Under the pieces are notes generated by a model. That model was given only the letters and a program-made list of their open reading frames with translations. It was not told where the DNA came from and did no database searches. A stretch of 64,000 bases of DNA, from NCBI GenBank assembly GCA_040756055.1, contig JBFLZR010000006.1:62001-126000 (forward strand). Reading direction: 5' to 3'. The translations under genes and the position numbers were made by a program. This document shows, piece by piece, positions 1 to 64,000 of this stretch; position 1 is the stretch's first letter, and the number at the start of each line of letters is the position of its first letter. Origin of the DNA: Candidatus Zixiibacteriota bacterium. GTDB lineage: Bacteria; Zixibacteria; MSB-5A5; GN15; FEB-12.

Positions 1-1
1 G

Positions 2-505
2 GTGCTGGGTTTCGAGCCGCCGCCCGGATACAGGCTGCTCCCAGCCGAAGTGCTATCTATTACCGGGGCGCCCCTGCCGATGTCGGCGGTGATCAATCTC
101 GGCGAACACGATTCCATCTATGTTGATCAGCCGGTTATAAATCAACAAGGCCTGATAGGCAGGGTGAGTTCGGTAGCTCCGGATTATGCTACGGTGCAAC
201 TTCTGACCGATCCTTCAAATCGGGTCGCCGCCAGGATGGCATCCAGCCGCGAGATGGGGATAATCAAGTACACCCTATCGGAAGGGATGATTCTCGACAA
301 TTTCCCTATTCAGGGGACTATCGCGGAGGGAGATACGGTGCTGTCTTCCGGGCTCGGCGGAGTGTATCCTCCGGGGCTGGTGGTCGGTACGATCGCGCAG
401 GTGTTACGTCCGGACCAGGAGCCTTTCTGCGAGGTAAAGGTTTATCCGGCGGTGAACTTCTATTCGATTGATGAGCTGTTCTTATTGCGGGAAATCGTGC
501 CATGA
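2..505 (+). CDS. mreC: MreC, rod-shape determining protein (5' end outside window)
   Basis: This is the C-terminal part of MreC, the periplasmic scaffold that links MreB and MreD to the elongation-phase peptidoglycan synthases. The reading frame is already open at the first base, so the N-terminal membrane anchor and coiled coil lie upstream of the window, and the apparent GTG at base 2 is internal. The visible 167 residues hold the two-lobed beta domain of the family, including a GLIGRV segment and a SGLGGVYPPGLVVG stretch typical of MreC. The stop overlaps the mreD start by 4 bases (ATGA), and the genes that follow are mreD, mrdA and rodA, the classical Rod operon order. Confidence 0.93.
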   Translation: MLGFEPPPGYRLLPAEVLSITGAPLPMSAVINLGEHDSIYVDQPVINQQGLIGRVSSVAPDYATVQLLTDPSNRVAARMASSREMGIIKYTLSEGMILDNFPIQGTIAEGDTVLSSGLGGVYPPGLVVGTIAQVLRPDQEPFCEVKVYPAVNFYSIDELFLLREIVP

Positions 506-990
506 TCGGACTGATTCCTTATCTGCTGTATTTTTGGCTGGTGGCGATGCACCAGGTGTTCTTAGCCGATGTGACTTCGGTATTCGGTGTTACCATAAAT
601 CTATCCGCCCTACTGGTGATCGCGGTGGCGCTGTATAAGCAGGAGATTGAGGTCGGCTGGTTTGGATTTTTTGTCGGCCTGGTCACTTATTCCAGCCTGG
701 TCGGTTCGCTGGGGTGGCATTGTCTTTTTATGGCCGCGTTGGGAGTCGTGGCGTATAACATGCGGACAAAAATGAATCTTGAATCCGTGTACTCGCGGTT
801 GCTGATTGTGTTCGTTGGTGTGTTTATTCAAAACATTTTCGCTCTCGCTGTCATCAAAGCCGACGGCTTCTTTTTACTGCTATGGACTCATGCCCTTACC
901 GGAGCGATCTATACCACGGTGATCGCGTGGGTATTCTTTTTGTTCAAAGAGGAAAAGATAACAATTCGGAAGTTTAAAGCGATTTTTTAG
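502..990 (+). CDS. mreD: MreD, rod-shape determining membrane protein
   Basis: A 162-residue, very hydrophobic protein with about five predicted membrane segments and a short basic C-terminus. Sequence conservation in MreD is low, so the call rests on size, hydropathy and position between mreC and the PBP2 gene. MreD is an inner-membrane member of the elongasome that modulates PBP2. The start overlaps the mreC stop by 4 bases, implying translational coupling, and the next gene begins 5 bases after the stop. Confidence 0.88.
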   Translation: MIGLIPYLLYFWLVAMHQVFLADVTSVFGVTINLSALLVIAVALYKQEIEVGWFGFFVGLVTYSSLVGSLGWHCLFMAALGVVAYNMRTKMNLESVYSRLLIVFVGVFIQNIFALAVIKADGFFLLLWTHALTGAIYTTVIAWVFFLFKEEKITIRKFKAIF

Positions 991-995
991 GCTGC

Positions 996-2810
996 ATGGA
1001 ACGATTCAAGCTGTCTCTTGGCGGGAGAGAGAGGATCGGTTACGCGATAGTGCTGATCATCTTTCTGATTCTTTTCAGTGGAGTGGTGAAACTCCAGATA
1101 TTCGAGCACAGCGAACTGGTTCTTCAGTCTGAGAATAACCGCATCCGGGTGGTGCCGATAATCCCCCGGCGGGGACTGGTAACCGATCGTGATGGGCGAA
1201 TCGTTATCGACAACCGTCCGTCGTACACGATCTCGGTTGTGCCGGCCGAAGAAGTGCCGGGCAAGACCCTTCCCAACCTGGCGGAGTTGCTCGGGCTGGA
1301 TACCGCCCAGATACGCGCCCGGATTCAGAAGAACATGGTCAGTCGGTATCAGCCCACGCCGGTCAAGAGGGATATCCCGTTCGAGGCCGTGGCTGTACTG
1401 GAAGAGCAGAGCAGCCGCTTCCCCGGCGTGACCTACCAAATGGAACAGGTACGTCAGTATAACAGCGAACTGGGGGCGGAAGTGATAACGGGCTATGTGG
1501 GCGAGGTGTCGGAAGATGAGTTGAAAAGGTCCGGGGGCGTGGGGTACCGTCTGGGGAGCATTATTGGCAAGAAGGGTCTGGAAAAACAATACGACAAGGT
1601 TTTGCGCGGGCGCGAAGGAACGGCTTATATCGAGGTTACCGCCTCGGGACACATACTTGGCTCCTATGGTGAGCGCCGACCGGTTCCGGCGATTCCCGGC
1701 TCCAACCTGATGCTCACGATCGATAACGATCTTCAACGTGCCTGCGCCGAGGCGCTGGATACTTTCTGTTGTGGAGCCATCGTGGCTATGGATCCTCGCA
1801 GCGGTGAACTCCTGGCCATGACTTCGTATCCCGGCTATGATGCCAATATTTTTTCATCGGTGATTCCTGAGAGTTTATGGCTGGAGATCAGCAATGATTC
1901 GACTCATCCCTTGTTGAACCGTCCGCTGAAAGGCCTGTATCCGCCGGGTTCGACAGTGAAATTCGTAGCCGCCGGAGCGGGCCTCCAAGAGGGTCTTATA
2001 ACCGAGAATGCCACTTTCAAACCATGTTTCGGAGGAATGCAGTTCGGCAACAGGTTTTTCAGGTGTTGGGATCCGGGCGGTCACGGGGCGCTGACCGTCA
2101 CGCACGCGCTGGAGCAATCGTGCGATGTTTATTTCTACCAGCTGGGGTTGAAGCTCGGAGTGGACAAGCTCAGCGAATACTACGATGGCTGTGGATTCGG
2201 ACATCTGACAGGTATTGATCTGCCCAATGAAGATCCCGGCCTGAATCCAAACAGCGCCTGGTACGACAAAAATTACGGCGTCAACAAATGGACGCGCACG
2301 CTCGTTTTGAACAATGCCATCGGACAAGGCGAACTTCTGGTCACTCCACTGCAGCTGGCGCAGTTTTTCTGTGGCCTCGCCAACGATGGTATCGTGTATC
2401 AGCCTCATCTGGTCAAGAGAGTTATGCATCGGTCAGGCGCGGATATGAACATCTCCCCGCGGATGTCCTTCAAGTTGCCTTTCCATGAGAGAACAAAGGA
2501 GGCGCTGTTTGAGGGGCTGCGGCTGGTGGTACAGGGAGAAAGGGGAACGTCGCGAAGGCTGAAAAACAGGTTCTATACCGTCGGCGGCAAAACCGGTACC
2601 GCGCAGAACCCTCATGGTGACGACCACTCCTGGTTTGTCGGGGTCGCGCCGCTGGAGGCGCCTGAGATTGTTGTGTGTGCTATAGTCGAGAACGCGGGTC
2701 ACGGCTCCGATGTGGCCGCTCCGCTGGTTGGCCAGATTATACGGAAATACATGGAAAAGTATCACAGCATTGAGCCTATTGCCGCTGTCAGTCGGGAGGT
2801 GACGCCATGA
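996..2810 (+). CDS. mrdA: Penicillin-binding protein 2 (elongation transpeptidase)
   Basis: A class B penicillin-binding protein of 604 residues, normal for PBP2, which cross-links peptidoglycan during lateral wall growth with RodA as its glycosyltransferase. One N-terminal membrane helix lies at about residues 14-34. The PBP dimerisation domain follows (RRGLVTDRDGR near 58-68), then the transpeptidase domain. The active-site motifs are all visible: STVK with the nucleophilic serine at 319, SCD at 375-377, and KTGT at 532-535. The gene sits between mreD and rodA. The rodA start overlaps its stop by 4 bases. Confidence 0.97.
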   Translation: MERFKLSLGGRERIGYAIVLIIFLILFSGVVKLQIFEHSELVLQSENNRIRVVPIIPRRGLVTDRDGRIVIDNRPSYTISVVPAEEVPGKTLPNLAELLGLDTAQIRARIQKNMVSRYQPTPVKRDIPFEAVAVLEEQSSRFPGVTYQMEQVRQYNSELGAEVITGYVGEVSEDELKRSGGVGYRLGSIIGKKGLEKQYDKVLRGREGTAYIEVTASGHILGSYGERRPVPAIPGSNLMLTIDNDLQRACAEALDTFCCGAIVAMDPRSGELLAMTSYPGYDANIFSSVIPESLWLEISNDSTHPLLNRPLKGLYPPGSTVKFVAAGAGLQEGLITENATFKPCFGGMQFGNRFFRCWDPGGHGALTVTHALEQSCDVYFYQLGLKLGVDKLSEYYDGCGFGHLTGIDLPNEDPGLNPNSAWYDKNYGVNKWTRTLVLNNAIGQGELLVTPLQLAQFFCGLANDGIVYQPHLVKRVMHRSGADMNISPRMSFKLPFHERTKEALFEGLRLVVQGERGTSRRLKNRFYTVGGKTGTAQNPHGDDHSWFVGVAPLEAPEIVVCAIVENAGHGSDVAAPLVGQIIRKYMEKYHSIEPIAAVSREVTP

Positions 2811-4027
2811 CACTGAATTACAGGTCACTCGACTGGAAACTGATAGGGGTGGCGCTGGCCTTGTCCGTGATTGGGATACTGCTGATTATGTCGGCTCAGT
2901 ATTATGCCGATTCGACTTACCAGCAGCACTACTACCTTCGCCAAGCCCTCTGGCTGGGGATCGCTCTGGTTGTATTCGCGGTGGCAATTCATTTGCCTCT
3001 GCGCATTTTCGATTTCACCGCGCCGCTACTTTATGGAGTGTCGCTGGTTCTGCTGGCTCTCGTGCTGGTGGTGGGGTCGGCCAGGATGGGAGCCGCGAGA
3101 TGGTTCTCGTTTGGGCCAATCAATTTTGCTCCTTCGGATTTCGCCAAGGTCGCCTTGATCTTCCTGCTGGCCCGCTTTTTCGCATACACCAAGTTGTCGA
3201 TAATCAGCAAGCGACGGCTCGCTATTTCCGCTCTGGCGACTTTGGTTCCCGCCGCCTTGATTCTCAAGCAGCCGGATTTGGGGACATCCCTGGTATTCTT
3301 CGTGATTCTCTTCGGCATGTGGTTCTGGTCAGGGCTCTCGCCGGCATACATGATTTTGATTTTGTCTCCGCTGGCTTCTCTGGTGGCGGCGTCCCACTGG
3401 TTGGCGTGGTCCATTTATATCATCGTCCTGATCGTGTTCATTCTTGTTTTCAGGCCGGGATTTATTTTCGGCGTGGCTGTCGTCGTCGCCAATCTGGCTT
3501 TCGGCGCTGTGACGCCATTCATCTGGGATCGTCTGGCCGACTATCAGAAACTCCGCATTCTCACTTTCCTCGATCCCGGGCTGGATCCGCGAGGGGCAGG
3601 GTATCAGATTATTCAGTCGAAGATTGCCATTGGCTCGGGGGGAATTTTCGGGAAAGGCTTTTTGAACGGCTCGCAGACGAGACTTGATTTTGTCCCGGAG
3701 CCGCACACGGATTTTATCTTCTCGGTGCTCGGCGAAGAGTTCGGCCTGTGGGGATCTATGCTGGTGCTGTTGCTGTTCAGTTTTATCTTTTACAGGGCAA
3801 TTCGGATAGCAACGCGTTGTCGCTCGAAGTTCTCATCGCTACTGGTGATGGGCGCCGCCTCGATATTCCTGTTCCAGTTCTTCATAAACATCGGCATGAC
3901 CCTTGGTTTCATGCCTGTCACCGGCCTTCCGCTTCCGTTCGTGAGCTACGGGGGAACATCGCTGGTGCTTTCGTGGACACTGGTCGCGCTGATAGTATCG
4001 GCTGACTATCACTGGCAGGAATATTAG
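2807..4027 (+). CDS. rodA: RodA, SEDS-family peptidoglycan glycosyltransferase
   Basis: A SEDS-family polytopic membrane protein of 406 residues with about ten membrane segments. It polymerises lipid II into glycan strands together with PBP2. Family signatures seen are the GARWFSFG segment, the loop with QPDLGTS, and the C-terminal GLPLPFVSYGGTS block, the hallmark of FtsW/RodA/SpoVE. RodA rather than FtsW is chosen because the gene is translationally coupled to PBP2 by a 4-base overlap and lies in a mre operon. Confidence 0.96.
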   Translation: MTLNYRSLDWKLIGVALALSVIGILLIMSAQYYADSTYQQHYYLRQALWLGIALVVFAVAIHLPLRIFDFTAPLLYGVSLVLLALVLVVGSARMGAARWFSFGPINFAPSDFAKVALIFLLARFFAYTKLSIISKRRLAISALATLVPAALILKQPDLGTSLVFFVILFGMWFWSGLSPAYMILILSPLASLVAASHWLAWSIYIIVLIVFILVFRPGFIFGVAVVVANLAFGAVTPFIWDRLADYQKLRILTFLDPGLDPRGAGYQIIQSKIAIGSGGIFGKGFLNGSQTRLDFVPEPHTDFIFSVLGEEFGLWGSMLVLLLFSFIFYRAIRIATRCRSKFSSLLVMGAASIFLFQFFINIGMTLGFMPVTGLPLPFVSYGGTSLVLSWTLVALIVSADYHWQEY

Positions 4028-4033
4028 TTTTCT

Positions 4034-4945
4034 ATGGACACGACCGAAGAAAGTCCGGCGATAAGGGCGCTTCTGGCTCTGGCCTTTGGCGCTCTCTGTG
4101 TCAGCTTTGCGGCCATTTTCGTGAAGCTGCTGGGGCGCGACGTTCTCGGGCCGACAGCAATAGGCTTTTGGCGGGCGCTCTTCGGCTCCGCCATTCTTTT
4201 CACGTGGGTCTTCCTGAAAGGTTATTCTCCCCGGATGTCGGCGCCGATGGTGGGGTTTGCGGCGCTGGCCGGATTTATATTCTTTCTGGACCTGTTCTTC
4301 TGGCACCGCTCGATAATCTATTCCGGGGCGGGAATCGCCACTATTCTGGCCAATACCCAAGTCTTTGTGGTGTCGGTTCTGGGATTCCTGCTCTTTAAGG
4401 AAAGGCTCAGTGTCATCTTCGTAATCGCGGCTGTCGCTGCCTTTGTGGGGGTGGTTTTACTGATAGGTATTGGAAGTGAAGTCGAATTCAGCACGACTTA
4501 TCTCAATGGCGTCACTTTCGGTCTGCTCACCGGCGTGGTTTATGGCGGATATATCGTGACGCTGAAGAAAACCGGTCATCGCAAGGACTGCCCGAGTTTT
4601 CTTACGGTGATGGCGTGGGTATCGATGTTCACGGCAATATTCTGTGGCGTATCGATGCTGATAGAGTCGGATCCCTGGGTCCCGCCGGATCCTTTTTCAA
4701 TTCTTATCTTGTTTTCACTCGCGCTGGTGGCGCAGGCTGTGGGCTGGTATGTGATATCGACCACTCTTCCAAAGCTTCGCGCCGCGCAAAGTTCGCTCAT
4801 ACTTTTGCTCCAGCCGGTACTCGCGACCGTGTGGGGGGTGTTGTTCTTTGCTGAGCATCTGGAGCCGCTTCAGGTGTTGGGTGCCGCGGTGACGCTCATT
4901 GCGATTTACGTAGGGTCGGTGCGCAAGAAGAGAGTCAGCTACTGA
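4034..4945 (+). CDS. EamA/DMT-superfamily permease
   Basis: A 303-residue protein with about ten hydrophobic segments arranged as two EamA repeats, the architecture of drug/metabolite transporter permeases. The first repeat contains FWRALFGSAILF, and the second ends with QPVLATVWGVLFFAEHL, a typical EamA conclusion. The substrate cannot be told from the sequence; amino acids, nucleosides and metabolites are all transported by relatives. It starts 6 bases after rodA and is probably co-transcribed with the Rod operon, though no functional tie to wall synthesis is evident. Confidence 0.88.
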   Translation: MDTTEESPAIRALLALAFGALCVSFAAIFVKLLGRDVLGPTAIGFWRALFGSAILFTWVFLKGYSPRMSAPMVGFAALAGFIFFLDLFFWHRSIIYSGAGIATILANTQVFVVSVLGFLLFKERLSVIFVIAAVAAFVGVVLLIGIGSEVEFSTTYLNGVTFGLLTGVVYGGYIVTLKKTGHRKDCPSFLTVMAWVSMFTAIFCGVSMLIESDPWVPPDPFSILILFSLALVAQAVGWYVISTTLPKLRAAQSSLILLLQPVLATVWGVLFFAEHLEPLQVLGAAVTLIAIYVGSVRKKRVSY

Positions 4946-5074
4946 CTATTTTTGTTGTCCCCCGTTTTGTTTTGGGGCATACTCTAGCCGGGTTCGACAG
5001 TCTTTGACGCAGCATCTTAATGGGACGTCTTCGTCCATACATAATAGCCGACTGATAAATGAAAGGAGAGAGGG

Positions 5075-5905
5075 ATGATCATGCGTGGTAGGGGCACATT
5101 TCTTTTGGTGTGTACGCTGGTGGGTATCATGTTCCTGGTACAGCCGGTTGTCGCGCAGAACTATTGGATGTATCCGGGTGAAGGCACAAGCGTCTCACTG
5201 GAAGTGTTTAAGCCGAAGTTCGAGGATTGGGAAGGAGTCGAACTCTTGACTTCCGTCTGGTTGCTTTCTGGCCGGATAAAAGCGAATGAGAGAATTGCCT
5301 TGATGGTTGACTTACCCATTTCCAATGCGGATGTGGATGGATCTGACTGGGATGAGACGCTTCTTGCGAACCCGTATATAGGTGGTGAATTCGAGATAGG
5401 GCCAATTAATCCTAAGGAGTCTTTTATTGCCCGTGTCGGCGTCCGTCTGCCGTTGGCCTCCGACGATAAATATGTAGCGTCCTATGTGGGTATGTGGACC
5501 CTGTACGACAGATTTGAGGCGTTTATGCCGGACTTGACAACGGTCATAATGGGTGTTGGCTGGAGTAAGGCTCTGAGCGATGGTGTGGCTGAGTTCGAGG
5601 CGAATGTCAATGGCGCCTATATGTTCCCCGGCGATGGTGATTCGGAGTTGTTTGGAGATTACAATATCGCCGTTTGGTTCCCAGTACAGACGCTCAAATT
5701 CGGCATAGGTGCGTCCGGCAGAATCATTGTTTCTGAGGACGATCTGGATCTTGGCGAACGCACCGTTCATCATGCCCGATTCGCCGCTAATCTCAACACT
5801 GGCAGCCTGAAGCCGGGGATTCAAGTTCAGATACCACTTGAGGAAGGTCTATCGGACATAGTTGATTACAGCTATGGAGTGAGTCTGACCTATTTGATTA
5901 AGTAG
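5075..5905 (+). CDS. Exported protein, probable outer-membrane or periplasmic beta-rich protein
   Basis: A 276-residue protein with a clear signal peptide (about residues 1-28, hydrophobic core then VVAQN). The mature part alternates short amphipathic beta strands (for example KPKFEDWEGVELLTSVWLLSGRIK and later FAANLNTGSLKPGIQVQIPL) and ends with strand-like YGVSLTYLIK, as in small outer-membrane beta-barrels. I do not recognise a named family. The start at 5075 is supported by AAAGGAGAG about 6 bases upstream; an alternative ATG two codons later would give nearly the same protein. It is a single-gene unit bounded by the hairpin terminator at 5928-5951. Confidence 0.8.
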   Translation: MIMRGRGTFLLVCTLVGIMFLVQPVVAQNYWMYPGEGTSVSLEVFKPKFEDWEGVELLTSVWLLSGRIKANERIALMVDLPISNADVDGSDWDETLLANPYIGGEFEIGPINPKESFIARVGVRLPLASDDKYVASYVGMWTLYDRFEAFMPDLTTVIMGVGWSKALSDGVAEFEANVNGAYMFPGDGDSELFGDYNIAVWFPVQTLKFGIGASGRIIVSEDDLDLGERTVHHARFAANLNTGSLKPGIQVQIPLEEGLSDIVDYSYGVSLTYLIK

Positions 5906-5927
5906 AGTTCATCCTCATTTACAAAAG

Positions 5928-5952
5928 AAGGCGACCCGAATGGGTCGCCTTT
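5928..5952. terminator. Bidirectional intrinsic terminator between convergent genes
   Basis: A perfect 10-bp stem AAGGCGACCC / GGGTCGCCTT (5928-5937 and 5942-5951) with a GAAT loop, followed by TTT on the plus strand and preceded by AAAAG, which reads CTTTT on the minus strand. It sits between the exported-protein gene and the convergent aminotransferase gene and can serve both. Confidence 0.85.
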
Positions 5953-5975
5953 TATATTACTGCCTTGGTGCCAAA

Positions 5976-7259
5976 TCAGCCGACCAGTACCTTTTCGAGT
6001 CGTTCGGTCAGGTAGTCAATTTCCTTTTCCGTGATTATCAGCGGTGGCGACATACGAATAGTATGGCCGTAACTGTCGTTGGCCAGAACGCCGATTTCAA
6101 GCAGCTTGCGGCAGAATACCATAGCATCGCCGTTCTTGACCTCGATACCGATGAACAGCCCGGTGCCACGGACTTCCTTTACGTGCGGTGAGCGAGAAGC
6201 TATGTCAAGAATACGCTCTTTGAGAATCGCGCCCATGGCGTTCGAGTTTTCTACCAGCTTTTCTTCGACAATCACGTCGATAGCCGCGATACCGGCCACG
6301 CAGGCGAGCGGGTAACCACCGTAGGTGGAGCCGTCCTTGCCCGGTTGGAATGCCATATCCATCAGCTTGGTGTTGGTGACGAAAATCGACAGCGGAACCA
6401 GACCGCCAGAGATAGCTTTGCCGAGAATGACGCCATCGGGGATTACATTCTCGTGTTCGAAGCAGAACATCTTTCCGGTGCGTCCCAGACCGACTTGAAT
6501 TTCATCGAACATTAAAAGCAGGTCGTGCTGGTCGGCCAGTTCGCGGAGACCTTTCAAAAAGCCTTTCGGGGCCGGATACATGCCGCCTTCACCCTGCATC
6601 GGCTCAACCAGAATACCGCAGGTGTTGGGAGTGATAGCCTTTTTGACGCCTTCGAGGTCGCCATAGTCAACCATCTTGAACCCGGGAGTGAGCGGTCCGA
6701 AACCTTCTTTGTATTTCGGGGTGGGGGAGAAGGAAATCGTCGTTATCATGCGGCCGTGGAAATTACGGCTGAAAACGATTACTTCCTGTTTGCCATCCGG
6801 GATCCCCTTGGCTTTGTAGCCGTAATAGCGGGCCATCTTGACAGCGGTTTCAACAGATTCCACGCCACCGTTTTTGGGCAGAACCTTGTTGCCGTTATCG
6901 CCGAAGCGTGGTCCGAGCTGCGGAACGAGCTGGGCGGCCTTCTTCAAAAACAATCCAAGAGCGTCGGTATACACGACATTGGAGATCACCGAACCATATT
7001 TGCCCTGCAGGGCATCTATCACGGCTCCTACGATTTTCGGATGATGGTGACCCTGGTTGGCGGCGGAATAGGCTGCCAGACAGTCGAGGTGTTTCATGTC
7101 ATCGAGGCCATACAGCCAGGCACCTTCGGCTTTTCTGACGACCAGCCCCAAACGGCCATAGTGATGGGCGCCAAAAGTGCTCTCAAAATTGATGATCTGG
7201 TTGTCGGGTATCTGTGATAATCCGAGTCCGGTTTTATTGATGGTGCTAACGTTGTTCAT
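5976..7259 (-). CDS. rocD: Class III PLP-dependent aminotransferase, ornithine aminotransferase-like
   Basis: A complete 427-residue class III aminotransferase. The PLP lysine is in LGKAISGG, the cofactor-aspartate segment is LLLMFDEIQVGLGRTG, and the family GSTYGGYPLAC block is present. Overall order and length match ornithine-oxo-acid transaminase, which converts ornithine and 2-oxoglutarate to glutamate semialdehyde and glutamate. Lysine, acetylornithine or 4-aminobutyrate transaminases are the main alternatives, so the substrate is not certain. AAAGGAGATACCA precedes the ATG. It stands alone, with its own promoter and a shared terminator. Confidence 0.9.
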   Translation of the reverse strand: MNNVSTINKTGLGLSQIPDNQIINFESTFGAHHYGRLGLVVRKAEGAWLYGLDDMKHLDCLAAYSAANQGHHHPKIVGAVIDALQGKYGSVISNVVYTDALGLFLKKAAQLVPQLGPRFGDNGNKVLPKNGGVESVETAVKMARYYGYKAKGIPDGKQEVIVFSRNFHGRMITTISFSPTPKYKEGFGPLTPGFKMVDYGDLEGVKKAITPNTCGILVEPMQGEGGMYPAPKGFLKGLRELADQHDLLLMFDEIQVGLGRTGKMFCFEHENVIPDGVILGKAISGGLVPLSIFVTNTKLMDMAFQPGKDGSTYGGYPLACVAGIAAIDVIVEEKLVENSNAMGAILKERILDIASRSPHVKEVRGTGLFIGIEVKNGDAMVFCRKLLEIGVLANDSYGHTIRMSPPLIITEKEIDYLTERLEKVLVG

Positions 7260-7300
7260 TGGTATCTCCTTTATTTTAAGAGCAAATCAGGACGAATTTA

Positions 7301-7329
7301 TATATATGCCTGAAGATTTTCTGCGCCAA
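7301..7329 (-). promoter_or_regulatory. Putative sigma70-type promoter of the aminotransferase gene
   Basis: On the minus strand TTGGCG (7324-7329) and TATATA (7301-7306) are separated by 17 bases, about 42 bases before the start codon. The -35 box is imperfect. An inverted repeat ATAAAC-GA-GTTTAT lies further upstream near 7395-7408 and could be an operator; nothing else is seen in this spacer. Confidence 0.4.
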
Positions 7330-7486
7330 GATAACAGTTTAAATTTAAAACTCAAGGGGTATTTTGGCGGCCATTCGTCCACTTAATCCATTAGTATAAA
7401 CGAGTTTATGGATGAGGAAGTTTCATGGCGGATGTGTCAAAAGAAGGATTATTCGGCCTCTGTTAAGTTGTTGGCGGATAAGCTCT

Positions 7487-7519
7487 AAAATGAAAAGGCC
7501 GCATTCGGAGAATGCGGCC
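7487..7519 (-). terminator. Intrinsic terminator of the bifurcating-complex operon
   Basis: Stem GGCCGCATT (7497-7505) / AATGCGGCC (7511-7519) with a five-base loop. Read on the minus strand it is followed by TTTTCATTTTA, a good U-tract, 25 bases after the stop codon of the large GltD/NuoG-like gene. Confidence 0.85.
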
Positions 7520-7544
7520 CTGGTAGTCTGAATCGTACTGTCGT

Positions 7545-10500
7545 CTAAACGTTGATCAGTTTCGTTCGGTCGGCGATGCGCGAGTCAATTTCGATCACTC
7601 TGGTGAAGTCTGCCGATGTTGTCGAGACTTCCGCCGAGTAGAGAGTGAAATGCGCTTTTCCGTCCGAAGTCGGGAATGAGGCGCTTATCGGCACCGTGAT
7701 CCCGAATTTCTTTTCCAGGAAAGCGATCTCGCTGACCAGTTCATCGAAACCGTTGATCGCCCGCTTATAGCCGAGGCAATTCAGCAGTGTTTTGAACAGG
7801 TCGATGTTTGTTTTGCCGGTCATTGGCGCGCCAATCGGGTTGGTGTGCTGTTTAAGCCCCGCCCAGTTGGTAAGGTGTCCCCGGTTCTCCAGATAAGAGG
7901 AGAGTGGAAGGAAAACATCGGCCATCTGAACGGTTTCGGTTTTGAACAGATCAGCCACCACGAGGAAATCGAGTTTATCGACAAAGGCGTTAAACTCGGC
8001 ATCCTTGGCCGGATTCTCCCCAAGAATGATGGCAGCGCGAATCTTGTCTTCGCGCATCTTTTTGGAGAGATTCGCGCCGGACTCTTTCATGGTCTTGGCC
8101 AGGTCGGTTTGCCACAGAGCGCCGACATCTTTCAGGGCCTTTTCGTTCGACGCGCTTACGCCGCCGGGAAGCAGGTGCCGGTCAAAACCGACCATCTGCA
8201 TGCCGGTATAGTTGCACTGACTGCTGGTCAGAACCAACCCGGAGCCTTCAACACCCACCTTACCGAGCATCAGCAGAAGAGTAATCAGGGCCTTAAGCTC
8301 ATTGTTGGAGCGGTCGATGCGGCTGTCGAGGTTGTAGTAGGCGACGAGCTTCTTTGATGGATCAGCGAGCAGATTGGCTACCGCGTCGATAGTCTCAACA
8401 GCCACGCCGCAGACGGAGGCAGCTTCGTCGACATCTGTCTTAGCCAATTCTTGCCTAATCTGTTCGAAATTGGCTGTACGATTTTTGATGAAGTTCTCAT
8501 TGACCTTGCCGTTCTCAATGAGACGCGCCATTACGGCGTTCAACAATATGGTCGAGGTACCACGGCGCGGGTCTGCCCAGACAGTGGCGTAATCAGCGAG
8601 GTCGATTTCGCCGGAATTGATGACCACCGAGGGAATACCTCTTTTGATTCTCCGCTTGAGTTTCCATCCGAGCACCGGGTTCTCGCTGGTCGGGTTGCCG
8701 CCGAGGAAGAGATACATGTCAGCGTTAGCGGCTTCATCGCCGTTCACCGTGGCGGCAGTGTAGCCAAGCATGTCGTCGAGCGCGTGGCTGGCGGGATCGG
8801 TCGTCATCTTGTGAAAAGATGTCGTGTTATTAGTCCCGATTGCCGCGCGCGCGAGCATACCTGCCAGATACAATTCTTCGTTGGTCAATTTCGGCGATGC
8901 CGCGACGAGCGTCTGGTCGCGATCGTTGTCCTCGAACACTTTTTTGAAACCTTTGGTAACGGCGTCAAAAGCTTCTTCCCAGGTCACCTCGACGAGTTTA
9001 TCGCCTTTCTTGACCATCGGTTTGGTCAGACGGCTCCCGTCGAGATAGTGCCCGTACCCGAAGCGTCCCTTGACGCACAACTCGCCGTGATTGGGCGAGG
9101 CATCGGGCGGCGCGCCGGTGACGAAGAACAAGTCGGGTGTTTTGTGATTGATGGTGATGTTACAACCCACCGAGCAGTAGTTGCAGATATTGTAGGTTGT
9201 TTCCATCTTCCATGGTCCGACGCGGCGGAACGGCATCTTTTCGTTCAATGCGCCGGTCGGGCAGACATCGATACAATTGCCGCAAGAGACGCAGTTGGTC
9301 TCGTGCAGGGCTTTTTCGAGAGCCGGTTTGACAATGGTTTTGAAGCCGCGATTCACGAAGCCCAGCGCCGAAACGTTGAGTATTTCACTGCAAGTCGATA
9401 CGCAACGGCCGCACCGGATACACTTGTTGGAGTCGATCTTAATAAACGGGTGCCGGGTATCGACTTTGTACTTGCTGTATGCTCCAACGAACCTCGTTTG
9501 ATCCACGCCGTACTCAGAGCAATAGTCCTGGAGTTGGCACGAGAGAGCAACATCACAGCCGCACTCGGCACATCGGAGCGACTCGGTCATAGCCATTTCT
9601 TGGGTGAAGCCGGTTTCGACTTCATCGAACGTCCTGATGCGCTGATCAACTGTCAGTTCGGGCATATGGAGGCGCTGGCTGGTGCCGATATCGGGAAGGT
9701 CCTGAGCCGTCATCTTGTGGAAGTTGTCGCGGCGGCTCTCGAACCGTTTGCCGATCGGAGTGATAACATTTTCACGAATGTATTTGTCAATGGCGTAGGC
9801 GGCTTTGCGGCCCGCCGCGATAGCATCGATAGCATCGGCCGGTCCGGTGACAACATCACCACCGGCGAACACGCCGGGGCGGTCGGTGTCGAAAGTGCCG
9901 TCTTTAGCGATAATTGTTTTCCACTTGGTGAGTTGAATCTTCTGGTCGGCGCTAACGCTATCGAGGTCAGGTTCCTGCCCGATAGCCGATATAATCCAAT
10001 CAGCTTCGATTGTGTACTCGGAACCGTCGATTACCACCGGGCGACGGCGGCCGGATTCATCGGGGGCGCCCAATTCCATGCGGATACAATCCATGGACAC
10101 CATGCGACCATCGGCCGTGTTCACCTTTACCGGCGCGGCGAGAAATTCCATCTTGACGCCCTCTTCTTCAGCGGCGACGATTTCCATTTCGTTAGCGGGC
10201 ATCTCTTTGCGGGTGCGGCGATAGAGGAGAACCACCTCGTCGGCCCCAAGGCGCAACGATGTGCGAGCGGCGTCGATAGCGGTGTTGCCGCCACCGACCA
10301 CCACAACGCGGCCCTTGATATCCGGGTTGGTTTTCATCTCCACCTGGCGAAGGAATTCCACGCCGGAGAGGACACCCTCGACCTCTTCGTTCTCAACGCG
10401 CATCGGTTTTCCGACCTGTGCGCCGAGACCGACAAAGATCGCCTTGAAGCCCTGTTTGAAGAGGTCGTCGATGGTAAAGTCTTTGCCGAGAGTCTTGTTG

Positions 10501-11279
10501 GTGTGCAGTTCTGCCCCCAGCGACGTGATCCAGTCGATCTCTTTGTCGAGGACAGCCTTCGGCAAACGGTATTCGGGGATGCCATAGCGAAGCATACCAC
10601 CCGGATTCGGCAGTGACTCGTAAATGACCGGACGGTACCCTTCGAGAATGAGATAGTAGGCAGCCGTCAGGCCGGCCGGGCCGGCGCCGATAATAGCGAC
10701 AGACTGTCCATTATCCGGTTTGGTTTCGGGGCGCCACATTTCGCCGATCATATCCTGGTCGGCGGCATATCTCTTAAGGAAGTCGATCCCGACGGGGGCG
10801 TCAACCAGAGCGCGGCGGCAGTTTATCTCGCACTTTCGAGTGCAGACACGCCCGCAGACTGACGGAAGCGGGTTTTTTTCTTTAATCAACGCCACAGCTT
10901 CTTTGAATTTGCCCAGGTTGATTAGCGACATGTAACCCTGGATATCGACATCGGCCGGGCAATTCAGGCGGCAGGGGCCGAAGCAGTCGGCATAGTGGTC
11001 GGAGACCAGAAGTTCCAGACAGGTTTTGCGTGCGCGTAGAACCTTTTCCGATCGGGTCCGTATTTTCATCCCCTCGGCGACTTTAGTGGCGCAGGCGGGG
11101 AAGAGTCTGCTCTGACCTTCAAGCTCGACCACACACAAAAAGCATGAGCCGAACGGATGGAGTTTGTCGTCATAGCAGAGGGTCGGGATGTTGTCTATGT
11201 TCTGTTCACGGCAGACTTTCAGGATGGTTTGATCGGGTGACGCCGTGATTTCTTTTCCGTTGATAGTAAGTTTAACCAT
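7545..11279 (-). CDS. GltD/NuoG-type fusion subunit of an electron-bifurcating NAD(P) oxidoreductase
   Basis: A 1244-residue multidomain redox protein. Order: [2Fe-2S] ferredoxin domain (Cys35, 46, 49, 63), His-Cys3 cluster region (95-107), GltD-like region with Cys-rich start, FAD motif GAGPAG (198-203) and NAD(P) motif GGGNTA (329-334), two [4Fe-4S] sites (620-630 and 663-673), then a molybdopterin-oxidoreductase-like domain starting with CNYCSVGC (699-706). Where formate dehydrogenases carry the Mo/W-ligating Cys or Sec, this protein has SFHKMTT (821-827), so formate dehydrogenase activity is unlikely. With the NuoF- and NuoE-like genes directly upstream it resembles Nfn/Stn- or Hyd-type complexes coupling NAD(H), NADP(H) and ferredoxin. 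The exact reaction is inferred. GAGGTGAAAC precedes the ATG. Confidence 0.85.
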   Translation of the reverse strand: MVKLTINGKEITASPDQTILKVCREQNIDNIPTLCYDDKLHPFGSCFLCVVELEGQSRLFPACATKVAEGMKIRTRSEKVLRARKTCLELLVSDHYADCFGPCRLNCPADVDIQGYMSLINLGKFKEAVALIKEKNPLPSVCGRVCTRKCEINCRRALVDAPVGIDFLKRYAADQDMIGEMWRPETKPDNGQSVAIIGAGPAGLTAAYYLILEGYRPVIYESLPNPGGMLRYGIPEYRLPKAVLDKEIDWITSLGAELHTNKTLGKDFTIDDLFKQGFKAIFVGLGAQVGKPMRVENEEVEGVLSGVEFLRQVEMKTNPDIKGRVVVVGGGNTAIDAARTSLRLGADEVVLLYRRTRKEMPANEMEIVAAEEEGVKMEFLAAPVKVNTADGRMVSMDCIRMELGAPDESGRRRPVVIDGSEYTIEADWIISAIGQEPDLDSVSADQKIQLTKWKTIIAKDGTFDTDRPGVFAGGDVVTGPADAIDAIAAGRKAAYAIDKYIRENVITPIGKRFESRRDNFHKMTAQDLPDIGTSQRLHMPELTVDQRIRTFDEVETGFTQEMAMTESLRCAECGCDVALSCQLQDYCSEYGVDQTRFVGAYSKYKVDTRHPFIKIDSNKCIRCGRCVSTCSEILNVSALGFVNRGFKTIVKPALEKALHETNCVSCGNCIDVCPTGALNEKMPFRRVGPWKMETTYNICNYCSVGCNITINHKTPDLFFVTGAPPDASPNHGELCVKGRFGYGHYLDGSRLTKPMVKKGDKLVEVTWEEAFDAVTKGFKKVFEDNDRDQTLVAASPKLTNEELYLAGMLARAAIGTNNTTSFHKMTTDPASHALDDMLGYTAATVNGDEAANADMYLFLGGNPTSENPVLGWKLKRRIKRGIPSVVINSGEIDLADYATVWADPRRGTSTILLNAVMARLIENGKVNENFIKNRTANFEQIRQELAKTDVDEAASVCGVAVETIDAVANLLADPSKKLVAYYNLDSRIDRSNNELKALITLLLMLGKVGVEGSGLVLTSSQCNYTGMQMVGFDRHLLPGGVSASNEKALKDVGALWQTDLAKTMKESGANLSKKMREDKIRAAIILGENPAKDAEFNAFVDKLDFLVVADLFKTETVQMADVFLPLSSYLENRGHLTNWAGLKQHTNPIGAPMTGKTNIDLFKTLLNCLGYKRAINGFDELVSEIAFLEKKFGITVPISASFPTSDGKAHFTLYSAEVSTTSADFTRVIEIDSRIADRTKLINV

Positions 11280-11287
11280 GTTTCACC

Positions 11288-13045
11288 TCAATCCTTAACC
11301 ACGGCATCGAACCGGCAGACCGTGAAGCATTTGCCACACTTGATACACTTATTCTGGTCAATCATGTGGAGTCTCTTTCTTTCTCCGAATATCGCTTCCG
11401 TGGGGCAGGCGGTGGCGCAGACGGTACAGCCGGTACAGTTGTCGTTAATGGTATATGTTAACAGCGAAGAACATACGTGGGCCGGGCATTTCTTGTCGCG
11501 AATGTGGGCCTCATATTCCGAGCGGAAATATTTCAGAGTCGTGAGCACCGGGTTGGGAGCGGTCTGACCGAGCCCGCATAGCGATGCCGACTTGATTTGA
11601 TCGGAAAGCTCATCGAGGTTATCCAGGTCTTCCATCGTACCTTCGCCGGCCGTGATTCTTTCGAGTATCTCGAGCATGCGTTTGGTGCCTATACGGCAGA
11701 AGGTACACTTGCCGCAGGATTCGGCCTGGGTGAAGGTAAGGAAGAACTTGGCGACATCGACCATACAGGTGGTTTCATCCATGACCACCAGACCGCCGGA
11801 ACCCATGATAGCGCCGGTCTTGTTGATTTGCTGGTAGTCGATTTGGATATCGCACATTTCGGCGGGGATACATCCGCCCGACGGTCCGCCCATCTGGACC
11901 GCCTTGAATTTCTTGTCGTTTATGATGCCGCCGCAGATATCGAAGATGATCTGGTTGATGGTGACGCCCATGGGCACTTCGACCAGCCCGGTGCGTTTGA
12001 CCTTGCCGGCCATGGCGAAGACTTTAGTGCCCTTGCTGTCGGCCGTGCCGTAGGCGGCATAAGCATCTCCGCCGTTAAGTATGATCCACGGTACGTTGGC
12101 GAATGTCTCGACGTTGTTAATGTTGGTAGGCTTGCCCCACAGACCGGACTGGGCCGGGAAGGGGGGACGGAAGCGGGGCATACCGCGTTTGCCTTCGATA
12201 GAAGCGATGAGCGCTGTCTCCTCACCGCACACAAACGCTCCGGCACCTTCTTTGATCTTTATGTTGAAGGTGTAATCGGTGCCGAAGATGTTGTCGCCGA
12301 GGAATCCTTTCTTTTTGGCCTGGGCAATGGCCAGGCGCAAGCGGGCGATAGCTTTGGGATACTCAGCGCGGCAGTAGATGTAGGCTTCGTCGGCTCCGAT
12401 AGCGTAGCCGGCGATTATCATGCCTTCCAAAACCGAGCTGGGGTCGCCTTCCAGAACCGAACGGTCCATAAATGCGCCCGGGTCGCCTTCGTCGGCATTA
12501 CAGATGATGTATTTCTTTGTGCCTTTGGCGCCGCGGGTGAATTTCCATTTCGTGCCGGTGGGGAATCCACCGCCGCCGCGTCCGCGGAGTCCGGATTTTT
12601 CGATCTCAGCAATTATAGCCTCGGGCGACATTTTCGTGAGCGCCTTGCGAGCCGCCTCGTAGCCCCCACGGGCGATATATTCATCTATTGAACCCGGATC
12701 GATGACACCGCAATTTCTCAGGACTATGCGCTCTTGCCGGTCAAAGAACCCGATTTCGCGACCTTCGCCGCTGACCAGCCACTCGTCGATAGTAGAGCCG
12801 CCGATGATATCATCCTGTACAATCTGTCCGACTCTCTCGGGAGTTACTTCGCCATACATGTGCGAGGTGCCGTTGCCGTTGGATATTTCAACCAGTACTT
12901 CGCGATAACACATGCCGATGCAGCCGGTCTCCTGAAGAGTGAAGGCATCGGGATGTTCCTTCAGTTCATCCTGAAAGGCCCTGTAAACCTTCTCGCCGCC
13001 GGCCGATATTCCACAGGTCCCCAGTCCGATTTTAACCGTTTTCAT
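11288..13045 (-). CDS. NuoF/HydB-like NADH-binding flavoprotein subunit
   Basis: A 585-residue NuoF-type subunit. An N-terminal thioredoxin-like [2Fe-2S] domain (about 1-95) is followed by the FMN/NADH-binding domain with GRGGGGFPTGTKW, an SLBB domain, the iron-sulfur domain ESCGKCTFC...CGLGQ, and two C-terminal [4Fe-4S] sites (CTGCTVCATACP and CIKCGKCFTVC). The extra N- and C-terminal cluster domains distinguish it from complex I NuoF and match soluble HydB/HndC-type subunits of bifurcating hydrogenases and transhydrogenases. It oxidises or reduces NAD(H) in the complex. AAGGACATACT precedes the ATG; 8 bases separate it from the next gene. Confidence 0.93.
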   Translation of the reverse strand: MKTVKIGLGTCGISAGGEKVYRAFQDELKEHPDAFTLQETGCIGMCYREVLVEISNGNGTSHMYGEVTPERVGQIVQDDIIGGSTIDEWLVSGEGREIGFFDRQERIVLRNCGVIDPGSIDEYIARGGYEAARKALTKMSPEAIIAEIEKSGLRGRGGGGFPTGTKWKFTRGAKGTKKYIICNADEGDPGAFMDRSVLEGDPSSVLEGMIIAGYAIGADEAYIYCRAEYPKAIARLRLAIAQAKKKGFLGDNIFGTDYTFNIKIKEGAGAFVCGEETALIASIEGKRGMPRFRPPFPAQSGLWGKPTNINNVETFANVPWIILNGGDAYAAYGTADSKGTKVFAMAGKVKRTGLVEVPMGVTINQIIFDICGGIINDKKFKAVQMGGPSGGCIPAEMCDIQIDYQQINKTGAIMGSGGLVVMDETTCMVDVAKFFLTFTQAESCGKCTFCRIGTKRMLEILERITAGEGTMEDLDNLDELSDQIKSASLCGLGQTAPNPVLTTLKYFRSEYEAHIRDKKCPAHVCSSLLTYTINDNCTGCTVCATACPTEAIFGERKRLHMIDQNKCIKCGKCFTVCRFDAVVKD

Positions 13046-13054
13046 AGTATGTCC

Positions 13055-13561
13055 TTACTCATCCTCGCCGGGGGTTTCTTTTTTCGCTTTATTTTTGTAC
13101 GTCCGAAGGATCTTGCGCAGCTTGGCCGGCGTAAGACGGCCATAGGTCTCATCGTTGATGACAATCACCGGCGCGAGCGAGCAGCAGCCGATACAGGCAA
13201 CAGAAAGAAGGGAGAAAGAACCATCGTCCGAAGTCTCATCGTAATCTATGTTCAACTCATCGTTAATCGTGTCAGTTATGGTTTTGGCGCCATTAACGTG
13301 GCAGGCCGTGCCGTTGCAGACCTTTATAACGTATTTGCCGAGAGGTTTGGTGCGAAACTGCGCGTAAAACGTCACCACACCGTAGATGTCGGCCGATGGG
13401 ATGCCGGTGATGTGGCTGATATAGTCAATGGCCTTTTCGGAGATATATCCATAGGTGTCCTGCGCCGATTGCAAAAGGGGAATCAACGCCCCCGCCTGAC
13501 CATCGTACTTCCATAAATCGACATTGAAGTTCTTGAGGTTATCTGTAGTTCGCTGAGCCAT
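13055..13561 (-). CDS. NuoE/HydC-like [2Fe-2S] subunit
   Basis: A 168-residue thioredoxin-fold [2Fe-2S] protein of the NuoE family. The four cluster cysteines are in CNGTAC and, about 40 residues later, CIGCC. It partners with the NuoF-like subunit encoded 9 bases downstream and probably passes electrons within the soluble complex. The C-terminal tail is lysine- and glutamate-rich. TAGGAGATCCCCTG precedes the ATG. Confidence 0.93.
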   Translation of the reverse strand: MAQRTTDNLKNFNVDLWKYDGQAGALIPLLQSAQDTYGYISEKAIDYISHITGIPSADIYGVVTFYAQFRTKPLGKYVIKVCNGTACHVNGAKTITDTINDELNIDYDETSDDGSFSLLSVACIGCCSLAPVIVINDETYGRLTPAKLRKILRTYKNKAKKETPGEDE

Positions 13562-13572
13562 CAGGGGATCTC

Positions 13573-14067
13573 CTACATTCTATCCAGAAAGATGATGCGG
13601 TCTTGCTTGAGACGAAGAATACCGTCGAGCGGCCGAATACCATGGTTTACTATGCGATCAATCTTATCAAAAGTCTCGCCTTTGACCAGAGCCACCAGGT
13701 CACAGGCGCCGGTGACGGGAGTGCACTTTTGAACGGCTTCGTTTTTTTCAAGAAGGCTCTGCACGGTCTGTTGCTGGAAGCGTTCTGTCTCGATAAACAC
13801 GTAGCTGTATGATAATTCCGGCGCCAGTTCGGTCTCGCCGTTGGCATCGGACTTGAACTCGCACAAGGAAAGACGGGTGCACCCATCCAATTTGCGGATT
13901 TGTTCAATCGCTTCAGGATCGTTTGAATTCAGCTTCAAAACCAGATTGAAATGACCATCAACGGCATCCCAACTTTGGATCTGTTTTATGCCGCCGATAG
14001 ATTCAACAGCGGGAAGCAGTTTGTTTCGGTCGTCAAATTTGACCAGAACATACGCTCCGGTGCTCAT
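13573..14067 (-). CDS. Tandem RAM (Lrp/AsnC ligand-binding-like) domain protein
   Basis: A 164-residue protein formed of two halves, each resembling the Lrp/AsnC effector-binding (RAM) domain: residues about 1-75 (GAYVLVKFDD, SWDAVDGHFNLVLKL) and about 85-164 (YSYVFIETERF, TPVTGACDLVALVKG). No DNA-binding helix-turn-helix is present, so it cannot act like a normal Lrp regulator. It is the first gene of the operon encoding the NuoE/F/G-like complex and may sense an amino acid or regulate the enzyme by contact; this is inference. AAAGGAGATCAA precedes the ATG. Confidence 0.78.
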   Translation of the reverse strand: MSTGAYVLVKFDDRNKLLPAVESIGGIKQIQSWDAVDGHFNLVLKLNSNDPEAIEQIRKLDGCTRLSLCEFKSDANGETELAPELSYSYVFIETERFQQQTVQSLLEKNEAVQKCTPVTGACDLVALVKGETFDKIDRIVNHGIRPLDGILRLKQDRIIFLDRM

Positions 14068-14111
14068 TTGATCTCCTTTCCCCAGGTGGTCGGAGAGCTA
14101 TACACTACTGG

Positions 14112-14141
14112 ATTAGTATTGTTTTTCGCGTCAAAAGTCAA
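14112..14141 (-). promoter_or_regulatory. Putative promoter of the bifurcating-complex operon
   Basis: On the minus strand TTGACT (14136-14141) and ACTAAT (14112-14117) are 18 bases apart, placing the transcript start roughly 40 bases before the RAM-domain gene. Confidence 0.4.
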
Positions 14142-14438
14142 GTGTCGGACCCTCAATGGCTTGAGAATTCTTTCACAAAATGTTGAATAAAACAAAGTCA
14201 CAATTAAACCTTTTTGGTTTTTAGAAAACAAGACACAAAATTAAGTCTCACAGCCCCTTTTGTCAATCGTATTTTCCCTGTTTTCCGGCAACTTTCGCCC
14301 GAAAAGCGACCATTCTCCCGCCAATTTAAGGGCAGAAAATTTTACTGTGGCGTAGAGTATTCGGTCCGTCAGGAGACTGGGCGTAGCTTGATGGAAAATG
14401 TGTTGGTTTGACCCGGCGATTGCGCTTATATATGAACC
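14142..14438. other. AT-rich divergent intergenic region
   Basis: This spacer lies between the bifurcating-complex operon and queG. It is clearly richer in A/T than its surroundings. A small inverted repeat (AAACC-TTTTT-GGTTT near 14206-14220) is visible, but I see no coding sequence and no clear promoter for queG. Confidence 0.5.
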
Positions 14439-15407
14439 GTGGCGTTAAACAGTCAATCGATCAAAGAGCTTGCGGCCGCTTGCGGCTTCGACTTGTGCGG
14501 GATAGCCACGGTCGATGTCATTACGCCGGCGAAAGAACGCCTTTTTCAGTGGCTGGATAAGGGTTATCACGCTGAGATGGAGTGGCTGGCTCAGAACACC
14601 GAGCGCAGAACCGATCCATCGAATCTGGGTGGGGGCCTGCGGTCCGTTATAATGCTCGGCCTGAACTACTACGTCGAAAACAGCCCCACGATGCCGGATG
14701 GGTTTGGCAGGGTGTCGCGATATGCGCGAGGGAGAGATTATCACAAAGTCTTTACGAAGAAGACGGAGCACCTGATTTACAAGCTGAAGCAGCGCCTTGA
14801 GGCCGACACAAAACACGATTTCAAGTGGTGGGTTGACTATGGTCCGTTTATGGAAAGGGCGTATGCGGCCAAAGCCGGGCTGGGGTTTATAGGGAAAAAC
14901 ACGATGCTGATCAATCGCGAGTATGGTTCGTGGGTATTTTTGGCTGAGATAGTGACGACCCTGGAGCTTGAACCGGACGATCCGACTGCGGTCAGACACG
15001 GGCAATGCGGCGCCTGCCGGCTGTGTATTGACGCTTGCCCGACCGGGGCAATTCTGGAGGAGGGGATAGTGGATTCCAGCAAGTGTATTTCTTACCTGAC
15101 AATCGAACGGCCGTCGTCGATCGACGAAGACCTCCAGCGCAAAATGGGAGACTGGTTGTTCGGGTGCGATATTTGTCAGGATGTCTGCCCCTACAATAAG
15201 AGGGCCAGATTGACCGCTCATGCCGAATTCAGGTCTGATAAGGGGGTGGGGGAGTTTTTGGATGCCGCCCGTGTTCTCGCCCTTGAGACGCGCGAACAGT
15301 TTCTCGAACTTACTGCCGGAACGCCGCTCACCAGGCCGAAACTCGACGGTTTACAGCGTAACGCCCGAATTGTCCTCGCAAATGGCAAACAGTCCCGTCA
15401 GACTTAA
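14439..15407 (+). CDS. queG: Epoxyqueuosine reductase QueG
   Basis: A 322-residue QueG homologue, the cobalamin- and iron-sulfur-dependent enzyme that performs the last step of queuosine tRNA modification. The two [4Fe-4S] motifs are [16 protein letters not shown] and [10 protein letters not shown]. The N-terminal cobalamin-binding part has [12 protein letters not shown] and the conserved [26 protein letters not shown] block. The protein ends about where the C-terminal HEAT-like extension of longer QueG proteins would begin, so it is a short form. The start is a GTG; no strong Shine-Dalgarno is visible. Confidence 0.92.
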
Positions 15408-15482
15408 AAAAACTCGTACGGGGCGAGCCACTTTTTTGGCTGCGGGGGTTGCCATTCGGCTTCAAAGTTCATAATTTAGCGC

Positions 15483-16130
15483 ATGGCCAAAATAGCACCA
15501 TCGGTTCTCGGCGCCGACTTCGCGAAACTGGGGGATGAAATTCGCGACGCCGACCGCTGCGGCGTGGATTGGCTGCATCTGGATATCATGGACGGGCACT
15601 TTGTCCCCAATATCTCGTTCGGACCCGCCATCGTAAAGACTATCGATAAAATCACCGACAGATATCTCGACGTGCACCTGATGCTATCAGAGCCGGAGAA
15701 ATATTTCGATGCTTTCGTTAAGGCGGGCGCCGATGCGATTACATTTCACATTGAAGTCCATCCCGAACCAGCAGAATATGCCCGCCAGATTAGAGCCCTT
15801 GGGGTCGAGGCGGGATTGTCGATAAATCCCGATGCCTCTGCTGACAGGGTTTTGCCCTATCTGGAGCATTTCGATTTGCTTTTGGTGATGTCGGTTTTTC
15901 CGGGATTCGGTGGGCAGGCTTTTATCGAGTCGGCTCTCGATACCGTGAGAGCGGCCAGGGAGCATATCGATGCCAACGGACTCAAAACCGTAATCTCGGT
16001 CGATGGCGGGGTTGACGCCGGTAACGCGAAGCGTGTGGTCGAGGCGGGGGCCGATATTCTGGTGATGGGTTCGGCTTTTTTCAGAAGTGCCGAGAGGGAA
16101 GCCCTGACAAAAATGGTTCAGGCGCTCTGA
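15483..16130 (+). CDS. rpe: Ribulose-phosphate 3-epimerase
   Basis: A 215-residue TIM-barrel epimerase interconverting ribulose 5-phosphate and xylulose 5-phosphate. Conserved features are IAPSVLGADFAKL at the start, HLDIMDGHFVPN with the metal ligands and catalytic Asp, DVHLM, VMSVFPGFGGQ, and the second catalytic Asp in VDGGV. Length is normal. It begins a run of sugar-phosphate genes (rpe, tkt, glucokinase-like, thiN), consistent with a non-oxidative pentose phosphate operon. The gap to queG contains a short hairpin but no clear terminator. Confidence 0.96.
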   Translation: MAKIAPSVLGADFAKLGDEIRDADRCGVDWLHLDIMDGHFVPNISFGPAIVKTIDKITDRYLDVHLMLSEPEKYFDAFVKAGADAITFHIEVHPEPAEYARQIRALGVEAGLSINPDASADRVLPYLEHFDLLLVMSVFPGFGGQAFIESALDTVRAAREHIDANGLKTVISVDGGVDAGNAKRVVEAGADILVMGSAFFRSAEREALTKMVQAL

Positions 16131-16204
16131 CGCGGCGCGATTTGCGATCAGGAAAGTAGTTTGTTTTCATATTTGTAATCCGTACAAGGAAAGATAAACA
16201 GGTC

Positions 16205-18166
16205 ATGACAGAAAAAGTTGCGAAGGAAGACGCTGTAATGTTTGACTCATGGCGGGGCTTTACACAAAAGGGGCTCTCTGAGGACTGGTTTGAAAAACTG
16301 ACCGAGATGGCCCGTATAGCACGCGGCAATATTTTAAAGATGACAACTCTGGCGGCCTCCGGCCACCCCGGCGGTTCCATGTCATCAATCGAGATGTACA
16401 TGGTGCTTTATCATCTGGCTAAGGTCGACCCCAAAAATCCCGGCCGTGACGATCGTGACCGAATAATAATTTCCCACGGACATACTTCCCCCGGCGTGTA
16501 CAGCGCTCTCGCGTCAGCCGGTTTTTTCGATATTGATGATGCCATCGCGGGATTCCGTCAGGCCGGCTCTCCATTCGAAGGACATGTCGAACGCTCCGTC
16601 CCCGGCGTCGAATGGGGAACGGGTAATCTGGGCCAGGGGCTGTCGGTCGGGATCGGCAAAGCTATCTATGGCCGTCTGTCGGGAAGAGACTTTCACACCT
16701 ATGTGGTGATGGGCGATGGAGAGCAGCAGAAGGGGCAGATTTCCGAATCACGCCGTATCGCCGTAAAATACAAGCTGTCGAAACTGACAGTTCTGATCGA
16801 TTACAATCGTCTCCAGATTTCCGGCGGTATCGATGATATCATGCCGCAAAATATTACCGATGAGTGGAAAGCCGACGGTTGGCAGGTGGTCGAAATAAAC
16901 GGACATGACTTAAACCAGATTTACGATGCTCTTTATGACGCGAGGCGTAACGAAGGAGCGCCGATGATGATCCTGGCGCATACGGTGATGGGCAAGGGAG
17001 TGTCGTTTATGGAAAACGACGCCGGGTTCCACGGCGCGCCGGTCAAGGAGGATCGTCTCGACGAGGCCCTTAAAGACCTCGGGCTTGAGAACGATCTGGA
17101 GAAGTATCGTCAGAAGCGCGCCGCCGGTGTAATCGGACGCCAGCCGCTGAAGCGCCCCGAATACCCGAAGGTCGCAACCGGTGAGCCGACCACGTATGCA
17201 CCCGACGCAAAGGTCGACAACCGCAGCGCCTTCGGTACGGCGCTGGTGTCGGTGGCCGATGCCAACATGGGCCGTGATAATTTCGTTATGGGTGTGTTCG
17301 ATTGTGACCTCGCGTCGTCAGTAAAAACCAATGGTTTCGCCAAAAAATACCCCCACAACTTCTTCCAGTTTGGCATCACCGAACATAGCGTGGCCACCAC
17401 GACGGGATCGCTTTCGGCTGAATCGGCTATCGGCGTTTGGGCGGATTTTGGCGTGTTCGGTGTCGACGAAACATATAATCAGGCTCGCCTGAACGACATC
17501 AACCATGCCAACGTGAAGTTGTTTTGCACTCACTGCGGAATCAACGTGGGCGAAGATGGTATGACCCACCAGTGTATAGACTATTTCGGACTGTTGAATT
17601 CAACATACGGATGGAGAGTCATCACCCCGGCCGATCCGAACCAGACCGATAGAGTGGTACGTCATGTGCTGGCGAATTCCGGCAATTTTGCCGTGATCAT
17701 GGGACGGTCGGTCATACCCATTGTTACCGATGAATCCGGCAAGCCGTTCTTCGGCGGTGGCTACGAGTATAGATACGGCCGGATGGATAAAATTCGCTCC
17801 GGTCAGAAGCTGGCGTTGGTCGCGGCCGGCAACATGCTGTTCGCGGCGCTGGATGCCTGGAAGATGGCAAAAGAAAAGGGTCGCACGGTTGCGTTATATT
17901 CCGTATCTGACTGGAGTGATTTGCATCCCGATGACCTCAAAGAGTTGGCGGGATACGAGAATGTGGTTGTTGTCGAGGACCACAATGTGAAGACCGGGCT
18001 CGGCACGGCGATTGGCGCCGCGATGTTCGAAGCGGGTCTTCGCACGAAACTTACAAAGCTTGGCGTGAGCCGCTATGGAGCATCGGGGAAGCCGTCCGAA
18101 CTGTACAAGATGCTCGGCATCGATGCCGGCTCTATTGCCGCCAGGATAGAAACGCTTTTGGAATGA
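16205..18166 (+). CDS. tkt: Transketolase
   Basis: A full-length single-chain transketolase of 653 residues, moving two-carbon units between sugar phosphates with thiamine diphosphate. The ThDP/Mg motif is VVMGDGEQQKGQ, ending near the usual N about 30 residues on (IDYNRL). The substrate-loop signature SGHPGGSMSS is near residue 53, and the pyrimidine-binding domain has FFQFGITEHSVATT with the catalytic Glu. It is followed, with a 4-base overlap, by a glucokinase-like gene and then by the gene for ThDP synthesis. The spacer before it holds only GGAAAGATAAACAGGTC-type ribosome-binding sequence. Confidence 0.95.
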   Translation: MTEKVAKEDAVMFDSWRGFTQKGLSEDWFEKLTEMARIARGNILKMTTLAASGHPGGSMSSIEMYMVLYHLAKVDPKNPGRDDRDRIIISHGHTSPGVYSALASAGFFDIDDAIAGFRQAGSPFEGHVERSVPGVEWGTGNLGQGLSVGIGKAIYGRLSGRDFHTYVVMGDGEQQKGQISESRRIAVKYKLSKLTVLIDYNRLQISGGIDDIMPQNITDEWKADGWQVVEINGHDLNQIYDALYDARRNEGAPMMILAHTVMGKGVSFMENDAGFHGAPVKEDRLDEALKDLGLENDLEKYRQKRAAGVIGRQPLKRPEYPKVATGEPTTYAPDAKVDNRSAFGTALVSVADANMGRDNFVMGVFDCDLASSVKTNGFAKKYPHNFFQFGITEHSVATTTGSLSAESAIGVWADFGVFGVDETYNQARLNDINHANVKLFCTHCGINVGEDGMTHQCIDYFGLLNSTYGWRVITPADPNQTDRVVRHVLANSGNFAVIMGRSVIPIVTDESGKPFFGGGYEYRYGRMDKIRSGQKLALVAAGNMLFAALDAWKMAKEKGRTVALYSVSDWSDLHPDDLKELAGYENVVVVEDHNVKTGLGTAIGAAMFEAGLRTKLTKLGVSRYGASGKPSELYKMLGIDAGSIAARIETLLE

Positions 18167-19131
18167 TAGCGGGCTATATAACAGCTGTTACGACCGATCT
18201 TGCCAGAGTGGCTGTCCATGGTGGACGGCCACATCTGGTGAACCATCGAAGCTTCACCAACGCCGACTTCACCAATTTCGATTCTATCCTCAGCCTCTAT
18301 CTAAGAAAGTACAAAGCCGACCGCGATATCGCCTGTTTCGGTGTCGCCGGTCCGGTTATCGATAACAAAGTTACCGCGACAAATATCCCCTGGAAAATCA
18401 CCGGTCGGGGCATCGCCAAAGAATATGATTTCAAAGAAGTCAGGATCATGAACGATCTTGTCGCGACCGCGCACGGGCTGTTTGAACTCGATGATGATAA
18501 GTTCATCGTGATCAATCAGGGCAAGAAAGTCAAGAACGGCAATATTGGTCTGCTCGCCCCCGGTGTGGGGCTTGGGGAAGCGCTGGTGTTCTGGGATGGC
18601 GGGAAATATTGCCCGTACGCGTCGGAGGGCGGCCACGTCGATTTCTCGCCCGGTAATCAGCTCGAGACCGAGCTGTGGGAATATGTTTACAGCAACCAGG
18701 GGTATGTCGAGGCGGAGGACATAATCAGTCTGCCCGGGCTGGGGCACATCTATGAATTCATGCTGGCGACGGAGCGCGCCACGAAGGCTGATTGGTACAA
18801 GAAAGCGAAACACGAAGAAGCCAAGCTTATCGAAAAGGCCCTGGCTGGTGAGGACAGTATTGCCGAGAAAGCGCTCGACATGTTTGTCGATTGCTGTGCT
18901 TCGGAGGCGGGCAATCTGGCTCTGAAAGGCATGACCCTCGGCGGCATTTACCTGGGTGGGCCGATAGCGCCGCAGATTATGACCGCCCTTGACAAGGGCC
19001 GGTTTATGGAACGATTCGCGAAAAAGGGCAAGATGGAGTCGCTCCTGAGCAATGTTCCCGTTAGTCTGATCATCGATGAAAAGACTGCTTTGCTGGGAGC
19101 CGCCAGAATTGTCGCCGGGGCGGTTGTCTGA
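18163..19131 (+). CDS. Glucokinase-family protein with degenerate phosphate-binding motif
   Basis: A 322-residue member of the bacterial glucokinase (Glk) family. The hexose-binding core is well kept: catalytic Asp in IMNDLVATAHGL, the LLAPGVGLGEAL segment, and ASEGGHVDFSPGNQLETELWEYV. At the N-terminus, where active kinases have a D-x-GGTN phosphate-1 loop, this protein reads GYITAVTTDLARVAV, lacking Asp and both glycines. It may be a weak, altered or regulatory sugar kinase. It overlaps tkt by 4 bases and thiN by 1 base, so it is part of one translational unit. Confidence 0.8.
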   Translation: MIAGYITAVTTDLARVAVHGGRPHLVNHRSFTNADFTNFDSILSLYLRKYKADRDIACFGVAGPVIDNKVTATNIPWKITGRGIAKEYDFKEVRIMNDLVATAHGLFELDDDKFIVINQGKKVKNGNIGLLAPGVGLGEALVFWDGGKYCPYASEGGHVDFSPGNQLETELWEYVYSNQGYVEAEDIISLPGLGHIYEFMLATERATKADWYKKAKHEEAKLIEKALAGEDSIAEKALDMFVDCCASEAGNLALKGMTLGGIYLGGPIAPQIMTALDKGRFMERFAKKGKMESLLSNVPVSLIIDEKTALLGAARIVAGAVV

Positions 19132-19796
19132 TGAGGAACTGTATTCTTTTCGTTCGTGGTACCTACCGCGCAGGTCATCTCGGCTTTTATAAGCGTCTCT
19201 GCCATTCCAAAGTCAGGATCGCGGTTGATGGCGGCTACAGCTTTTTCAAAAGAGCGGGTCTCAGGCCCGATGTCTTGATGGGGGACTTCGATTCGGTTGC
19301 AGGCCTTCCCAAGAAATTATCGCCCCAGACCAGAGTTATCAAATTTCCCGTCAGAAAAGACAAAACCGACAGTCAACTGGCCGTCGAGTACTGCATCGAG
19401 CACAAAGCGCGAAACATAGATATCGTGATGCCCGGTGTCGGGGATATGGACCATTTCATCGGCAACCTGATGCTCCTGACATCTTCGAAAGTCACTGACT
19501 GGGTAAAAAGTGGGGGGAAGATTCGCATACTCAGTGCGAGAGGAGAACTGCGTTTTGTTAAAGACGGTGGCGCGATTTTTCGAAATGCTGTCGGGGATAC
19601 GGTGTCGGTGATACCGCTCTCACAAAGAATCATCTTGAGCTGGACCGGTACGGATTATGATGTTGAGAAGGTCAGTTTGAGGCGAGGGGAGAGCCGGAGT
19701 TTGCGCAACCGGGTCCGAAGTCGTCGGGCGATCGTGACCGTGGAGGGGGAGGCGTTCATTTGGCGTGGCTTTGCCGGTAAACCACGAATCGACTGA
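19131..19796 (+). CDS. thiN: Thiamine pyrophosphokinase
   Basis: A 221-residue thiamine pyrophosphokinase, making thiamine diphosphate from thiamine and ATP. Signatures are AVDGGYSFFKRAGLRPDVLMGDFDS, the DKTDSQLA block, and GDMDHFIGN, followed by the beta-rich thiamine-binding C-terminal domain. Its position directly behind transketolase, a ThDP enzyme, makes sense: cofactor and enzyme are co-expressed. The start overlaps the preceding stop by one base (TGATG). The C-terminus is unusually rich in arginine (RRGESRSLRNRVRSRR). Confidence 0.9.
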   Translation: MRNCILFVRGTYRAGHLGFYKRLCHSKVRIAVDGGYSFFKRAGLRPDVLMGDFDSVAGLPKKLSPQTRVIKFPVRKDKTDSQLAVEYCIEHKARNIDIVMPGVGDMDHFIGNLMLLTSSKVTDWVKSGGKIRILSARGELRFVKDGGAIFRNAVGDTVSVIPLSQRIILSWTGTDYDVEKVSLRRGESRSLRNRVRSRRAIVTVEGEAFIWRGFAGKPRID

Positions 19797-19851
19797 TAGT
19801 TGGCCTGCCGACAATGAAGAAAATTCTTACTGCTTTCGATATATTCATTAC

Positions 19852-19879
19852 TTGACAAAGGGTCATTGTTTTGTATATT
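19852..19879 (+). promoter_or_regulatory. Sigma70-type promoter of tRNA-Gln
   Basis: TTGACA (19852-19857) and TATATT (19874-19879), 16 bases apart, about 45 bases before the mature tRNA. It is the cleanest consensus promoter in this region. Confidence 0.75.
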
Positions 19880-19923
19880 CGGGGCTGTTTCGGGCCACTG
19901 GCCCTTTGATATATAGTCTTTAC

Positions 19924-19994
19924 TGGGAGATCGTCCAACGGTAGGACATGCGGCTCTGGACCGTAGAATCGGGGTTCGAATCCCTGTCTCCCAG
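19924..19994 (+). tRNA. tRNA-Gln (anticodon CUG)
   Basis: A 71-base cloverleaf. Acceptor stem TGGGAGA / TCTCCCA with discriminator G, D stem GTCC/GGAC, anticodon stem TGCGG/CCGTA with loop CTCTGGA giving anticodon CTG, and T arm CGGGG-TTCGAAT-CCCTG. The 3' CCA is not encoded. The body closely resembles the bacterial tRNA-Gln type (ATCGGGGTTCGAATCCCTG). Confidence 0.93.
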
Positions 19995-20065
19995 CTTTTT
20001 ATTGCAGGTTGTCCCATATCTTCTTCCTCTCGGCAGAGATGCCTCGATTGAAAGTTGGTTTCCCG

Positions 20066-20093
20066 TTGACGGATTCAGATACAGCGTTATATT
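20066..20093 (+). promoter_or_regulatory. Putative promoter of the sorting-domain protein gene
   Basis: TTGACG (20066-20071) and TATATT (20088-20093), 16 bases apart, giving a leader of about 110 bases before the ATG at 20208. Confidence 0.55.
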
Positions 20094-20207
20094 TACATCT
20101 ATACTCGCCTTACCAAACCGCCAAGTGGTCTGGCACTTAAAATGTCACCGTTGAATAAACAATGAACTACCGCATTCTTTGATCGACTGATGCAAAAGGA
20201 GCACATT

Positions 20208-21653
20208 ATGAAAATCAGTACCGTGTTAATCGCTTTGGCTTTAATCGCCTGCCTGGCCGTAATGGCTTTCGCCGATGGCGAAGGATACCAATGGAAAAAG
20301 GGTCCGGTCGACCCGGGCGATGAGTGGATTGTCCCAACCTGCACTCGAATAAGCGGCACGCCGGCCGTGACCTACACTACCGACGATGGCGTCACGATGG
20401 CGACAACATCGCTTCTGAGGGGAATCGTGTATACCTATGGGCTGGTCGCTCTCGATGAGGCCAATGTCCTGCTCGCATCGAGCATGACCTCCCAGGGAAC
20501 CTCCATACTTCGCTCCGACGACGCCGGCTGCAGCTGGAAAGAGGTCACCTTGCTTGGGGTTAACGAACTGTTATTGCTCAAAGCGGCTCCCGGTGGGAAA
20601 GCCTATGGTTATTCGCGCGGCCGTGATACGTTCTATCGCATCGAGGGACAGGCGGTCTATACCCTGACAGCTCCGAACAAGGTGTACGGACTGGCGGTGG
20701 ATCCGGAAGACGCCATGCATATTCGTTTCGGCAGCATGGATTGCCAGATTTATGAGTCGTTCGACGGCGGCGCCAGTTTTGCCTTGCTGGGCGAACCGGC
20801 CAATACCGGCAACGGGATATTCTATGATTTTGCGTTCGACCCTCAGAACTGGGACAACGCTCTCTGCGCCAGTATCGGCGCGTGGCGGTCGACCGATGCC
20901 GGGCAGACCTGGTCCACGGTTGAACCGTTCGACAAGATCGATATAGACATTGTCTTCGAATTCTTGTACTCGCCATCAAACCCGCAGCGGGTGTGGGCGC
21001 GGGCCAATCTGGAGACGATGGGCGCCGGATACCGCGACATTCTTGTCTCGGGCGACGGCGGAGCCACTTTCCAGACAGCGGTGCGTCAGCTCGATGTTGC
21101 CTTAGACCAGAACGGTATCGAGCGAAACGTCATTCTCACCAACCAGCCGCCAATGGCCGTGCACCCGGTTGATGACGCAGTGTACTTCGTGTATGGATCA
21201 TACATATATGATTATGGTACCGATCTGTTCAAGTATAATCTGAGAGACGACGAACTGACGGCCGCTCACACTGACGCGCTTGACGGAATCGATGCTATGG
21301 CTTTCAACCCGATTGATCCATCGGTGATGTATCTCGGGCTGGAAGAAGAAGGCACCGGCAAACTGCAGGCGCCGACGACGACTGTTTCGCAGACAGAGCT
21401 TCGGGTGAACGCCGCTCCGAATCCGTTTAATCCCGCGACCCGGTTAAGTTTCTATCTGCCGCAAGCCGGTCACGTAAAGTTGGAGGTGTTCAACATCACA
21501 GGTCAGAAGATCTCGACGGTGGTCGATGCCGACATGGTTGCCGGTGAGCACACGGTGATGTGGAACGGTAGCGAATGCGCCAGTGGTATCTATCTGTATC
21601 GTCTGGAAGCGGGGCAGCAGTCACTTACCAAAAAGATGGTGCTTTTGAAATAA
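20208..21653 (+). CDS. Exported BNR/beta-propeller-like protein with C-terminal sorting domain
   Basis: About 481 residues. The start at 20208 is preferred over an in-frame ATG six codons earlier because AAAGGAGCACATT lies directly before it. A signal peptide (about 1-22, ending FADG) is followed by repeats resembling BNR/sortilin propeller blades: ILRSDDAGCSWKEV, IYESFDGGASFALL, WRSTDAGQTWSTV and ILVSGDGGATFQTA. The last about 80 residues form a NPFNPATRLSFYL...GIYLYRLEAG...KKMVLLK domain, the NPFNP-type beta-sandwich tail used in FCB bacteria for type IX-like secretion or surface anchoring. The ligand or substrate is unknown. Its own promoter and terminator flank it. Confidence 0.88.
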   Translation: MKISTVLIALALIACLAVMAFADGEGYQWKKGPVDPGDEWIVPTCTRISGTPAVTYTTDDGVTMATTSLLRGIVYTYGLVALDEANVLLASSMTSQGTSILRSDDAGCSWKEVTLLGVNELLLLKAAPGGKAYGYSRGRDTFYRIEGQAVYTLTAPNKVYGLAVDPEDAMHIRFGSMDCQIYESFDGGASFALLGEPANTGNGIFYDFAFDPQNWDNALCASIGAWRSTDAGQTWSTVEPFDKIDIDIVFEFLYSPSNPQRVWARANLETMGAGYRDILVSGDGGATFQTAVRQLDVALDQNGIERNVILTNQPPMAVHPVDDAVYFVYGSYIYDYGTDLFKYNLRDDELTAAHTDALDGIDAMAFNPIDPSVMYLGLEEEGTGKLQAPTTTVSQTELRVNAAPNPFNPATRLSFYLPQAGHVKLEVFNITGQKISTVVDADMVAGEHTVMWNGSECASGIYLYRLEAGQQSLTKKMVLLK

Positions 21654-21684
21654 GTCAGCTTGATTGGATGTTTTATAGATTGAG

Positions 21685-21715
21685 AAGCTCCCGCCGTATG
21701 ACGGGAGCTTTTTTT
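21685..21715 (+). terminator. Intrinsic terminator
   Basis: Stem AAGCTCCCG (21685-21693) / CGGGAGCTT (21702-21710) followed by a run of seven T. It terminates the preceding plus-strand gene; the opposite strand lacks a T-tract. Confidence 0.9.
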
Positions 21716-21754
21716 GTGAGAAGGAGTGCTGTCATTTGTTCGGTATACGGTAAG

Positions 21755-22648
21755 TTATTCAGAAATAGCCGTGTTGCCGGGTACCGGTGCCAGTGTCGTC
21801 TTAAACCAGATTTCCTGTTTCTGCGGCATGTTCCGCCCACCGGGGGGGCCGCCACCCATGCCCCCGGGCCTGTCACCGGGGAATCCCCCACCCGGCATAC
21901 CGTCATCGGGAGGCATACCACCGCCGGGCATACCTTCAGTACGATCGGCAATCTGCTTTCGAGCATCGTCGAAATTCACTTCACCCCAGACAGCGCCGAT
22001 CGAAATTGTGCGACCCGGCTGACTGTCAATTCCGTAATGCCTCACGATGCTCTCCCCAAGAGGAATGGCGAACTCGTAGCAGTAGAATCCCATACTGGTG
22101 TCATAGACAGCTTTTGGACCCTGGTCACCCAGCGGTGAGATGGACATTTCAGCGATGCGGTCCTTGACATAACACAGCAGTCTATCGGGCTGCTCGCCAT
22201 CGGGGGGGCCGCCAAACCGCTCCCTCATCTGAGGTCTCTGATCGTCACCGTTCTGTTCTTCTGGGGCGCCCATCGGACCGCGCATATCGGTCATTTTTGG
22301 TCCGGCATAGAATTTTACGTAAAAGTCTTTGTTCTTTGATCCCTCGTTATCGACGTAAATCGTCAGGCCGGTTCTCTTGATCAGTCCGGCGTACTTGGGG
22401 TCGCGGGTGCGGAGTTGGATGTACAGGTTGTCAGCCCCGTTACAAAGGCCGACCACCGCTGACTGATCTTCAAAATAGGTTGTGGGCAGTCCGCTCCAGT
22501 CGTCGATTTTACCATCGACAGTTATACCCTTATCAACCCAAACGCTCCTCAACTCTTGCGATTTGCACGCAAGGGTGAGTGCAACTATACCTGACATTAG
22601 CAAGAAAGCGATCAATTTGCGGTTGCGGCTTATGGCTCTTTTATGCAT
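21755..22648 (-). CDS. Lipoprotein with CBM9/DOMON-like domain and Gly/Met/Pro-rich segment
   Basis: A 297-residue lipoprotein: the signal peptide ends in a lipobox LTLAC with Cys at about residue 28. The opening of the mature domain, VDGKIDDWSGLP, followed by beta strands (NLYIQLRTRD, LTIYVDNEG), is typical of family 9 carbohydrate-binding-like (DOMON) domains. A central insert is Gln/Arg/Gly-rich, and residues about 240-280 are built of GMPGGG-type repeats before a short closing strand (EIWFKTTLAPV). Ligand unknown. AGGAGAGGTAA precedes the ATG. It is convergent with the preceding sorting-domain gene. Confidence 0.82.
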   Translation of the reverse strand: MHKRAISRNRKLIAFLLMSGIVALTLACKSQELRSVWVDKGITVDGKIDDWSGLPTTYFEDQSAVVGLCNGADNLYIQLRTRDPKYAGLIKRTGLTIYVDNEGSKNKDFYVKFYAGPKMTDMRGPMGAPEEQNGDDQRPQMRERFGGPPDGEQPDRLLCYVKDRIAEMSISPLGDQGPKAVYDTSMGFYCYEFAIPLGESIVRHYGIDSQPGRTISIGAVWGEVNFDDARKQIADRTEGMPGGGMPPDDGMPGGGFPGDRPGGMGGGPPGGRNMPQKQEIWFKTTLAPVPGNTAISE

Positions 22649-22831
22649 TTACCTCTCCTGATATGCAGCCAAATTTATTCGTATATGTTTATACGACAAA
22701 CGCGATACGGAAAAGGATTAATTGTCGGGTTTTGCGAAGTTGCCACTGCTGCCGGACCGATTTAATTCGGCGGTAAAAACTTACTCAGGCATCCGATTTC
22801 TTGGGGCCGCGATCGACCTGTAACAAAGAAC

Positions 22832-22860
22832 CTGACAAAGCGTAACTTAAACGGTAGATT
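22832..22860 (+). promoter_or_regulatory. Putative promoter of the small membrane protein gene
   Basis: CTGACA (22832-22837) and TAGATT (22855-22860), 17 bases apart, 20 bases before the ATG and just ahead of AAAGGAGGTG. Confidence 0.4.
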
Positions 22861-22879
22861 GAAATAAAGGAGGTGCGCG

Positions 22880-23086
22880 ATGATAAAATTCCTGCTGTGG
22901 CTGATACTTCTGGTGATATGCTGGCCGCTGGCATTGTTTGCGCTGATAGCCTATCCGCTATTGTGGTTGTTGTCACTGCCGTTCAGATTGATAGGCATTA
23001 CCGTGGAAAGCCTTCTCGACCTGCTGAAAGCCATACTTACGCTACCGGCACGCGTTCTCAGGGGACCCGGTTACGGTAAATCATAG
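22880..23086 (+). CDS. Small hydrophobic membrane protein
   Basis: A 68-residue protein that is almost entirely hydrophobic in residues 1-38 (one long or two short membrane helices rich in Leu and Trp), followed by an amphipathic helix and a short basic tail. No family recognised. A near-perfect Shine-Dalgarno AAAGGAGGTG 7 bases before the ATG, and a reasonable promoter, argue that it is truly expressed. It is convergent with the histidine kinase gene. Confidence 0.7.
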   Translation: MIKFLLWLILLVICWPLALFALIAYPLLWLLSLPFRLIGITVESLLDLLKAILTLPARVLRGPGYGKS

Positions 23087-23128
23087 AAACTGCTGACGTT
23101 CCGGATACAGGCGGGGGAGGGGGGCTTA

Positions 23129-24784
23129 TTACGATATGGGAAATCTGAAAGTGAAAGTTGTGCCATTGCCGGGCTCGGAGTCGATCTGCACCTCACCCGA
23201 ATGATTGTCGATAATTTTGGCACACGTGACCAGGCCGTAACCGTGGCCGTTCTCTTTCGTGGTCATGTGGGCCCTGAAAAGCTTCTGTTTGACTTCAGGT
23301 TTTATACCGGCCCCATTATCGGAGATTACCAGAATCGCGCTGCCGGAGTGGAGCATTGTCCGTACCACTATTTCGCCCGAGGTAGCGTTCGTTTCGTTGA
23401 TGGCATCCGCGGCATTGTTAAGCAAATTCAAAAGCAGTTGCGACATCTGGTCGGCATCCATCTCGAATTCCGGAAGTTTCGAATCCAGATCAGATAACAC
23501 CCGAGTTCTCTTGAACCGTTTCTGCGCCGCAACGTAGGAGAGAACATCGGAAATAACAATATTGAGGTTTGACTTACGTTTGCGGGTATCGAGTTTGGTG
23601 TAGTCCATCAGACCCGATGTATACCTCTCCATTTTATTGACGCTGGTTTTAAGCTTCTCGAGGTTGGCGGTGACCTTTTCTATATCACCTTTGCCGAGAG
23701 AAATCTGGGTTACCTCGACGCCGCCGAGAATGAGTCCGAGGAAATTGTTCAATTCATGGGATATCGATGACGCCATGACGCCCTGGTCGGCGAATTTCTG
23801 CAGTTCGAACAGACGGTGTTCGCTTTGCTTTTGACCGGTAACATCGTCGAGCGTAATAATCAGATCGGTTTCGAGAACTGAGCTTCCGGTGATACGGCTT
23901 ATGTGAACGTTGTAAATTCGCTCGCTATCGCCCGAGGCCGCGACCATGTTCTCCAGCAGCCCGCTTTGCGGGTTATTGCGCGACTTGATAAACCGTTTGG
24001 CCCAGTTGCCATAAACGGAGTCAGGGAAGACGACTTCGATTGGAAGCATGTGAACCGTTTCGATGTGTATCAGGTTCGGCCGGAATTGCTTCAGGATGTT
24101 AAACCCGGTCCGATTGACCTGTTTGAGCAGGTTGTTGTTGTCGAATATGAACACACCCTGTTCGATACTGTTGAGGATGTCTACATACCAGGTGTTCAGT
24201 CCGCTTATTTCGGAAAAAAGAAACGAGCTTGCCAAAAAGGGCGTAATGGCGTTGACCAGCGTGGATAATAGCTCGAGATCACTCGATTCGAATGACTTGC
24301 CGGTTACTTTGTCGCCCAGCCCGAGTATTCCGATGAGATTATCATTGTGCAGCAGCGGTGCTATAATGCGGGCGTTACACTCGGACAATACGAAGCCCAG
24401 CTTGGCCGTCCGAGCGTCCTGCGTCAGGTTGACAATATGAGAGGGCGTCCTGTTTTCGAGAAAATATTTGCTGTGATCGGTGGTCAGTTCCTGCGAAAGA
24501 AGGAGCCTGTCGTTGCGGTATCTGCCCGTACCGAAAAACAGTGGAATAGGGCTTTGAGAGCCGGGTTGACGAATCAGGGCGCAGGCGTTCGGGACCGCGA
24601 ACTGCCCCGAGACTGTCAGAATCAGCAATTCATTCAGCTGGTCGAAATCTGGTTTGTTGGAGAACTGCTTGGCCAGTTTTGAGAGGGCGTCGAGCGCAAG
24701 TATCTGCTTGTCGATAGCCAACTGGTCGTCGCTACCGAGAATATCCGCCTTTGCTTCTGATGATGTCACTGCCCGGTGAGCCAA
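23129..24784 (-). CDS. GAF-PAS sensor histidine kinase
   Basis: A soluble 551-residue histidine kinase with no membrane segment. A GAF domain lies at about residues 30-195, a PAS domain at about 200-320, the HisKA-type dimerisation helix with the H-box ASSISHELNNFLGLI at about 340, and the HATPase domain at the end (NLLNNAADAIN, VISDNGAGIKPEV, GHGYGLVTCAKII). No response regulator gene is adjacent. It is the last gene of the operon that also encodes STAS, STAS-kinase and SpoIIE-type phosphatase, four bases after the STAS gene, so it may act on that partner-switching pathway. Confidence 0.93.
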   Translation of the reverse strand: MAHRAVTSSEAKADILGSDDQLAIDKQILALDALSKLAKQFSNKPDFDQLNELLILTVSGQFAVPNACALIRQPGSQSPIPLFFGTGRYRNDRLLLSQELTTDHSKYFLENRTPSHIVNLTQDARTAKLGFVLSECNARIIAPLLHNDNLIGILGLGDKVTGKSFESSDLELLSTLVNAITPFLASSFLFSEISGLNTWYVDILNSIEQGVFIFDNNNLLKQVNRTGFNILKQFRPNLIHIETVHMLPIEVVFPDSVYGNWAKRFIKSRNNPQSGLLENMVAASGDSERIYNVHISRITGSSVLETDLIITLDDVTGQKQSEHRLFELQKFADQGVMASSISHELNNFLGLILGGVEVTQISLGKGDIEKVTANLEKLKTSVNKMERYTSGLMDYTKLDTRKRKSNLNIVISDVLSYVAAQKRFKRTRVLSDLDSKLPEFEMDADQMSQLLLNLLNNAADAINETNATSGEIVVRTMLHSGSAILVISDNGAGIKPEVKQKLFRAHMTTKENGHGYGLVTCAKIIDNHSGEVQIDSEPGNGTTFTFRFPIS

Positions 24785-24788
24785 TTAT

Positions 24789-25133
24789 TTATCCTCTGGT
24801 TTCCACCGCGTGGTCGATATCGTCGCGAATCGTCAGAAAATCCGTCAGGTCCAGCACGCGGAGTATGTGCAGGACGCTTTCTGATACGTTACACAACACA
24901 ATATCGCCGCCGTTTTCTCTCGATGTTTCCACAGCGCCCAGGATGGAGCCGACTCCGGCAGAGGAAATGAACTGGAGCTGTGACATATCTATCATGATAA
25001 AATGATATCCCATCGACTGCGCCCTGGAGATAATATCCACCATGTGGTGAGCGTTGTTGTTGTCCAGAACGCTGCCCGGATTTATGACTATGGTATCGTC
25101 ACTGAGTACATTTTGAGTGATATTGTGATCCAT
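24789..25133 (-). CDS. STAS-domain anti-sigma-factor antagonist
   Basis: A single-domain STAS protein of 114 residues, of the SpoIIAA/RsbV type. The phosphorylatable serine lies in MSQLQFISSAGVGSILG, the conserved site where the kinase partner acts and the PP2C phosphatase reverses. It lies 2 bases after the STAS-kinase fusion gene and 4 bases before the histidine kinase gene. It would be the target switched by the neighbouring kinase and phosphatase; what it releases in the unphosphorylated state is not encoded nearby. Confidence 0.92.
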   Translation of the reverse strand: MDHNITQNVLSDDTIVINPGSVLDNNNAHHMVDIISRAQSMGYHFIMIDMSQLQFISSAGVGSILGAVETSRENGGDIVLCNVSESVLHILRVLDLTDFLTIRDDIDHAVETRG

Positions 25134-25135
25134 AG

Positions 25136-25897
25136 TTAATTCCAGTGTTTCTCCAATGCCAGTATGTTACGTCCATCGGCGCGTTCATAGGTGAGGGCAT
25201 CGGTCATCCTGCGTATCATGACCAGCCCGTATCCGCGACTTTGCCGGCTGCGGATGGCCTCGCCTGACCGGTAGGGACGATTGTCGCCGAGCGGGTTAAA
25301 AGGCTTACCGCTGTCTTCAATAACCATACAAATCTTCTCTGCGCCCGATGTTACCTTGAATTCGATCATCTGATGGGGATCGAGTTCTCCGTGCAGCCGC
25401 ACATTGGTGAGAGCTTCATAGGCGATAGTGGTCAATTCAACTATCGAAAGTTCGTCAATTGCGGTCTTATCAAGAAACGAGCGAAACTCCCGCACTGTGG
25501 CGGCAATATTATCCGTGTCAGCCTTAAGGCTCCTCGTGAATTCGGTAGGGCCGCCTCCGACTTTCAAGCGACCGGTCTGTTTCCCGGGTTTTTGCACCTC
25601 GGCTTCGCGGCCCGTGAAAAGGCTGTAAAGGTCGAGGACGTGGAGAATCCTCACGAGGCCGGCGGACATTCGGGTAAACTGAAAGCTCACGCCGGCGAGA
25701 CAGCACTGTTCCCGGGCTGACCACAGCAGGTTGACGTGGCTGGACGTCACCATCTTGAGATTCGAACAGTCGAACTCAATGGCTTGGGGTCCGGTTGAAA
25801 GAAGTTGCTTCAGCCCCCTCTCGAATTCATTTACTGAATCAGCTGAAAGGTTCTCCGGAACTTCAATCCTATTTTTTAGTTCAGCCCTGGCTAACAC
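25136..25897 (-). CDS. STAS / RsbW-like serine kinase fusion
   Basis: A 253-residue fusion. Residues about 1-95 are a STAS-like domain (IEFDCSNLKMVTSSHVNLLWSARE, with TSS at the usual serine). Residues about 115-253 are a HATPase of the RsbW/SpoIIAB type: N box EALTNVRLHG, G1 box VIEDSGKPFNP, and RGYGLVMIRRMTD. It would phosphorylate the single-domain STAS protein encoded next. The fused STAS may keep the kinase in check. The start overlaps the phosphatase stop by 17 bases. Confidence 0.9.
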   Translation of the reverse strand: MLARAELKNRIEVPENLSADSVNEFERGLKQLLSTGPQAIEFDCSNLKMVTSSHVNLLWSAREQCCLAGVSFQFTRMSAGLVRILHVLDLYSLFTGREAEVQKPGKQTGRLKVGGGPTEFTRSLKADTDNIAATVREFRSFLDKTAIDELSIVELTTIAYEALTNVRLHGELDPHQMIEFKVTSGAEKICMVIEDSGKPFNPLGDNRPYRSGEAIRSRQSRGYGLVMIRRMTDALTYERADGRNILALEKHWN

Positions 25898-27488
25898 ATG
25901 AATTCACTTTCATTTGTGCCTTATGTTTGTTATCGACAAAATCACCGCTCCATTTGAGAGCTATTAATGTTATGTCGTCGGATTGTTCACTTCCGGCCGC
26001 AAAAGACTCAATGTCCACGATGGTTTTGGAGACTAAGTCCTTTGGCTGCAACGAATTATATCTTGTCACCGCATGCATGAAGCGTTCCATGCCGAACTCC
26101 TCGGAACGATTGTTGCGGGCCTCATTGATGCCGTCGGTGTACTGAATTATCCAGTCGGATTCTGACAGCCTTATTTCGCCGTCTTCAATCCGGGCGCTGA
26201 ACTGCGCGGCAGATGTCATACCCAGCGGAAATCCTTTGGTCTTTATCAACTTACACTCGCCCTGCACAGAATCATACCAGAGCAGAGGGTTATGACCCGC
26301 TGAAGCAAAGGTAAAACAGCCGGTTGCCTGGTCGAGAATTCCGAAAAACATGGTTACGAACATGCCCTTTTTAATGTTCGCGGCAAGTTCGCGGTTGACT
26401 TCGGATAGAATCTGCGAGGGGCGTTGGGGGTGTCGGGCGACTTTCTTAATAATGTCGCGGGTCAGAAGCATCACCAGCATTCCCGGCAACGATTTCCCGG
26501 ATACATCAGCGACCACCACCCCGAGGCGATTATTGTCGAACTCGATGAAGTCGTAATAATCCCCGCCGACTTCACGGGCGCTTCGGTAGACGCCGGCTAT
26601 CTCAAAGGACTTGCCGGACGGAAAGCCCTCGGGCAAAATACTCTTTTGAATTTCCCGGGCAATTTCAAGCTCACGAGCGATCCTCTCTCTTTCTATCAAA
26701 TCCTTCTGGGCCTGATTGAGTTTGGCGCCCATGACGCGCATGGTTTCGGCAAGGTAGCCGAATTCGTTCTTGGAATGAAGAGGGATGTCTATCGCGATGT
26801 TATCGAATTTGATGTTTTTCAGATTGTCGGTAATGATGCTGATGGGACGGAGTTTCCGATGGAGGACCATCAGCGTGACCGGCAGTCCCATCAGGATCAT
26901 GACGACCGTTATGGTTACGACGGTGGTAATCGATTCCCTTCTCGCCTCGGTGATGTGTCTGGTCGATGATGCCAGGGCGAGCCCGCCAACTTGCACGCTG
27001 TTCTCCCAAATCGGTACGGAGATATAAATCGTATCGCCACGATGGCTGAAACTCTCACCGTCTCCCATGCGCTCATTGTGTTCGCCGTAACCGATATCGT
27101 TTATCCGGGTCGAGGCTATGACCTGCCTGAAATCGGTATGGGCGAGGAAAGTCCCGTTCTTATCAGTGATTCCCGCCCAGTAAATTTCGGGGTTATCGGT
27201 CGCCAGCTTCTTACAGATATTATTGAGAAGCAGGGCGTCGGGTCCGTTGGCGGAAATGATGAGCTTGCCGGCGGGGCCTGAATAGGAACGCGCCTGCACC
27301 ACAAGTTTGTCGACGACTTCAGCGTTAATGGTGGAAACGTATTTATCTGTTATAACCCACCCGGTGACCGCCATCAAAATCAGCACGATCGCCGAGATGT
27401 ACAGAGAGAACTCCAGACGAATGGAACGTCGGTATTGCCTGGCCTGGGGCCACTCTTTAGCGAGGTTGTCGTTACTATCGGTTTTCAT
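25881..27488 (-). CDS. Membrane-bound SpoIIE/RsbU-type PP2C phosphatase
   Basis: About 535 residues when started at the ATG at 27486-27488. The frame stays open for a further 98 codons upstream, but that part is the shadow of the preceding gene. One membrane helix (about 30-52), a periplasmic Cache-like sensor (AGITDKNGTFLAHTD), a second helix (about 185-207), HAMP, a coiled linker, then a SpoIIE-type PP2C domain: VGGDYYDFIE, VVADVSGKSLPGMLVM, ASAGHNPLLWY and QSDDITLIAL. It would dephosphorylate the STAS protein in response to an extracytoplasmic signal. It overlaps the upstream PorV-like gene by 14 bases. Confidence 0.92.
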   Translation of the reverse strand: MKTDSNDNLAKEWPQARQYRRSIRLEFSLYISAIVLILMAVTGWVITDKYVSTINAEVVDKLVVQARSYSGPAGKLIISANGPDALLLNNICKKLATDNPEIYWAGITDKNGTFLAHTDFRQVIASTRINDIGYGEHNERMGDGESFSHRGDTIYISVPIWENSVQVGGLALASSTRHITEARRESITTVVTITVVMILMGLPVTLMVLHRKLRPISIITDNLKNIKFDNIAIDIPLHSKNEFGYLAETMRVMGAKLNQAQKDLIERERIARELEIAREIQKSILPEGFPSGKSFEIAGVYRSAREVGGDYYDFIEFDNNRLGVVVADVSGKSLPGMLVMLLTRDIIKKVARHPQRPSQILSEVNRELAANIKKGMFVTMFFGILDQATGCFTFASAGHNPLLWYDSVQGECKLIKTKGFPLGMTSAAQFSARIEDGEIRLSESDWIIQYTDGINEARNNRSEEFGMERFMHAVTRYNSLQPKDLVSKTIVDIESFAAGSEQSDDITLIALKWSGDFVDNKHKAQMKVNSCVSQG

Positions 27489-29490
27489 AAGAGAGTTCCA
27501 TGAGTTTTTCGATTTCGCTCTGGGTTCGCTCGATATACTGGCGGATTTCAGCGTCATCGGGGCTGAGCACCGCCGCTCTTTGCCACACGGTGATAGCGTC
27601 GCGCAGTTTATCCTGCCCATAGAGTTCAACGCCCATGAACTTGTAGGCCTTGACCAGATAGTCTCTAACTGACTTGTACTCGGGAGCCAGCGTGTAGACC
27701 GTTTCCCATTTCTGAATCGCCTGACTGAGATTGCCGCCGGCAAACAGCGACTGGCCGTCCTGGTAATCACGTTCCACGTCACGCCGCTGACGATCGCTTA
27801 ATGGCTGAGGGCCGGATGTTTGCACCACTCGTGGGAGAGTCTGAGTCTTTGTCATCTGGCGCGTGATACGGTTTCTCATGTCGAGGCACCACTGGTGGTC
27901 CGGGAACAGTTTCAAGGCGGCTTCGACACGGGTCAGCGCGACCGACAGGTTGGATCGTTCATAAGCCGTCGTAGCGTCGCGCCGGAGCGCTTCAAATCTC
28001 ACTTTTTTGTCCGCCAGTCTGACACTGCGGTCGTCCGGGGCCATCTCTACGAGCGGCGCGATATTGGACAACGCCAGGTCAATCTCTCCATAGGCGATCA
28101 GAGAGTCTATCAACAGCAATTGCTGCTCTATGACCTGCTCGCGGGAACGAGTCTGTGCGATAGCCGAATCGGCGCGATTCAACAGCGCCAACGCTTCGGG
28201 GCTGTCCTCGATCACGGTCAGAGCCTGATTCGCCAGATACTTGGCCGCCAGATAGTCTTCGCTTTCGAACCGGGCCATGGCGGAATCGAGCGACTGCTCG
28301 AACAGAATTCTCCGATCGAGTTCATCGGCTCTGGCATGCGTCTCGACGGCGAGGGTATACATATCGGTTGTGTCCACACCATTGCCCTTCATCATGAAAA
28401 GCGCCCGGTCGAAATACTCCGCGGCTTGCCGGTAATCGCCGACTGCCAGCAGATCATTGCCCTGCTTGGTTAGATCGGCGATCATTTCCTGATTCTGGGA
28501 ACTCAGCCGCTCGGTCATCAATTGATTGAATTCTCTTTCTCTCTCCATTGCTTTGATCTGCCGTTTTTCCGCTACGGATTTTCCGAACGAGGTTGTCAGA
28601 TTGAACATGTGGAGAGTCCCCATATCGCGGTCCACGAGGGCGTAGTCGAAATTGACAAAACTATAGGCCAACCCGACACCGAACGAAAGCCTGTCGTCGC
28701 GGTAACCGCCGCGGAGGAACAACATATCGCGCAAATTGTATTCCAGCCCCATGGCAATTGTAGCATCGAGAGCCTCGACCATAGAAAGAGATGATGATAG
28801 ACTCAGACTGTGATCCCACGCTGCTCCGGGAAGCAGCTTCGTAGCCAGACTGAAATCGAAACTGCGCGGGTAGGTGACACTTTCGTTGGCGAGTTCGATC
28901 GACGGTTTTATGAGGTTGCGCCCGACGAGATTGAAAGAGAGTCCCGAGAGACTGCCGTAATCCAGCGCGAACCGGCGGCCGATTGATATATCGAGGCCGG
29001 GTGATGAAGTGGCGCTGTAGGTGTCGAGCGAGTGCGTCTCCAGACTCACGGCCACGCCCGCATTGTAGCCCGAAATATTTCTGGCATAGGCAAGGTAAAG
29101 GCCCAGACGGTTGTCATCGAACGTGTCCAGAAGAAGATTGGTCTCGTCGCGCCTCTCGATATCGTCGACACCGAGTCGGAATACTCCGAGTCCGAAACCT
29201 CCGAAGTCCATTGTCGGCACGACCAGACCAAAGTACTGGTAGGTTACGTCGGAGACAAACAAGCGAGTGTGGAAAGCCGTAAGGGACAGAAATTCGGCCT
29301 CGGCCAGTCTGGACGCATTCCAGTACGGCGCAGTGGTGGCGTCGCCGTCGGCAAGAGCTGTCCCTCCGAGAGCCAGGTCACGCGCGCCGGCTCCCAGCGC
29401 GAATGGCGACTCGGTGCCGCCATCGCCATCAGCCATGACATTCCCTGCCATCAGCAGAAACATTGTTGTCAGTAACAATCTCTTCATCAC
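27475..29490 (-). CDS. PorV/UPF0164-like outer-membrane barrel with C-terminal TPR region
   Basis: A 671-residue protein with a signal peptide (about 1-21). Residues about 28-320 look like a PorV/PorQ-type barrel: opening FALGAGARDLALGGTALADGDATTAPYWNASRLA and ending with strand-like GVGLAYSFVNFDYALVDRD. PorV is the shuttle of type IX secretion in Bacteroidota. Residues about 330-671 are helical with TPR-like repeats (ADLTKQGNDLLAVGDYRQAAEYFDRAL and others). This fused layout is unusual. The start overlaps the giant beta-helix gene by 4 bases, so the two proteins are probably made together. Confidence 0.85.
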   Translation of the reverse strand: MMKRLLLTTMFLLMAGNVMADGDGGTESPFALGAGARDLALGGTALADGDATTAPYWNASRLAEAEFLSLTAFHTRLFVSDVTYQYFGLVVPTMDFGGFGLGVFRLGVDDIERRDETNLLLDTFDDNRLGLYLAYARNISGYNAGVAVSLETHSLDTYSATSSPGLDISIGRRFALDYGSLSGLSFNLVGRNLIKPSIELANESVTYPRSFDFSLATKLLPGAAWDHSLSLSSSLSMVEALDATIAMGLEYNLRDMLFLRGGYRDDRLSFGVGLAYSFVNFDYALVDRDMGTLHMFNLTTSFGKSVAEKRQIKAMEREREFNQLMTERLSSQNQEMIADLTKQGNDLLAVGDYRQAAEYFDRALFMMKGNGVDTTDMYTLAVETHARADELDRRILFEQSLDSAMARFESEDYLAAKYLANQALTVIEDSPEALALLNRADSAIAQTRSREQVIEQQLLLIDSLIAYGEIDLALSNIAPLVEMAPDDRSVRLADKKVRFEALRRDATTAYERSNLSVALTRVEAALKLFPDHQWCLDMRNRITRQMTKTQTLPRVVQTSGPQPLSDRQRRDVERDYQDGQSLFAGGNLSQAIQKWETVYTLAPEYKSVRDYLVKAYKFMGVELYGQDKLRDAITVWQRAAVLSPDDAEIRQYIERTQSEIEKLMELSYENR

Positions 29491-32400
29491 CTTACCACCG
29501 CAATCTTTCTGGTGAAGCTTTCCTGTCTGCCCGAGGTGTACCTGGCCGTTATGCGGCAGAAGTAGGTTCCGGGCAAGACGTTCAAGTTCTTGTCGTTGGC
29601 GCCATCCCAGGTGTCGCTGCGATGCGCTCCGGCCTCGCGATACGAGTTTTCGATCAGCCGCGATACAAGTTCTCCGGTGATCGTGAATAACTCGATATCG
29701 ACATACGCGTGCTCCGCGAGAACATAGCCAATTGTCGTCACCTCGCCGTCGGCCGGATTGAAGGGGTTGGGGAAGTTGGTGAATGACTCACCAAGATTCA
29801 CCGAGGTTATCGACAATTCCGTCGACAGAATCGGATAGGAACCGTCGGCCAGCACGGGAGATACCTGTGTAAGCAGGTTGCGATCGATCATATCGCAGAA
29901 AGTCGAATCTTCAAACTGAAGCATGTAGTTACCGGTGGCCGCGTTTTCGTTTATGTCGCAGACCAACGACAATGCAAAGGCGTCGCCCCGCTGTATGATC
30001 CGGGGACTCTCGAGGCTGATCGCAAATCCACCTTCTGTCATCTCACATGCGCCTGTCAGAGTGTCTCCGTTGACGGCGAGCCTGATTGCGGAGAAAACGT
30101 CTGACGCTTCGATATCATATATGCCTTGACGGTTTTTCGTTATCACTTTGCCGGAAAGTCCATGGAGCAGAATGTCTCCCTGCAGCGTTACGCTGGCATA
30201 GCCGAGATCCATATCAGCGACAGTAACTGCGCATTGTCCGGGATAGGCGAGGAGCACGGGATGTTCCGTCGAAGCCAGTGATGGTCTGCCAGCCGGCAGG
30301 AAAACCCGCGTTGTGGTCGTGAGCAAGGGAAGTTCCTGGGCGCATTCGGGGCTGAGGGTGAATCCGGGCGTCCGGGTTGTGTCGGTAGCATCGCGCAGAC
30401 AAAGACCGGATTCTCCGGAGAGGTTCAATCTAAAATGATCGACAGGAGTACCGCTCTCGATATCCGCGATCATGACGACGGAGACGGTGTCCCCGGGGCT
30501 GATCAGCAGGTCATTGTCGAGATTGAAAACCGTAAAGCCGCCGTCCAGTTCTATAAATGTCTGATATTGTATATCACCGCCATCCACTGCTATTCCAATC
30601 TGGTCGAAGAGATCACGCGGGTTCAGGGGGGCGCCGAGACTGTCCAGAACGGTGATTCGTAAATCATCTATAGTGAGCGGCGAGTATTCATCGGTGGCGT
30701 CGTAACGGACCGTCACGCCAATCAACTCCACTTCGGCGGCTCCGCCAACGGCTGTCTCGGGCGCCAAAGAGATCAAACAGATTTCCGGCGGCAGGGCCGG
30801 GTGTCTCATGCCGGTGTAGCCGGTGTGCATGGGGAAGACATTCGATGCGGCCAGGATCGGGTCCGAAATCGCCGAAACTATTGACCCGGAACTCAGGTCA
30901 CGAACCTCAAACGCGGTACTGTCGTTGATCCGCAGCCCGAAAAAGTCGTGGGTGGAATAATCTTTCATGTTTGCGCGGATGACGAGCGTATCGTATTCCC
31001 CGGCACTGAGGGTAGGAGGGGCGGTGAAGTCCACGGTCAGCAGTGATTGACCGGATTGAAAACTGCTCAGATACCCGATCACGGTCTGCTGACGCAGGAT
31101 GCTGACACTGGTAATCAGGTCCTCTGCGGCGATTGGCAAATCCGATTCATCCACGAGCTGCATGGTCAAGCTTATTAACTGAACCTGCGAACTGCCGGTC
31201 TCACCGGGATGGCGCATGCCAACCTGTAGGATGTTAACATCCTCCTGCCCGTAGTTGACCGTGCCCTCGAGCAGTGTTGAATCCGATACCGCCAGGTACT
31301 GTGATGGGTCATCGATTCTGCAGGGAGCCGTCCGCAGTGGGAATGAAATTGACGGATCAAGTGTCACCGCCAGAAGGGTGTTATCGTCAGCCACACTCAC
31401 CGCGGCGGCATTTTCGATAGATATCACGAAATCAGTAGCCGTTGCATCAATATCAATATCTACCCGCAGAGAGAAAAGACGCTCCTGATCGGGAGCGATC
31501 GTAACCGGCTGTGAGAATGTCAGAAGAACCGATGGGTCGGAGGGCACGTCTTCACATACTACGAGGCTGGTGTAATCCGACGCCAAAATTATCCTGGAGA
31601 AGGCCGCGCTGGCCGGCTGTGGTTGGTTGTTGCCGTCCAGAACGGTAAGTCTCAGGCTGTCAACTCTTATGGACGCTGTCGTGGGGCTCGAATCCGGATG
31701 TGTGTAACGAAGACTCAAGGGAAATACATTCGATTGTCCGCGACTGACGGCTGTTGGAGCCGAGTTAATCATCTCGACAAGCACGTCGACCGGCACCGCC
31801 TGTATGGTCACTGTTTCAGTCGTAACAACACCCGACGAATCGCCCTCACTGGTGGAGAATGATCGAATCTGCCATGATGTGACTTCCGGTCCGGCAGGTA
31901 AGTAAGGATGTGTGAATTCCATCGATTGTCCGGCGTCGAGCGTGACCGGGCCGACCAACTCGCTGTCGGCCGGGTTGGCCGATGCTACGAACTGGCAATA
32001 AACATCGGCGATTGGCGTAGCGCGCAGGTTGGATACCTTTGCTTTGACTTCAATGGTTTGACCTACCGAATACGTGGTATTCAGCGGCTCGGCCGATACC
32101 CGCAGAGCCGAAGCCGATACCGTGAAAGTTGCCTCGGCGCTGATAGGGAAATCCAGCGGACCATCGTTATCCGATGAAAACTGACATCCGTTGACAGGGA
32201 TCCGGGAGCGGAAATAAACGTCCGGCGTCGGCGTCGCTGTTACGTCTGCTGTCACAAACAAAAGCGGCATTGAGGCACTTGTCGGGTGACTCAGGCCATC
32301 GACTGTCCACAAGCCATCGTCAAAGTCAAACTGCCCCAACTGAGTGTCAGTATATTGCCACTGGTTATCACCATTAGCGTCGGCCCATAATTCGAGGTCG

Positions 32401-35400
32401 GTGAAATCCGAAGTGTCGGCGTCGCCCATATTCGTCAGTGTAACGGACTCGAGCACATCTGTCTGATCGCCGTTATAAGCGGGGCGGAACGCCAGGATGG
32501 TGATCGAGGTGTCTTCAGGCGACACCGTGGTGCTGGTGAGCCGCAGGCGACTGTATTGAGCCTGCACCGAGCCGTTAATGATTTTATAGCCGCCGCTTAA
32601 CAGCGGGAGCGTGCCGTTCAAATTTACTTCATCCTCCGAATCGAACACCAGGTCGGATTGCTGTTCCACCGCGACCGCGAGGCTATCGGAGTCTATGGCG
32701 CCGAGAGTCGGCAGATCCGCGGCTACAAAGAAATAGGTCAGAGTCTGAGAGGGGAGAGTCAGGTCGAGTCCCGTCAGGCTCAGAGTGCCGTCGGTAAAAT
32801 ACCCCGAAGCGATGGCCGGGTCGCCATCAAGCACCCGATTGAAGTCGTCGTCGAAGTGAAGGGATACGAGCCCCAGTTCATCATCCGCGTAGCCGAGCGT
32901 GGAGGCTGTCCTGGAGCGGTTGGTCAGACGGACAGAATGTAAATCGCGCGTGGAACTGTAACCGTTGTACAGAGCGAATGTCAGCACGGCGTTGTCGGCG
33001 CTGCCGGGATAAACATAAGACGATGGCGTAGGTATCGACACCGCGGTTATGCGATTCGCCGGGATGACCAGAAACCAGTTCGGGTTCTTGACCGGACCGT
33101 CATCCGCTCCATCCGTTCCGGATTCGTACTGAATGCCGCCGGTGGGAATTTCAAAGTCAAGCGTGCCCCCATCGAACTGACTGCTTATGACTCTAACTAC
33201 CGCAAAAATTCTGGTTGTCCCCGGCGGCAGCCTATGAGAGATTCCCGACAATTTCCAGTAGTATGTTCTGAAAGTGAACTGCCCGAGATAGAGGTCATCC
33301 ATGGTAAATCCGTTATCGCCGGCATCCGCGAACAACCAGACCTCCATAATATCGTCGGAGTCTTCAAGAGTGCCGGTGTTGCGCACGACGATGCTGTCCA
33401 GGCGATCTTCATCGTAGCCGTTGGAGGGAAGGTCCATGTCGAGAACCGCCTTCAGCCCGAGGCCTTCGTAGAGGCTTACACTGGGAAGAGGGTTTACAAC
33501 GACATTTGAGAGAGGAAAATTATTCACGAGAAACAACTGGTCGTTGCCGACCGGGAACTCGCCGGCCGACTCGGCATGCGGTGTCGTATAAATGTGGGCC
33601 GGGTCGACGAGCTCGAAGGCGATCTTGTTGCCGTCTTTGGGGTTGGTCTGGTCCAAAATGGCCGAGGCGCAGAGCTGAATCGAGCCGCCCGCCGGAATCT
33701 CCAGTCCGGTTATGTGCAGCAAGGTGAATCCATCGACAACCGTCGCCACCGACAACAGACTGTCATCTTCACCGATCACGCTATATTGGCCATCCTGGTC
33801 CAGGTAGAGTTGCACGTTCTCGATCTGGCTGTCCAGTTCGACCTGTGTGGCGCCATCAGGATCATCCCCCGATGATCTCAGCCGGAGGCTGTCTATTATG
33901 ATATCGGATGGATAATAGTTGGTTAATTCGAAAGCGAGCAACGGTCCGGTTGCGTCGCCCGGAATCAGTTCACGTGGAGGGATAGATATCGAGGCTATCC
34001 GCAGCGACATATCTTCCGCCAACACAGTGATTGTGTCGGTGATGTCGAGCGGCCCCAGATTGCTTCGAGCGCGAATGAATCCGTGCCCGACTCTTTTGCC
34101 CGTAAATAGTCCCGAACCGCTGATTATTCCAACGTTGTTGAGCACTTCCCAGCTCAAGGTTCCGAGATCATCAACGAAATTACCTTTGGCGTCGGTGCCA
34201 TCAGCGTAGAATTGCAGGGTCGAATCGATAAAGACTGTCTCCCGCCGCGGCGTGACAGAGAGATACTTGAGGATTCCGGGTACCACCTCCATGTAGTCAG
34301 TGGTATCGGCGAGCTTGTTATCAGGCGTGCGAGCGATTACGCGCCCGGTGCATGTCAACTGGGGAGTGAATAAACCGGTCGAGGTTATGCTGCCGCTGGG
34401 GAAGCTCTCGGACCAGATAAGGTCGCCGAGGCGAGTTGGATAACCCGCGGAATCAGTGCCTTCGACTTCAAACTGGTACGATGAATCGGCGCTGAGCACC
34501 GGGTAGAGCGAAGTGATGGCCATCCGGGTGGGCGTACCCGTTTCGTACGCTCCGATATCCGGCGCGGCGCCGGCATATGGAAGACCGGAGTTGATGCCGG
34601 CATCGATTCCCGGAGAAGCGGAAAGCAAATGGAAGTCGTCATTGTCGGCGTCATAGAACATCGGGTCCGCCATAATGCAACCCGATCCGAGAGTTACTTC
34701 TCCATACACTGGCTGATCGTATCCATAGAAAAGACAGAAGTCGAGAACGGTGGTTTGAGTAGCCGCGACAGCGAGTGATGAATTGCTGTAGGCATAGAAT
34801 ATGTTATTTTCTATGGTGTGCGGATCGCCGCCCGAGACCAGTATCGATGGCTGGATATTGCGATAGAAGGTGTTATTGATCGCTTCGCCTCCCCCTCCCA
34901 GCAATAATCCGTAGTAAAGGTTATCCCGGACCACATTGGCAAAAAAACGATTATCATCGCCATACATATAGGCGCCGTAGAATCCGGCGTTGCTGAAATG
35001 ACAAAATTCCACGAGATTGCTGTCGCCGGAGCACCGCATGTTCGAACTGGAGGCGTTGGCAACGCTGATCGCGGACCATCGGATATGATTCGCATCCAGG
35101 CGAACCGCGGCGTAATGCCCGCTGGCGTCGAGAAACGAAGAATCCCTGACCCCAACGTAGGATATCATGTCATCTGCCATCCCGCTCGAAAGAATTAATA
35201 CCGAGTCAGCATATACGCCGCTCATAACAGACACTGTGTCTCCGGGATAGAGATCGGGACCGCCGTTACCAATGCTTCTCCAGGCATGCTCGGGACTTAA
35301 CCCGTCGTTATAGTCATTTCCTTCGGGGCTAACATAGAAGGTCCTGAATTTCTCGATAGCGCCCATTTCAGGCGCTGAACCGGTGAACGGGTAGCCAACG

Positions 35401-36242
35401 CCCAGGCCGGCGTCAATCTCGGCGGAACCCAGTTTTAGATCAAAGCGTCCGTTGAGCGGATCCACAAAGCCAGGTAGTTCTACAATGCCTCCCGCTGAGT
35501 CAACTGCCGAGCTTCCATAATTCTCCTCTACGCTTCCCCAAACGTTGTTGAATCCACACACATTACCGGCTGGGGCCGTAATTCCATCGGTTCCGCTGTA
35601 TGCGACGATATTATTGAAAATGCGAACGGAGTTTACGGTCGAGGTGATCTCAATGCCGTATCTTCCCGTGTGGTAGACAGTGTTGTTGTAGATGTGAGTG
35701 TAGTTGCCAAACCCCTCATTGCGAATGCCGGATTCAGCCGGATAGGAAACGATATTGTAAAGAATCTCATTATGGTCTCCGGTGACCAGTATGCCGTGGT
35801 TGCCGACATTTCGGATGTAACACCCCGTTATCGTGCAGTAATCACCATCGAGGTCGATTCCCCGCAGTGGAACATTGCGGATCTCAACGCCTTTCAGCAC
35901 GATATAGCTGGCGTCAATGTCAAACAGGGTTCCCGGCTGATTTGCCCCGTAGAAAGTTGGCCGCTGAGGTCCAAGCGCCTGATAGACAATGGGCATATCC
36001 GAGGTCCCCGACACGGTGATAACTATAGCTGATGTTGGAGCGTAATATCCCGGCAGAATAAATACCGTGTCACCCGGATTTATTTTCCCGAGGCTCTCAC
36101 CATTGTCTACCGTGGCCCAGGCGGTTTCTATCGACTGACCGTCGGCTGCGTCGCTGCCGGTCGGCGATACATAGTAATTCTCCGCTCGGACTGTTATGGC
36201 AATCGCGAAGAATATTATGAAAATACAGAGTCGATTTATCAT
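29487..36242 (-). CDS. Giant exported beta-helix protein with sorting domain
   Basis: About 2251 residues. The ATG at 36240-36242 is preferred to an in-frame codon 25 residues earlier because it directly precedes a signal peptide (about 1-20). Two tandem right-handed beta-helix domains follow, each opening with a YVSP-G-D/N-DG motif (near residues 24 and 305) and carrying NVGNHGILVTGDHN-type coils. Next come two Big-like domains (YPVLSADSSYQFEVEGTD; VFIDSTLQFYADGTD) and then a long array of beta-sandwich modules of about 150 residues. The last about 80 residues are an NPFNP-type sorting domain ending in RKIAVVR. It is a probable surface or secreted protein. It is the first gene of a six-gene operon. 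Confidence 0.88.
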   Translation of the reverse strand: MINRLCIFIIFFAIAITVRAENYYVSPTGSDAADGQSIETAWATVDNGESLGKINPGDTVFILPGYYAPTSAIVITVSGTSDMPIVYQALGPQRPTFYGANQPGTLFDIDASYIVLKGVEIRNVPLRGIDLDGDYCTITGCYIRNVGNHGILVTGDHNEILYNIVSYPAESGIRNEGFGNYTHIYNNTVYHTGRYGIEITSTVNSVRIFNNIVAYSGTDGITAPAGNVCGFNNVWGSVEENYGSSAVDSAGGIVELPGFVDPLNGRFDLKLGSAEIDAGLGVGYPFTGSAPEMGAIEKFRTFYVSPEGNDYNDGLSPEHAWRSIGNGGPDLYPGDTVSVMSGVYADSVLILSSGMADDMISYVGVRDSSFLDASGHYAAVRLDANHIRWSAISVANASSSNMRCSGDSNLVEFCHFSNAGFYGAYMYGDDNRFFANVVRDNLYYGLLLGGGGEAINNTFYRNIQPSILVSGGDPHTIENNIFYAYSNSSLAVAATQTTVLDFCLFYGYDQPVYGEVTLGSGCIMADPMFYDADNDDFHLLSASPGIDAGINSGLPYAGAAPDIGAYETGTPTRMAITSLYPVLSADSSYQFEVEGTDSAGYPTRLGDLIWSESFPSGSITSTGLFTPQLTCTGRVIARTPDNKLADTTDYMEVVPGILKYLSVTPRRETVFIDSTLQFYADGTDAKGNFVDDLGTLSWEVLNNVGIISGSGLFTGKRVGHGFIRARSNLGPLDITDTITVLAEDMSLRIASISIPPRELIPGDATGPLLAFELTNYYPSDIIIDSLRLRSSGDDPDGATQVELDSQIENVQLYLDQDGQYSVIGEDDSLLSVATVVDGFTLLHITGLEIPAGGSIQLCASAILDQTNPKDGNKIAFELVDPAHIYTTPHAESAGEFPVGNDQLFLVNNFPLSNVVVNPLPSVSLYEGLGLKAVLDMDLPSNGYDEDRLDSIVVRNTGTLEDSDDIMEVWLFADAGDNGFTMDDLYLGQFTFRTYYWKLSGISHRLPPGTTRIFAVVRVISSQFDGGTLDFEIPTGGIQYESGTDGADDGPVKNPNWFLVIPANRITAVSIPTPSSYVYPGSADNAVLTFALYNGYSSTRDLHSVRLTNRSRTASTLGYADDELGLVSLHFDDDFNRVLDGDPAIASGYFTDGTLSLTGLDLTLPSQTLTYFFVAADLPTLGAIDSDSLAVAVEQQSDLVFDSEDEVNLNGTLPLLSGGYKIINGSVQAQYSRLRLTSTTVSPEDTSITILAFRPAYNGDQTDVLESVTLTNMGDADTSDFTDLELWADANGDNQWQYTDTQLGQFDFDDGLWTVDGLSHPTSASMPLLFVTADVTATPTPDVYFRSRIPVNGCQFSSDNDGPLDFPISAEATFTVSASALRVSAEPLNTTYSVGQTIEVKAKVSNLRATPIADVYCQFVASANPADSELVGPVTLDAGQSMEFTHPYLPAGPEVTSWQIRSFSTSEGDSSGVVTTETVTIQAVPVDVLVEMINSAPTAVSRGQSNVFPLSLRYTHPDSSPTTASIRVDSLRLTVLDGNNQPQPASAAFSRIILASDYTSLVVCEDVPSDPSVLLTFSQPVTIAPDQERLFSLRVDIDIDATATDFVISIENAAAVSVADDNTLLAVTLDPSISFPLRTAPCRIDDPSQYLAVSDSTLLEGTVNYGQEDVNILQVGMRHPGETGSSQVQLISLTMQLVDESDLPIAAEDLITSVSILRQQTVIGYLSSFQSGQSLLTVDFTAPPTLSAGEYDTLVIRANMKDYSTHDFFGLRINDSTAFEVRDLSSGSIVSAISDPILAASNVFPMHTGYTGMRHPALPPEICLISLAPETAVGGAAEVELIGVTVRYDATDEYSPLTIDDLRITVLDSLGAPLNPRDLFDQIGIAVDGGDIQYQTFIELDGGFTVFNLDNDLLISPGDTVSVVMIADIESGTPVDHFRLNLSGESGLCLRDATDTTRTPGFTLSPECAQELPLLTTTTRVFLPAGRPSLASTEHPVLLAYPGQCAVTVADMDLGYASVTLQGDILLHGLSGKVITKNRQGIYDIEASDVFSAIRLAVNGDTLTGACEMTEGGFAISLESPRIIQRGDAFALSLVCDINENAATGNYMLQFEDSTFCDMIDRNLLTQVSPVLADGSYPILSTELSITSVNLGESFTNFPNPFNPADGEVTTIGYVLAEHAYVDIELFTITGELVSRLIENSYREAGAHRSDTWDGANDKNLNVLPGTYFCRITARYTSGRQESFTRKIAVVR

Positions 36243-36424
36243 GTTTTTATAAAGGTAGCTATACCAATTCTCATATATTATCGGCTGAATTGCCCTAATA
36301 GTGAGTCCTGGCGACACAAAAATGAGGAGCTTTGGAGGAAATTAAGGCGCTGATTTGTATGCGATTACGGTGTCCGCACAGGTGCCGCCACCGTGGAAAT
36401 TTATCAGTCTTTGTACTCGAGTAA

Positions 36425-36462
36425 ATAAAAAAGGCGCAGTGTCAATAGCATCTTGACACTGC
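36425..36462 (-). terminator. Intrinsic terminator after the S9 peptidase gene
   Basis: Perfect 10-bp stem GCAGTGTCAA (36436-36445) / TTGACACTGC (36453-36462). On the minus strand it is followed by GCCTTTTTTATTTAC. It separates the peptidase operon from the beta-helix operon. The 180 bases after it should carry that operon's promoter, but I see only a weak candidate. Confidence 0.88.
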
Positions 36463-36492
36463 ACCGGTATTCTGCGGTCTGATGTAGATAAT

Positions 36493-38589
36493 TTAACGCT
36501 CAGTCGCTGTGCTACTGGACGCGGTCTTCTCAAGCAGGCCGTAATCTATCTGATACGGCGGAGGATCTCCACCGGGACCCATCAAATAATGTTCCATCCA
36601 TCTGAGAACCCTCGCCCCGGTATCATAGCGGGCGGCCGCCTTCAGCGTACCGTGCCCTTCGTCCTTGTAGAATACAAGTCTGACGGGGGCCTGGTTGAGA
36701 GTCTTGAGGTAGCGGTATAGTTCCATAGACTGGCTCGGATGTACTCTGGTGTCATCTTCGCCGTGCATTATCAATATCGGGGTCTTGTGCTTTTGCGCGT
36801 GATAGATGGGGCTGCGTTCCATGTACCACTGCCAGTAGTCCCAGGGCCAGCGACGGGCGTGGACAAGATACATCTCATTTGGTATGTCGGTCGTGCCGAA
36901 TTTGGAGACGAGATCGCTGACGCCGACACCCATGACGGCCGCGGCGAAATGTTCGGAGAGAGCGGTGGCTGCCCAGGCTGTGGCAAAGCCGCCGTAGGAT
37001 CTGCCCGTAATTCCAACCTTGCTTGAGTCGATAAGTCCCGTTGCAACGAGATAATCTACGGCATCGACCAGGTCGTTGAATTCACCTCCAGCATAATCTG
37101 CCTGTCCCATTTTTGAGAACTCCACGCCACGGCCGGTGCTCCCTCGGTAATTCGGGTGAAACACGGCGAAGCCGCGAGCGGCGAAAACCTGAGCCGGCGA
37201 CGCATACCACGTCAGCCACTCGTCGCGGTCATTGGCTTCCGGGCCGCCGTGCACGGAAAGAATAAGCGGATATTTATTCCCTGGCTGTTCGTTCAGGGGG
37301 TGTATCAGAATTCCCTGAAGTTGAAGTCCGTCGCGGGCGGTAAATTCGACAACTTCCTGTCTTGCGAACGCCACCTCCGAGAGCCACGGATTACTGTCGG
37401 TCAAACGAATCGGTTCTTTCTGCTTGAGCGTAAAATGGAATAATTCCCACGGATGATTGTAGGCGCTTCCAACTACCGCCACTGTTCTGCGATCTGCCGA
37501 GAGTATCATGTCGGTAAAAGCTGTTGAACCCGGCGGTATAATTTCCTTTCGCTCGAGCGTGGCTACATCGACCATTCCGATTTTAGTGTGCACACCCTCG
37601 TCCGATCGATACAGTATCGTCTTCTGATCGAGCCAGGCGATATCACGAACGTGACCGTCGAAATTCGTAATAACGGGTTTCAAATCATCGTTGTCGACTG
37701 AAGCCACCAGCAATTCGCCTTCGTCCGGATCATTGATATCGGCGCCGGAGATAATAGCCAGCCTGGTTGCATCGGGACTCCATGCTATCTTGCCCAGCTT
37801 ACCAGGGTTGTTGAGTCGGCGTGAAATAGTACCTTCTGCGACATCGACAAAACACACCTCTCGCGCCATATACTCATCGTCAATCAGCGGTGTCGGTGCG
37901 AGGGCCAGGGCCAGATACTTGCCGTCGGGACTCCACCGGATGTTTGAGGCGCTGCCGGGCAGGTCCAGCCTTCGCGGCGCCGCCGAGTCTGAAACGTCCG
38001 TTATCCAGACGGCTGCATCGCGCCCATCCTCTTCGTAGACTTCCTGATTGAAGCCTTTCTTTTCCAACGCCAGGGTCGTCGTCGGGAGGGTATCCTCAGC
38101 CAGAAATGCCAGCCGGTGGCTGTCGGGAGCCCAGGAGTACTCATCGATATCGGTACGGTTTTGACTGATTTTTACCGATTCGCCGCCATCCACTGCGATG
38201 AGGTAAAGCACGGAAACAGTATCATCGCCGCGCTCGGCCAGATAAGATATCGATTTGCCGTCCGGGGTGAAGGCGATGTGGCTGATCCTGACCTTCCCGG
38301 TCACAAACGGGCGGGAACCGCCGTTTGTGCTCACGACATGCAGCTCTTTCCATGCGGAGCCATTCTTTTCTTCGAACGGATTGCGCTGCACCGTCAATGT
38401 GTATGCGAACATCTCTCCGTCAGGGGACACCGCGATCTCGTCGACATACCTGAGCGCCGCCAGTTGTTCAAGAGTAAGGCCGTCGGCGACTGCCGGACTC
38501 ACCGTGAAGAAGACGCCGGTCATCACAATGACAGCCGTTGCCAGTGCCGCCGCGGTTGAGGCACCTGAGACATTATTTCGTTTGATCAT
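36493..38589 (-). CDS. Exported S9-family prolyl oligopeptidase-like peptidase
   Basis: About 698 residues, started at the ATG with GAGAGG immediately upstream rather than at a TTG five codons earlier. A signal peptide (about 1-36) precedes a seven-bladed propeller of WD40-like strands (ISHIAFTPDGKSISYL, NIRWSPDGKYLALAL). The C-terminal alpha/beta hydrolase domain has the nucleophile in GRSYGGFATAW, the Asp in HGEDDTRVHPSQS and the His in KDEGHGT. The family cleaves oligopeptides, often dipeptides or acylated residues. It follows the OPT transporter gene by 74 bases on the same strand, which suggests joint peptide use. Confidence 0.94.
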   Translation of the reverse strand: MIKRNNVSGASTAAALATAVIVMTGVFFTVSPAVADGLTLEQLAALRYVDEIAVSPDGEMFAYTLTVQRNPFEEKNGSAWKELHVVSTNGGSRPFVTGKVRISHIAFTPDGKSISYLAERGDDTVSVLYLIAVDGGESVKISQNRTDIDEYSWAPDSHRLAFLAEDTLPTTTLALEKKGFNQEVYEEDGRDAAVWITDVSDSAAPRRLDLPGSASNIRWSPDGKYLALALAPTPLIDDEYMAREVCFVDVAEGTISRRLNNPGKLGKIAWSPDATRLAIISGADINDPDEGELLVASVDNDDLKPVITNFDGHVRDIAWLDQKTILYRSDEGVHTKIGMVDVATLERKEIIPPGSTAFTDMILSADRRTVAVVGSAYNHPWELFHFTLKQKEPIRLTDSNPWLSEVAFARQEVVEFTARDGLQLQGILIHPLNEQPGNKYPLILSVHGGPEANDRDEWLTWYASPAQVFAARGFAVFHPNYRGSTGRGVEFSKMGQADYAGGEFNDLVDAVDYLVATGLIDSSKVGITGRSYGGFATAWAATALSEHFAAAVMGVGVSDLVSKFGTTDIPNEMYLVHARRWPWDYWQWYMERSPIYHAQKHKTPILIMHGEDDTRVHPSQSMELYRYLKTLNQAPVRLVFYKDEGHGTLKAAARYDTGARVLRWMEHYLMGPGGDPPPYQIDYGLLEKTASSSTATER

Positions 38590-38663
38590 ATTTACGCCTC
38601 TCAAAAACGGTATTAAATAGATTGTGTACGATCCAACAGCCCCTCATTTTCGTGGTACGGCAA

Positions 38664-40643
38664 TCATCCGGTTCTCGTTCTCCGAACCAGCATGTATCCA
38701 AGCGCCGCGAATGCTGTCAGGGAGACAATTTCACCCCATACCCCGGGCCAGGGTATGGCAAAACCTTTTGGCGCTCCGTAGTAAAAAACATACAGGGCAA
38801 CCCCAACGCTCAGAAGCCCCTCGCCGCCAATCAAACCGGAACTGAAGAGAATGCCATTCTCACGGCGTCGGTCGAGCTCGGCCGGGTCAGATTGATGTTT
38901 TTTCTCGATAAAGTGCCTGATACATCCGCCAACGAATATTGGAGTCATTGTGGTGACCGGGAGGTACAGTCCCACCGCGAAGGGAAGTGAAGGCAGGGAG
39001 CATAATTCGATAATTGCTCCCAGCAGGACACCGATCAGGACGAGTCCCCAGGGGACCCCCGACTGCAAGACCCCCTCGATGATCGTTTTCATGAGAGTGG
39101 CTTGAGGGGCGGGAAGCTCCGGCGAACCGAACTTGTAGGCGCCATTCAAAATTATGATCGATGCCGCTACCGCCAGTGCCGAAGAAGAAGCTCCAATCAA
39201 CTCGGCGATCTGTTGTTTGTACGGCGTGGCTCCCAGCAAGAATCCGGTTTTCAAATCCTGCGAAGTATCTCCGGCGATTGAAGCGGCCACACAGACAACA
39301 GTCCCGACTGTCAGGGCCGTAACCTTACCGATTGTGTCGGTCCATCCAAGATAAACGAAAATCATGCTGACAATCAGTAGGGTAACAATGGTCATGCCGG
39401 AGGTCGGATTGCTCGACACGCCAACCAGCCCTACGATTCGTGATGATACCGTGACGAACAGAAACGCGAACAGGGCGATCGCCGGCGCCGCCACAAGTCT
39501 TATGTCGATTGTGACTGCGTCACCGAGAACATTGGGAATCAACACCAGAGCAGCCGTGACGAGCAATACCCCGCCGACGACATATTTCAGCGAGAGATCG
39601 CGGTCGGTTCTGTCGGATTTGTCGGAATTATCGTTACCGGAAGCAGCTTTTCGACCGGCGATACGCGTCTTCATCTCGTCAACGCCGATCTTAAATGAAC
39701 GCACCATGGTGGGAGCGGATTTGATGATGGTGATGATACCTCCAAACGCAACCGCGCCTGCCCCGACATAACGAATGTATCGATCCCAGATTTCCGAAGG
39801 GCTCATGTCGCCGATCAGCGCCGTCGTTTCAGGGAAAAGGGGCACCGACAGATGCTCGCCCACGTGCGCCATCAATGGAATCAGCACCGCCCACGATATG
39901 AGACTTCCAGCCACCATGATAGAGGCCACCCGGTAGCCAAGAATATATCCCACGGCAAGCAGAGCGGGGGTGGTGGTGATGCCGATCTGCGCTTTCTTAA
40001 CAAGAGGCAGATAGAAATAGACCTTGTCTTTCCATAGATAAAGAACCGCCATAAGAAGTTTATAAATGACCCCGATGCCCAGCCCCCAGAACACGTTTGC
40101 CGCTCCCGCGCCGCCCTTGTCGGCGGCCACCAGAACCTTTGCGCAGGCGGTGCCTTCGGGAAAAGGTAAGGTGCCGTGCTCTTGCTTGATCAGCAGCCGT
40201 CTCAGCGGAATCATAAACAGCACGCCCAGTAATCCGCCGAGGGCCGCCAGACCGGCAATCTGGAATATGCTCGGGTTCAATCCCCAGAGAAACAGAGCCG
40301 GTATGGTGAAAATCACCCCCGAGGCGAGCGAAGAGCTGGCTGAACCGGCGGTCTGGGATATGTTGCTTTCCAGTACCGATGCCCTGCCGAAAAACCTCCG
40401 GGTAAGTCTGAAGAAACCAACCGTCATGACCGCCACCGGTATGGAAGTCGAGACCGTTATACCGGCCAGCAATCCGAGATAGGCGTTCGCGGCTCCGAAC
40501 AGTATTCCGAAAATCGACCCGACTACAATCGATTTTATGGTGAACTCGGCGATATTCTCGGAGGGAGCAATGTGCGGCTGGAAGTCATCCGAGGAATCTT
40601 TGCCTGCTTTCCGGGAAACTTGAGTGCGGTCTTCGGTTGCCAT
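38664..40643 (-). CDS. OPT-family oligopeptide transporter
   Basis: A 659-residue polytopic protein with about sixteen membrane segments, of the OPT superfamily. Signatures are GILFGAANAYLGLLAGITVSTSIPVAV near the start, PEGTACAKVLVA, GDTSQDLKTGFLLGATPYKQQ, and the C-terminal VGCIRHF-like GGCIRHFIEKK block. Prokaryotic relatives import oligopeptides or metal chelates. Its downstream partner on the same strand is an exported S9 peptidase, which supports a peptide role. A hydrophilic Lys/Asp-rich loop lies at about 330-350. Confidence 0.94.
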   Translation of the reverse strand: MATEDRTQVSRKAGKDSSDDFQPHIAPSENIAEFTIKSIVVGSIFGILFGAANAYLGLLAGITVSTSIPVAVMTVGFFRLTRRFFGRASVLESNISQTAGSASSSLASGVIFTIPALFLWGLNPSIFQIAGLAALGGLLGVLFMIPLRRLLIKQEHGTLPFPEGTACAKVLVAADKGGAGAANVFWGLGIGVIYKLLMAVLYLWKDKVYFYLPLVKKAQIGITTTPALLAVGYILGYRVASIMVAGSLISWAVLIPLMAHVGEHLSVPLFPETTALIGDMSPSEIWDRYIRYVGAGAVAFGGIITIIKSAPTMVRSFKIGVDEMKTRIAGRKAASGNDNSDKSDRTDRDLSLKYVVGGVLLVTAALVLIPNVLGDAVTIDIRLVAAPAIALFAFLFVTVSSRIVGLVGVSSNPTSGMTIVTLLIVSMIFVYLGWTDTIGKVTALTVGTVVCVAASIAGDTSQDLKTGFLLGATPYKQQIAELIGASSSALAVAASIIILNGAYKFGSPELPAPQATLMKTIIEGVLQSGVPWGLVLIGVLLGAIIELCSLPSLPFAVGLYLPVTTMTPIFVGGCIRHFIEKKHQSDPAELDRRRENGILFSSGLIGGEGLLSVGVALYVFYYGAPKGFAIPWPGVWGEIVSLTAFAALGYMLVRRTRTG

Positions 40644-40854
40644 GATTAAGCGAAGTCGTGGTCTGTCCTATGGGTAATAATAAATTTATCCGAACATACC
40701 GGTTATGTGCCGAACGTTCAAGTGTTTTCTGCGCCATTCCCGACAATTTGTCGCCGGCCATACAGCATAACCTATTGCTATTATGTTCGTTAGCTTTTTG
40801 TGTCCCGACGAGCGTTGACCGGTGGAATATGCCATACCAAAAGGGTTTTATTTG

Positions 40855-40885
40855 TTGACTTTGTAATCCGTTATCAGCATATTTT
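40855..40885 (+). promoter_or_regulatory. Putative promoter of the PAS/GAF-LuxR gene
   Basis: TTGACT (40855-40860) followed after 17-19 bases by an AT-rich CATATTTTATATAT block (40878-40891), leaving a leader of nearly 290 bases. The remaining part of the 534-base spacer (40644-41177) has no coding signal that I can see. Confidence 0.35.
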
Positions 40886-41025
40886 ATATATCAAGAGTTA
40901 GCGATAATGCACAGGATGTCGCCGTCTCTGTTGGATTTTATCAGTGACCGGTTCGGTCTCAGAGTACTTGTCTTTTTGACCAAGCGTCGGAACATATCTG
41001 GCTTTGCAGCACTTTATGATGGACA

Positions 41026-41069
41026 ATGTTAACATGGTCGGTCGTCTCTCAAAACCGCAGGGTTAACAT
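41026..41069. repeat. Paired GTTAACAT sites in the PAS/GAF-LuxR leader
   Basis: The palindrome ATGTTAACAT (41026-41035) and a second GTTAACAT (41062-41069) lie 34 bases apart centre to centre, about 110-150 bases before the start codon. They could be binding sites for a dimeric regulator, perhaps the LuxR-type protein itself. Confidence 0.35.
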
Positions 41070-41177
41070 CACCCGGATTGGCCGGGCGCGGTAGGGGTGG
41101 CCAGGAGAAAAGCACCGGAGTTTCTTTGAGGGACTTCGGATACAACCAGGACGAATCACAACAGCGGGCCGTTTCCT

Positions 41178-44100
41178 ATGAGTGAGCCAAAGAAGCTGAA
41201 GCTGCTGAAGAAAACCGCCAGCACCAGCAGTCAGCGAAGTCGGTTCAATCGGTTGCGTGGCGCCGAACGAACGCGACGAATAATCGACAGCATCACCGAT
41301 CCAGTCTTAGTTACCGACAACACCTATTCCACTGTAGAATGTCTCAATGAGGCGGGGGAGCGACTTTTTGGATTTTCCTCCGCGGATGTTACCGAAAAAG
41401 CGGTTGATTGCCTGCTCCGCACGGCGTCATCCGTTATTCCTGACTCGATGGGTCCATCCGGCAGTTGCGGTGGTAATAGTTCGTCGATAGCGGTCAGAGG
41501 GCGCACCAGAGATCGTTCTGACTTTTCCGCCCAGGCGTATTTTGGACAAATTGAAGCCGGCGAGCAGAAGCTGTGTGTGATTACGCTCCTGAGAGAAAGT
41601 GTAGCGTTCTTGGCTGAGAAAGGGGAGGGTAGCGTTTTGACTAAGCCTGTGCAGGAATCCGGTTCGTCTGTCCCCGAGGCCAGCGGTTTTGCTCAAAGGA
41701 CTGCTGATCTTACGACTGACCGCCGACGATTCTCAGAATATGAGGATGGTTTCAGAGAACTTGCGGCGGTTTCTCCTGACGCCATTTGCGTACATGCCGA
41801 TGGTAAGATCCTATTTGCCAATGCAGCGGCGGTACGCTTATTCGGCGCGGCCGGGGAGAATGACCTGGTGGGCAAACCGGTTTTAGACTTCATACATCCC
41901 GTATATCACCGGCTGGTCGAAGGCCGACTTGCACAACTCAATCGGGATAAAAAACCGACCTCCTTTGTTGAGCAAAGAATTGTCCGGCTTGACGGTGAAA
42001 CCGTAGATATCGAGGCGGCGGCTGCCGCTATGGTTTACAACGGGCAACCTGCTGTTCAGGTTGTGGCGCGTGACATCACGCAGCGCAAGAAATCCGAACG
42101 GGCTCTGAGGGCCTCACAGGATCTCTACAGGTCGACCATTGATTCCATGGCTGACATGATACATGTGGTGGACCGTTCGCTGAAGATCACGTTAATAAAC
42201 AAGACCTTTTCTCAGTGGTGCAAGCGATTCAGGCTCGCCGAAGATGCTGTCGGGAAATCCATCTTTGAACTGTTCACGTTTCTTGGTGAAGATGTGCGCT
42301 CGCAATATGAGACAGTCTTCGCAACCGGAAAGACTCTCGTTACTGAAGAAACGAACGCCCTTTATGGCGAGTTTGTAACCACCGAAACTCGCAAGATACC
42401 CATTATCGAGGATAATCAAATAACCAGGGTCGTCACCATCGTGCGGGATGTAACCGACCGCACGCGTGCCGAGGCTGCCCTGCGCGAGAGCGAGCAGCGT
42501 TTTCGTACGATAGCTGACTTTACTTATGACTGGGAATACTGGCTGGGGGCGGATGGTCAGTTGATGTATATCTCGCCTTCATGTGAAGCAACCACCGGAT
42601 ACAAGCCTGATGACTTCCGCCGGGACCCGGATTTGCTTGCGAAGATAGTGCACCCCGATGATCGCGCTATTCGCGGCCGACATTTACTCGCCGATACGAC
42701 TGACGGTAAAGCAACCTCAGTGGACTTTCGAATCATAACCAAAGACGGCGCCGAACGGTGGATAAACCATGTGTGCCAGGCGGTTTTCTCGTCCGAGGGT
42801 GAGTATCTTGGTCGTCGTGCCAGTAACCGCGACATAACCGACCGCAAATTGGCCGAGCAAGCCCTTCGTCGCGAAAGAGACCGGGCACAACGGTATCTCG
42901 ATGTTGCCGGAACCGTCCTGCTCGCCATCGACAAAAACCAGAAAGTTATTCTAATCAACAAAAAGGGAAGCCAGATTCTTGGCTATGATGAAACCGAAAT
43001 TCTCGGCGCAAACTGGTTCGACCGCTTTATACCTTTTCAATGGCGCGAGTCTACCCGGATTGCATTCTGCGGCTTGATGGATAAAGGCAGCACTAACGGG
43101 CATGATTACCGGGAAACACCTGTGCTCGTGCGGAATGGCGATGAGCGCATTATAGCCTGGCATGACACCGTTCTGTATGACGAGTCGGGTAACCCCAGAG
43201 GCACTCTCAGTTCCGGTTCGGATATTACCGACCGTCGCCACATGGAGCAGGTGCAGGCGGCCCTCTTCGCAATTTCCGAAGCCACCCTCAACTCGCAAAG
43301 TCTGGAGGAGCTTCTCAGCATTATTCATCAGATTCTCGGAGGACTGATAGACACGACCAACTTTTATGTGGCTCTATATGATGGCGAACATGACCAGTAC
43401 ACTTTCCCTTACCTGGTGGACCAGTATCACTCTCGGGCCGATCTCCATCCGGAGCAACTCAAGAAGACACTTACCGATTATGTCCGCCGCACGGGGCGCC
43501 CCCTTCTGGCGGACGAGAATACCGACCGAGAGTTGCGAGCGAGGGGGGAGGTTGACGTGGTCGGTCAGCCTTCGCAGATATGGCTCGGCGTGCCTCTGGT
43601 AACGCAGCGAGGCACTATCGGTGTGGTAGCGGTCCAGAGCTATGCCGATCCCACTCTCTACAAAGAGAGCGATATGGATCTGATGACCTTCGTTTCCAGG
43701 CACATCACTATCGCCATTGAACGCAAGCTTTCTGAAGAGGCTTTGCGCGAGAGCGAGGAACACCACCGCAGTCTGCTGGAAACGATGAACGAGGGTCTGA
43801 TGATACGCGATAATGACAATAATATCACATTTGCCAACAACAAGATGTGCGAGATGCTCGGTTATTCGCGCGATGAGATTATCGGGCGAGGGCTATCCGT
43901 CTTTCTTGACCGGGAGAACAGGCTCATTATGGAAGAGCAGCTTCAACAGCGGCAGTTGGGCGGTCGTCAACCATATGAGCTCGAATTCACAAGGCGCGAT
44001 GGGAGAAAGGTCACGACTATTGTTTCACCCGAACTGGTAAAAGACGCCGTTGGAAACATTGTCGGTTCGTTTGCCGTCATCACCAATATTACGGAACATA

Positions 44101-44570
44101 AGCGCACCGAGGAAAAACTAAGACAGGCCACGGATCTGCTCAGGACAGAACGCGAAGCCCTCACCCAGAAAAATATCGCTCTTAAGGAGATTCTCGATCA
44201 TCTGGAAACCGAGCGAAAGGACTACAAGCAAACCATCTGTAGCGATGTCGAAAGAGCCATCAGCCCGATCTTGACCAGAGCAAAAATACTGCTGGGAATC
44301 GAGAGGGCGGCTGACATCGAGGCCCTCGAAAGCCAGTTGACAGCCATCCTGGCCAAAGATATCGATGATTTCCGTAACCGCTATTCCACCCTCACCCCCC
44401 GCGAGTTTGAAATCTGCGACATGATCAGGTCGAATCACTCATCGAAGGAAATATCCGAAAGACTGAATCTCTCGCTTCTGACAGTGCACAAGCACCGTGA
44501 GCAGATTCGTCGTAAGCTGGGCATAACCAGTAAAGGGATTAACCTGAGTACTTATCTGCAGTCGCACTAA
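41178..44570 (+). CDS. Multi-PAS/GAF sensor with C-terminal LuxR-type DNA-binding domain
   Basis: A soluble 1130-residue protein. I count about six PAS domains (roughly 30-150, 185-305, 310-430, 440-560, 565-690 and 860-985), most ending in a DITDRKLAEQAL-like linker. A GAF domain lies at about 700-855, a coiled coil at 985-1030, and a LuxR helix-turn-helix at 1065-1130 (TLTPREFEICDMIRSNHSSKEISERLNLSLLTVHKHREQIRRKL). No kinase or receiver domain is present, so it joins sensing and DNA binding in a single chain. Ligands are unknown. No other regulator gene is adjacent. Confidence 0.92.
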   Translation: MSEPKKLKLLKKTASTSSQRSRFNRLRGAERTRRIIDSITDPVLVTDNTYSTVECLNEAGERLFGFSSADVTEKAVDCLLRTASSVIPDSMGPSGSCGGNSSSIAVRGRTRDRSDFSAQAYFGQIEAGEQKLCVITLLRESVAFLAEKGEGSVLTKPVQESGSSVPEASGFAQRTADLTTDRRRFSEYEDGFRELAAVSPDAICVHADGKILFANAAAVRLFGAAGENDLVGKPVLDFIHPVYHRLVEGRLAQLNRDKKPTSFVEQRIVRLDGETVDIEAAAAAMVYNGQPAVQVVARDITQRKKSERALRASQDLYRSTIDSMADMIHVVDRSLKITLINKTFSQWCKRFRLAEDAVGKSIFELFTFLGEDVRSQYETVFATGKTLVTEETNALYGEFVTTETRKIPIIEDNQITRVVTIVRDVTDRTRAEAALRESEQRFRTIADFTYDWEYWLGADGQLMYISPSCEATTGYKPDDFRRDPDLLAKIVHPDDRAIRGRHLLADTTDGKATSVDFRIITKDGAERWINHVCQAVFSSEGEYLGRRASNRDITDRKLAEQALRRERDRAQRYLDVAGTVLLAIDKNQKVILINKKGSQILGYDETEILGANWFDRFIPFQWRESTRIAFCGLMDKGSTNGHDYRETPVLVRNGDERIIAWHDTVLYDESGNPRGTLSSGSDITDRRHMEQVQAALFAISEATLNSQSLEELLSIIHQILGGLIDTTNFYVALYDGEHDQYTFPYLVDQYHSRADLHPEQLKKTLTDYVRRTGRPLLADENTDRELRARGEVDVVGQPSQIWLGVPLVTQRGTIGVVAVQSYADPTLYKESDMDLMTFVSRHITIAIERKLSEEALRESEEHHRSLLETMNEGLMIRDNDNNITFANNKMCEMLGYSRDEIIGRGLSVFLDRENRLIMEEQLQQRQLGGRQPYELEFTRRDGRKVTTIVSPELVKDAVGNIVGSFAVITNITEHKRTEEKLRQATDLLRTEREALTQKNIALKEILDHLETERKDYKQTICSDVERAISPILTRAKILLGIERAADIEALESQLTAILAKDIDDFRNRYSTLTPREFEICDMIRSNHSSKEISERLNLSLLTVHKHREQIRRKLGITSKGINLSTYLQSH

Positions 44571-44609
44571 TCTCCGCCTCATACGCAATAAATACGTAGT
44601 TTCCCCGCA

Positions 44610-44637
44610 TTGACGGATAAGATTTATCCTGTATGTT
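44610..44637 (+). promoter_or_regulatory. Putative promoter of a structured RNA
   Basis: TTGACG (44610-44615) and TATGTT (44632-44637), 16 bases apart, the same spacing as the tRNA promoter. It lies 40 bases after the PAS/GAF-LuxR stop codon and is followed by about 430 bases without a credible reading frame, ending in a strong terminator. Confidence 0.45.
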
Positions 44638-44643
44638 GGGGTT

Positions 44644-45070
44644 GTGGAAGTTATGATGTCAACCGTTGCCAAGGTGCTGAGTCACTGCTCAGGATGACAG
44701 GCTGGCTGACGACATGGAAGTAGTCTGGTAAGCAGCGAGGCTCAGCCTCGGATCTGTGCCTCGCTTAAAAATCTGACCGGCCGTTATCCGGTCGCGATAA
44801 CACACAGGGGGTACTCGGGAGCACAACGAAGAAATTCAGCCTGCTTTGTGTGGATATTACCGGGCACCACACAAAATGATGCACCGGTAGGATGTGCGGA
44901 ACGAAAGTGAGTCTGCTTCTGGATGGACACCGCGCATCATCATCGCAGCCCTTAAAGCAAGTCTCTGTCAGATCCTGTCCGGTGCCCAAAAATTTTTCTA
45001 CTCCCGGCTACACATGCCTCCCCTCTATGCGGCGCAGGTGTAACAATCACCACCTGCGCCGCTTCTTTTT
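44644..45070 (+). ncRNA. Candidate structured non-coding RNA, about 425 nt
   Basis: No credible gene is seen here, but there are several strong helices between a promoter-like sequence and a terminator: GCGAGGC/GCCTCGC (44735-44741, 44758-44764); GACCGG/CCGGTC (44775-44780, 44788-44793); TTTGTGTGG/CCACACAAA (44845-44853, 44867-44875); GATGTGCGG/CCGCGCATC (44891-44899, 44930-44938). TACCGG/CCGGTA (44858-44863, 44884-44889) would compete with the third. GGGCACC (44862-44868) can also pair with GGTGCCC (44981-44987). I looked for RNase P, tmRNA and SRP RNA signatures and found none. An alternative is a long structured 3' region of the upstream mRNA. Confidence 0.5.
45029..45070 (+). terminator. 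Strong intrinsic terminator
   Basis: A perfect 12-bp stem GCGGCGCAGGTG (45029-45040) / CACCTGCGCCGC (45051-45062) with a ten-base loop and TTCTTTTT after it. Confidence 0.93.
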
Positions 45071-45903
45071 CTGCAGGACAACACCCTCGAACGTTTCAAG
45101 CCGATATTTACGAGACTATAGATGACAAATCAAGTCCATGTAGCCCCATATTGGCCGTAACGCGTTGCGCGGTGAAATATTATGAGATTCGAGTTGTCAA
45201 AAAAGCGTTTGGTCAAATCTTTTGGGCGAAATAGTCGCGGTTTTTTCCCTGCGCAACCCGCACATAAACAATCGATTCCAAATAGACGCAAATATACCGG
45301 CCGGTCAAATTGACGTCACAGTACATAGTGATTATTAATGGCTGTCACCGGTTGCCGGTTAAGGCGCCGGATGTCATCAGCAATTACCGGACTACTTCCA
45401 CAGTCGGTCACCTCCACACAATACTATAGATGGTTGCTTCCATTTTCTCCTTGGCCTCATCTTTCTTCCACTGAATCGCGACGGAGCGCGGACTTTTCAG
45501 TTCCGTCGTCTGAGTGCGGAAGAACCTTCGACAGAGAGATTAGATCAACCTTGGCGCCACACATGGCGCCTTGCCGGGCGAAAGGAAGAGCACTCGGATG
45601 GCTGTCAACCCAACGACGCCCAAATATCTTACACCGCAAACTACCGCGGTCGGGAGGCTGCGTCCACATGGTAGGAGGACCAGGTCCGCCCGATCTCGTC
45701 GTCAATCCCGTTTCGCGCTCCAAAATGGCGGGCGGGTTGTCAATTCTTTTGTCTGTCCGCCACGAAGCGGGCGGATAAAACTTCACCCTAAATTCGCCTG
45801 CGCGACAATTACGGAAAGGAGGTCACCCGGTCGCAGGTCCTTCAGGGGATGGAACAACGCAACTCGGTAGTACCTCACTGATGACATTCGGGGGCAGGTT
45901 GTC
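45071..45903. other. Gene-poor stretch with scattered hairpins
   Basis: About 830 bases in which open frames exist on both strands but none has a convincing start, composition or recognisable product. Visible structures are a promoter-like TTGACG-17-TATTAA (45310-45338), GGCGCC-ACACAT-GGCGCC near 45555-45572, and TCCGCC/GGCGGA near 45755-45775. It may be a long leader of the small genes that follow, or a decayed mobile or phage remnant. Confidence 0.4.
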
Positions 45904-46362
45904 ATGAGAACTGCTGTGGAGGAACAGACAGCAAAACGCAAGGGTAGGAGAACAACCGTGATAAGTTTTCACGAGATCAAAGTAGTGCTTGAGCGGATGG
46001 CTGTGATGAGCGCGTACATTTCCAAGCTCGACAACGTCCTGCCTCAAGTGATGCAGCTTGCCGAAAAGATCAGTTGTCTCGATGAAGACCTGACCCTGCA
46101 ACGTGACAAAATGACCGCCAAAATGAGGTCAGTGGAAATTCTGGGTGAAATCCTCAAAACCCAGCTTTACCAGAGCGCTCACGATTACGGTTCCAGCGGA
46201 GTGTCAGGCAAAGACGGCGCAGTAACTGAAGACATCACGACCGCGCCCTTAGGAATTAAAATGGGCGACCAAACAAAGCCCTGCGACTCAGGCAGTGTTA
46301 TGGATGAAGGCAGAGATGGATACCTGTCGTCGAACATCGATAGGAGTTCGCTAATACTGTAA
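45904..46362 (+). CDS. Small helical hypothetical protein
   Basis: A 152-residue frame, with an alternative GTG start at 45958 (134 residues) that has the better ribosome-binding site (TAGGAG, 6-7 bases upstream). Residues about 20-90 look like a long amphipathic or coiled-coil helix (VLERMAVMSAYISKLDNVL, LAEKISCLDEDLTLQRDKM); the C-terminal half is polar and low in order. No family recognised. It precedes another small gene on the same strand, in a region otherwise poor in genes. Confidence 0.5.
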   Translation: MRTAVEEQTAKRKGRRTTVISFHEIKVVLERMAVMSAYISKLDNVLPQVMQLAEKISCLDEDLTLQRDKMTAKMRSVEILGEILKTQLYQSAHDYGSSGVSGKDGAVTEDITTAPLGIKMGDQTKPCDSGSVMDEGRDGYLSSNIDRSSLIL

Positions 46363-46492
46363 GCTAAAGAAAAACTGGTCCGTCCGCAATCGGGACGGTC
46401 AGCAGAGAGCATCGGTTACCAAATGTGGCTTGCTTGTCGTGATCGACCTGGTGTCGCGCACGACCAGGGCACCCAAGAGAAGAGAGGATACC

Positions 46493-46831
46493 ATGAATCA
46501 GCTTCACTTGACTATCGGCGTTCACGCCGATCCTCCACCGCAACCAAGAGGTCCCATAGGGGACGTGCAGCCGGTCCACAAGACCAGCGAAGCTCGCCGA
46601 GCTTACTTGAGAAGATACTATGAGGCCAACAAGGACAGGGCCAGAGAGTACCAGCGCCGCTATAACCTGATGCACAAAAAGAAAGCGCGCATGGTCGGTG
46701 GAGCCAGGGGCGGGCGTCGTCAGGAAATCAGGGAAACATTTAACGCGTCCGATATAATGCGATCGCCGACAGAAAAATCCCTCCGGATTATCCAGTCGAT
46801 ACTCAGAGGCGACAGGTATTTCACCATGTAG
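46493..46831 (+). CDS. Small basic hypothetical protein
   Basis: A 112-residue protein started at the ATG at 46493, which has AGAGAGG about 6 bases upstream; the frame opens 21 codons earlier without a good site. Residues about 30-70 are strongly basic and aromatic (ARRAYLRRYYEANKDRAREY, then RRYNLMHKKKARM). This pattern is seen in phage and plasmid small proteins and may bind nucleic acid, but no family is certain. It follows the small helical gene by about 130 bases. Confidence 0.6.
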   Translation: MNQLHLTIGVHADPPPQPRGPIGDVQPVHKTSEARRAYLRRYYEANKDRAREYQRRYNLMHKKKARMVGGARGGRRQEIRETFNASDIMRSPTEKSLRIIQSILRGDRYFTM

Positions 46832-47079
46832 ATGGTTCATGCGTTTTTGACCCGGGGCGAGGGCGATCCTGGTAAGCCTTTTTGCTCGCGAAGCGCCAGC
46901 AGGGGGGCGGACTTTATGTCCCCGGCCCGAATTTCCCATAGTCACCGTTCGCCACACCTCGAACGAGCGTTTTCGACGCACTTTGACAAAGTATTTTTCC
47001 GACGAATATCGCGGTTAAACGCGGGTATATATTTGGGTGATTGAAAGGCAACAATTGCCCTGTGTTACCGTAAAAGGAA

Positions 47080-47388
47080 ATGGCACTTTTACCATTAACC
47101 GGCCTGAATTTAAAGGGTGAAATCACTGTGGGAAAAATCATTCTCTTGTCAGGAATCGTGTTCGTGGTGCTTTTGTGCGCCGGCCTTGAGGGCATCGGAG
47201 TGCTGGTGGGGCTCGTTGGCGGTCTTGTCGGACTCGTAGTCGGTGTCATCGGAGCGGTCTTTGGGCTCATAATGGGTTTTTTCGGTGTAATCGTCGGTCT
47301 GGTGACCGCCCTTACCGTTCTGGCGGTCCCATTGCTTATCGTGGTTCTGATAGTCGCCGGCGTTGGAGCCCTGATCAAGGCAGTCTAA
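47080..47388 (+). CDS. Small Gly/Val-rich membrane protein
   Basis: A 102-residue protein (or 86 if a GTG at 47128 is used) with three to four hydrophobic segments made almost entirely of Gly, Val, Leu and Ile (GIGVLVGLVGGLVGLVVGVI and similar). It resembles small glycine-zipper membrane proteins; the function is unknown. AAAAGGA stands very close to the first ATG, while AAAGGG precedes the GTG at a more usual distance, so the start is unsettled. It is convergent with the tricorn-like gene. Confidence 0.62.
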   Translation: MALLPLTGLNLKGEITVGKIILLSGIVFVVLLCAGLEGIGVLVGLVGGLVGLVVGVIGAVFGLIMGFFGVIVGLVTALTVLAVPLLIVVLIVAGVGALIKAV

Positions 47389-47398
47389 ATCATCTCAT

Positions 47399-50300
47399 CT
47401 ATTGGCCCGCATCAAAGGATTTATCGGGATACGGCGGCGCCTGAGGGACCTCTACCGGATTCAACCGAATCTGCTCGGTTAAGTACTCAATTGCCGCTTT
47501 CAGTTGAGCATCCTCGCCCTCAAAAGTGGCGTGCGGCAGGTTGTCTACCACGATATCCGGTTCAACCCCGTATCCCTCGATGAGCCACTCACCTTCCGGT
47601 CCGTAAACGCCGGACTCGGCAGCCGAAGCGATTCCTTTGTCGACCAGCAGGTTATTATATGACAGCCATATCTCGCCCCCCCACGTACGCGTGCCGATAA
47701 TTTTGCCCAGCCCAAATCGCCGGATACCTTCCAAAAACAACTCTCCATCCGACGATGTCCACTCGTTACATAGCACCGCAATGTGGCCGTTGAACGCAAG
47801 CTGCATATTTGAGTAAGGGACCCCAATCCTCGACTGCCAGTAGGCCCATGATTTTCTGAGTAAGGTGGTGATAATCCAGCTGTCGATCTGACCGCCGTAA
47901 TTGTGCCTCATGTCTATAATTAGCCCCTTGCGATTGAAAACCGGGTAGAAATCGCGAACCCACTGACCATAGTCGCTCGTCGCCGTCTCGCGCAGGTGGA
48001 CATAGCCAATTTCATTGTAGCTCATGTCTTCTACTTCAAGCCGCCTCGTGTATTCCCAGTCGCGGTAGCGCAGGCCACGGGCCTCGTCAACGGATATTGG
48101 CTCCACGATAACATTACGTTCCTGTCGCGATTGAGGCGTCACGACCGTCAACAATACCTGTTTGCCGGCCATCCTGCGAAGAGGTTCCTCCAGACACGTA
48201 AACGACATGGTCGGCACACCGTTGACCTTCGTTATGACATCGCCAATGGAAACACCGACGTTGGGGTGGGCAAGTGGCGATAGAAACTCCGGCTGCTGCG
48301 GGTCGCTACGATAAATGTAATCCACCTTGAAACCGCCGGCCGCCTCGCTGCGAGTCGTTACTGCTCCCAGAAATGACGCAGCGATATCATCGGGTCCCGT
48401 TCTCACATCGCCGTCCCAGACATAAGTGTGTAGGGCCGATATTTCGCCGACCATTTGCCCCAGAAGGTCACTGAGTTCCCAGCGATCGGTAATGCGGCTG
48501 ACCAGCGGAAGGTATTTGTCATGCATCTTAGCCCAGTCCACACCGTGCATGCCGGGGTCATAGAAGTAATCACGTTCCATGCGCCAGGCATCCGTGAACA
48601 TCTGTCGCCATTCGTGGGCCGGATTAATCGAAAATGCCCAATCCGACAAGTCCAGCTTCGATTTGCCCAGGTCGAGATTGGATGTCCCCTGTGAGGAGGT
48701 TACGTAGAGATTTTTGTCTTTGCGGATCAACATCCGCTTGCCGTCTGCGGATAGCTCGAACGCGCCGACATCTTCCGCCAGCGTTTTGACTTCGGCATTA
48801 TCGTTTTTCATCTCGATAGTATTCAGGCGGCGTTTGCCGCGCGATGTATTATCCCATGAAAGCCAGTAGAGTTGCTCGTCGTTTACCTGCAGGCTCGAGT
48901 AATTCCCGGCGGGTACGGGCGTCTCCATCACACGCTCGAGAATCCCATCGAAGTCTATCGTGACTCCCCCCGCCGAATCTGACCTGCCTTTGTCGGCTTC
49001 CGGTTCGGTTTGTTTCGGCGTTAGCTCGTTATCCGCCTCAAACGGTGAGCGAAGTCCTTTTGTTAGAGGCAGCATATAGATCTTCGTCATCTGATCGATC
49101 AGCGGGAAGGGCTGGTTGAGGTCCCAGACATTGGCGACAATCGTGTTGAAGTCTCGATCCGACAGGAAGTAAAGCCACTTGCCGTCGGGACTCCAGGCCG
49201 GGTCGTGGTCGAGGAAACGATCCGTGGTCACGGGGATCGTTTTTTTTCCTTCTATATCGTAAACAAAAATCTGTCCGAGGAAATTATGCGCGCCTTTGAC
49301 AAAAGCGAGATAGCGGCTGTCGGGCGACCACACGATACCTGAATATTCCGCGGTGATGGAGCTGTCCACAAGAATTGTTGCCCCGCGCTCGATATCATGA
49401 ATCCACAGTTTCTGAGCCTTATCGTCGAAGGCGAGGAGTTTTCCGTCAGGCGACGGGATACCGTCGAATCTGAACACCGTGCCGTCGCTTGTTATTTGCT
49501 TCGGCGCCCCCAACCCGTTGGCGGCCATACTCCAGAACTCGAGCTCGCCCGAGGCGTCATTTAACGCCACAACAGTTTTGCCATCCGGCATAAATCTGGC
49601 GCTGCGATAGCGGATGCTGCTCTCGTGAGTGGCCTCGACCAGTCTTCCTGCCTTGCGGGGTACCACGAAGACGGCACCTCTGGCGGTCATTACAACGTGC
49701 TCGCCGTCAGGGGAAAGGTGAGCCGCTGTCAGATAATCCAGAGGTTCATCAATCCACCTTTCGCGCATCTGGTCAAAGTCGGATGCCAGCGTTATGTCCA
49801 GCTTGCGGTCAATACCATCGGCAATCGTATACCGGTGAATGTCCGCTCCCAATTGATAGACTACTCTGCCATTGGACAAGGAGGCCGATTGTATGTCCCA
49901 GCCGACGTGTTGCGTGTGCTGTTTGAGGCCACCGCCGCTGCTATCCATGGACCAGATGTTCATGGTGCCGTCGCGGTCACTGAGAAAATATAACCTTCCC
50001 TCATACCACATGGGATTGGCGCTCGTTCCCGGGTAATCGGCTGTCAGCGCAATAGCTTCCGGCTGGTCCGCGGAAAACTTCCAGAGATTCTGAGCCGTGC
50101 CGCCTTTGTAGCGCTTAACATAACTTCCCTGAAACGGTAACCGCGTAAAATAAAGTGTCTGCTCGCTGTCATCGTAACAACCCTGAGCCGCTTGACTCAG
50201 GGGAATAAGCTCATGCTGCCGAGTCGCGATGTCTACTTCTATCAACTGTCGGTTGGGCAGGGTCGAGTAGTTGAGGGTCACGCACAGGACCTTTCCCGAT

Positions 50301-50677
50301 GGTGACCAGCCGGCGACCTCGGCCCGTCGGCCGAAATAGGTCAGACGGGCAGGAAGTCCCCCTGCCAGAGGCATCACGAACACATCATTCACGCCTTCGT
50401 ACCTCCCCGCGAATGCCACCATCCGACCGTCCGGCGATATCGACGGTTGGGTTTCCAGCCCCGGATGCGTGGTCAGGCGCTGTGCCACTCCGCCCTCGGC
50501 ACCGACCTTCCACAGATCGCCTTCGGCCACGAAGACGATAGTCTCGTTGTGAATGGCCGGCTGACGGTAATATCCGACGCGAGTTTGGGCGGCGCTCTCG
50601 AACTCTTTAGCGGACACGGAAACCAGACCGCTAATTAATAGCGCTATTGTGTAACAAACGGCGAACAGTCTTTTCAT
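47399..50677 (-). CDS. Tricorn-type exported protease
   Basis: About 1092 residues started at the ATG with TGAGGAAAATC upstream; a second ATG lies four codons earlier. A signal peptide (about 1-23) is followed by two beta-propellers with many SPDG strands (QPSISPDGRMVAFAG, IVWSPDSRYLAFVKG), a Glu/Asp-rich linker near 555-580, a helical domain, a PDZ domain (VGVSIGDVITKVNGVP) and the C-terminal S41-like catalytic core with the serine in NEWTSSDGELFLEG and GTRTWGGE. Tricorn proteases cut oligopeptides; exported bacterial homologues act in the periplasm. Its promoter is divergent from that of the DUF4412-like gene. Confidence 0.94.
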   Translation of the reverse strand: MKRLFAVCYTIALLISGLVSVSAKEFESAAQTRVGYYRQPAIHNETIVFVAEGDLWKVGAEGGVAQRLTTHPGLETQPSISPDGRMVAFAGRYEGVNDVFVMPLAGGLPARLTYFGRRAEVAGWSPSGKVLCVTLNYSTLPNRQLIEVDIATRQHELIPLSQAAQGCYDDSEQTLYFTRLPFQGSYVKRYKGGTAQNLWKFSADQPEAIALTADYPGTSANPMWYEGRLYFLSDRDGTMNIWSMDSSGGGLKQHTQHVGWDIQSASLSNGRVVYQLGADIHRYTIADGIDRKLDITLASDFDQMRERWIDEPLDYLTAAHLSPDGEHVVMTARGAVFVVPRKAGRLVEATHESSIRYRSARFMPDGKTVVALNDASGELEFWSMAANGLGAPKQITSDGTVFRFDGIPSPDGKLLAFDDKAQKLWIHDIERGATILVDSSITAEYSGIVWSPDSRYLAFVKGAHNFLGQIFVYDIEGKKTIPVTTDRFLDHDPAWSPDGKWLYFLSDRDFNTIVANVWDLNQPFPLIDQMTKIYMLPLTKGLRSPFEADNELTPKQTEPEADKGRSDSAGGVTIDFDGILERVMETPVPAGNYSSLQVNDEQLYWLSWDNTSRGKRRLNTIEMKNDNAEVKTLAEDVGAFELSADGKRMLIRKDKNLYVTSSQGTSNLDLGKSKLDLSDWAFSINPAHEWRQMFTDAWRMERDYFYDPGMHGVDWAKMHDKYLPLVSRITDRWELSDLLGQMVGEISALHTYVWDGDVRTGPDDIAASFLGAVTTRSEAAGGFKVDYIYRSDPQQPEFLSPLAHPNVGVSIGDVITKVNGVPTMSFTCLEEPLRRMAGKQVLLTVVTPQSRQERNVIVEPISVDEARGLRYRDWEYTRRLEVEDMSYNEIGYVHLRETATSDYGQWVRDFYPVFNRKGLIIDMRHNYGGQIDSWIITTLLRKSWAYWQSRIGVPYSNMQLAFNGHIAVLCNEWTSSDGELFLEGIRRFGLGKIIGTRTWGGEIWLSYNNLLVDKGIASAAESGVYGPEGEWLIEGYGVEPDIVVDNLPHATFEGEDAQLKAAIEYLTEQIRLNPVEVPQAPPYPDKSFDAGQ

Positions 50678-50739
50678 GATTTTCCTCATATAGTTGGAGC
50701 CAATGGAGGCATTTGCTTCGGTATCAATTGTCGTATACG

Positions 50740-50768
50740 ATGATACGGCCTTGAAGGTTTACAGTCAA
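50740..50768 (-). promoter_or_regulatory. Promoter of the tricorn-like gene
   Basis: Minus strand TTGACT (50763-50768) and TATCAT (50740-50745), 17 bases apart, about 60 bases before the start codon. Confidence 0.55.
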
Positions 50769-50819
50769 TTCCATTCTTCTCGATATATTTCAAGCAGTTA
50801 GCCGTCCTCAGGCTTTTCG

Positions 50820-50848
50820 TTGACAACTGGACAGACATCAATGATAAT
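50820..50848 (+). promoter_or_regulatory. Promoter of the DUF4412-like gene
   Basis: TTGACA (50820-50825) and GATAAT (50843-50848), 17 bases apart. The spacer begins ACTGGACA, similar to the spacers of the promoters at 51697 and 56645. Confidence 0.6.
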
Positions 50849-50881
50849 TCCAGCAGTTCTAATCACACAAGGAGGAGTGCT

Positions 50882-51667
50882 ATGCTTAGCAGACGGATTC
50901 AATGGCTCGGCACCGTTGTGCTGACAATCGTCGTATTCACTGCAGCTGCGCCGGTTGTGGCTGATCAGTATATCAAACAGGTTACCATCACAGACCCTGT
51001 CTCGATTATGGGGCAGAACCAACCGGGTCGGTCTGACACTACCGTTGTCTGGATCGGTGATACCCGCTCATCCATGCAATCGCCCGGCAAACAGTGGGTC
51101 ATTTATGATGCCACCGATAACATGCTCTACTTTGTAGATCACAACAAAAAGGCCTATTCCGAGATGTCGGCCGATATCGGTAAGGCTATGGAAGAGATGA
51201 TGCCTTCCGAAGAAGGTGAAGGGGCCGACGAAGAGGCCGAAATGATGAAGGGGATGGCTCAAGCGATGATGGCTTCGATGGAAGTTACGGTTACCCCAAC
51301 CGATGAAACAAAGAAAATCAAAGACTGGGATGCGAAGAAGTATGTTGTTGTGATGAAAATGCCTATGGGGACGACCACCACCGACGTTTGGGCCACTGAC
51401 GACATAGACCTGGATTTCGAGATGTTCCAGAACGCAGCCAACGGCGCTATGGCTTTGATGCCGGGGTTCGAAAAAATGCGGCAGGAAATGCTCAAGATTC
51501 ACGGGGTGACCGTGGAGAGCGTGACCGAAGCGAATATGATGGGGGCCGTTATTCGCAGTACGCTGGAAGTCCTTGAGTGGGAGCAGAAAGATGCTCCGGC
51601 GGGGACATATGACATTCCGGCGGACTACGAAAAAGTAGACCCAATGGAAATGCAGCCGGAGATGTAA
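50882..51667 (+). CDS. Exported DUF4412-like protein
   Basis: A 261-residue protein with a signal peptide (about 1-27, ending VVADQ). The mature part has the pattern of DUF4412-type periplasmic or outer-membrane-associated proteins: TVVWIGDTRSSMQS, LYFVDHNKKAYSEM, KYVVVMKMPMGTTTTDVWAT, and a C-terminal LPADY-like DIPADYEKVDP. The centre is rich in Met and Glu (residues about 100-130). Function unknown. AAGGAGGAGTGCT precedes the ATG. It is followed by the promoter and leader of the RiPP-like cassette, so it is probably its own transcript. Confidence 0.82.
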   Translation: MLSRRIQWLGTVVLTIVVFTAAAPVVADQYIKQVTITDPVSIMGQNQPGRSDTTVVWIGDTRSSMQSPGKQWVIYDATDNMLYFVDHNKKAYSEMSADIGKAMEEMMPSEEGEGADEEAEMMKGMAQAMMASMEVTVTPTDETKKIKDWDAKKYVVVMKMPMGTTTTDVWATDDIDLDFEMFQNAANGAMALMPGFEKMRQEMLKIHGVTVESVTEANMMGAVIRSTLEVLEWEQKDAPAGTYDIPADYEKVDPMEMQPEM

Positions 51668-51696
51668 TCCGGCGCGAATGGCGGACATTATTATCC

Positions 51697-51724
51697 TTGA
51701 CAAAAAGGACAAAAAAGTTATCTT
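51697..51724 (+). promoter_or_regulatory. Putative promoter of the RiPP-like cassette
   Basis: TTGACA (51697-51702) and TATCTT (51719-51724), 16 bases apart. Transcription would start near 51731, giving an about 235-base leader that opens with a hairpin. Confidence 0.6.
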
Positions 51725-51732
51725 ATTGTTAA

Positions 51733-51758
51733 GTCCTCCCGGTACCGCCAGGGAGGAC
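51733..51758 (+). promoter_or_regulatory. Hairpin at the start of the cassette transcript
   Basis: Stem GTCCTCCC (51733-51740) / GGGAGGAC (51751-51758), loop of ten bases, with no T-tract after it. Placed almost exactly at the predicted transcript start, it would shield the 5' end of the mRNA; less likely it ends the upstream gene's transcript. Confidence 0.45.
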
Positions 51759-51965
51759 ATTAGCACAAGAGGGAAAAGAACTTAGCCGTTTCTGGCGCCT
51801 CACTTCGCCAGGCTAAGAGCTTGGATGAGCAGCAGATAGTAAGCGTCAAACTAACCCGTATCATCAGAGTACATACCACATAGGTAATGGCTGTTTTTAC
51901 ATATTTTTCTGTTTGTTCGCAGAGAGATGAATGGGAATCCCAAACGATCTTAAGGAGGTGATTTG

Positions 51966-52085
51966 ATGATCTTTTTAATCGACCCGACCATGGTTGGCAA
52001 GAAGTGCCCGAGCTATGAACCGCCGGTTTGCAGCCCGAAATATATTCCGCTCTACGGTATCGATCCGATTCTTCCGCCGGAGTGA
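51966..52085 (+). CDS. Candidate RiPP precursor peptide, 39 residues
   Basis: A short gene with a perfect 11-base Shine-Dalgarno TAAGGAGGTGA (51951-51961) ideally placed before its ATG. The 39-residue product has nine Pro, three Tyr (17, 26, 30) and two Cys (14, 22). The first 13 residues (IFLIDP early, KK at 12-13) may be the leader. The rest has two like units: Cys14 followed by PSYEP (15-19), and Cys22-Ser followed by PKYIP (24-28), then LYGIDPI and a PPE end. Two radical SAM/SPASM enzymes and an exporter follow on the same strand. That this is the substrate is inferred from context; I do not recognise a known precursor family. Confidence 0.8.
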   Translation: MIFLIDPTMVGKKCPSYEPPVCSPKYIPLYGIDPILPPE

Positions 52086-52180
52086 TGATTAAACTACAGG
52101 TAACCTGTCTTGCTTGGTTTTGAAGCGGACGGTTGCCCCGGATAACGATGTCGGATGTCGGCGAATGCCGGCCTCCGTTT

Positions 52181-52212
52181 ATGGGGCGCGCCATACGCGC
52201 CCCATAATTTTC
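52181..52212 (+). terminator. Attenuator-like hairpin between precursor and maturase genes
   Basis: Stem ATGGGGCGCG (52181-52190) / CGCGCCCCAT (52196-52205) with loop CCATA, then AATTTTC. The T-run is short, so it may terminate only part of the transcripts, giving more precursor mRNA than maturase mRNA. It could also stabilise the 3' end of a processed precursor message. Confidence 0.6.
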
Positions 52213-52235
52213 AGCCAAACTAATAGAAACTAAAA

Positions 52236-53579
52236 ATGCCTAAGAAATCCCTTTATAACCACTTTCAGCGATTCAGCGAAGAGTATTACATAGCCTACAA
52301 CGCCCGTTCCGGAGCCGTGGCGCTAATGACCCCCGAAAATTACGAGGTCTACGAAAGCTTGCTCGATAAGTTCGAGAATGGTCTCGAAGACCTCAGTGAT
52401 GAGGAGCGGAAATTACTCAAGCAACTGGAATACGGCAAGTTCGTTTGCCCGGATGATTATGACGAACTGGCCGCGATAAAATTTGAACACAATATAGGTC
52501 GCTACAATATCTCTGAGCTCGGTCTTGTCATAGCCCCCACGATGGCGTGTAACATGGCCTGTGAATATTGCTATGAGCAGAACAAGAGTGGCCGCATGCA
52601 GCCGGAAATAGTGGAAAGCCTGGTGGAGTTTGTTAAGAAACGGGCCAAGGCACTTGGGAGTCTCAGTGTGACCTGGTACGGCGGAGAACCGCTTCTGGCC
52701 ATGGATATCATAGAAGACCTGTCGTCGCGATTTATCGAATTCAGCAAGGAGTACCAGTTCCACTACACTGCCTCAATTGTGACAAACGGTTATCTGTTGA
52801 CCCCGCAGACAGTCGATCGTCTTCGCGAGTTGAAAGTGGTCGGCGGACAGGTAACTCTCGATGGCCCCGCCGAACAACACAACACGAAACGGCCCCTGAA
52901 AAACGGCAAAGACAGTTTTTCCACGATTATCGAAAATTTGAAATACGCCATGACCCGTCTGGGAATTTCTATCCGGGTCAATATTGACAAGAGCTTTTCA
53001 GCTCAAACCATTCAACAGCTCTTGACGGAACTCAAGCAGGCCGGATTACATGAGCGAGTGCCGATCAATTTCGGACACCTGGAAGCGTCAACCGAAGTCT
53101 GCGCCAATATCGCCGAAGCCTGCTACGACAATACGAATTTCTCGGCGGTCGAGACTGATTATTATCGTCTGCTTCTGGCGAATGGCTTTATGATTCAAAA
53201 AATACCGTCGCCCACACCCGTCTGCTGCATGGCCCAAATTGTCAATTCATTTGTCGTTGACCCGCTCGGTGACCTGTACCGCTGCTGGAACTATGTGGGC
53301 AATCGCGAAAGGTGCATGGGGAATATCAAAGACGAAATCGACTTCCAGCACGCGAACTTCAGGAGACTGTTTAAAGTGGATCCTTTCGAAGAAGAAACTT
53401 GCCGCTCGTGCAATCTGCTTCCCATCTGCATGGGAGGATGCCCGAGTCGGAGGGCTGACCGTGGACTTTCAGGTGAACAGGTCTGCGAAAGCTGGAAATA
53501 TAATCTGGAACCTATGTTGGAGATAATAGCGGCCTCGAAACAGCAAGAAATGGCGAGGTCGGCCAAGGAGCAATCATGA
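52236..53579 (+). CDS. Radical SAM/SPASM peptide maturase with N-terminal recognition-like domain
   Basis: A 447-residue radical SAM enzyme. Residues 1 to about 95 resemble the PqqD-like/RRE region of peptide maturases (YIAYNARSGAVALM, a helix, and a FVCPDDYDEL end). The AdoMet cluster motif CNMACEYC has Cys105, 109 and 112, followed by YGGEPLL at 148-154. The SPASM domain cysteines for auxiliary clusters are at 330/331, 350, 360, 389, 392, 398, 402 and 417. Such enzymes install thioether or carbon crosslinks in ribosomal peptides. It overlaps the second maturase gene by 4 bases and follows the 39-residue peptide gene by 150 bases. Confidence 0.92.
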   Translation: MPKKSLYNHFQRFSEEYYIAYNARSGAVALMTPENYEVYESLLDKFENGLEDLSDEERKLLKQLEYGKFVCPDDYDELAAIKFEHNIGRYNISELGLVIAPTMACNMACEYCYEQNKSGRMQPEIVESLVEFVKKRAKALGSLSVTWYGGEPLLAMDIIEDLSSRFIEFSKEYQFHYTASIVTNGYLLTPQTVDRLRELKVVGGQVTLDGPAEQHNTKRPLKNGKDSFSTIIENLKYAMTRLGISIRVNIDKSFSAQTIQQLLTELKQAGLHERVPINFGHLEASTEVCANIAEACYDNTNFSAVETDYYRLLLANGFMIQKIPSPTPVCCMAQIVNSFVVDPLGDLYRCWNYVGNRERCMGNIKDEIDFQHANFRRLFKVDPFEEETCRSCNLLPICMGGCPSRRADRGLSGEQVCESWKYNLEPMLEIIAASKQQEMARSAKEQS

Positions 53580-54655
53580 ACGACTTCAAATTCTACCCCG
53601 CTGCCGTGGTATGGGAAGTAACTTTCGCCTGCAATATGCGCTGCCTTCACTGCGGAACTTCCGCCGGAACCCTGCGCCCCAAAGAGCTCACAACCGATGA
53701 AGCCTTTAAACTCGTCGACGAACTGCACAGCCTCGGATGCGCTTCGATAACGATATCGGGCGGCGAGCCGCTGCTTAGAAAAGACTGGCGCGAACTGGGA
53801 AGATACATAAAATCAAAGGGTATTGACCTGTATCTCATTACCAACGGCTACGCTGTCACTGAAGATATCGTTAAGGACTTCAAGGCGGTCGGTATCAGCA
53901 GTGTTGGCGTCAGTTTCGATGGTACCGAGAAAACGCACAACTATATTCGCCAGAACGACAAGAGCTACGAGCGGGCCTTAAACGCCATGAAACTGATGAC
54001 GGCGGCAAATTTGCCCTGTCAGGCGGTTACGCAAGTTTCCAATTTGAATCTTAAAGAACTCGATGATATTCGCCAAATATTGATAGATGCAGGCTGTAAG
54101 CGCTGGAGAGTGCAAATGACCACCTGCACCGGTCGCATGCAGCGTGACCTCGTTCTCACTCTCGAAAACTACCCGGTGCTGATCGATAAGCTTCTTGAAT
54201 TCTCCAAGGACTCCAGCCAGATCCAGGTCTTTGTCGGTGAAAATATCGGCTACTACGGCTGCAAGGGCGCGCAGTTGTGGGGGAAAGATCCCTACCTCGG
54301 TTGTTATGCGGGTACAAGGATAGCCGGCATCGAGTCCGATGGCAAAGTGAAAGGCTGCCTGTCGATGCCCGAACAGTTCGTCGAAGGTAACATTCGTGAT
54401 TCATCCTTCACGGAAATTTGGAATGACCCGGATAATTTTCTATATAACCGCAAATTCACCCGCGAGACGGCTACCGGCGCGTGCCATGACTGCAGATACC
54501 TTCCGCTGTGCCGCGGTGGCTGTGCCACGACATCAGTATCGGCGACCGGTGAGAGAGCCAATAACCCTTACTGCATGTACCAGATAGAGCAGAAACAGGG
54601 AATTGAGCCGGTGGATGATGAACTCGTTTTGAGGTTGTTGGAAGATTTCCAGTAG
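53576..54655 (+). CDS. Second radical SAM/SPASM peptide maturase
   Basis: A 359-residue radical SAM enzyme without the N-terminal recognition domain. The AdoMet cluster motif CNMRCLHC has Cys19, 23 and 26; SGGEPLLRKD follows at 61-70. SPASM cysteines are at 243, 261, 303, 306, 312, 316 and 333. It most resembles the PqqE/MftC-like class in layout. Translationally coupled to the first maturase by ATGA, it probably acts on the same peptide, perhaps using the recognition domain of its partner. The order and number of reactions cannot be told. Confidence 0.92.
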   Translation: MNDFKFYPAAVVWEVTFACNMRCLHCGTSAGTLRPKELTTDEAFKLVDELHSLGCASITISGGEPLLRKDWRELGRYIKSKGIDLYLITNGYAVTEDIVKDFKAVGISSVGVSFDGTEKTHNYIRQNDKSYERALNAMKLMTAANLPCQAVTQVSNLNLKELDDIRQILIDAGCKRWRVQMTTCTGRMQRDLVLTLENYPVLIDKLLEFSKDSSQIQVFVGENIGYYGCKGAQLWGKDPYLGCYAGTRIAGIESDGKVKGCLSMPEQFVEGNIRDSSFTEIWNDPDNFLYNRKFTRETATGACHDCRYLPLCRGGCATTSVSATGERANNPYCMYQIEQKQGIEPVDDELVLRLLEDFQ

Positions 54656-54721
54656 CGCTGGCGTCAAACGACGGCTATACTATATAGATGATAAGTAACC
54701 TCCCCCGGGCAACAGGGTTCT

Positions 54722-56479
54722 ATGCTTCCAGATAAAGCTGTATTGAAACGTCTGTGGGGCTATCTTCGCCCATACTGGCATCTCCAGGTTATAACCTTCC
54801 TGGTGATGATGGTCTTGGCGGTGCTGGCGCTGGCATTGCCGGCGGCCGTTCAGTACATGATCGATGACCTGATCCCCCATCTGACCGAAACGACTCAAAA
54901 CGGTATCGACTGGACTCCGGCTCTGTGGTTCGGAGTTATTCTGATTGGTATATACTTTCTGCGGGTCGTCTTCTCGGCCATCCAAGATTACCTCGCCACG
55001 AGGATCGGAGCCTCCATAATTAACGACATGCGAACCGAGCTGTTTGCCCATCTCGAAACAGTTTCATTCCGGTTCTACCAGCAATACCAGATGGGGGAAA
55101 TCATTTCGAGAATTCTCTCGGATGTTTCCAGAATCCAGAATCTTCTGGCGGTAACCATCCTCAGGTTTCTCCAGAATGTGCTGCTTCTCTTAGGTATTCT
55201 GGTCTATCTGCTTTTCGTTGACTGGAAACTCACTCTGGTTGCTCTGGCGCCGGTTCCCTTGACGATAGTCTTTTCCAATTACTTTGGAGTTAAGGCTCAC
55301 GGAATTGCCAAACGGTTGCAGGAGACGATAGCATCTTTTCAAGGGCGGATTCAAGAATCGCTTGGCGGCCTCAGAACAGTGCGCGCTTTCGGACAGGAGA
55401 AAGCGGAGACCGGCAAAATGGTTGGCATCCTGGAGCGCCTGTGGGGCCTTTATATCAAAAACGCCGTCGTCAATTCTTTGTCCTACAACTTTGTCTACTT
55501 CCTGAACATGCTCGGCCCCGTGATTGTCCTCGCCTGGGGTACCTACCTGATTGCCGTGGGGAGTATGAAGCTGGGCGCCCTGATGGCGTTTTACATGCTG
55601 TTGGCCTATCTGTATGGTCCGGTCCAGGACCTTGCCGCGATAAATGTCAACGTACAGTCGGCGATGGCTTCGGTCAATCGCGTATTCGAATACCTCGACC
55701 TGCCTTCGGCGGTTACGCAGCCCTCGCAGCCGGTAATCCTCAAAGACGTGCGCGGCGCTATTCGCCTTGACAACGTGAGCTACCGGCACGATGGTTCCGG
55801 GTTCACTATCGAGAATCTCTCGCTCGAGATAGGCTCCGGAGAAACAGTAGCCATTGTCGGACCGTCGGGCGCGGGGAAAACCACGCTGATAAATCTTATA
55901 ATGCGTTTTTTCGACCCGGATAGCGGTATCGTGACGCTCGATGGCGTCGATTTGAAGCAAATCGACCTCAAGGCCCTCCGCGGTTACATGAGCCTGGTCG
56001 ATCAGGATCCGCTGCTGTTTAAGATGTCCATCCGTGATAATATCGCCTACGCTGACCAGAACGCCACAATGGAGATGGTTGAGAAGGCCGCGAGGATAGC
56101 CAATATCCATGATTTTGTCGTCAGTCAGAAGAAAGGCTATGATACGGAAATAGGCGAGAGGGGCGTGACTGTATCAGGCGGCGAAAAACAGCGCCTGTGC
56201 CTCGCCCGTGCTGTCCTGAATGACCCGCCGATTATATTGCTCGATGAGGCTACTTCGTCGCTCGATTCCAAATCCGAAGAGTTGATTCAGCAGGCCCTGA
56301 GCCAGCTTCTTAAGAGGAAAACCGCCGTGATTGTGGCCCATCGTCTGGCCACCGTCCGCCACGCCGACCGCATAGTCGTGATGGACAACGGCCGGATTGT
56401 TGATCAGGGAACGCACGATGGTCTGATGGTTTCCTCGATTTTATACCGCGAACTCGCCAGCAAGCAATTGCTGTTGTAG
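54722..56479 (+). CDS. MsbA-like ABC exporter of the RiPP-like cassette
   Basis: A 585-residue half transporter: a six-helix exporter domain (about 1-320) and an ATPase domain with Walker A GPSGAGKTT, Q-loop SLVDQDPLLF, signature VSGGEKQRLCLARA and Walker B PIILLDEATSSLDS. There is no N-terminal C39 peptidase, so leader removal, if any, needs another protease. The family moves lipids, drugs or peptides. Sixty-six bases after the second maturase on the same strand, it is likely the exporter of the mature peptide. No clear terminator follows. Confidence 0.9.
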   Translation: MLPDKAVLKRLWGYLRPYWHLQVITFLVMMVLAVLALALPAAVQYMIDDLIPHLTETTQNGIDWTPALWFGVILIGIYFLRVVFSAIQDYLATRIGASIINDMRTELFAHLETVSFRFYQQYQMGEIISRILSDVSRIQNLLAVTILRFLQNVLLLLGILVYLLFVDWKLTLVALAPVPLTIVFSNYFGVKAHGIAKRLQETIASFQGRIQESLGGLRTVRAFGQEKAETGKMVGILERLWGLYIKNAVVNSLSYNFVYFLNMLGPVIVLAWGTYLIAVGSMKLGALMAFYMLLAYLYGPVQDLAAINVNVQSAMASVNRVFEYLDLPSAVTQPSQPVILKDVRGAIRLDNVSYRHDGSGFTIENLSLEIGSGETVAIVGPSGAGKTTLINLIMRFFDPDSGIVTLDGVDLKQIDLKALRGYMSLVDQDPLLFKMSIRDNIAYADQNATMEMVEKAARIANIHDFVVSQKKGYDTEIGERGVTVSGGEKQRLCLARAVLNDPPIILLDEATSSLDSKSEELIQQALSQLLKRKTAVIVAHRLATVRHADRIVVMDNGRIVDQGTHDGLMVSSILYRELASKQLLL

Positions 56480-56644
56480 AGCCATTGCCCTCGAATATTT
56501 CTTGGATTTCTCAAATGTCTGCTGACCGACAGACTGACCAGTTCGACTGAGCAGCTATGGCGAGCGATAGTTAAGTGTCGTTATATCAACGCCTTACGGC
56601 ATGCATTCTGGACTATAGCAATCGCTAACAAAATCAAGAAAAAG

Positions 56645-56672
56645 TTGACAACAGGACAAAATTTGTTATTTT
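56645..56672 (+). promoter_or_regulatory. Promoter of the multihaem cytochrome operon
   Basis: TTGACA (56645-56650) and TATTTT (56667-56672), 16 bases apart, about 45 bases before the first gene. The spacer contains GGACAAAA, like the cassette promoter at 51697. Confidence 0.6.
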
Positions 56673-56718
56673 ATTCACAAGGACGAATCAAATAAAACAA
56701 GGAAGACCTAAACACACC

Positions 56719-57177
56719 ATGAATAACCGCCCGTCTTCGTCAATTCTTGCCCTCATCCTGATTCTTACTCTGACCTCTCAAGTTTGGCCCCAACAGGCCG
56801 ATTCCACCGATGTAAGCGAGCAGCAAGAATATTTCATAATCGAATCCCGCCACCGACTTTATCCCGATTTTGTGCAAATCGATACTGTCGGAATGGACCA
56901 ACCGTTTTATATTGGGGAAGATGAGTGGAAGGCCGCTGTAGTTGGCTTCAATCCGCATCTGGGCATAACCCAGAAAGGTGAGGCCCTGCAAATGTCCGAC
57001 ACTCTGTACAATCCCGCAGTGAGAGTCCGGGTTTCGGTTGATGATGAGATAAAGCAGGAAAGCTGGGGGTTCTATGTGCTGTCGTCACCGCATTTCAAAC
57101 GTGACGATCTTCTGGCTTTCAAGCTTGTGGACTTCAAAGTAAGTGATAAATACGTCGAGGCGCCAGCCAGAAAGTGA
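56719..57177 (+). CDS. Small exported protein leading the cytochrome operon
   Basis: A 152-residue protein with a signal peptide (about 1-25, ending WPQQ). The mature part is beta-rich and acidic (VQIDTVGMDQPFYIGEDEWKAAVVGFNPHLGI, then VRVRVSVDDE). There is no haem motif and no family that I recognise. It begins the cytochrome operon, 9 bases before the 42-haem gene, and may help assemble or anchor it. The ribosome-binding site is weak (AAGGA about 15 bases upstream). Confidence 0.78.
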   Translation: MNNRPSSSILALILILTLTSQVWPQQADSTDVSEQQEYFIIESRHRLYPDFVQIDTVGMDQPFYIGEDEWKAAVVGFNPHLGITQKGEALQMSDTLYNPAVRVRVSVDDEIKQESWGFYVLSSPHFKRDDLLAFKLVDFKVSDKYVEAPARK

Positions 57178-57186
57178 GAGGTAGTT

Positions 57187-60100
57187 GTGCGGCGAACACT
57201 TGTCACATACAGCATAGCGATCAGCTTTACATTAATAACCATAGCGGCCTTCGCACCATCGGCCTTCGCAGCGAAAACCTGCTACGACTGCCACACCAAG
57301 GAGAAAGAAATTTACTCCAAGGTCAAGTTTGCGCACCAGCCGGTCAAAGACGAAAACTGCGAAAGCTGCCACAAACGTCACGGTTTCGCGCAGAAGCTGA
57401 TTCTTCAGGATGCCACCTCCGAACTGTGCTACAAGTGTCACGCCGATTTGAAAGAAAAATACAGCCAGGGAAGTGTCCACTTCCCGGTAGCCTCGGGCAA
57501 ATGCTGGGATTGTCATGACCCGCACGGTTCCAATGAAGCCGCCATGCTGTGGGAACCATCGCCGGACACGCCGGTGGAGCACTTCTGCCTGATGTGTCAT
57601 CAGGACAACATGGACGCCGCCCGCCAGAAGGAATTCATCCACGCTCCATACGATGGACTGGAGTGCCTGACCTGCCACGCCGCTCACAACAGTTCTAATC
57701 CGGGTCTTCTTGTCGCCGATATATTTGCCGTATGCGGGTCGTGTCATGACCAGTCCGATGAGACCTGGGCCGCGGTGCATAAAGAGCGCAACGCCGGGGG
57801 GCTGCCGTGCAGCGACTGTCACGACGCTCACGCTTCGAACGGCGAAGGGTTGCTTAACGATGACGCCCATGCCCCGTTTGCCGGCGGGGATTGCGAAATT
57901 TGCCACAGTTTACCGGATGCCAACGGAAAAGTGGCTTTTGAAGAAGGTGCTTCTCCCGGTGGATTGTGCGCCGCGTGTCATGACGATATCATCGAAAACC
58001 TTTCCAAATCTCATCCGCATCCTGCTGTGGAGGCGGACAACTGCGATAATTGCCACAGTCCTCACTCATCACGTTTTGGCAGTCTTCTGAGGGACAGCCA
58101 GGGAGCTATTTGCGGCGAGTGCCACGATGGTGTGCTGACCGGCGAAGGCCAAAAGCCGCACATGCCGGTGGTGACGGGAGATTGCAGCGGCTGTCATGAA
58201 GTGCACGGTTCAGACAACGCTGCTCTTGTGAAGGCGGATGATGCCACTCTGTGTCTTGGCTGTCATAAGGATTTTGCGCAGTCGCGCGATGCCGCCGCCA
58301 ACGTTCACGCGGCTCTGGATGACTGTCTGGGTTGTCACAAACCGCACGAGGGTATTGCTGAGAAGCTCCTCAGGGCTCCCGTCGTGGAATTGTGCGCCGG
58401 GTGCCACGAACCCGACCGCGAGGCCCTCAATGCGGCATCGGGGCACCAGCCTTACATGACCGGCGAGTGTTCCGATTGCCACCTACCGCACTTCAGCGAT
58501 ACGCCTCATCTGGTTCGCGGTGAAGGCGCCGCCCCGTGTCTGGTCTGCCACGTCGATATCGAAAAGCGGCTCAGTATGGATGTCCCGCACGCTCCGGCGG
58601 TTGATGAGTGCCAGGGTTGCCATGTGCCTCATTACAGCAAGGATAATCTGCATCTGCTGTCAGCGAGACCCAATGAACTCTGCTCATCCTGTCACGATTA
58701 TGAAAGCCTCGATCTCCAGAAAGAATTTGTACACACTCCAGCCGCGCAGGGAGATTGCGCTGGATGTCATAACCCGCACGGCGGCAACCAGCCAAAGCTC
58801 GTCACGGGTAGAATGACGAAAGTCGACGTTGGCGGTCTGATGGTCGGGCAACTTCCTAAACTCAGCGGCATTTCCGCCGACCTGTGCTACACCTGTCACG
58901 ATGATCTGAAGGAAGAGTTTCGCAGACAGAACGCTCACGCTCCAGTAGCGCAGGGTGAGTGTGATGCCTGCCACGCCGCTCACGGGTCGGATAACGTCGG
59001 CTTCGTAGTCGCGGCCGCGCCGGATCTTTGTGTCACCTGTCACGATGTCGATGATGCCCTGACGACAGCGCACGATGGATACGATATCACCACTGCCGAT
59101 TGTCTGGAATGCCACAATCCGCACATCAGCGATCAGCCCAAGCTGGTCCGCAATACGCTTCATCCGCCGTTCGCCGACAATGACTGTGGCAGTTGCCATG
59201 AGATTGGTCCCGATGGCAAGGCGGTTCTGATTGCTTCGGCCATAGAGCTGTGCAGCGCCTGCCATGAGACAGTGACGGAATCCGCTGAACTTGAGCATCA
59301 ACACGCTCCTTTTGCGGGTGAAGAGTGCGGCGCCTGTCATAGTCTGCACGCCGCCGATTACGCCGGTCTGCTCAGGTTTGAAGGAAGCAGTCTCTGTATG
59401 ACCTGTCACGAAAATATTAAAGACCAGCAACAACTGTCGGTCAGCCACCGTCCTTTTGAAGAAGGTCAGTGTCTGGAATGTCACCGTCCGCACGCATCGG
59501 CTTATCCGGGCCTGACAACCAAGCCGGCGGAAAGTTTCTGCGTCTCGTGTCACGAGGACATCAATCGTCAGATTACCGAAGGCGCCCCGCACGCGCCGGT
59601 TGCCGATGGCGACTGCGGTGCCTGCCATGTGCCTCACGCCGGCAATCAGTCCGCGCTGCTGACAACATCGAAGGTAGAACTGTGCGGGCAATGTCACGAT
59701 CTTACGGACCGCGATTTGCGCACGGCTCACAAGGGATTCAGCCTTGAGGGTGTCGATTGTCAAAACTGTCACGCCGCCCACGCCGGACCGGCCGGTTCTA
59801 AAGGACTGTTGCTGCCGGATGTGCACGTTCCGTTCGCCGATGGCGACTGTACTTCATGTCACGATGGTATGAAGGCGCATCAGTTGATCGCGCCGGTCAA
59901 TCGAGTTTGTTTTGCCTGTCACGAGGACTTCCTGGAGAGCACGGCTAATGCGGTCGTTCACGCTCCTTTGCAAAGGGAAGATGGCTGCGTTGAGTGTCAC
60001 GGGCCGCACGTTGGATATGGCTCGAAGCTTCTGTTAAAAGAGGGTATTTCGCTGTGCTTATCGTGTCACGACGATAACGAATTCAAGGGCAAGAATAAAC

Positions 60101-60384
60101 ACGCCGTAGCTTTTGAGGATTGCGGCAACTGCCATCAGCCCCACACCAGCGCCAATTCCGGTTTACTGGCCACAGCCGACATCATGGAGCTGTGCCTGAC
60201 CTGCCACGAAGGCGCTGTGGAGACGCATTATCACCCGATGGGTGTCGGCGTAACGGATCCGAGAACAAAGGAACCACTGAATTGTGTCGGCTGCCATTCG
60301 CCGCATTCGTCCGATTACACGGCGATACTGGTGGCCGAAAAAGATAGAAAGCTGTGTATCATTTGTCACACGGTGTCTCGATAA
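57187..60384 (+). CDS. 42-haem c-type cytochrome
   Basis: A 1065-residue exported cytochrome. A signal peptide (about 1-28, ending SAFAA) is followed by 42 CxxCH motifs by my count, one about every 25 residues, arranged mostly as doubled-CxxCH units such as CxxCHxPH...LCxxCHxD. Many units share HAPVA-GDC and NPHG-like spacers, so the protein is built by repeated duplication. The start is a GTG with GAGAGG 7 bases upstream. The role is long-range electron transfer in the periplasm, through the outer membrane or outside the cell; the direction is unknown. The next gene starts within its 3' end. Confidence 0.95.
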   Translation: MRRTLVTYSIAISFTLITIAAFAPSAFAAKTCYDCHTKEKEIYSKVKFAHQPVKDENCESCHKRHGFAQKLILQDATSELCYKCHADLKEKYSQGSVHFPVASGKCWDCHDPHGSNEAAMLWEPSPDTPVEHFCLMCHQDNMDAARQKEFIHAPYDGLECLTCHAAHNSSNPGLLVADIFAVCGSCHDQSDETWAAVHKERNAGGLPCSDCHDAHASNGEGLLNDDAHAPFAGGDCEICHSLPDANGKVAFEEGASPGGLCAACHDDIIENLSKSHPHPAVEADNCDNCHSPHSSRFGSLLRDSQGAICGECHDGVLTGEGQKPHMPVVTGDCSGCHEVHGSDNAALVKADDATLCLGCHKDFAQSRDAAANVHAALDDCLGCHKPHEGIAEKLLRAPVVELCAGCHEPDREALNAASGHQPYMTGECSDCHLPHFSDTPHLVRGEGAAPCLVCHVDIEKRLSMDVPHAPAVDECQGCHVPHYSKDNLHLLSARPNELCSSCHDYESLDLQKEFVHTPAAQGDCAGCHNPHGGNQPKLVTGRMTKVDVGGLMVGQLPKLSGISADLCYTCHDDLKEEFRRQNAHAPVAQGECDACHAAHGSDNVGFVVAAAPDLCVTCHDVDDALTTAHDGYDITTADCLECHNPHISDQPKLVRNTLHPPFADNDCGSCHEIGPDGKAVLIASAIELCSACHETVTESAELEHQHAPFAGEECGACHSLHAADYAGLLRFEGSSLCMTCHENIKDQQQLSVSHRPFEEGQCLECHRPHASAYPGLTTKPAESFCVSCHEDINRQITEGAPHAPVADGDCGACHVPHAGNQSALLTTSKVELCGQCHDLTDRDLRTAHKGFSLEGVDCQNCHAAHAGPAGSKGLLLPDVHVPFADGDCTSCHDGMKAHQLIAPVNRVCFACHEDFLESTANAVVHAPLQREDGCVECHGPHVGYGSKLLLKEGISLCLSCHDDNEFKGKNKHAVAFEDCGNCHQPHTSANSGLLATADIMELCLTCHEGAVETHYHPMGVGVTDPRTKEPLNCVGCHSPHSSDYTAILVAEKDRKLCIICHTVSR

Positions 60385-61310
60385 GGGCTAGGGAGAACAC
60401 TGCGTACAAGATAGCAACTTATTTCTCCGGCCTTCTGGTATTACTCGCCGGTATGTTTTCGGGTGGTGGCGCATCGATAGCCTCCGCCCAGACTATAACA
60501 GGCGACTACAGTGTCATTGGCGGGCGGTACAAGCTTGACCGACCGTCGGCCATGGCGGTCTCACCCAACGGCGAAAAAATTGCCATCAGCGATCTCGCCA
60601 CCAATCGAATAATCATTATTGATCTCGAAGGCCGCCTGCTGTGGACAGTGGGCGAGCAGATTCGGCTGGAGCAACCGGCGGCTGTCTGTTTCGAATCCGA
60701 CACACGTCTGCTGTTTACCCAGGCTAACCACCCAATCGTTTATGGCGTGGACGAATACAATGCCGCCGTAATCGATACCGTCAAGAATCTCTCGGGCGCG
60801 TTCGATAATCTTACGATTGATCAGATAATCCGTGAACCAGCCGGCACCTACCTTATCCTCGACCAGAGTGCCGCACGCCTGTATCGGTTTGACTCTGAAT
60901 GGGAGGGCCCAGAGATTGTCGTTCGCGACGGTTCAGGTAAGGGGCTCCTGCTCGCGCCATCATACATAGCCACTACCACATCGGGCGAACTCGTAATCGC
61001 CGATTCCAAGAACTTCCCGGTGCAGGTATTCGCTTCCGACGGTAAATTTCTCTATCAATGCGGTTGGAACCAGCCATCCCAGCAGAGAGGCTGGGAAGCG
61101 GTTTGCGCAGCAGTCGATTCCCGGGGGTTCATATGGGCGGCCGACAAAACCAACAGCCAGTACCGCATATTCGACCAGACCGGCACAGAACTGAGCAAGG
61201 TGCCGTTTGACAACAGCGCGGTCAGCCCGATTGCCATGGTGGGGACAATCGATAACCGGATGGCCGTACTCGAAGAAACCGGCAGACTGATTTTTTACAC
61301 CCTGCAGTAA
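60354..61310 (+). CDS. Exported NHL/six-bladed beta-propeller protein
   Basis: Up to 318 residues; the frame opens with a GTG inside the cytochrome gene (31-base overlap). A TTG three codons on is an alternative; no good ATG precedes the hydrophobic stretch (ATYFSGLLVLLAGMF), which looks like a signal peptide ending SIASAQ. The rest has propeller repeats (DRPSAMAVSPNGEKIAISD, ELVIADSKNFPVQVFASDG, GFIWAADKTNSQYRIFDQTG). There are no haem motifs. NHL-type propellers are often encoded beside large cytochromes and may bind or shape them; this is inference. Confidence 0.82.
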   Translation: MYHLSHGVSIRARENTAYKIATYFSGLLVLLAGMFSGGGASIASAQTITGDYSVIGGRYKLDRPSAMAVSPNGEKIAISDLATNRIIIIDLEGRLLWTVGEQIRLEQPAAVCFESDTRLLFTQANHPIVYGVDEYNAAVIDTVKNLSGAFDNLTIDQIIREPAGTYLILDQSAARLYRFDSEWEGPEIVVRDGSGKGLLLAPSYIATTTSGELVIADSKNFPVQVFASDGKFLYQCGWNQPSQQRGWEAVCAAVDSRGFIWAADKTNSQYRIFDQTGTELSKVPFDNSAVSPIAMVGTIDNRMAVLEETGRLIFYTLQ

Positions 61311-61318
61311 AGGCGTAT

Positions 61319-62275
61319 ATGAAGATTCGTATAACGATAATGTTGATTCTACTGGCGGCGGCAGGCGTTGTTCAAGCAGGCAATTGGCACGTTGAGCCGA
61401 ACCTGCGGTGTCAGGATTGCCACATCCAGCATGCTTCCAAAGAAGGCGAGCCGCTGCCGGGCGGTCCATTCTCCACGCTTCTTCTGAAAAATACCGTAAA
61501 CGAGTTGTGCCTTTCGTGCCACGATGGTACCGATCCGACGGCGCCCGATATTCAACAACCGGTACAGATGTATGATGCCTCTCTGTCGGGGCAAAGCGCC
61601 GGCGGTCATTTCGACCTGATTGGTGTCGATAATATCATGGGTCACAATCTGGCGCTGGGCTCCATTGTTCCTCTTCAAACGGAGGCCCTGTTCGTGGAAC
61701 TGAATTGCGCGAATTGCCATGCTCCGCACGGCAACAGCAACTACCGCAACCTGCTTTTCGACCCGGCCGGTGTTGGCGACTCGCTGATATTGACGGAGAA
61801 CGTCGATCTGTTCACGGAATTTCCGCCCGACATCCCTCCTACGACAAGCGGCTCGGCCACAGCCTATAGCCGCGACAATGTCGGCTATAAGCAAGCTTAC
61901 TCGGCCTGGTGCGCGTCCTGCCACAACCAGCTGGCAACAAACAGCGTGGCTTCACCTCCGGCCCATTTCAACAGTCATCCGATAAACGTGGCTATCAACG
62001 AATTTCCGGTCGATGGTCATACGGATGCCGCTCACTGGATTACCGGAAGCGGAGAAGGGTTTGCTGATAATGCCGCGGGGATTATCAGGGTTCCATTCGA
62101 GGTCCCCACTGCCACCGACTTTACCAGCGCGAGTCAGCCGGCGGAATCGAATAGAATATTCTGCGGAAGTTGCCACAAGGCCCACGGCGGCTCCAATGAG
62201 AAAGCGCTGTTGTGGTCATATCTCGAAGGTGATGTAGACTTTATCGCGGGGTGTCAACAATGCCACAACAAATAA
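61319..62275 (+). CDS. Six-haem c-type cytochrome
   Basis: A 318-residue exported cytochrome with a signal peptide (about 1-20, ending VVQAG). Six CxxCH motifs are present: CQDCH, CLSCH, CANCH, CASCH, CGSCH and CQQCH, the last at the very C-terminus. Long haem-free stretches (about 90-150 and 200-275) separate the clusters, unlike the dense 42-haem protein. It starts 8 bases after the propeller gene and its end overlaps the next cytochrome gene by 16 bases. Confidence 0.93.
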   Translation: MKIRITIMLILLAAAGVVQAGNWHVEPNLRCQDCHIQHASKEGEPLPGGPFSTLLLKNTVNELCLSCHDGTDPTAPDIQQPVQMYDASLSGQSAGGHFDLIGVDNIMGHNLALGSIVPLQTEALFVELNCANCHAPHGNSNYRNLLFDPAGVGDSLILTENVDLFTEFPPDIPPTTSGSATAYSRDNVGYKQAYSAWCASCHNQLATNSVASPPAHFNSHPINVAINEFPVDGHTDAAHWITGSGEGFADNAAGIIRVPFEVPTATDFTSASQPAESNRIFCGSCHKAHGGSNEKALLWSYLEGDVDFIAGCQQCHNK

Positions 62276-64000
62276 ATTACATCAGAGCATTGCGCTCAGC
62301 AGGCGCGGTCGCCCTGTTCGCCGCGATTGTGCTTGCAACCGCGGGGCAGATTGGAGCCGATGACAGCCGGTACCGTCAATCACCTCACGGCTCGGTAGAT
62401 AACGGGGTGTTGCGGACGCCGGATTATCCGCAGGGCAGTTGTGCCCAGTGTCATGTAACCCATGACCCCGACAATACCTTTCCCTACGGTCTTTTCACTT
62501 TCAATTCGAATGAGCTGTGTTTCTCGGCTTCTTCCGGCGGCTGCCACGCCGACCAGCCTACCGGAGCGACAGCAGGCTATCCGGCGCAGGAATCCGACCG
62601 CTTACCGATAGGCTCCAGCGACCCCGGCTACTTTGAATTCAACAGTGGGGGCACCAGACTACCCGGTCTGGAGAATCGCGTGCGATGGCCCGGACGGGTC
62701 GTGTGGGAGAACAGTATGTTTTCGCCACACTATTTCGATCAGGATATGCCGGTCAAAGACTGGTTCGGCAACGGCTCGTGCGATAATTGTCACAACCCCC
62801 ACGGCACACTCGCGCCACACGATATGCTGGACACGACTTATCGCGGCATCACCGGCTCGGAAGTCGGTCTGGAAGCTGAAAATTACGCGCTCTGTCTCGA
62901 GTGTCATCGCGTCGACGGACCGGTCGGTATGGATGATACCTCGCGGACAATCGCCTACTATTACGACAGGTCAATCAACCCCGGCGCCAGCAGCGGTCAC
63001 GGCGTTACTACCGGTGGAGGGTATGTGTCTTCCGGGATGCGTCTGCCGTGCTATGATTGCCACAATCCGCATGGTTCTACGGGGTATGGCGGGATGGGCG
63101 GCAACAGATACCTGCTCAGTGACCAGAGGACCGGATGGTACGGGCTGACTGATATTCGCAACGACAACACCCAGGTGCGACGGTTCTGTTTTGGCTGTCA
63201 CCCGTCATCCGACGGTGTCGCGCCGGCGGACGCGGTTGAAGGTCTGATGCTGCCGCCGCTGCCGGCATCGGTCGCCGAGCACGTCGCCAACTCGACCGAA
63301 CATTGCTACGAGTGCCACGGACGCGATTATTCTTCGCCAACCGGCAACAACGTTCATAATCCCGGTATAGGTGGAAGTTGTGTGGCCTGTCACGCTACCG
63401 CGCGCGGCACTCGCCGTCCCGTGGTGGGAGAGTTCGCTCTTGAGGCACACCACGTCAACGCCATCGGTGTCACCGATTCCGTGACCAACAATGATTGCGG
63501 TGTCTGTCACATGGAGGGGATTGCGGTGACCGGCGATATCAACGGCGCTTACCATGCCAACGGCTTTGTTGAACTGCGTGACCCGGACAACGGGCAATCC
63601 CTTAATGGCTTCACGAGCTTTACGCGTGACCTCAACAGCGCTTTTCTGGAGAGCTGGGTGGTACAAGTACAGAATTCGTTCTGCCTGAAGTGCCATGACG
63701 ATAATGGAGCCATGGCGGTTGAAGCGCGGGTGCCCGGCGGATCTTCTCTGGCACCGTTTTCGGACCCGGCCGCGACGGTCATCGATGTTTTCACCCAGTT
63801 TGACCCGCTCAACTCGTCGTATCATCCGGTGCGCGCTGTCGGCACTAATCCCTACACCGTGCCCGGCACGCAGAACAACTTTACCGCCACGATGCTGCCG
63901 CCTTTCAACCAGACAGCGGCGCACGATCTGATAAGTTGTTTCGATTGTCACGAAACAAGTGGTCACGGCAGCGCCAACAGTGGCATGCTTCTGACCGAGA
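62260..64000 (+). CDS. Large multihaem c-type cytochrome, 3' end outside window
   Basis: An open frame from the ATG at 62260 to the window edge (at least 580 residues). I checked the frame at ten haem sites. After a signal-like start (RALRSAGAVALFAAIVLATAG) come CAQCH, CDNCH, CLECH, CYDCH, CFGCH, CYECH, CVACH, CGVCH, CLKCH and CFDCH. A further site reads C-FSASSGG-CH, with seven residues between the cysteines instead of two. Spacing is irregular, with some long haem-free sections. It overlaps the six-haem gene by 16 bases and belongs to the same operon. Confidence 0.92.
   Translation, partial: MPQQINYIRALRSAGAVALFAAIVLATAGQIGADDSRYRQSPHGSVDNGVLRTPDYPQGSCAQCHVTHDPDNTFPYGLFTFNSNELCFSASSGGCHADQPTGATAGYPAQESDRLPIGSSDPGYFEFNSGGTRLPGLENRVRWPGRVVWENSMFSPHYFDQDMPVKDWFGNGSCDNCHNPHGTLAPHDMLDTTYRGITGSEVGLEAENYALCLECHRVDGPVGMDDTSRTIAYYYDRSINPGASSGHGVTTGGGYVSSGMRLPCYDCHNPHGSTGYGGMGGNRYLLSDQRTGWYGLTDIRNDNTQVRRFCFGCHPSSDGVAPADAVEGLMLPPLPASVAEHVANSTEHCYECHGRDYSSPTGNNVHNPGIGGSCVACHATARGTRRPVVGEFALEAHHVNAIGVTDSVTNNDCGVCHMEGIAVTGDINGAYHANGFVELRDPDNGQSLNGFTSFTRDLNSAFLESWVVQVQNSFCLKCHDDNGAMAVEARVPGGSSLAPFSDPAATVIDVFTQFDPLNSSYHPVRAVGTNPYTVPGTQNNFTATMLPPFNQTAAHDLISCFDCHETSGHGSANSGMLLTE

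Follow-up and report, generated by a model that had tools for sequence, protein, structure and literature searches.

The DNA analysed here, a stretch of 64,000 nucleotides from a Candidatus Zixiibacteriota bacterium (hereafter the window), carries a cassette of four genes on the plus strand, which were confirmed in the sequence as a peptide ORF, two radical SAM/SPASM enzymes (SP1 and SP2) and an ABC exporter. The cassette probably makes a hybrid RiPP, i.e., a peptide that would be modified at its Cys residues by SP1, spliced in its backbone at an LYG site by SP2 and then exported. That the cassette is of RiPP type, with two SPASM enzymes that mature peptides, had been proposed in an earlier note on this DNA, and this is strongly supported by the conservation of the precursor and the grouping of the enzymes. 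The new RiPP class suggested in the same note is better described as a hybrid of known kinds.

The precursor gene encodes the 39-residue peptide MIFLIDPTMVGKKCPSYEPPVCSPKYIPLYGIDPILPPE (51966..52085, plus strand; ORF and family conservation) and is preceded by the Shine-Dalgarno sequence AAGGAGGT (51952..51959, plus strand). Further upstream there is a sigma-70-like promoter match, TTGACA-16-TATCTT (51697..51724, plus strand), which is a consensus match only; 10 promoter-like sites were found in the region, where 5.3 were expected by chance. The peptide gene noted earlier is real: an HMM of its relatives, built with the window peptide left out, retrieved the window peptide (E 7.5e-11) as its sole match when the window was searched in six frames (1779 frames). 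A seven-residue start, M[IVL][YF]L[IVL][DEN]P, is common to about 59 distinct precursors; it reads MIFLIDP at residues 1-7 in the window and is proposed, from sequence, as a recognition motif. The family precursors are 31-48 aa long, with a Cys every 3-4 residues and the first mostly at residue 14-16 (Cys at residues 14 and 22 in the window precursor), and 49 of 50 have a strong Shine-Dalgarno sequence. The window and family precursors gave no family match to a Nif11 or nitrile-hydratase-like (NHLP) leader, nor did the window or family peptides match TIGR04333, which positive controls do match.

Towards the C terminus the family has one P-[LMC]-Y-G-[IVL] site. Exactly one per peptide was found in 42 of the 48 distinct enzyme-proximal precursors (24 loci), against an expectation of 0.1 after shuffling; the X of X-Y-G was L in 31, C in 6 and M in 5 of these 42, and six of the 48 had no YG. 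The window precursor has P28-L29-Y30-G31-I32 (X = Leu; 52047..52061, plus strand), a splicease site predicted from family conservation and from the Nif11 precursors linked to TIGR04103. This is the conserved motif, and not the C-x0-1-PxYxP of the earlier note, which occurred in only 2/48 precursors; the YG site had been missed there.

SP1, SP2 and the precursor co-occur in the same 24 of 61 whole genomes (Fisher p 4e-16, a statistic that ignores shared ancestry), so that the short peptide is conserved in every enzyme-bearing genome (24/24), as had been expected of a true precursor; one further, fragmented genome has the precursor alone. In the fetched DNA of 25 loci, with both strands considered, all 50 motif ORFs were upstream of SP1. 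It is hardly credible that the enzymes serve to mature a protein other than the product of the short ORF: some relatives of the spliceases may have protein substrates, but the strict co-occurrence and synteny of precursor and enzyme pair, the strong Shine-Dalgarno sequences and the conservation of the motif argue against it. Some precursors are distant from any SP1/SP2 pair, and a single genome can have as many as 8 precursor matches, which are spread over several contigs and differ in their cores. This multiplicity also makes very improbable a redox cofactor pathway like those of PQQ and mycofactocin, where a small molecule would be made from a single peptide that contains Tyr. Such a pathway would fit the conserved Tyr and the moderate similarity of SP2 to PqqE (96 bits, under the cut-off of 381) and to the mycofactocin maturase TIGR03962 (153 bits, under the cut-off of 265), but not the Cys-rich cores, the second, RRE-type maturase or the lack of a C-terminal Val-Tyr motif.

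SP1 (447 aa; 52236..53579, plus strand) consists of an RRE-like N-terminal domain (about residues 1-92), a radical SAM domain and a SPASM domain. Its radical SAM cysteines (C105/C109/C112) are kept and its SPASM set is complete (C331..G345..C350, C389/C392/C398/C402, C417). SP2 (359 aa; 53576..54655, plus strand) is an RRE-less radical SAM/SPASM enzyme, in which C19/C23/C26 and the SPASM set C243..G256..C261, C303/C306/C312/C316 and C333 are likewise kept; the cluster residues of both enzymes are invariant across the family. With the 4-nt overlap of the two genes, the description of two intact, translationally coupled SPASM enzymes was thus borne out. The nearest solved structure to SP1 was CteB, both by sequence (1.3e-26) and by fold (1.5e-19), with an alignment that also covers most of the N-terminal domain, for which the AF2 model (pLDDT 89) has a beta3-alpha3 N-terminus. 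The ranking of family models for SP1 was headed by Clo7bot, followed by TIGR04463, CefB and PapB. The score of 373 bits to the Clo7bot maturase TIGR04334 did not reach the cut-off of 600 (positive control L086, 774), and the scores to the SCIFF maturase TIGR03974 (101 vs 425 bits) and to PapB (146 vs 340 bits, which indicates relatedness and not membership) were also too low. Protein maturases scored lower still against their cut-offs (TIGR03942, 96 vs 349 bits; TIGR03906, 88 vs 453). SP1 belongs with the maturases of Cys-rich peptides on the Clo7bot/CteB side and is predicted to be a Cys-directed peptide maturase; both enzymes group with peptide maturases and not with sulfatase or dehydrogenase maturases.

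The profiles and the tree place SP2 in the putative splicease clade (TIGR04103/PlpX-type). The family SP2 proteins scored 210-248 bits to TIGR04103, and nearly all other SPASM proteins of these genomes scored below 100; the window SP2, at 232-234 bits, is far under the cut-off of 725. Identity to TIGR04103 members was 32-34%, versus 25-31% for other SPASM groups. The top NCBIfam match of SP2 was TIGR03913, the GDL-motif peptide radical SAM family (236 bits, under the cut-off of 592). In the tree, SP2 grouped with cyanobacterial TIGR04103, TIGR03913-like enzymes and two further YG-linked enzymes (support 98/91). Assigning the enzymes to Clo7bot, SCIFF, PapB, GDL, mycofactocin or PQQ was rejected, as all scores were under the cut-offs; since both fall under every specific curated family cut-off, they are not members of a known family.

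TIGR04103 (nif11-class peptide radical SAM maturase 3) is identified with PlpX because of its precursor type and because of IPR026482, which we take to be its InterPro entry. TIGR04103 enzymes adjoin Nif11-leader precursors with LYGV, PMYGI, PLYGI and TYGV, and the precursors beside the cyanobacterial enzymes end in ...PMYGIV or ...PLYGIP. Divergent relatives at a similar distance have adjoining peptides with VPYGV/PPYGI (L230) and VKYGV/LKYGA (L229). Known spliceases excise tyramine (-135.08 Da), i.e., the Tyr is cut from the peptide backbone. Previous studies showed that the natural sites of the PlpXY splicease are MYG and LYG, with a change of -135.0757 Da (PMC10533398), and that PlpX acts together with the RRE protein PlpY (PMC11002830). 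Since SP2 groups with the spliceases and the conserved Tyr lies in a site of the kind they use, the reaction predicted for SP2 is backbone splicing (-135 Da) and not a further crosslink (-2 Da). The proposal that two SPASM enzymes crosslink one Cys/Tyr/Pro peptide is thus probably half right, failing for SP2.

It is unlikely that both enzymes crosslink, SP1 at Cys and SP2 forming a second Cys or a Tyr crosslink (C-C, C-O or S-C), as in thuricin CD. The nearest solved structure to SP2 is indeed that of the sactisynthase SkfB, two-enzyme sactipeptides are known (PMC12093266), and the conserved Tyr could serve as crosslink acceptor. However, the near-invariant X-Y-G, preceded by P and followed by I/V, matches splicease-linked precursors, and the profiles favour TIGR04103/TIGR03913 (234-236 bits) over the SkfB model (96 bits) and StsB (101), with the tree agreeing on the TIGR04103 side. 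Rather improbable is another PlpX-clade chemistry on the YG Tyr, e.g., a cleavage between Calpha and Cbeta of the Tyr that turns it into another residue, or an oxidation. SP2 is divergent, and its clade may be functionally mixed, since TIGR03913-like enzymes had no clear XYG partner in 4/5 loci; clade membership alone is therefore insufficient to fix the reaction. These enzymes were dropped as support for XYG, the candidate ACYGTP being found in one of five loci only. Against such a chemistry, the P[LM]YG[IV] context equals that of the TIGR04103-linked precursors and the literature sites MYG and LYG. An article by Scott et al. (Chem, 2022; doi 10.1016/j.chempr.2022.09.017, cited in PMC10885120), which by its title surveys ribosomal peptides and proteins with beta-amino acids, may list this branch.

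The fourth gene (54722..56479, plus strand) encodes an MsbA-like ABC exporter of 585 aa whose PF00664 match begins at residue 25. No C39 peptidase domain was found in the domain search, in agreement with the earlier description, and an ABC exporter was found in 18 of 25 type-A loci. It is predicted to carry the product out of the cell. A 12-bp G+C-rich hairpin followed by TTTT lies between the precursor and SP1 (52179..52211, plus strand; z = -4.9 for the 150-nt spacer) and is a probable attenuator; it is absent from the output of the terminator scan, which demands 5 T in 8. Given a precursor family with a splicease site, the cassette probably makes exported, Cys-modified, backbone-spliced peptides, and we infer the following course. 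SP1 would use its RRE-like domain to bind the N-terminal MIFLIDP... segment (13 residues ahead of the first Cys) and would modify Cys, most likely through thioether crosslinks, either ranthionine or sactionine, with a mass change of about -2 Da for each; SP2 would splice the backbone at LYG with loss of tyramine; and the MsbA-like protein would export the product, possibly a protease inhibitor like other spliceotides (PMC11117315). Mass spectrometry should then detect -135.08 Da plus steps of -2 Da.

Compared with the spliceotides (PlpX/PlpY), whose clade SP2 shares, the cassette precursors end in P[LMC]YG[IVL], a site of the same kind as in TIGR04103-linked ones (LYGV, PMYGI and PLYGI at L155), but they have a short leader of neither Nif11 nor NHLP type and a Cys-rich core. 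Moreover, a second SPASM enzyme is present and no separate small PlpY-like RRE gene was seen at the loci, the RRE-like fold being at the N terminus of SP1. Clo7bot precursors (TIGR04333/TIGR04334; related TIGR04463 and CefB) are equally short, with a Cys-rich core and a start, MK[FYW][IVL]V.P, resembling M[IVL][YF]L[IVL]DP, but the relatives examined have no adjoining SP2-like enzyme and no P-x-Y-G site. The maturases of ranthipeptides/SCIFF (CteB, PapB) share the RRE-like, radical SAM and SPASM architecture of SP1. The cluster of thuricin CD, a two-enzyme sactipeptide, likewise pairs two radical SAM enzymes with a Cys peptide, but SP1 and SP2 come from distant SPASM groups, and the cassette precursors have the near-invariant X-Y-G. 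Literature searches on the names Clo7bot, geopeptide and OhkG found no characterised system, and a search for RiPP work on Zixibacteria found none in the library that it covered. A wider description could equally be right or wrong: a natural hybrid RiPP family in which a single, very short precursor undergoes both the splicing out of tyramine and the crosslinking of Cys, the crosslinking enzyme uses its RRE to hand the substrate to the RRE-less splicease as well, and one SP1/SP2 pair acts in trans on the products of precursor genes scattered around the genome, at times together with a B12-radical SAM enzyme (additionally present in 11 loci). If so, a splicease system on 31-48-residue precursors would be combined with Cys chemistry; the resulting ketoamide-bearing, conformationally locked peptides would be attractive as scaffolds for protease inhibitors, and backbone editing would gain a compact tag. 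The cassette reveals a peptide-maturation repertoire in Zixibacteria.

Neighbouring genes within the genus (an S41/TolB-like protease at 47399-50689, 261-aa and 152-aa proteins and a multihaem cytochrome) were rejected as cassette parts, with synteny in three genomes only. A paralogous pair on another contig of the same genome (L005, contig C9) was rejected as the same system: its SP1 identity is 32%, and its SP2-B forms a clade of its own, the Zixibacterial SP2-B paralogues falling outside the SP2/TIGR04103 clade. The peptides adjoining SP2-B loci are without YG, as are those flanking L040, an additional copy of SP1 that has no SP2 to itself, and both provide a natural contrast.

The cassette lies on the forward strand, where a strong Shine-Dalgarno sequence precedes the 39-residue precursor ORF (51966-52085). 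Next come the radical SAM/SPASM genes SP1 (52236-53579) and SP2 (53576-54655), which share 4 nt, and an ABC exporter gene (54722-56479) in whose product a domain search found no C39 peptidase domain, as the earlier note had described. The radical SAM cysteines and every SPASM cysteine of SP1 and SP2 are intact and invariant among relatives. The 150-nt spacer between precursor and SP1 (folding z -4.9) holds a hairpin of 12 bp followed by TTTT (52179-52211), plausibly an attenuator keeping precursor output above enzyme output. On the minus strand, a 1096-aa TolB-propeller and S41-type C-terminal processing peptidase gene (tricorn-like; 47399-50689) is conserved as the cassette's neighbour in three congeneric genomes; a 1065-aa multihaem cytochrome, matched 23 times by a doubled CXXCH domain model, is encoded at 57187-60384.

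Orthologues of SP1 (50-66% identity) and SP2 (61-72%) are paired with gene order kept, SP2 lying immediately 3' of SP1 in 24 of the 25 loci examined and a contig end intervening in the other. Short ORFs starting M[IVL][YF]L[IVL][DEN]P, mostly one to five per locus, were found upstream of SP1 in 24/25 loci, and all 50 ORFs with this start in ~740 kb (both strands counted) were so placed; the short peptide is thus conserved upstream of homologous SPASM pairs, across 24 enzyme-bearing genomes, as the earlier proposal needed. A family profile built without the window peptide matched only that peptide in the window (E 7.5e-11). The first Cys is residue 14-16 in most precursors, and Cys spacing is mainly 3 residues (58 intervals) or 4 (25). 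Exactly one P[LMC]YG[IVL] occurs near the C-terminus of 42 of the 48 distinct peptides (Leu 31, Cys 6, Met 5 at the variable position), compared with a mean of 0.1 and a maximum of 2 in 2000 trials with shuffled peptides.

SP1, SP2 and precursors occur together in the same 24 of 61 whole genomes and are all absent from 36 (Fisher p 4e-16, in a test that ignores shared ancestry); in the fragmented genome G058 the precursor is close to a contig end and the enzymes are absent. In G057, which has two enzyme pairs, one precursor is separated by ~1.07 Mb of contig from the nearer pair, precursor matches in G040 are spread over five contigs, and all 11 distant precursors read (nine loci) carry P-x-Y-G. 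The stand-alone genes of L241-L249, far from enzyme pairs or on pair-less contigs and all with a Shine-Dalgarno sequence and P-x-Y-G, are probable trans substrates. When one genome per species was scanned (84,980 species), all SP1 relatives of at least 55% identity among the best 80 matches were from records of Candidatus Zixiibacteriota or from two bins with loose labels (FCB group, Calditrichaeota), and by its relatives the window genome falls near Candidatus Zixiibacteriota. The next relatives among these 80 reached at most 39% (Clostridia, Coriobacteriia, Aminicenantes, Desulfuromonadales, archaea and others), with no SP2 match in their flanking DNA examined.

SP1 scored 373 bits to Clo7bot, 311 to TIGR04463, 232 to CefB, 216 to FlmE/OhkG, 202 to geopeptide and 146 to PapB, below the cut-off of each of these peptide maturase families, but only 96 bits to sulfatase maturase, so that it does not group with the protein maturases, an affiliation that would have counted against the earlier interpretation. 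Window-type SP1 (SP1-A) forms a single clade (SH-aLRT 100). In its AlphaFold model (pLDDT 89) the N-terminal domain is beta-beta-beta-alpha-alpha-alpha, the shape of an RRE, and most of this domain is spanned by the alignment with CteB, a thioether-forming enzyme that is the closest solved structure both by sequence (1.3e-26) and by fold (1.5e-19). Since many peptides beside SP1 relatives start MK[FYW][IVL][VIE].P, the N-terminal heptad is, judging from sequence, probably the recognition segment for the whole SP1 enzyme group; Clo7bot-side precursors match TIGR04333.

SP2, in which no RRE domain was found, has SkfB and PqqE as closest structures and TIGR03913 (236 bits) and TIGR04103 (234 bits) as best families. 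TIGR04103 probably comprises spliceases of the PlpX type. The PlpXY splicease cuts tyramine out at X-Y-G, with MYG and LYG as its natural sites and a mass change of -135.0757 Da (PMC10533398); PlpX is a member of IPR026482 that acts together with the RRE partner PlpY on precursors of the Nif11 or nitrile-hydratase-like kind (PMC11002830), and spliceotides are protease inhibitors (PMC11117315). SP1-linked SP2 of Zixibacterial genomes scored 210-248 bits to TIGR04103, apart from one fragment at a contig end (131), and nearly all their remaining SPASM proteins scored below 100; the exceptions are G040:C60 (238) and G023:C21 (206), beside which no precursor was seen, and G023:C15 (117). Cyanobacterial members reach 830 bits and adjoin Nif11-leader precursors ending ...PIQALYGVIWWPP...PIQPMYGIVVDTDL and ...MPLYGIPWWPPIYPTYGVVLDTTL, or others with AIYGAA/APYGLA. 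More divergent enzymes, as distant as SP2, have peptides with VPYGV/PPYGI (L230) and VKYGV/LKYGA (L229) as neighbours. In the tree, SP2, the cyanobacterial TIGR04103 enzymes, those of L229 and L230 and TIGR03913-like enzymes are joined (98/91), and the SP2-B paralogues of type-B loci fall outside. An Aminicenantes peptide (L230:2582-2761) with three P-Y-G-[IV] units adjoins a 545-aa divergent splicease-like enzyme. At L232, a protein with a Cys pair, a hydrophobic segment and ACYGTP, transcribed divergently to a TIGR03913/TIGR04103-like enzyme (6506-7672, minus strand), is possibly that enzyme's protein substrate.

In the SP2-B loci, including L005 in the window's own genome, the short Cys peptides lack YG and many end in PPW. 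At L040 the peptides flanking an extra SP1 copy with no SP2 behind it lack YG too (MDYLIDPKNFETSLTCCTPQGCYLYAFPCLAR and relatives), whereas the peptide of the SP2-linked copy has PLYSIPP. YG presence therefore tracks SP2, L040 being a single case. The paralogous second pair of L005 (contig C9, 4965-7626), with its YG-less peptides MLFIIEPISGKGPNKPCPFDCIRLFVIQPPE and MIFIIGPSSGKGPNGPNCPTDCALLCGTYCPTLCKPVIYPIIGIMLPPDD, is a separate type-B RiPP system. Type-B loci of related genomes (L061-L074) have short peptides such as MKIIQKSKETRKPCFCYLQLWIIYPVW, many ending PPW and often in two copies and between the enzymes; those tested against NCBIfam gave no match.

With the precursor, enzymes, co-occurrence and clades observed, we infer a chemistry in which the RRE-like domain of SP1 would hold the N-terminal heptad of the precursor, Cys14 and Cys22 would be modified by SP1, and SP2, co-translated with SP1, would splice tyramine out of Tyr30, so that an alpha-keto-beta-amino acid derived from Leu remains. 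The product would be exported by the ABC protein. The earlier reading as a RiPP cassette with a peptide-type SPASM pair is strongly supported, but a second crosslink made by SP2 is less likely than backbone splicing, which is predicted because SP2 belongs to the splicease clade and the conserved Tyr lies in a splicease-type YG site. As the system falls below the curated cut-offs of all specific families tested and unites features of two known kinds, a splicease and a Cys-rich SPASM RiPP, it is a new variant.

The window cassette lacks a B12-binding radical SAM enzyme. Such an enzyme, for which no NCBIfam family above cut-off was found, lies directly 3' of SP2 in 11 of 25 loci (L044:13113-14540 is one), ahead of the exporter where the DNA covers it, which suggests a third, optional modification.

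Follow-up and report, generated by a model that had tools for sequence, protein, structure and literature searches.

Which residues of a very small peptide are read by the enzymes encoded beside it, and which are remodelled? This question is raised by a Zixibacteria locus in the 64-kb stretch of DNA analysed here (64,000 nucleotides, referred to as the window), in which a 39-residue open reading frame, two radical SAM/SPASM genes and an ABC exporter gene follow each other in this order on one strand. From the sequences, the peptide is probably remodelled by the two adjacent radical enzymes. The features of the locus are:

51952-51961, forward strand: ribosome-binding site AAGGAGGTGA of the precursor gene, read directly
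51966-52085, forward strand: RiPP precursor gene, called type A, 39 amino acids plus stop (translation, relatives, pS/pN)
51966-51986, forward strand: heptad MIFLIDP, the putative leader; the family consensus is M-h-[YF]-L-[IV]-[DE]-P (alignment, profile)
52005-52031, forward strand: Cys segment bounded by Cys14 and Cys22, where other family members have a Cys-x3-Cys ladder; the mid-position is Glu18 here
52047-52061, forward strand: conserved tail PLYGI, P28 to I32, including Tyr30 (family alignment)
52179-52207, forward strand: RNA hairpin with a 12-bp stem (folding, recurrence across loci)
52236-53579, forward strand: maturase 1, radical SAM/SPASM, Clo7bot-like; about residues 1-92 are predicted to form a recognition domain
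53576-54655, forward strand: maturase 2, radical SAM/SPASM without N-terminal extension (family models, structure model)
54722-56479, forward strand: ABC exporter, MsbA-like, with membrane and ATPase domains (Pfam)

The open reading frame at 51966-52085 is a real gene and encodes a RiPP precursor. It translates into MIFLIDPTMVGKKCPSYEPPVCSPKYIPLYGIDPILPPE, and the ribosome-binding site AAGGAGGTGA 5' of its ATG is strong. Among close precursor pairs from relatives, pooled pS is 0.61 versus a pooled pN of 0.11, values that are descriptive, the pairs overlapping and not being independent of each other; purifying selection acts on the gene in these relatives. NCBIfam and Pfam searches with the precursors gave nothing credible, an Rfam search of positions 50500-57500 gave no match up to E = 1, and the literature listings and abstracts on Zixibacteria and RiPPs contain none on this precursor family.

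Matches to maturase 1 are present in 24 of 61 near genomes (at 1e-40) and in 39 of 132 genomes of the phylum, and the small open reading frames adjoining these maturase genes have one common plan. A profile built from 40 of them has the consensus MIYLIDPx7CxxxCxxxCx5PLYGIPP and finds the precursor family in 37 of the 132 phylum genomes; among 386 genomes of wider relatives, the family is found in the identical 37. Maturase 1 is matched in 36 of these 37 genomes as well; in the remaining one, G058, the precursor lies at a contig end. Three of the 39 maturase genomes are without a precursor match: in G073 the gene is cut by the contig start, G096 has paralogue-grade matches only, and G106 is divergent. 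We also observed four type-A precursors (L085, L086, L088, L089) with no radical SAM gene in the stretch fetched, which makes them candidates for modification in trans.

Three elements recur in an alignment of 45 precursors: (i) an N-terminal heptad (M1 and Tyr/Phe3 in 45/45, Leu4 in 44/45, Pro7 in 45/45), the conservation of which is partly built in because the rows were collected by a pattern requiring the N-terminal residue classes, (ii) Cys columns (first Cys 44/45, last core Cys 41/45), and (iii) a C-terminal tail, P-[LMC]-Y-G-[IV] (Pro and Tyr each 44/45, Gly 42/45). In a set of 73 unique precursors, for which the heptad class and the tail were both required (75 collected minus two without tail), the first Cys lies near residue 15 (positions 14-16 in 65 of 73), there are one to six Cys per precursor, and 98 of 137 Cys-Cys steps are steps of four. 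The L011 precursor is without the P-x-Y-G tail and that of L017 has a single Cys. On the window peptide, a step-4 ladder would occupy positions 14, 18 and 22, the middle one of which is Glu, and Tyr30 is the only Tyr that is conserved. As judged from the alignment, Cys14, Cys22 and Tyr30 are family residues and Tyr17 and Tyr26 are local.

To look at the leader without presupposing the heptad, we used 21 paralogous maturase-1 loci of the phylum. Of the small Cys-containing open reading frames with a ribosome-binding site at these loci, 24 of 51 show M-x-[FYWLIMV]-[ILV]-x-x-P at their start, in three cases preceded by one or two additional residues, and their cores differ from that of the window, as in MKFIEKP...KPCPCY..LFLILPPW. 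This pattern is absent from 284 long-ORF starts and from 31 small open reading frames elsewhere in the window, and likewise from 34 small open reading frames on the other strand of the paralogue loci. Precursors of the MKFIEKP...KPCPCY..LFLILPPW type, 28-31 residues long, were noted beside paralogous radical SAM pairs in other Zixibacteria (L091, L099, L101, L102, L103). The genome of the window itself has a second, paralogous cluster on contig C9 (L005, 3968-7003) with rSAM1b, rSAM2b and two precursors (MLFIIEP..., MIFIIGP... with a Cys ladder); it adjoins open reading frames that by eye resemble MnmA and cysteine desulfurase.

Similar starts occur outside the phylum. In the Clo7bot cluster of Paraclostridium, seven annotated Clo7bot peptides begin with MKFI[KR][KQ]P, and a Cys-rich open reading frame that is not annotated begins with MKYIVKP; a ninth small gene has neither Cys nor heptad. 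In Methylomagnum, the CefA substrate begins with MQYLVQP. Among 21 out-of-phylum loci scanned, plausible heptad precursors were found at L111, L142 and L122 and an implausible one at L114; the other 17 have no heptad open reading frame, except that at L112 it occurs in a long annotated substrate. L142 (5161; MT836101) is a phage-labelled contig from human faeces in which a plausible precursor, MNILIPP..., lies downstream of a Clo7bot-like radical SAM gene. Near most relatives from outside the phylum no heptad was found, which counts against the cassette model given below; most of the heptad-negative loci encode proteins less than 33% identical to maturase 1.

The maturase 2 gene overlaps that of maturase 1 by four bases, on the strand of the precursor. 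SPASM radical SAM enzymes carry a CxxxCxxC motif plus a seven-Cys SPASM motif. Both are found in maturase 1 (C105/109/112; C331, C350, C389, C392, C398, C402, C417) and in maturase 2 (C19/23/26; C243, C261, C303, C306, C312, C316, C333). An AF2 model of maturase 1 from 29 sequences (mean pLDDT 88.8) places strands at residues 8-12, 18-22 and 27-31 and helices at 33-48, 55-66 and 77-90 before the radical SAM core, with extra short strands at 2-4 and 70-72. RiPP recognition elements are defined by strand/helix order, as stated in an excerpt of PMC12710340, and the predicted N-terminal region of maturase 1, with which the first-pass annotation had proposed to model the peptide, matches this order and may bind the leader.

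The fold matches of maturase 1 include CteB (5wgg/5why; Z 26.8-27.7 over 396-403 residues, rmsd about 5), aligned to residues 5-435, and TigE (8vpo; Z 24.2 over 396 residues, rmsd 4.0), aligned from residue 1; anSMEcpe is the top match but covers residues 93-439 only. The model of maturase 2 (pLDDT 91.0) has a fold list led by SuiB, SkfB, CteB, anSMEcpe and PqqE. In a maturase-1 tree of 52 rows, the 25 window-type rows fall to the same side of a branch supported at 100/99; the rows from Paraclostridium, Methylomagnum, Sarcina, Methylovirgula and phage are long and of unsure placement. Literature listings and abstracts name no characterised close relative of maturase 1. We also observed a C-x6-C pair in maturase 1, Cys289/Cys296, between core and SPASM. 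It is invariant in 29/29 rows, is present in Clo7bot, TIGR04463-type and Sarcina relatives and absent from Methylovirgula, and lies in or next to a low-confidence stretch of the model (285-292).

The closest parallel is Clo7bot (TIGR04333/TIGR04334) on a Paraclostridium bifermentans plasmid, the maturase of which is 37% identical to maturase 1 over 95% and shares the extra C-x6-C. Its precursors (MKFIKKP-x8-C with Cys steps of four) have, like the window family, a leader M-x-[FY]-[IL]-x-x-P followed by Cys at steps of four, a pattern derived here from eight precursors and not from a published definition; the window family fits it. Several precursors lie upstream of one maturase in the Clo7bot cluster, and ABC genes lie downstream. 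The two systems differ in that the Paraclostridium maturase scores 731.6 bits against TIGR04334 (cut-off 600), whereas maturase 1, for which this is the best model, reaches 372.9. None of 40 aligned precursors matches TIGR04333 in NCBIfam, and a TIGR04333 search of the window's own genome was silent, as were the controls of the same search. Of the two systems, only the window type has a second radical SAM enzyme and a P-x-Y-G tail; the Clo7bot stretch has heptad and ladder with neither an annotated second radical SAM gene nor PLYG, which associates heptad and ladder with maturase 1, and maturase 2 with the tail. Literature searches for Clo7bot and for radical SAM with geopeptide each found no paper.

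Other known systems are more distant. The CefA/TIGR04463-type maturase of Methylomagnum ishizawai is about 35% identical to maturase 1, and its annotated substrate has a similar start; this substrate is, however, long (its gene has 2040 bases), the 160 residues printed contain no Cys ladder, and the partner enzyme is annotated as a C-methyltransferase-type radical SAM enzyme. PapB (NF047865) and CteB are SPASM radical SAM peptide maturases like maturase 1, but maturase 1 scores under their family cut-offs and the precursors differ. Maturase 2 has its best sequence matches in the GDL-motif enzymes (TIGR03913, the best model, 236 bits against a cut-off of 592), NirJ, AhbD, MftC (mycofactocin) and SkfB, far below the curated cut-offs of each. 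By its sequences, the window system appears to be a variant in which a Clo7bot-like heptad, ladder and maturase are combined with a second radical SAM enzyme and a tail.

The 150-nt gap between precursor and maturase 1 folds with z = -4.9. The 64-kb window contains 30 hairpins of similar score, many of them inside genes, so that the one hairpin of this locus is weak evidence by itself; what counts is that it recurs at the same place in other loci. Of 34 type-A loci, 22 have a hairpin scoring at least 12 at 19-45 nt 5' of maturase 1 and 12 have none or a weak one there, several other type-A loci having it further upstream, closer to the precursor. It scores above every one of 100 shuffles at 19 of the 34 type-A loci and at 0 of 23 paralogue loci. 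Equivalents were seen in L006-L040, where the maturase ribosome-binding sites are weak. A REP-type repeat was ruled out, the hairpin core occurring once in the genome. An intrinsic-terminator scan was not above shuffles, and a plain terminator was not adopted because the hairpin is without a clear U-tract in most loci. The hairpin may instead process or stabilise the precursor transcript.

Pfam matches of the ABC exporter include no peptidase domain. Among 24 type-A loci examined, 10 have a homologue of it after maturase 2 (L006, L007, L035, L037, L039, L040, L071, L078, L081, L082; L006 and L035 belong to one genome). Most negative loci are uninformative only where the contig stretch is short, as many are; L075, L079 and L080 extend more than 1.3 kb further and have no ABC homologue. 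Downstream of the cassette, at 57187-60384, lies a 1065-residue open reading frame full of CxxCH (by eye), likely a multihaem cytochrome.

Combining these data, we suggest with moderate confidence that the locus is a Zixibacteria RiPP cassette in which the heptad serves as leader for maturase 1, the Cys ladder is the substrate of this enzyme, and the P-x-Y-G tail is for maturase 2. In this model, MIFLIDP would be a minimal leader gripped by the recognition domain at the N-terminus of maturase 1; it would probably add a beta-strand to this domain, anchored by Leu4 and Pro7. Both Y-x-x-P and L-x-x-P are among the recognition sequences published (excerpt of PMC12710340), and Leu4-x-x-Pro7 is of this type, at the extreme start of the precursor; the L-x-x-P of the heptad would be a version of the known Y/W/L-x-x-P sequence. 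Maturase 1 would then modify the Cys ladder that begins near residue 15 (here Cys14 and Cys22), thioether cross-links from the Cys sulfur being, judged by kinship, its most likely chemistry. Maturase 2, which is without a recognition domain of its own, would act on the P-L-Y-G-I tail around Tyr30, an assignment to which co-occurrence points and against which it counts that paralogue clusters with their own second radical SAM enzyme carry other tails. The ABC protein would export the product, and the mRNA hairpin together with strong versus weak ribosome-binding sites would yield many peptides per enzyme. More tentatively, and with less than even confidence, M-x-[FYL]-[ILV]-x-x-P may be a portable leader of a Clo7bot-like maturase superfamily that spans Zixibacteria, Bacillota, Pseudomonadota and phage-labelled contigs and is joined to unrelated cores; in the window type it would drive a line of two enzymes, the second of which places a novel modification on the conserved Tyr of P-x-Y-G.

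Alternatively, the peptide could be a PapB-type ranthipeptide in which Cys14 is thioether-linked to Glu18. PapB joins Cys-X3-Asp/Glu (excerpt of PMC9413430), the window peptide has one such motif (CPSYE) with Glu18 at the step-4 position of the middle ladder Cys, and the PapB model matches maturase 1 with 146.1 bits. This score is far under the cut-off of 340, there is no acidic residue at +4 from Cys22, and across the family position +4 holds Cys in 98 of 210 cases, Asp/Glu being outside the seven commonest residues, so that Cys-X3-Asp/Glu is not the family rule; we regard this link as unlikely. More doubtful still is that the ladder is an uncrosslinked array of metal ligands in a secreted metal-binding peptide, with the radical enzymes acting elsewhere, on the tail: the regular step of four and the exporter would suit such a peptide, but the ladder goes with the Clo7bot maturase where no second radical SAM enzyme is annotated, and the window peptide has two Cys only and that of L017 one.

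Least probable is the model of the first-pass annotation, two units in each of which a Cys is linked to a Tyr three to four residues on in a Pro-framed turn: Cys14-PSYEP, Cys22-S-PKYIP and LYGIDPI are all present, shuffled versions of residues 8-39 contain a pair of C..P-x-Y-x-P units in 0.12% of cases, making the repeat unlikely as a random string, and C-x-x-Y occurs in 25 of 73 unique precursors, but both units occur in 1 of 73 and at least one in 5 of 73, the residue at +3 from a Cys is Tyr 23 times out of 210 and Lys 70 times, and both units are missing from the same-genus kin L006 and L007. Homologues of this kind are what that annotation had named as its refutation; on the sequences, the two-unit reading is already refuted as a family feature, and the repeat is a local accident. 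The annotation had expected Cys, Pro and Tyr to be invariant and the start to vary. The Cys do lie in conserved columns and the start is the most conserved part. Its wider claims, that the peptide is a precursor destined for modification and that its leader is very short, are supported.

With the cassette reading, a rule that can be tested takes the place of a local repeat: seven N-terminal residues would direct one maturase, and a C-terminal tag would direct a second enzyme. If true, the leader would be very short and would help to find precursors of about 27-48 codons missed by annotation, and cores could be grafted onto a minimal tag. An uncultured phylum is shown to have a RiPP repertoire with up to several precursors per maturase.
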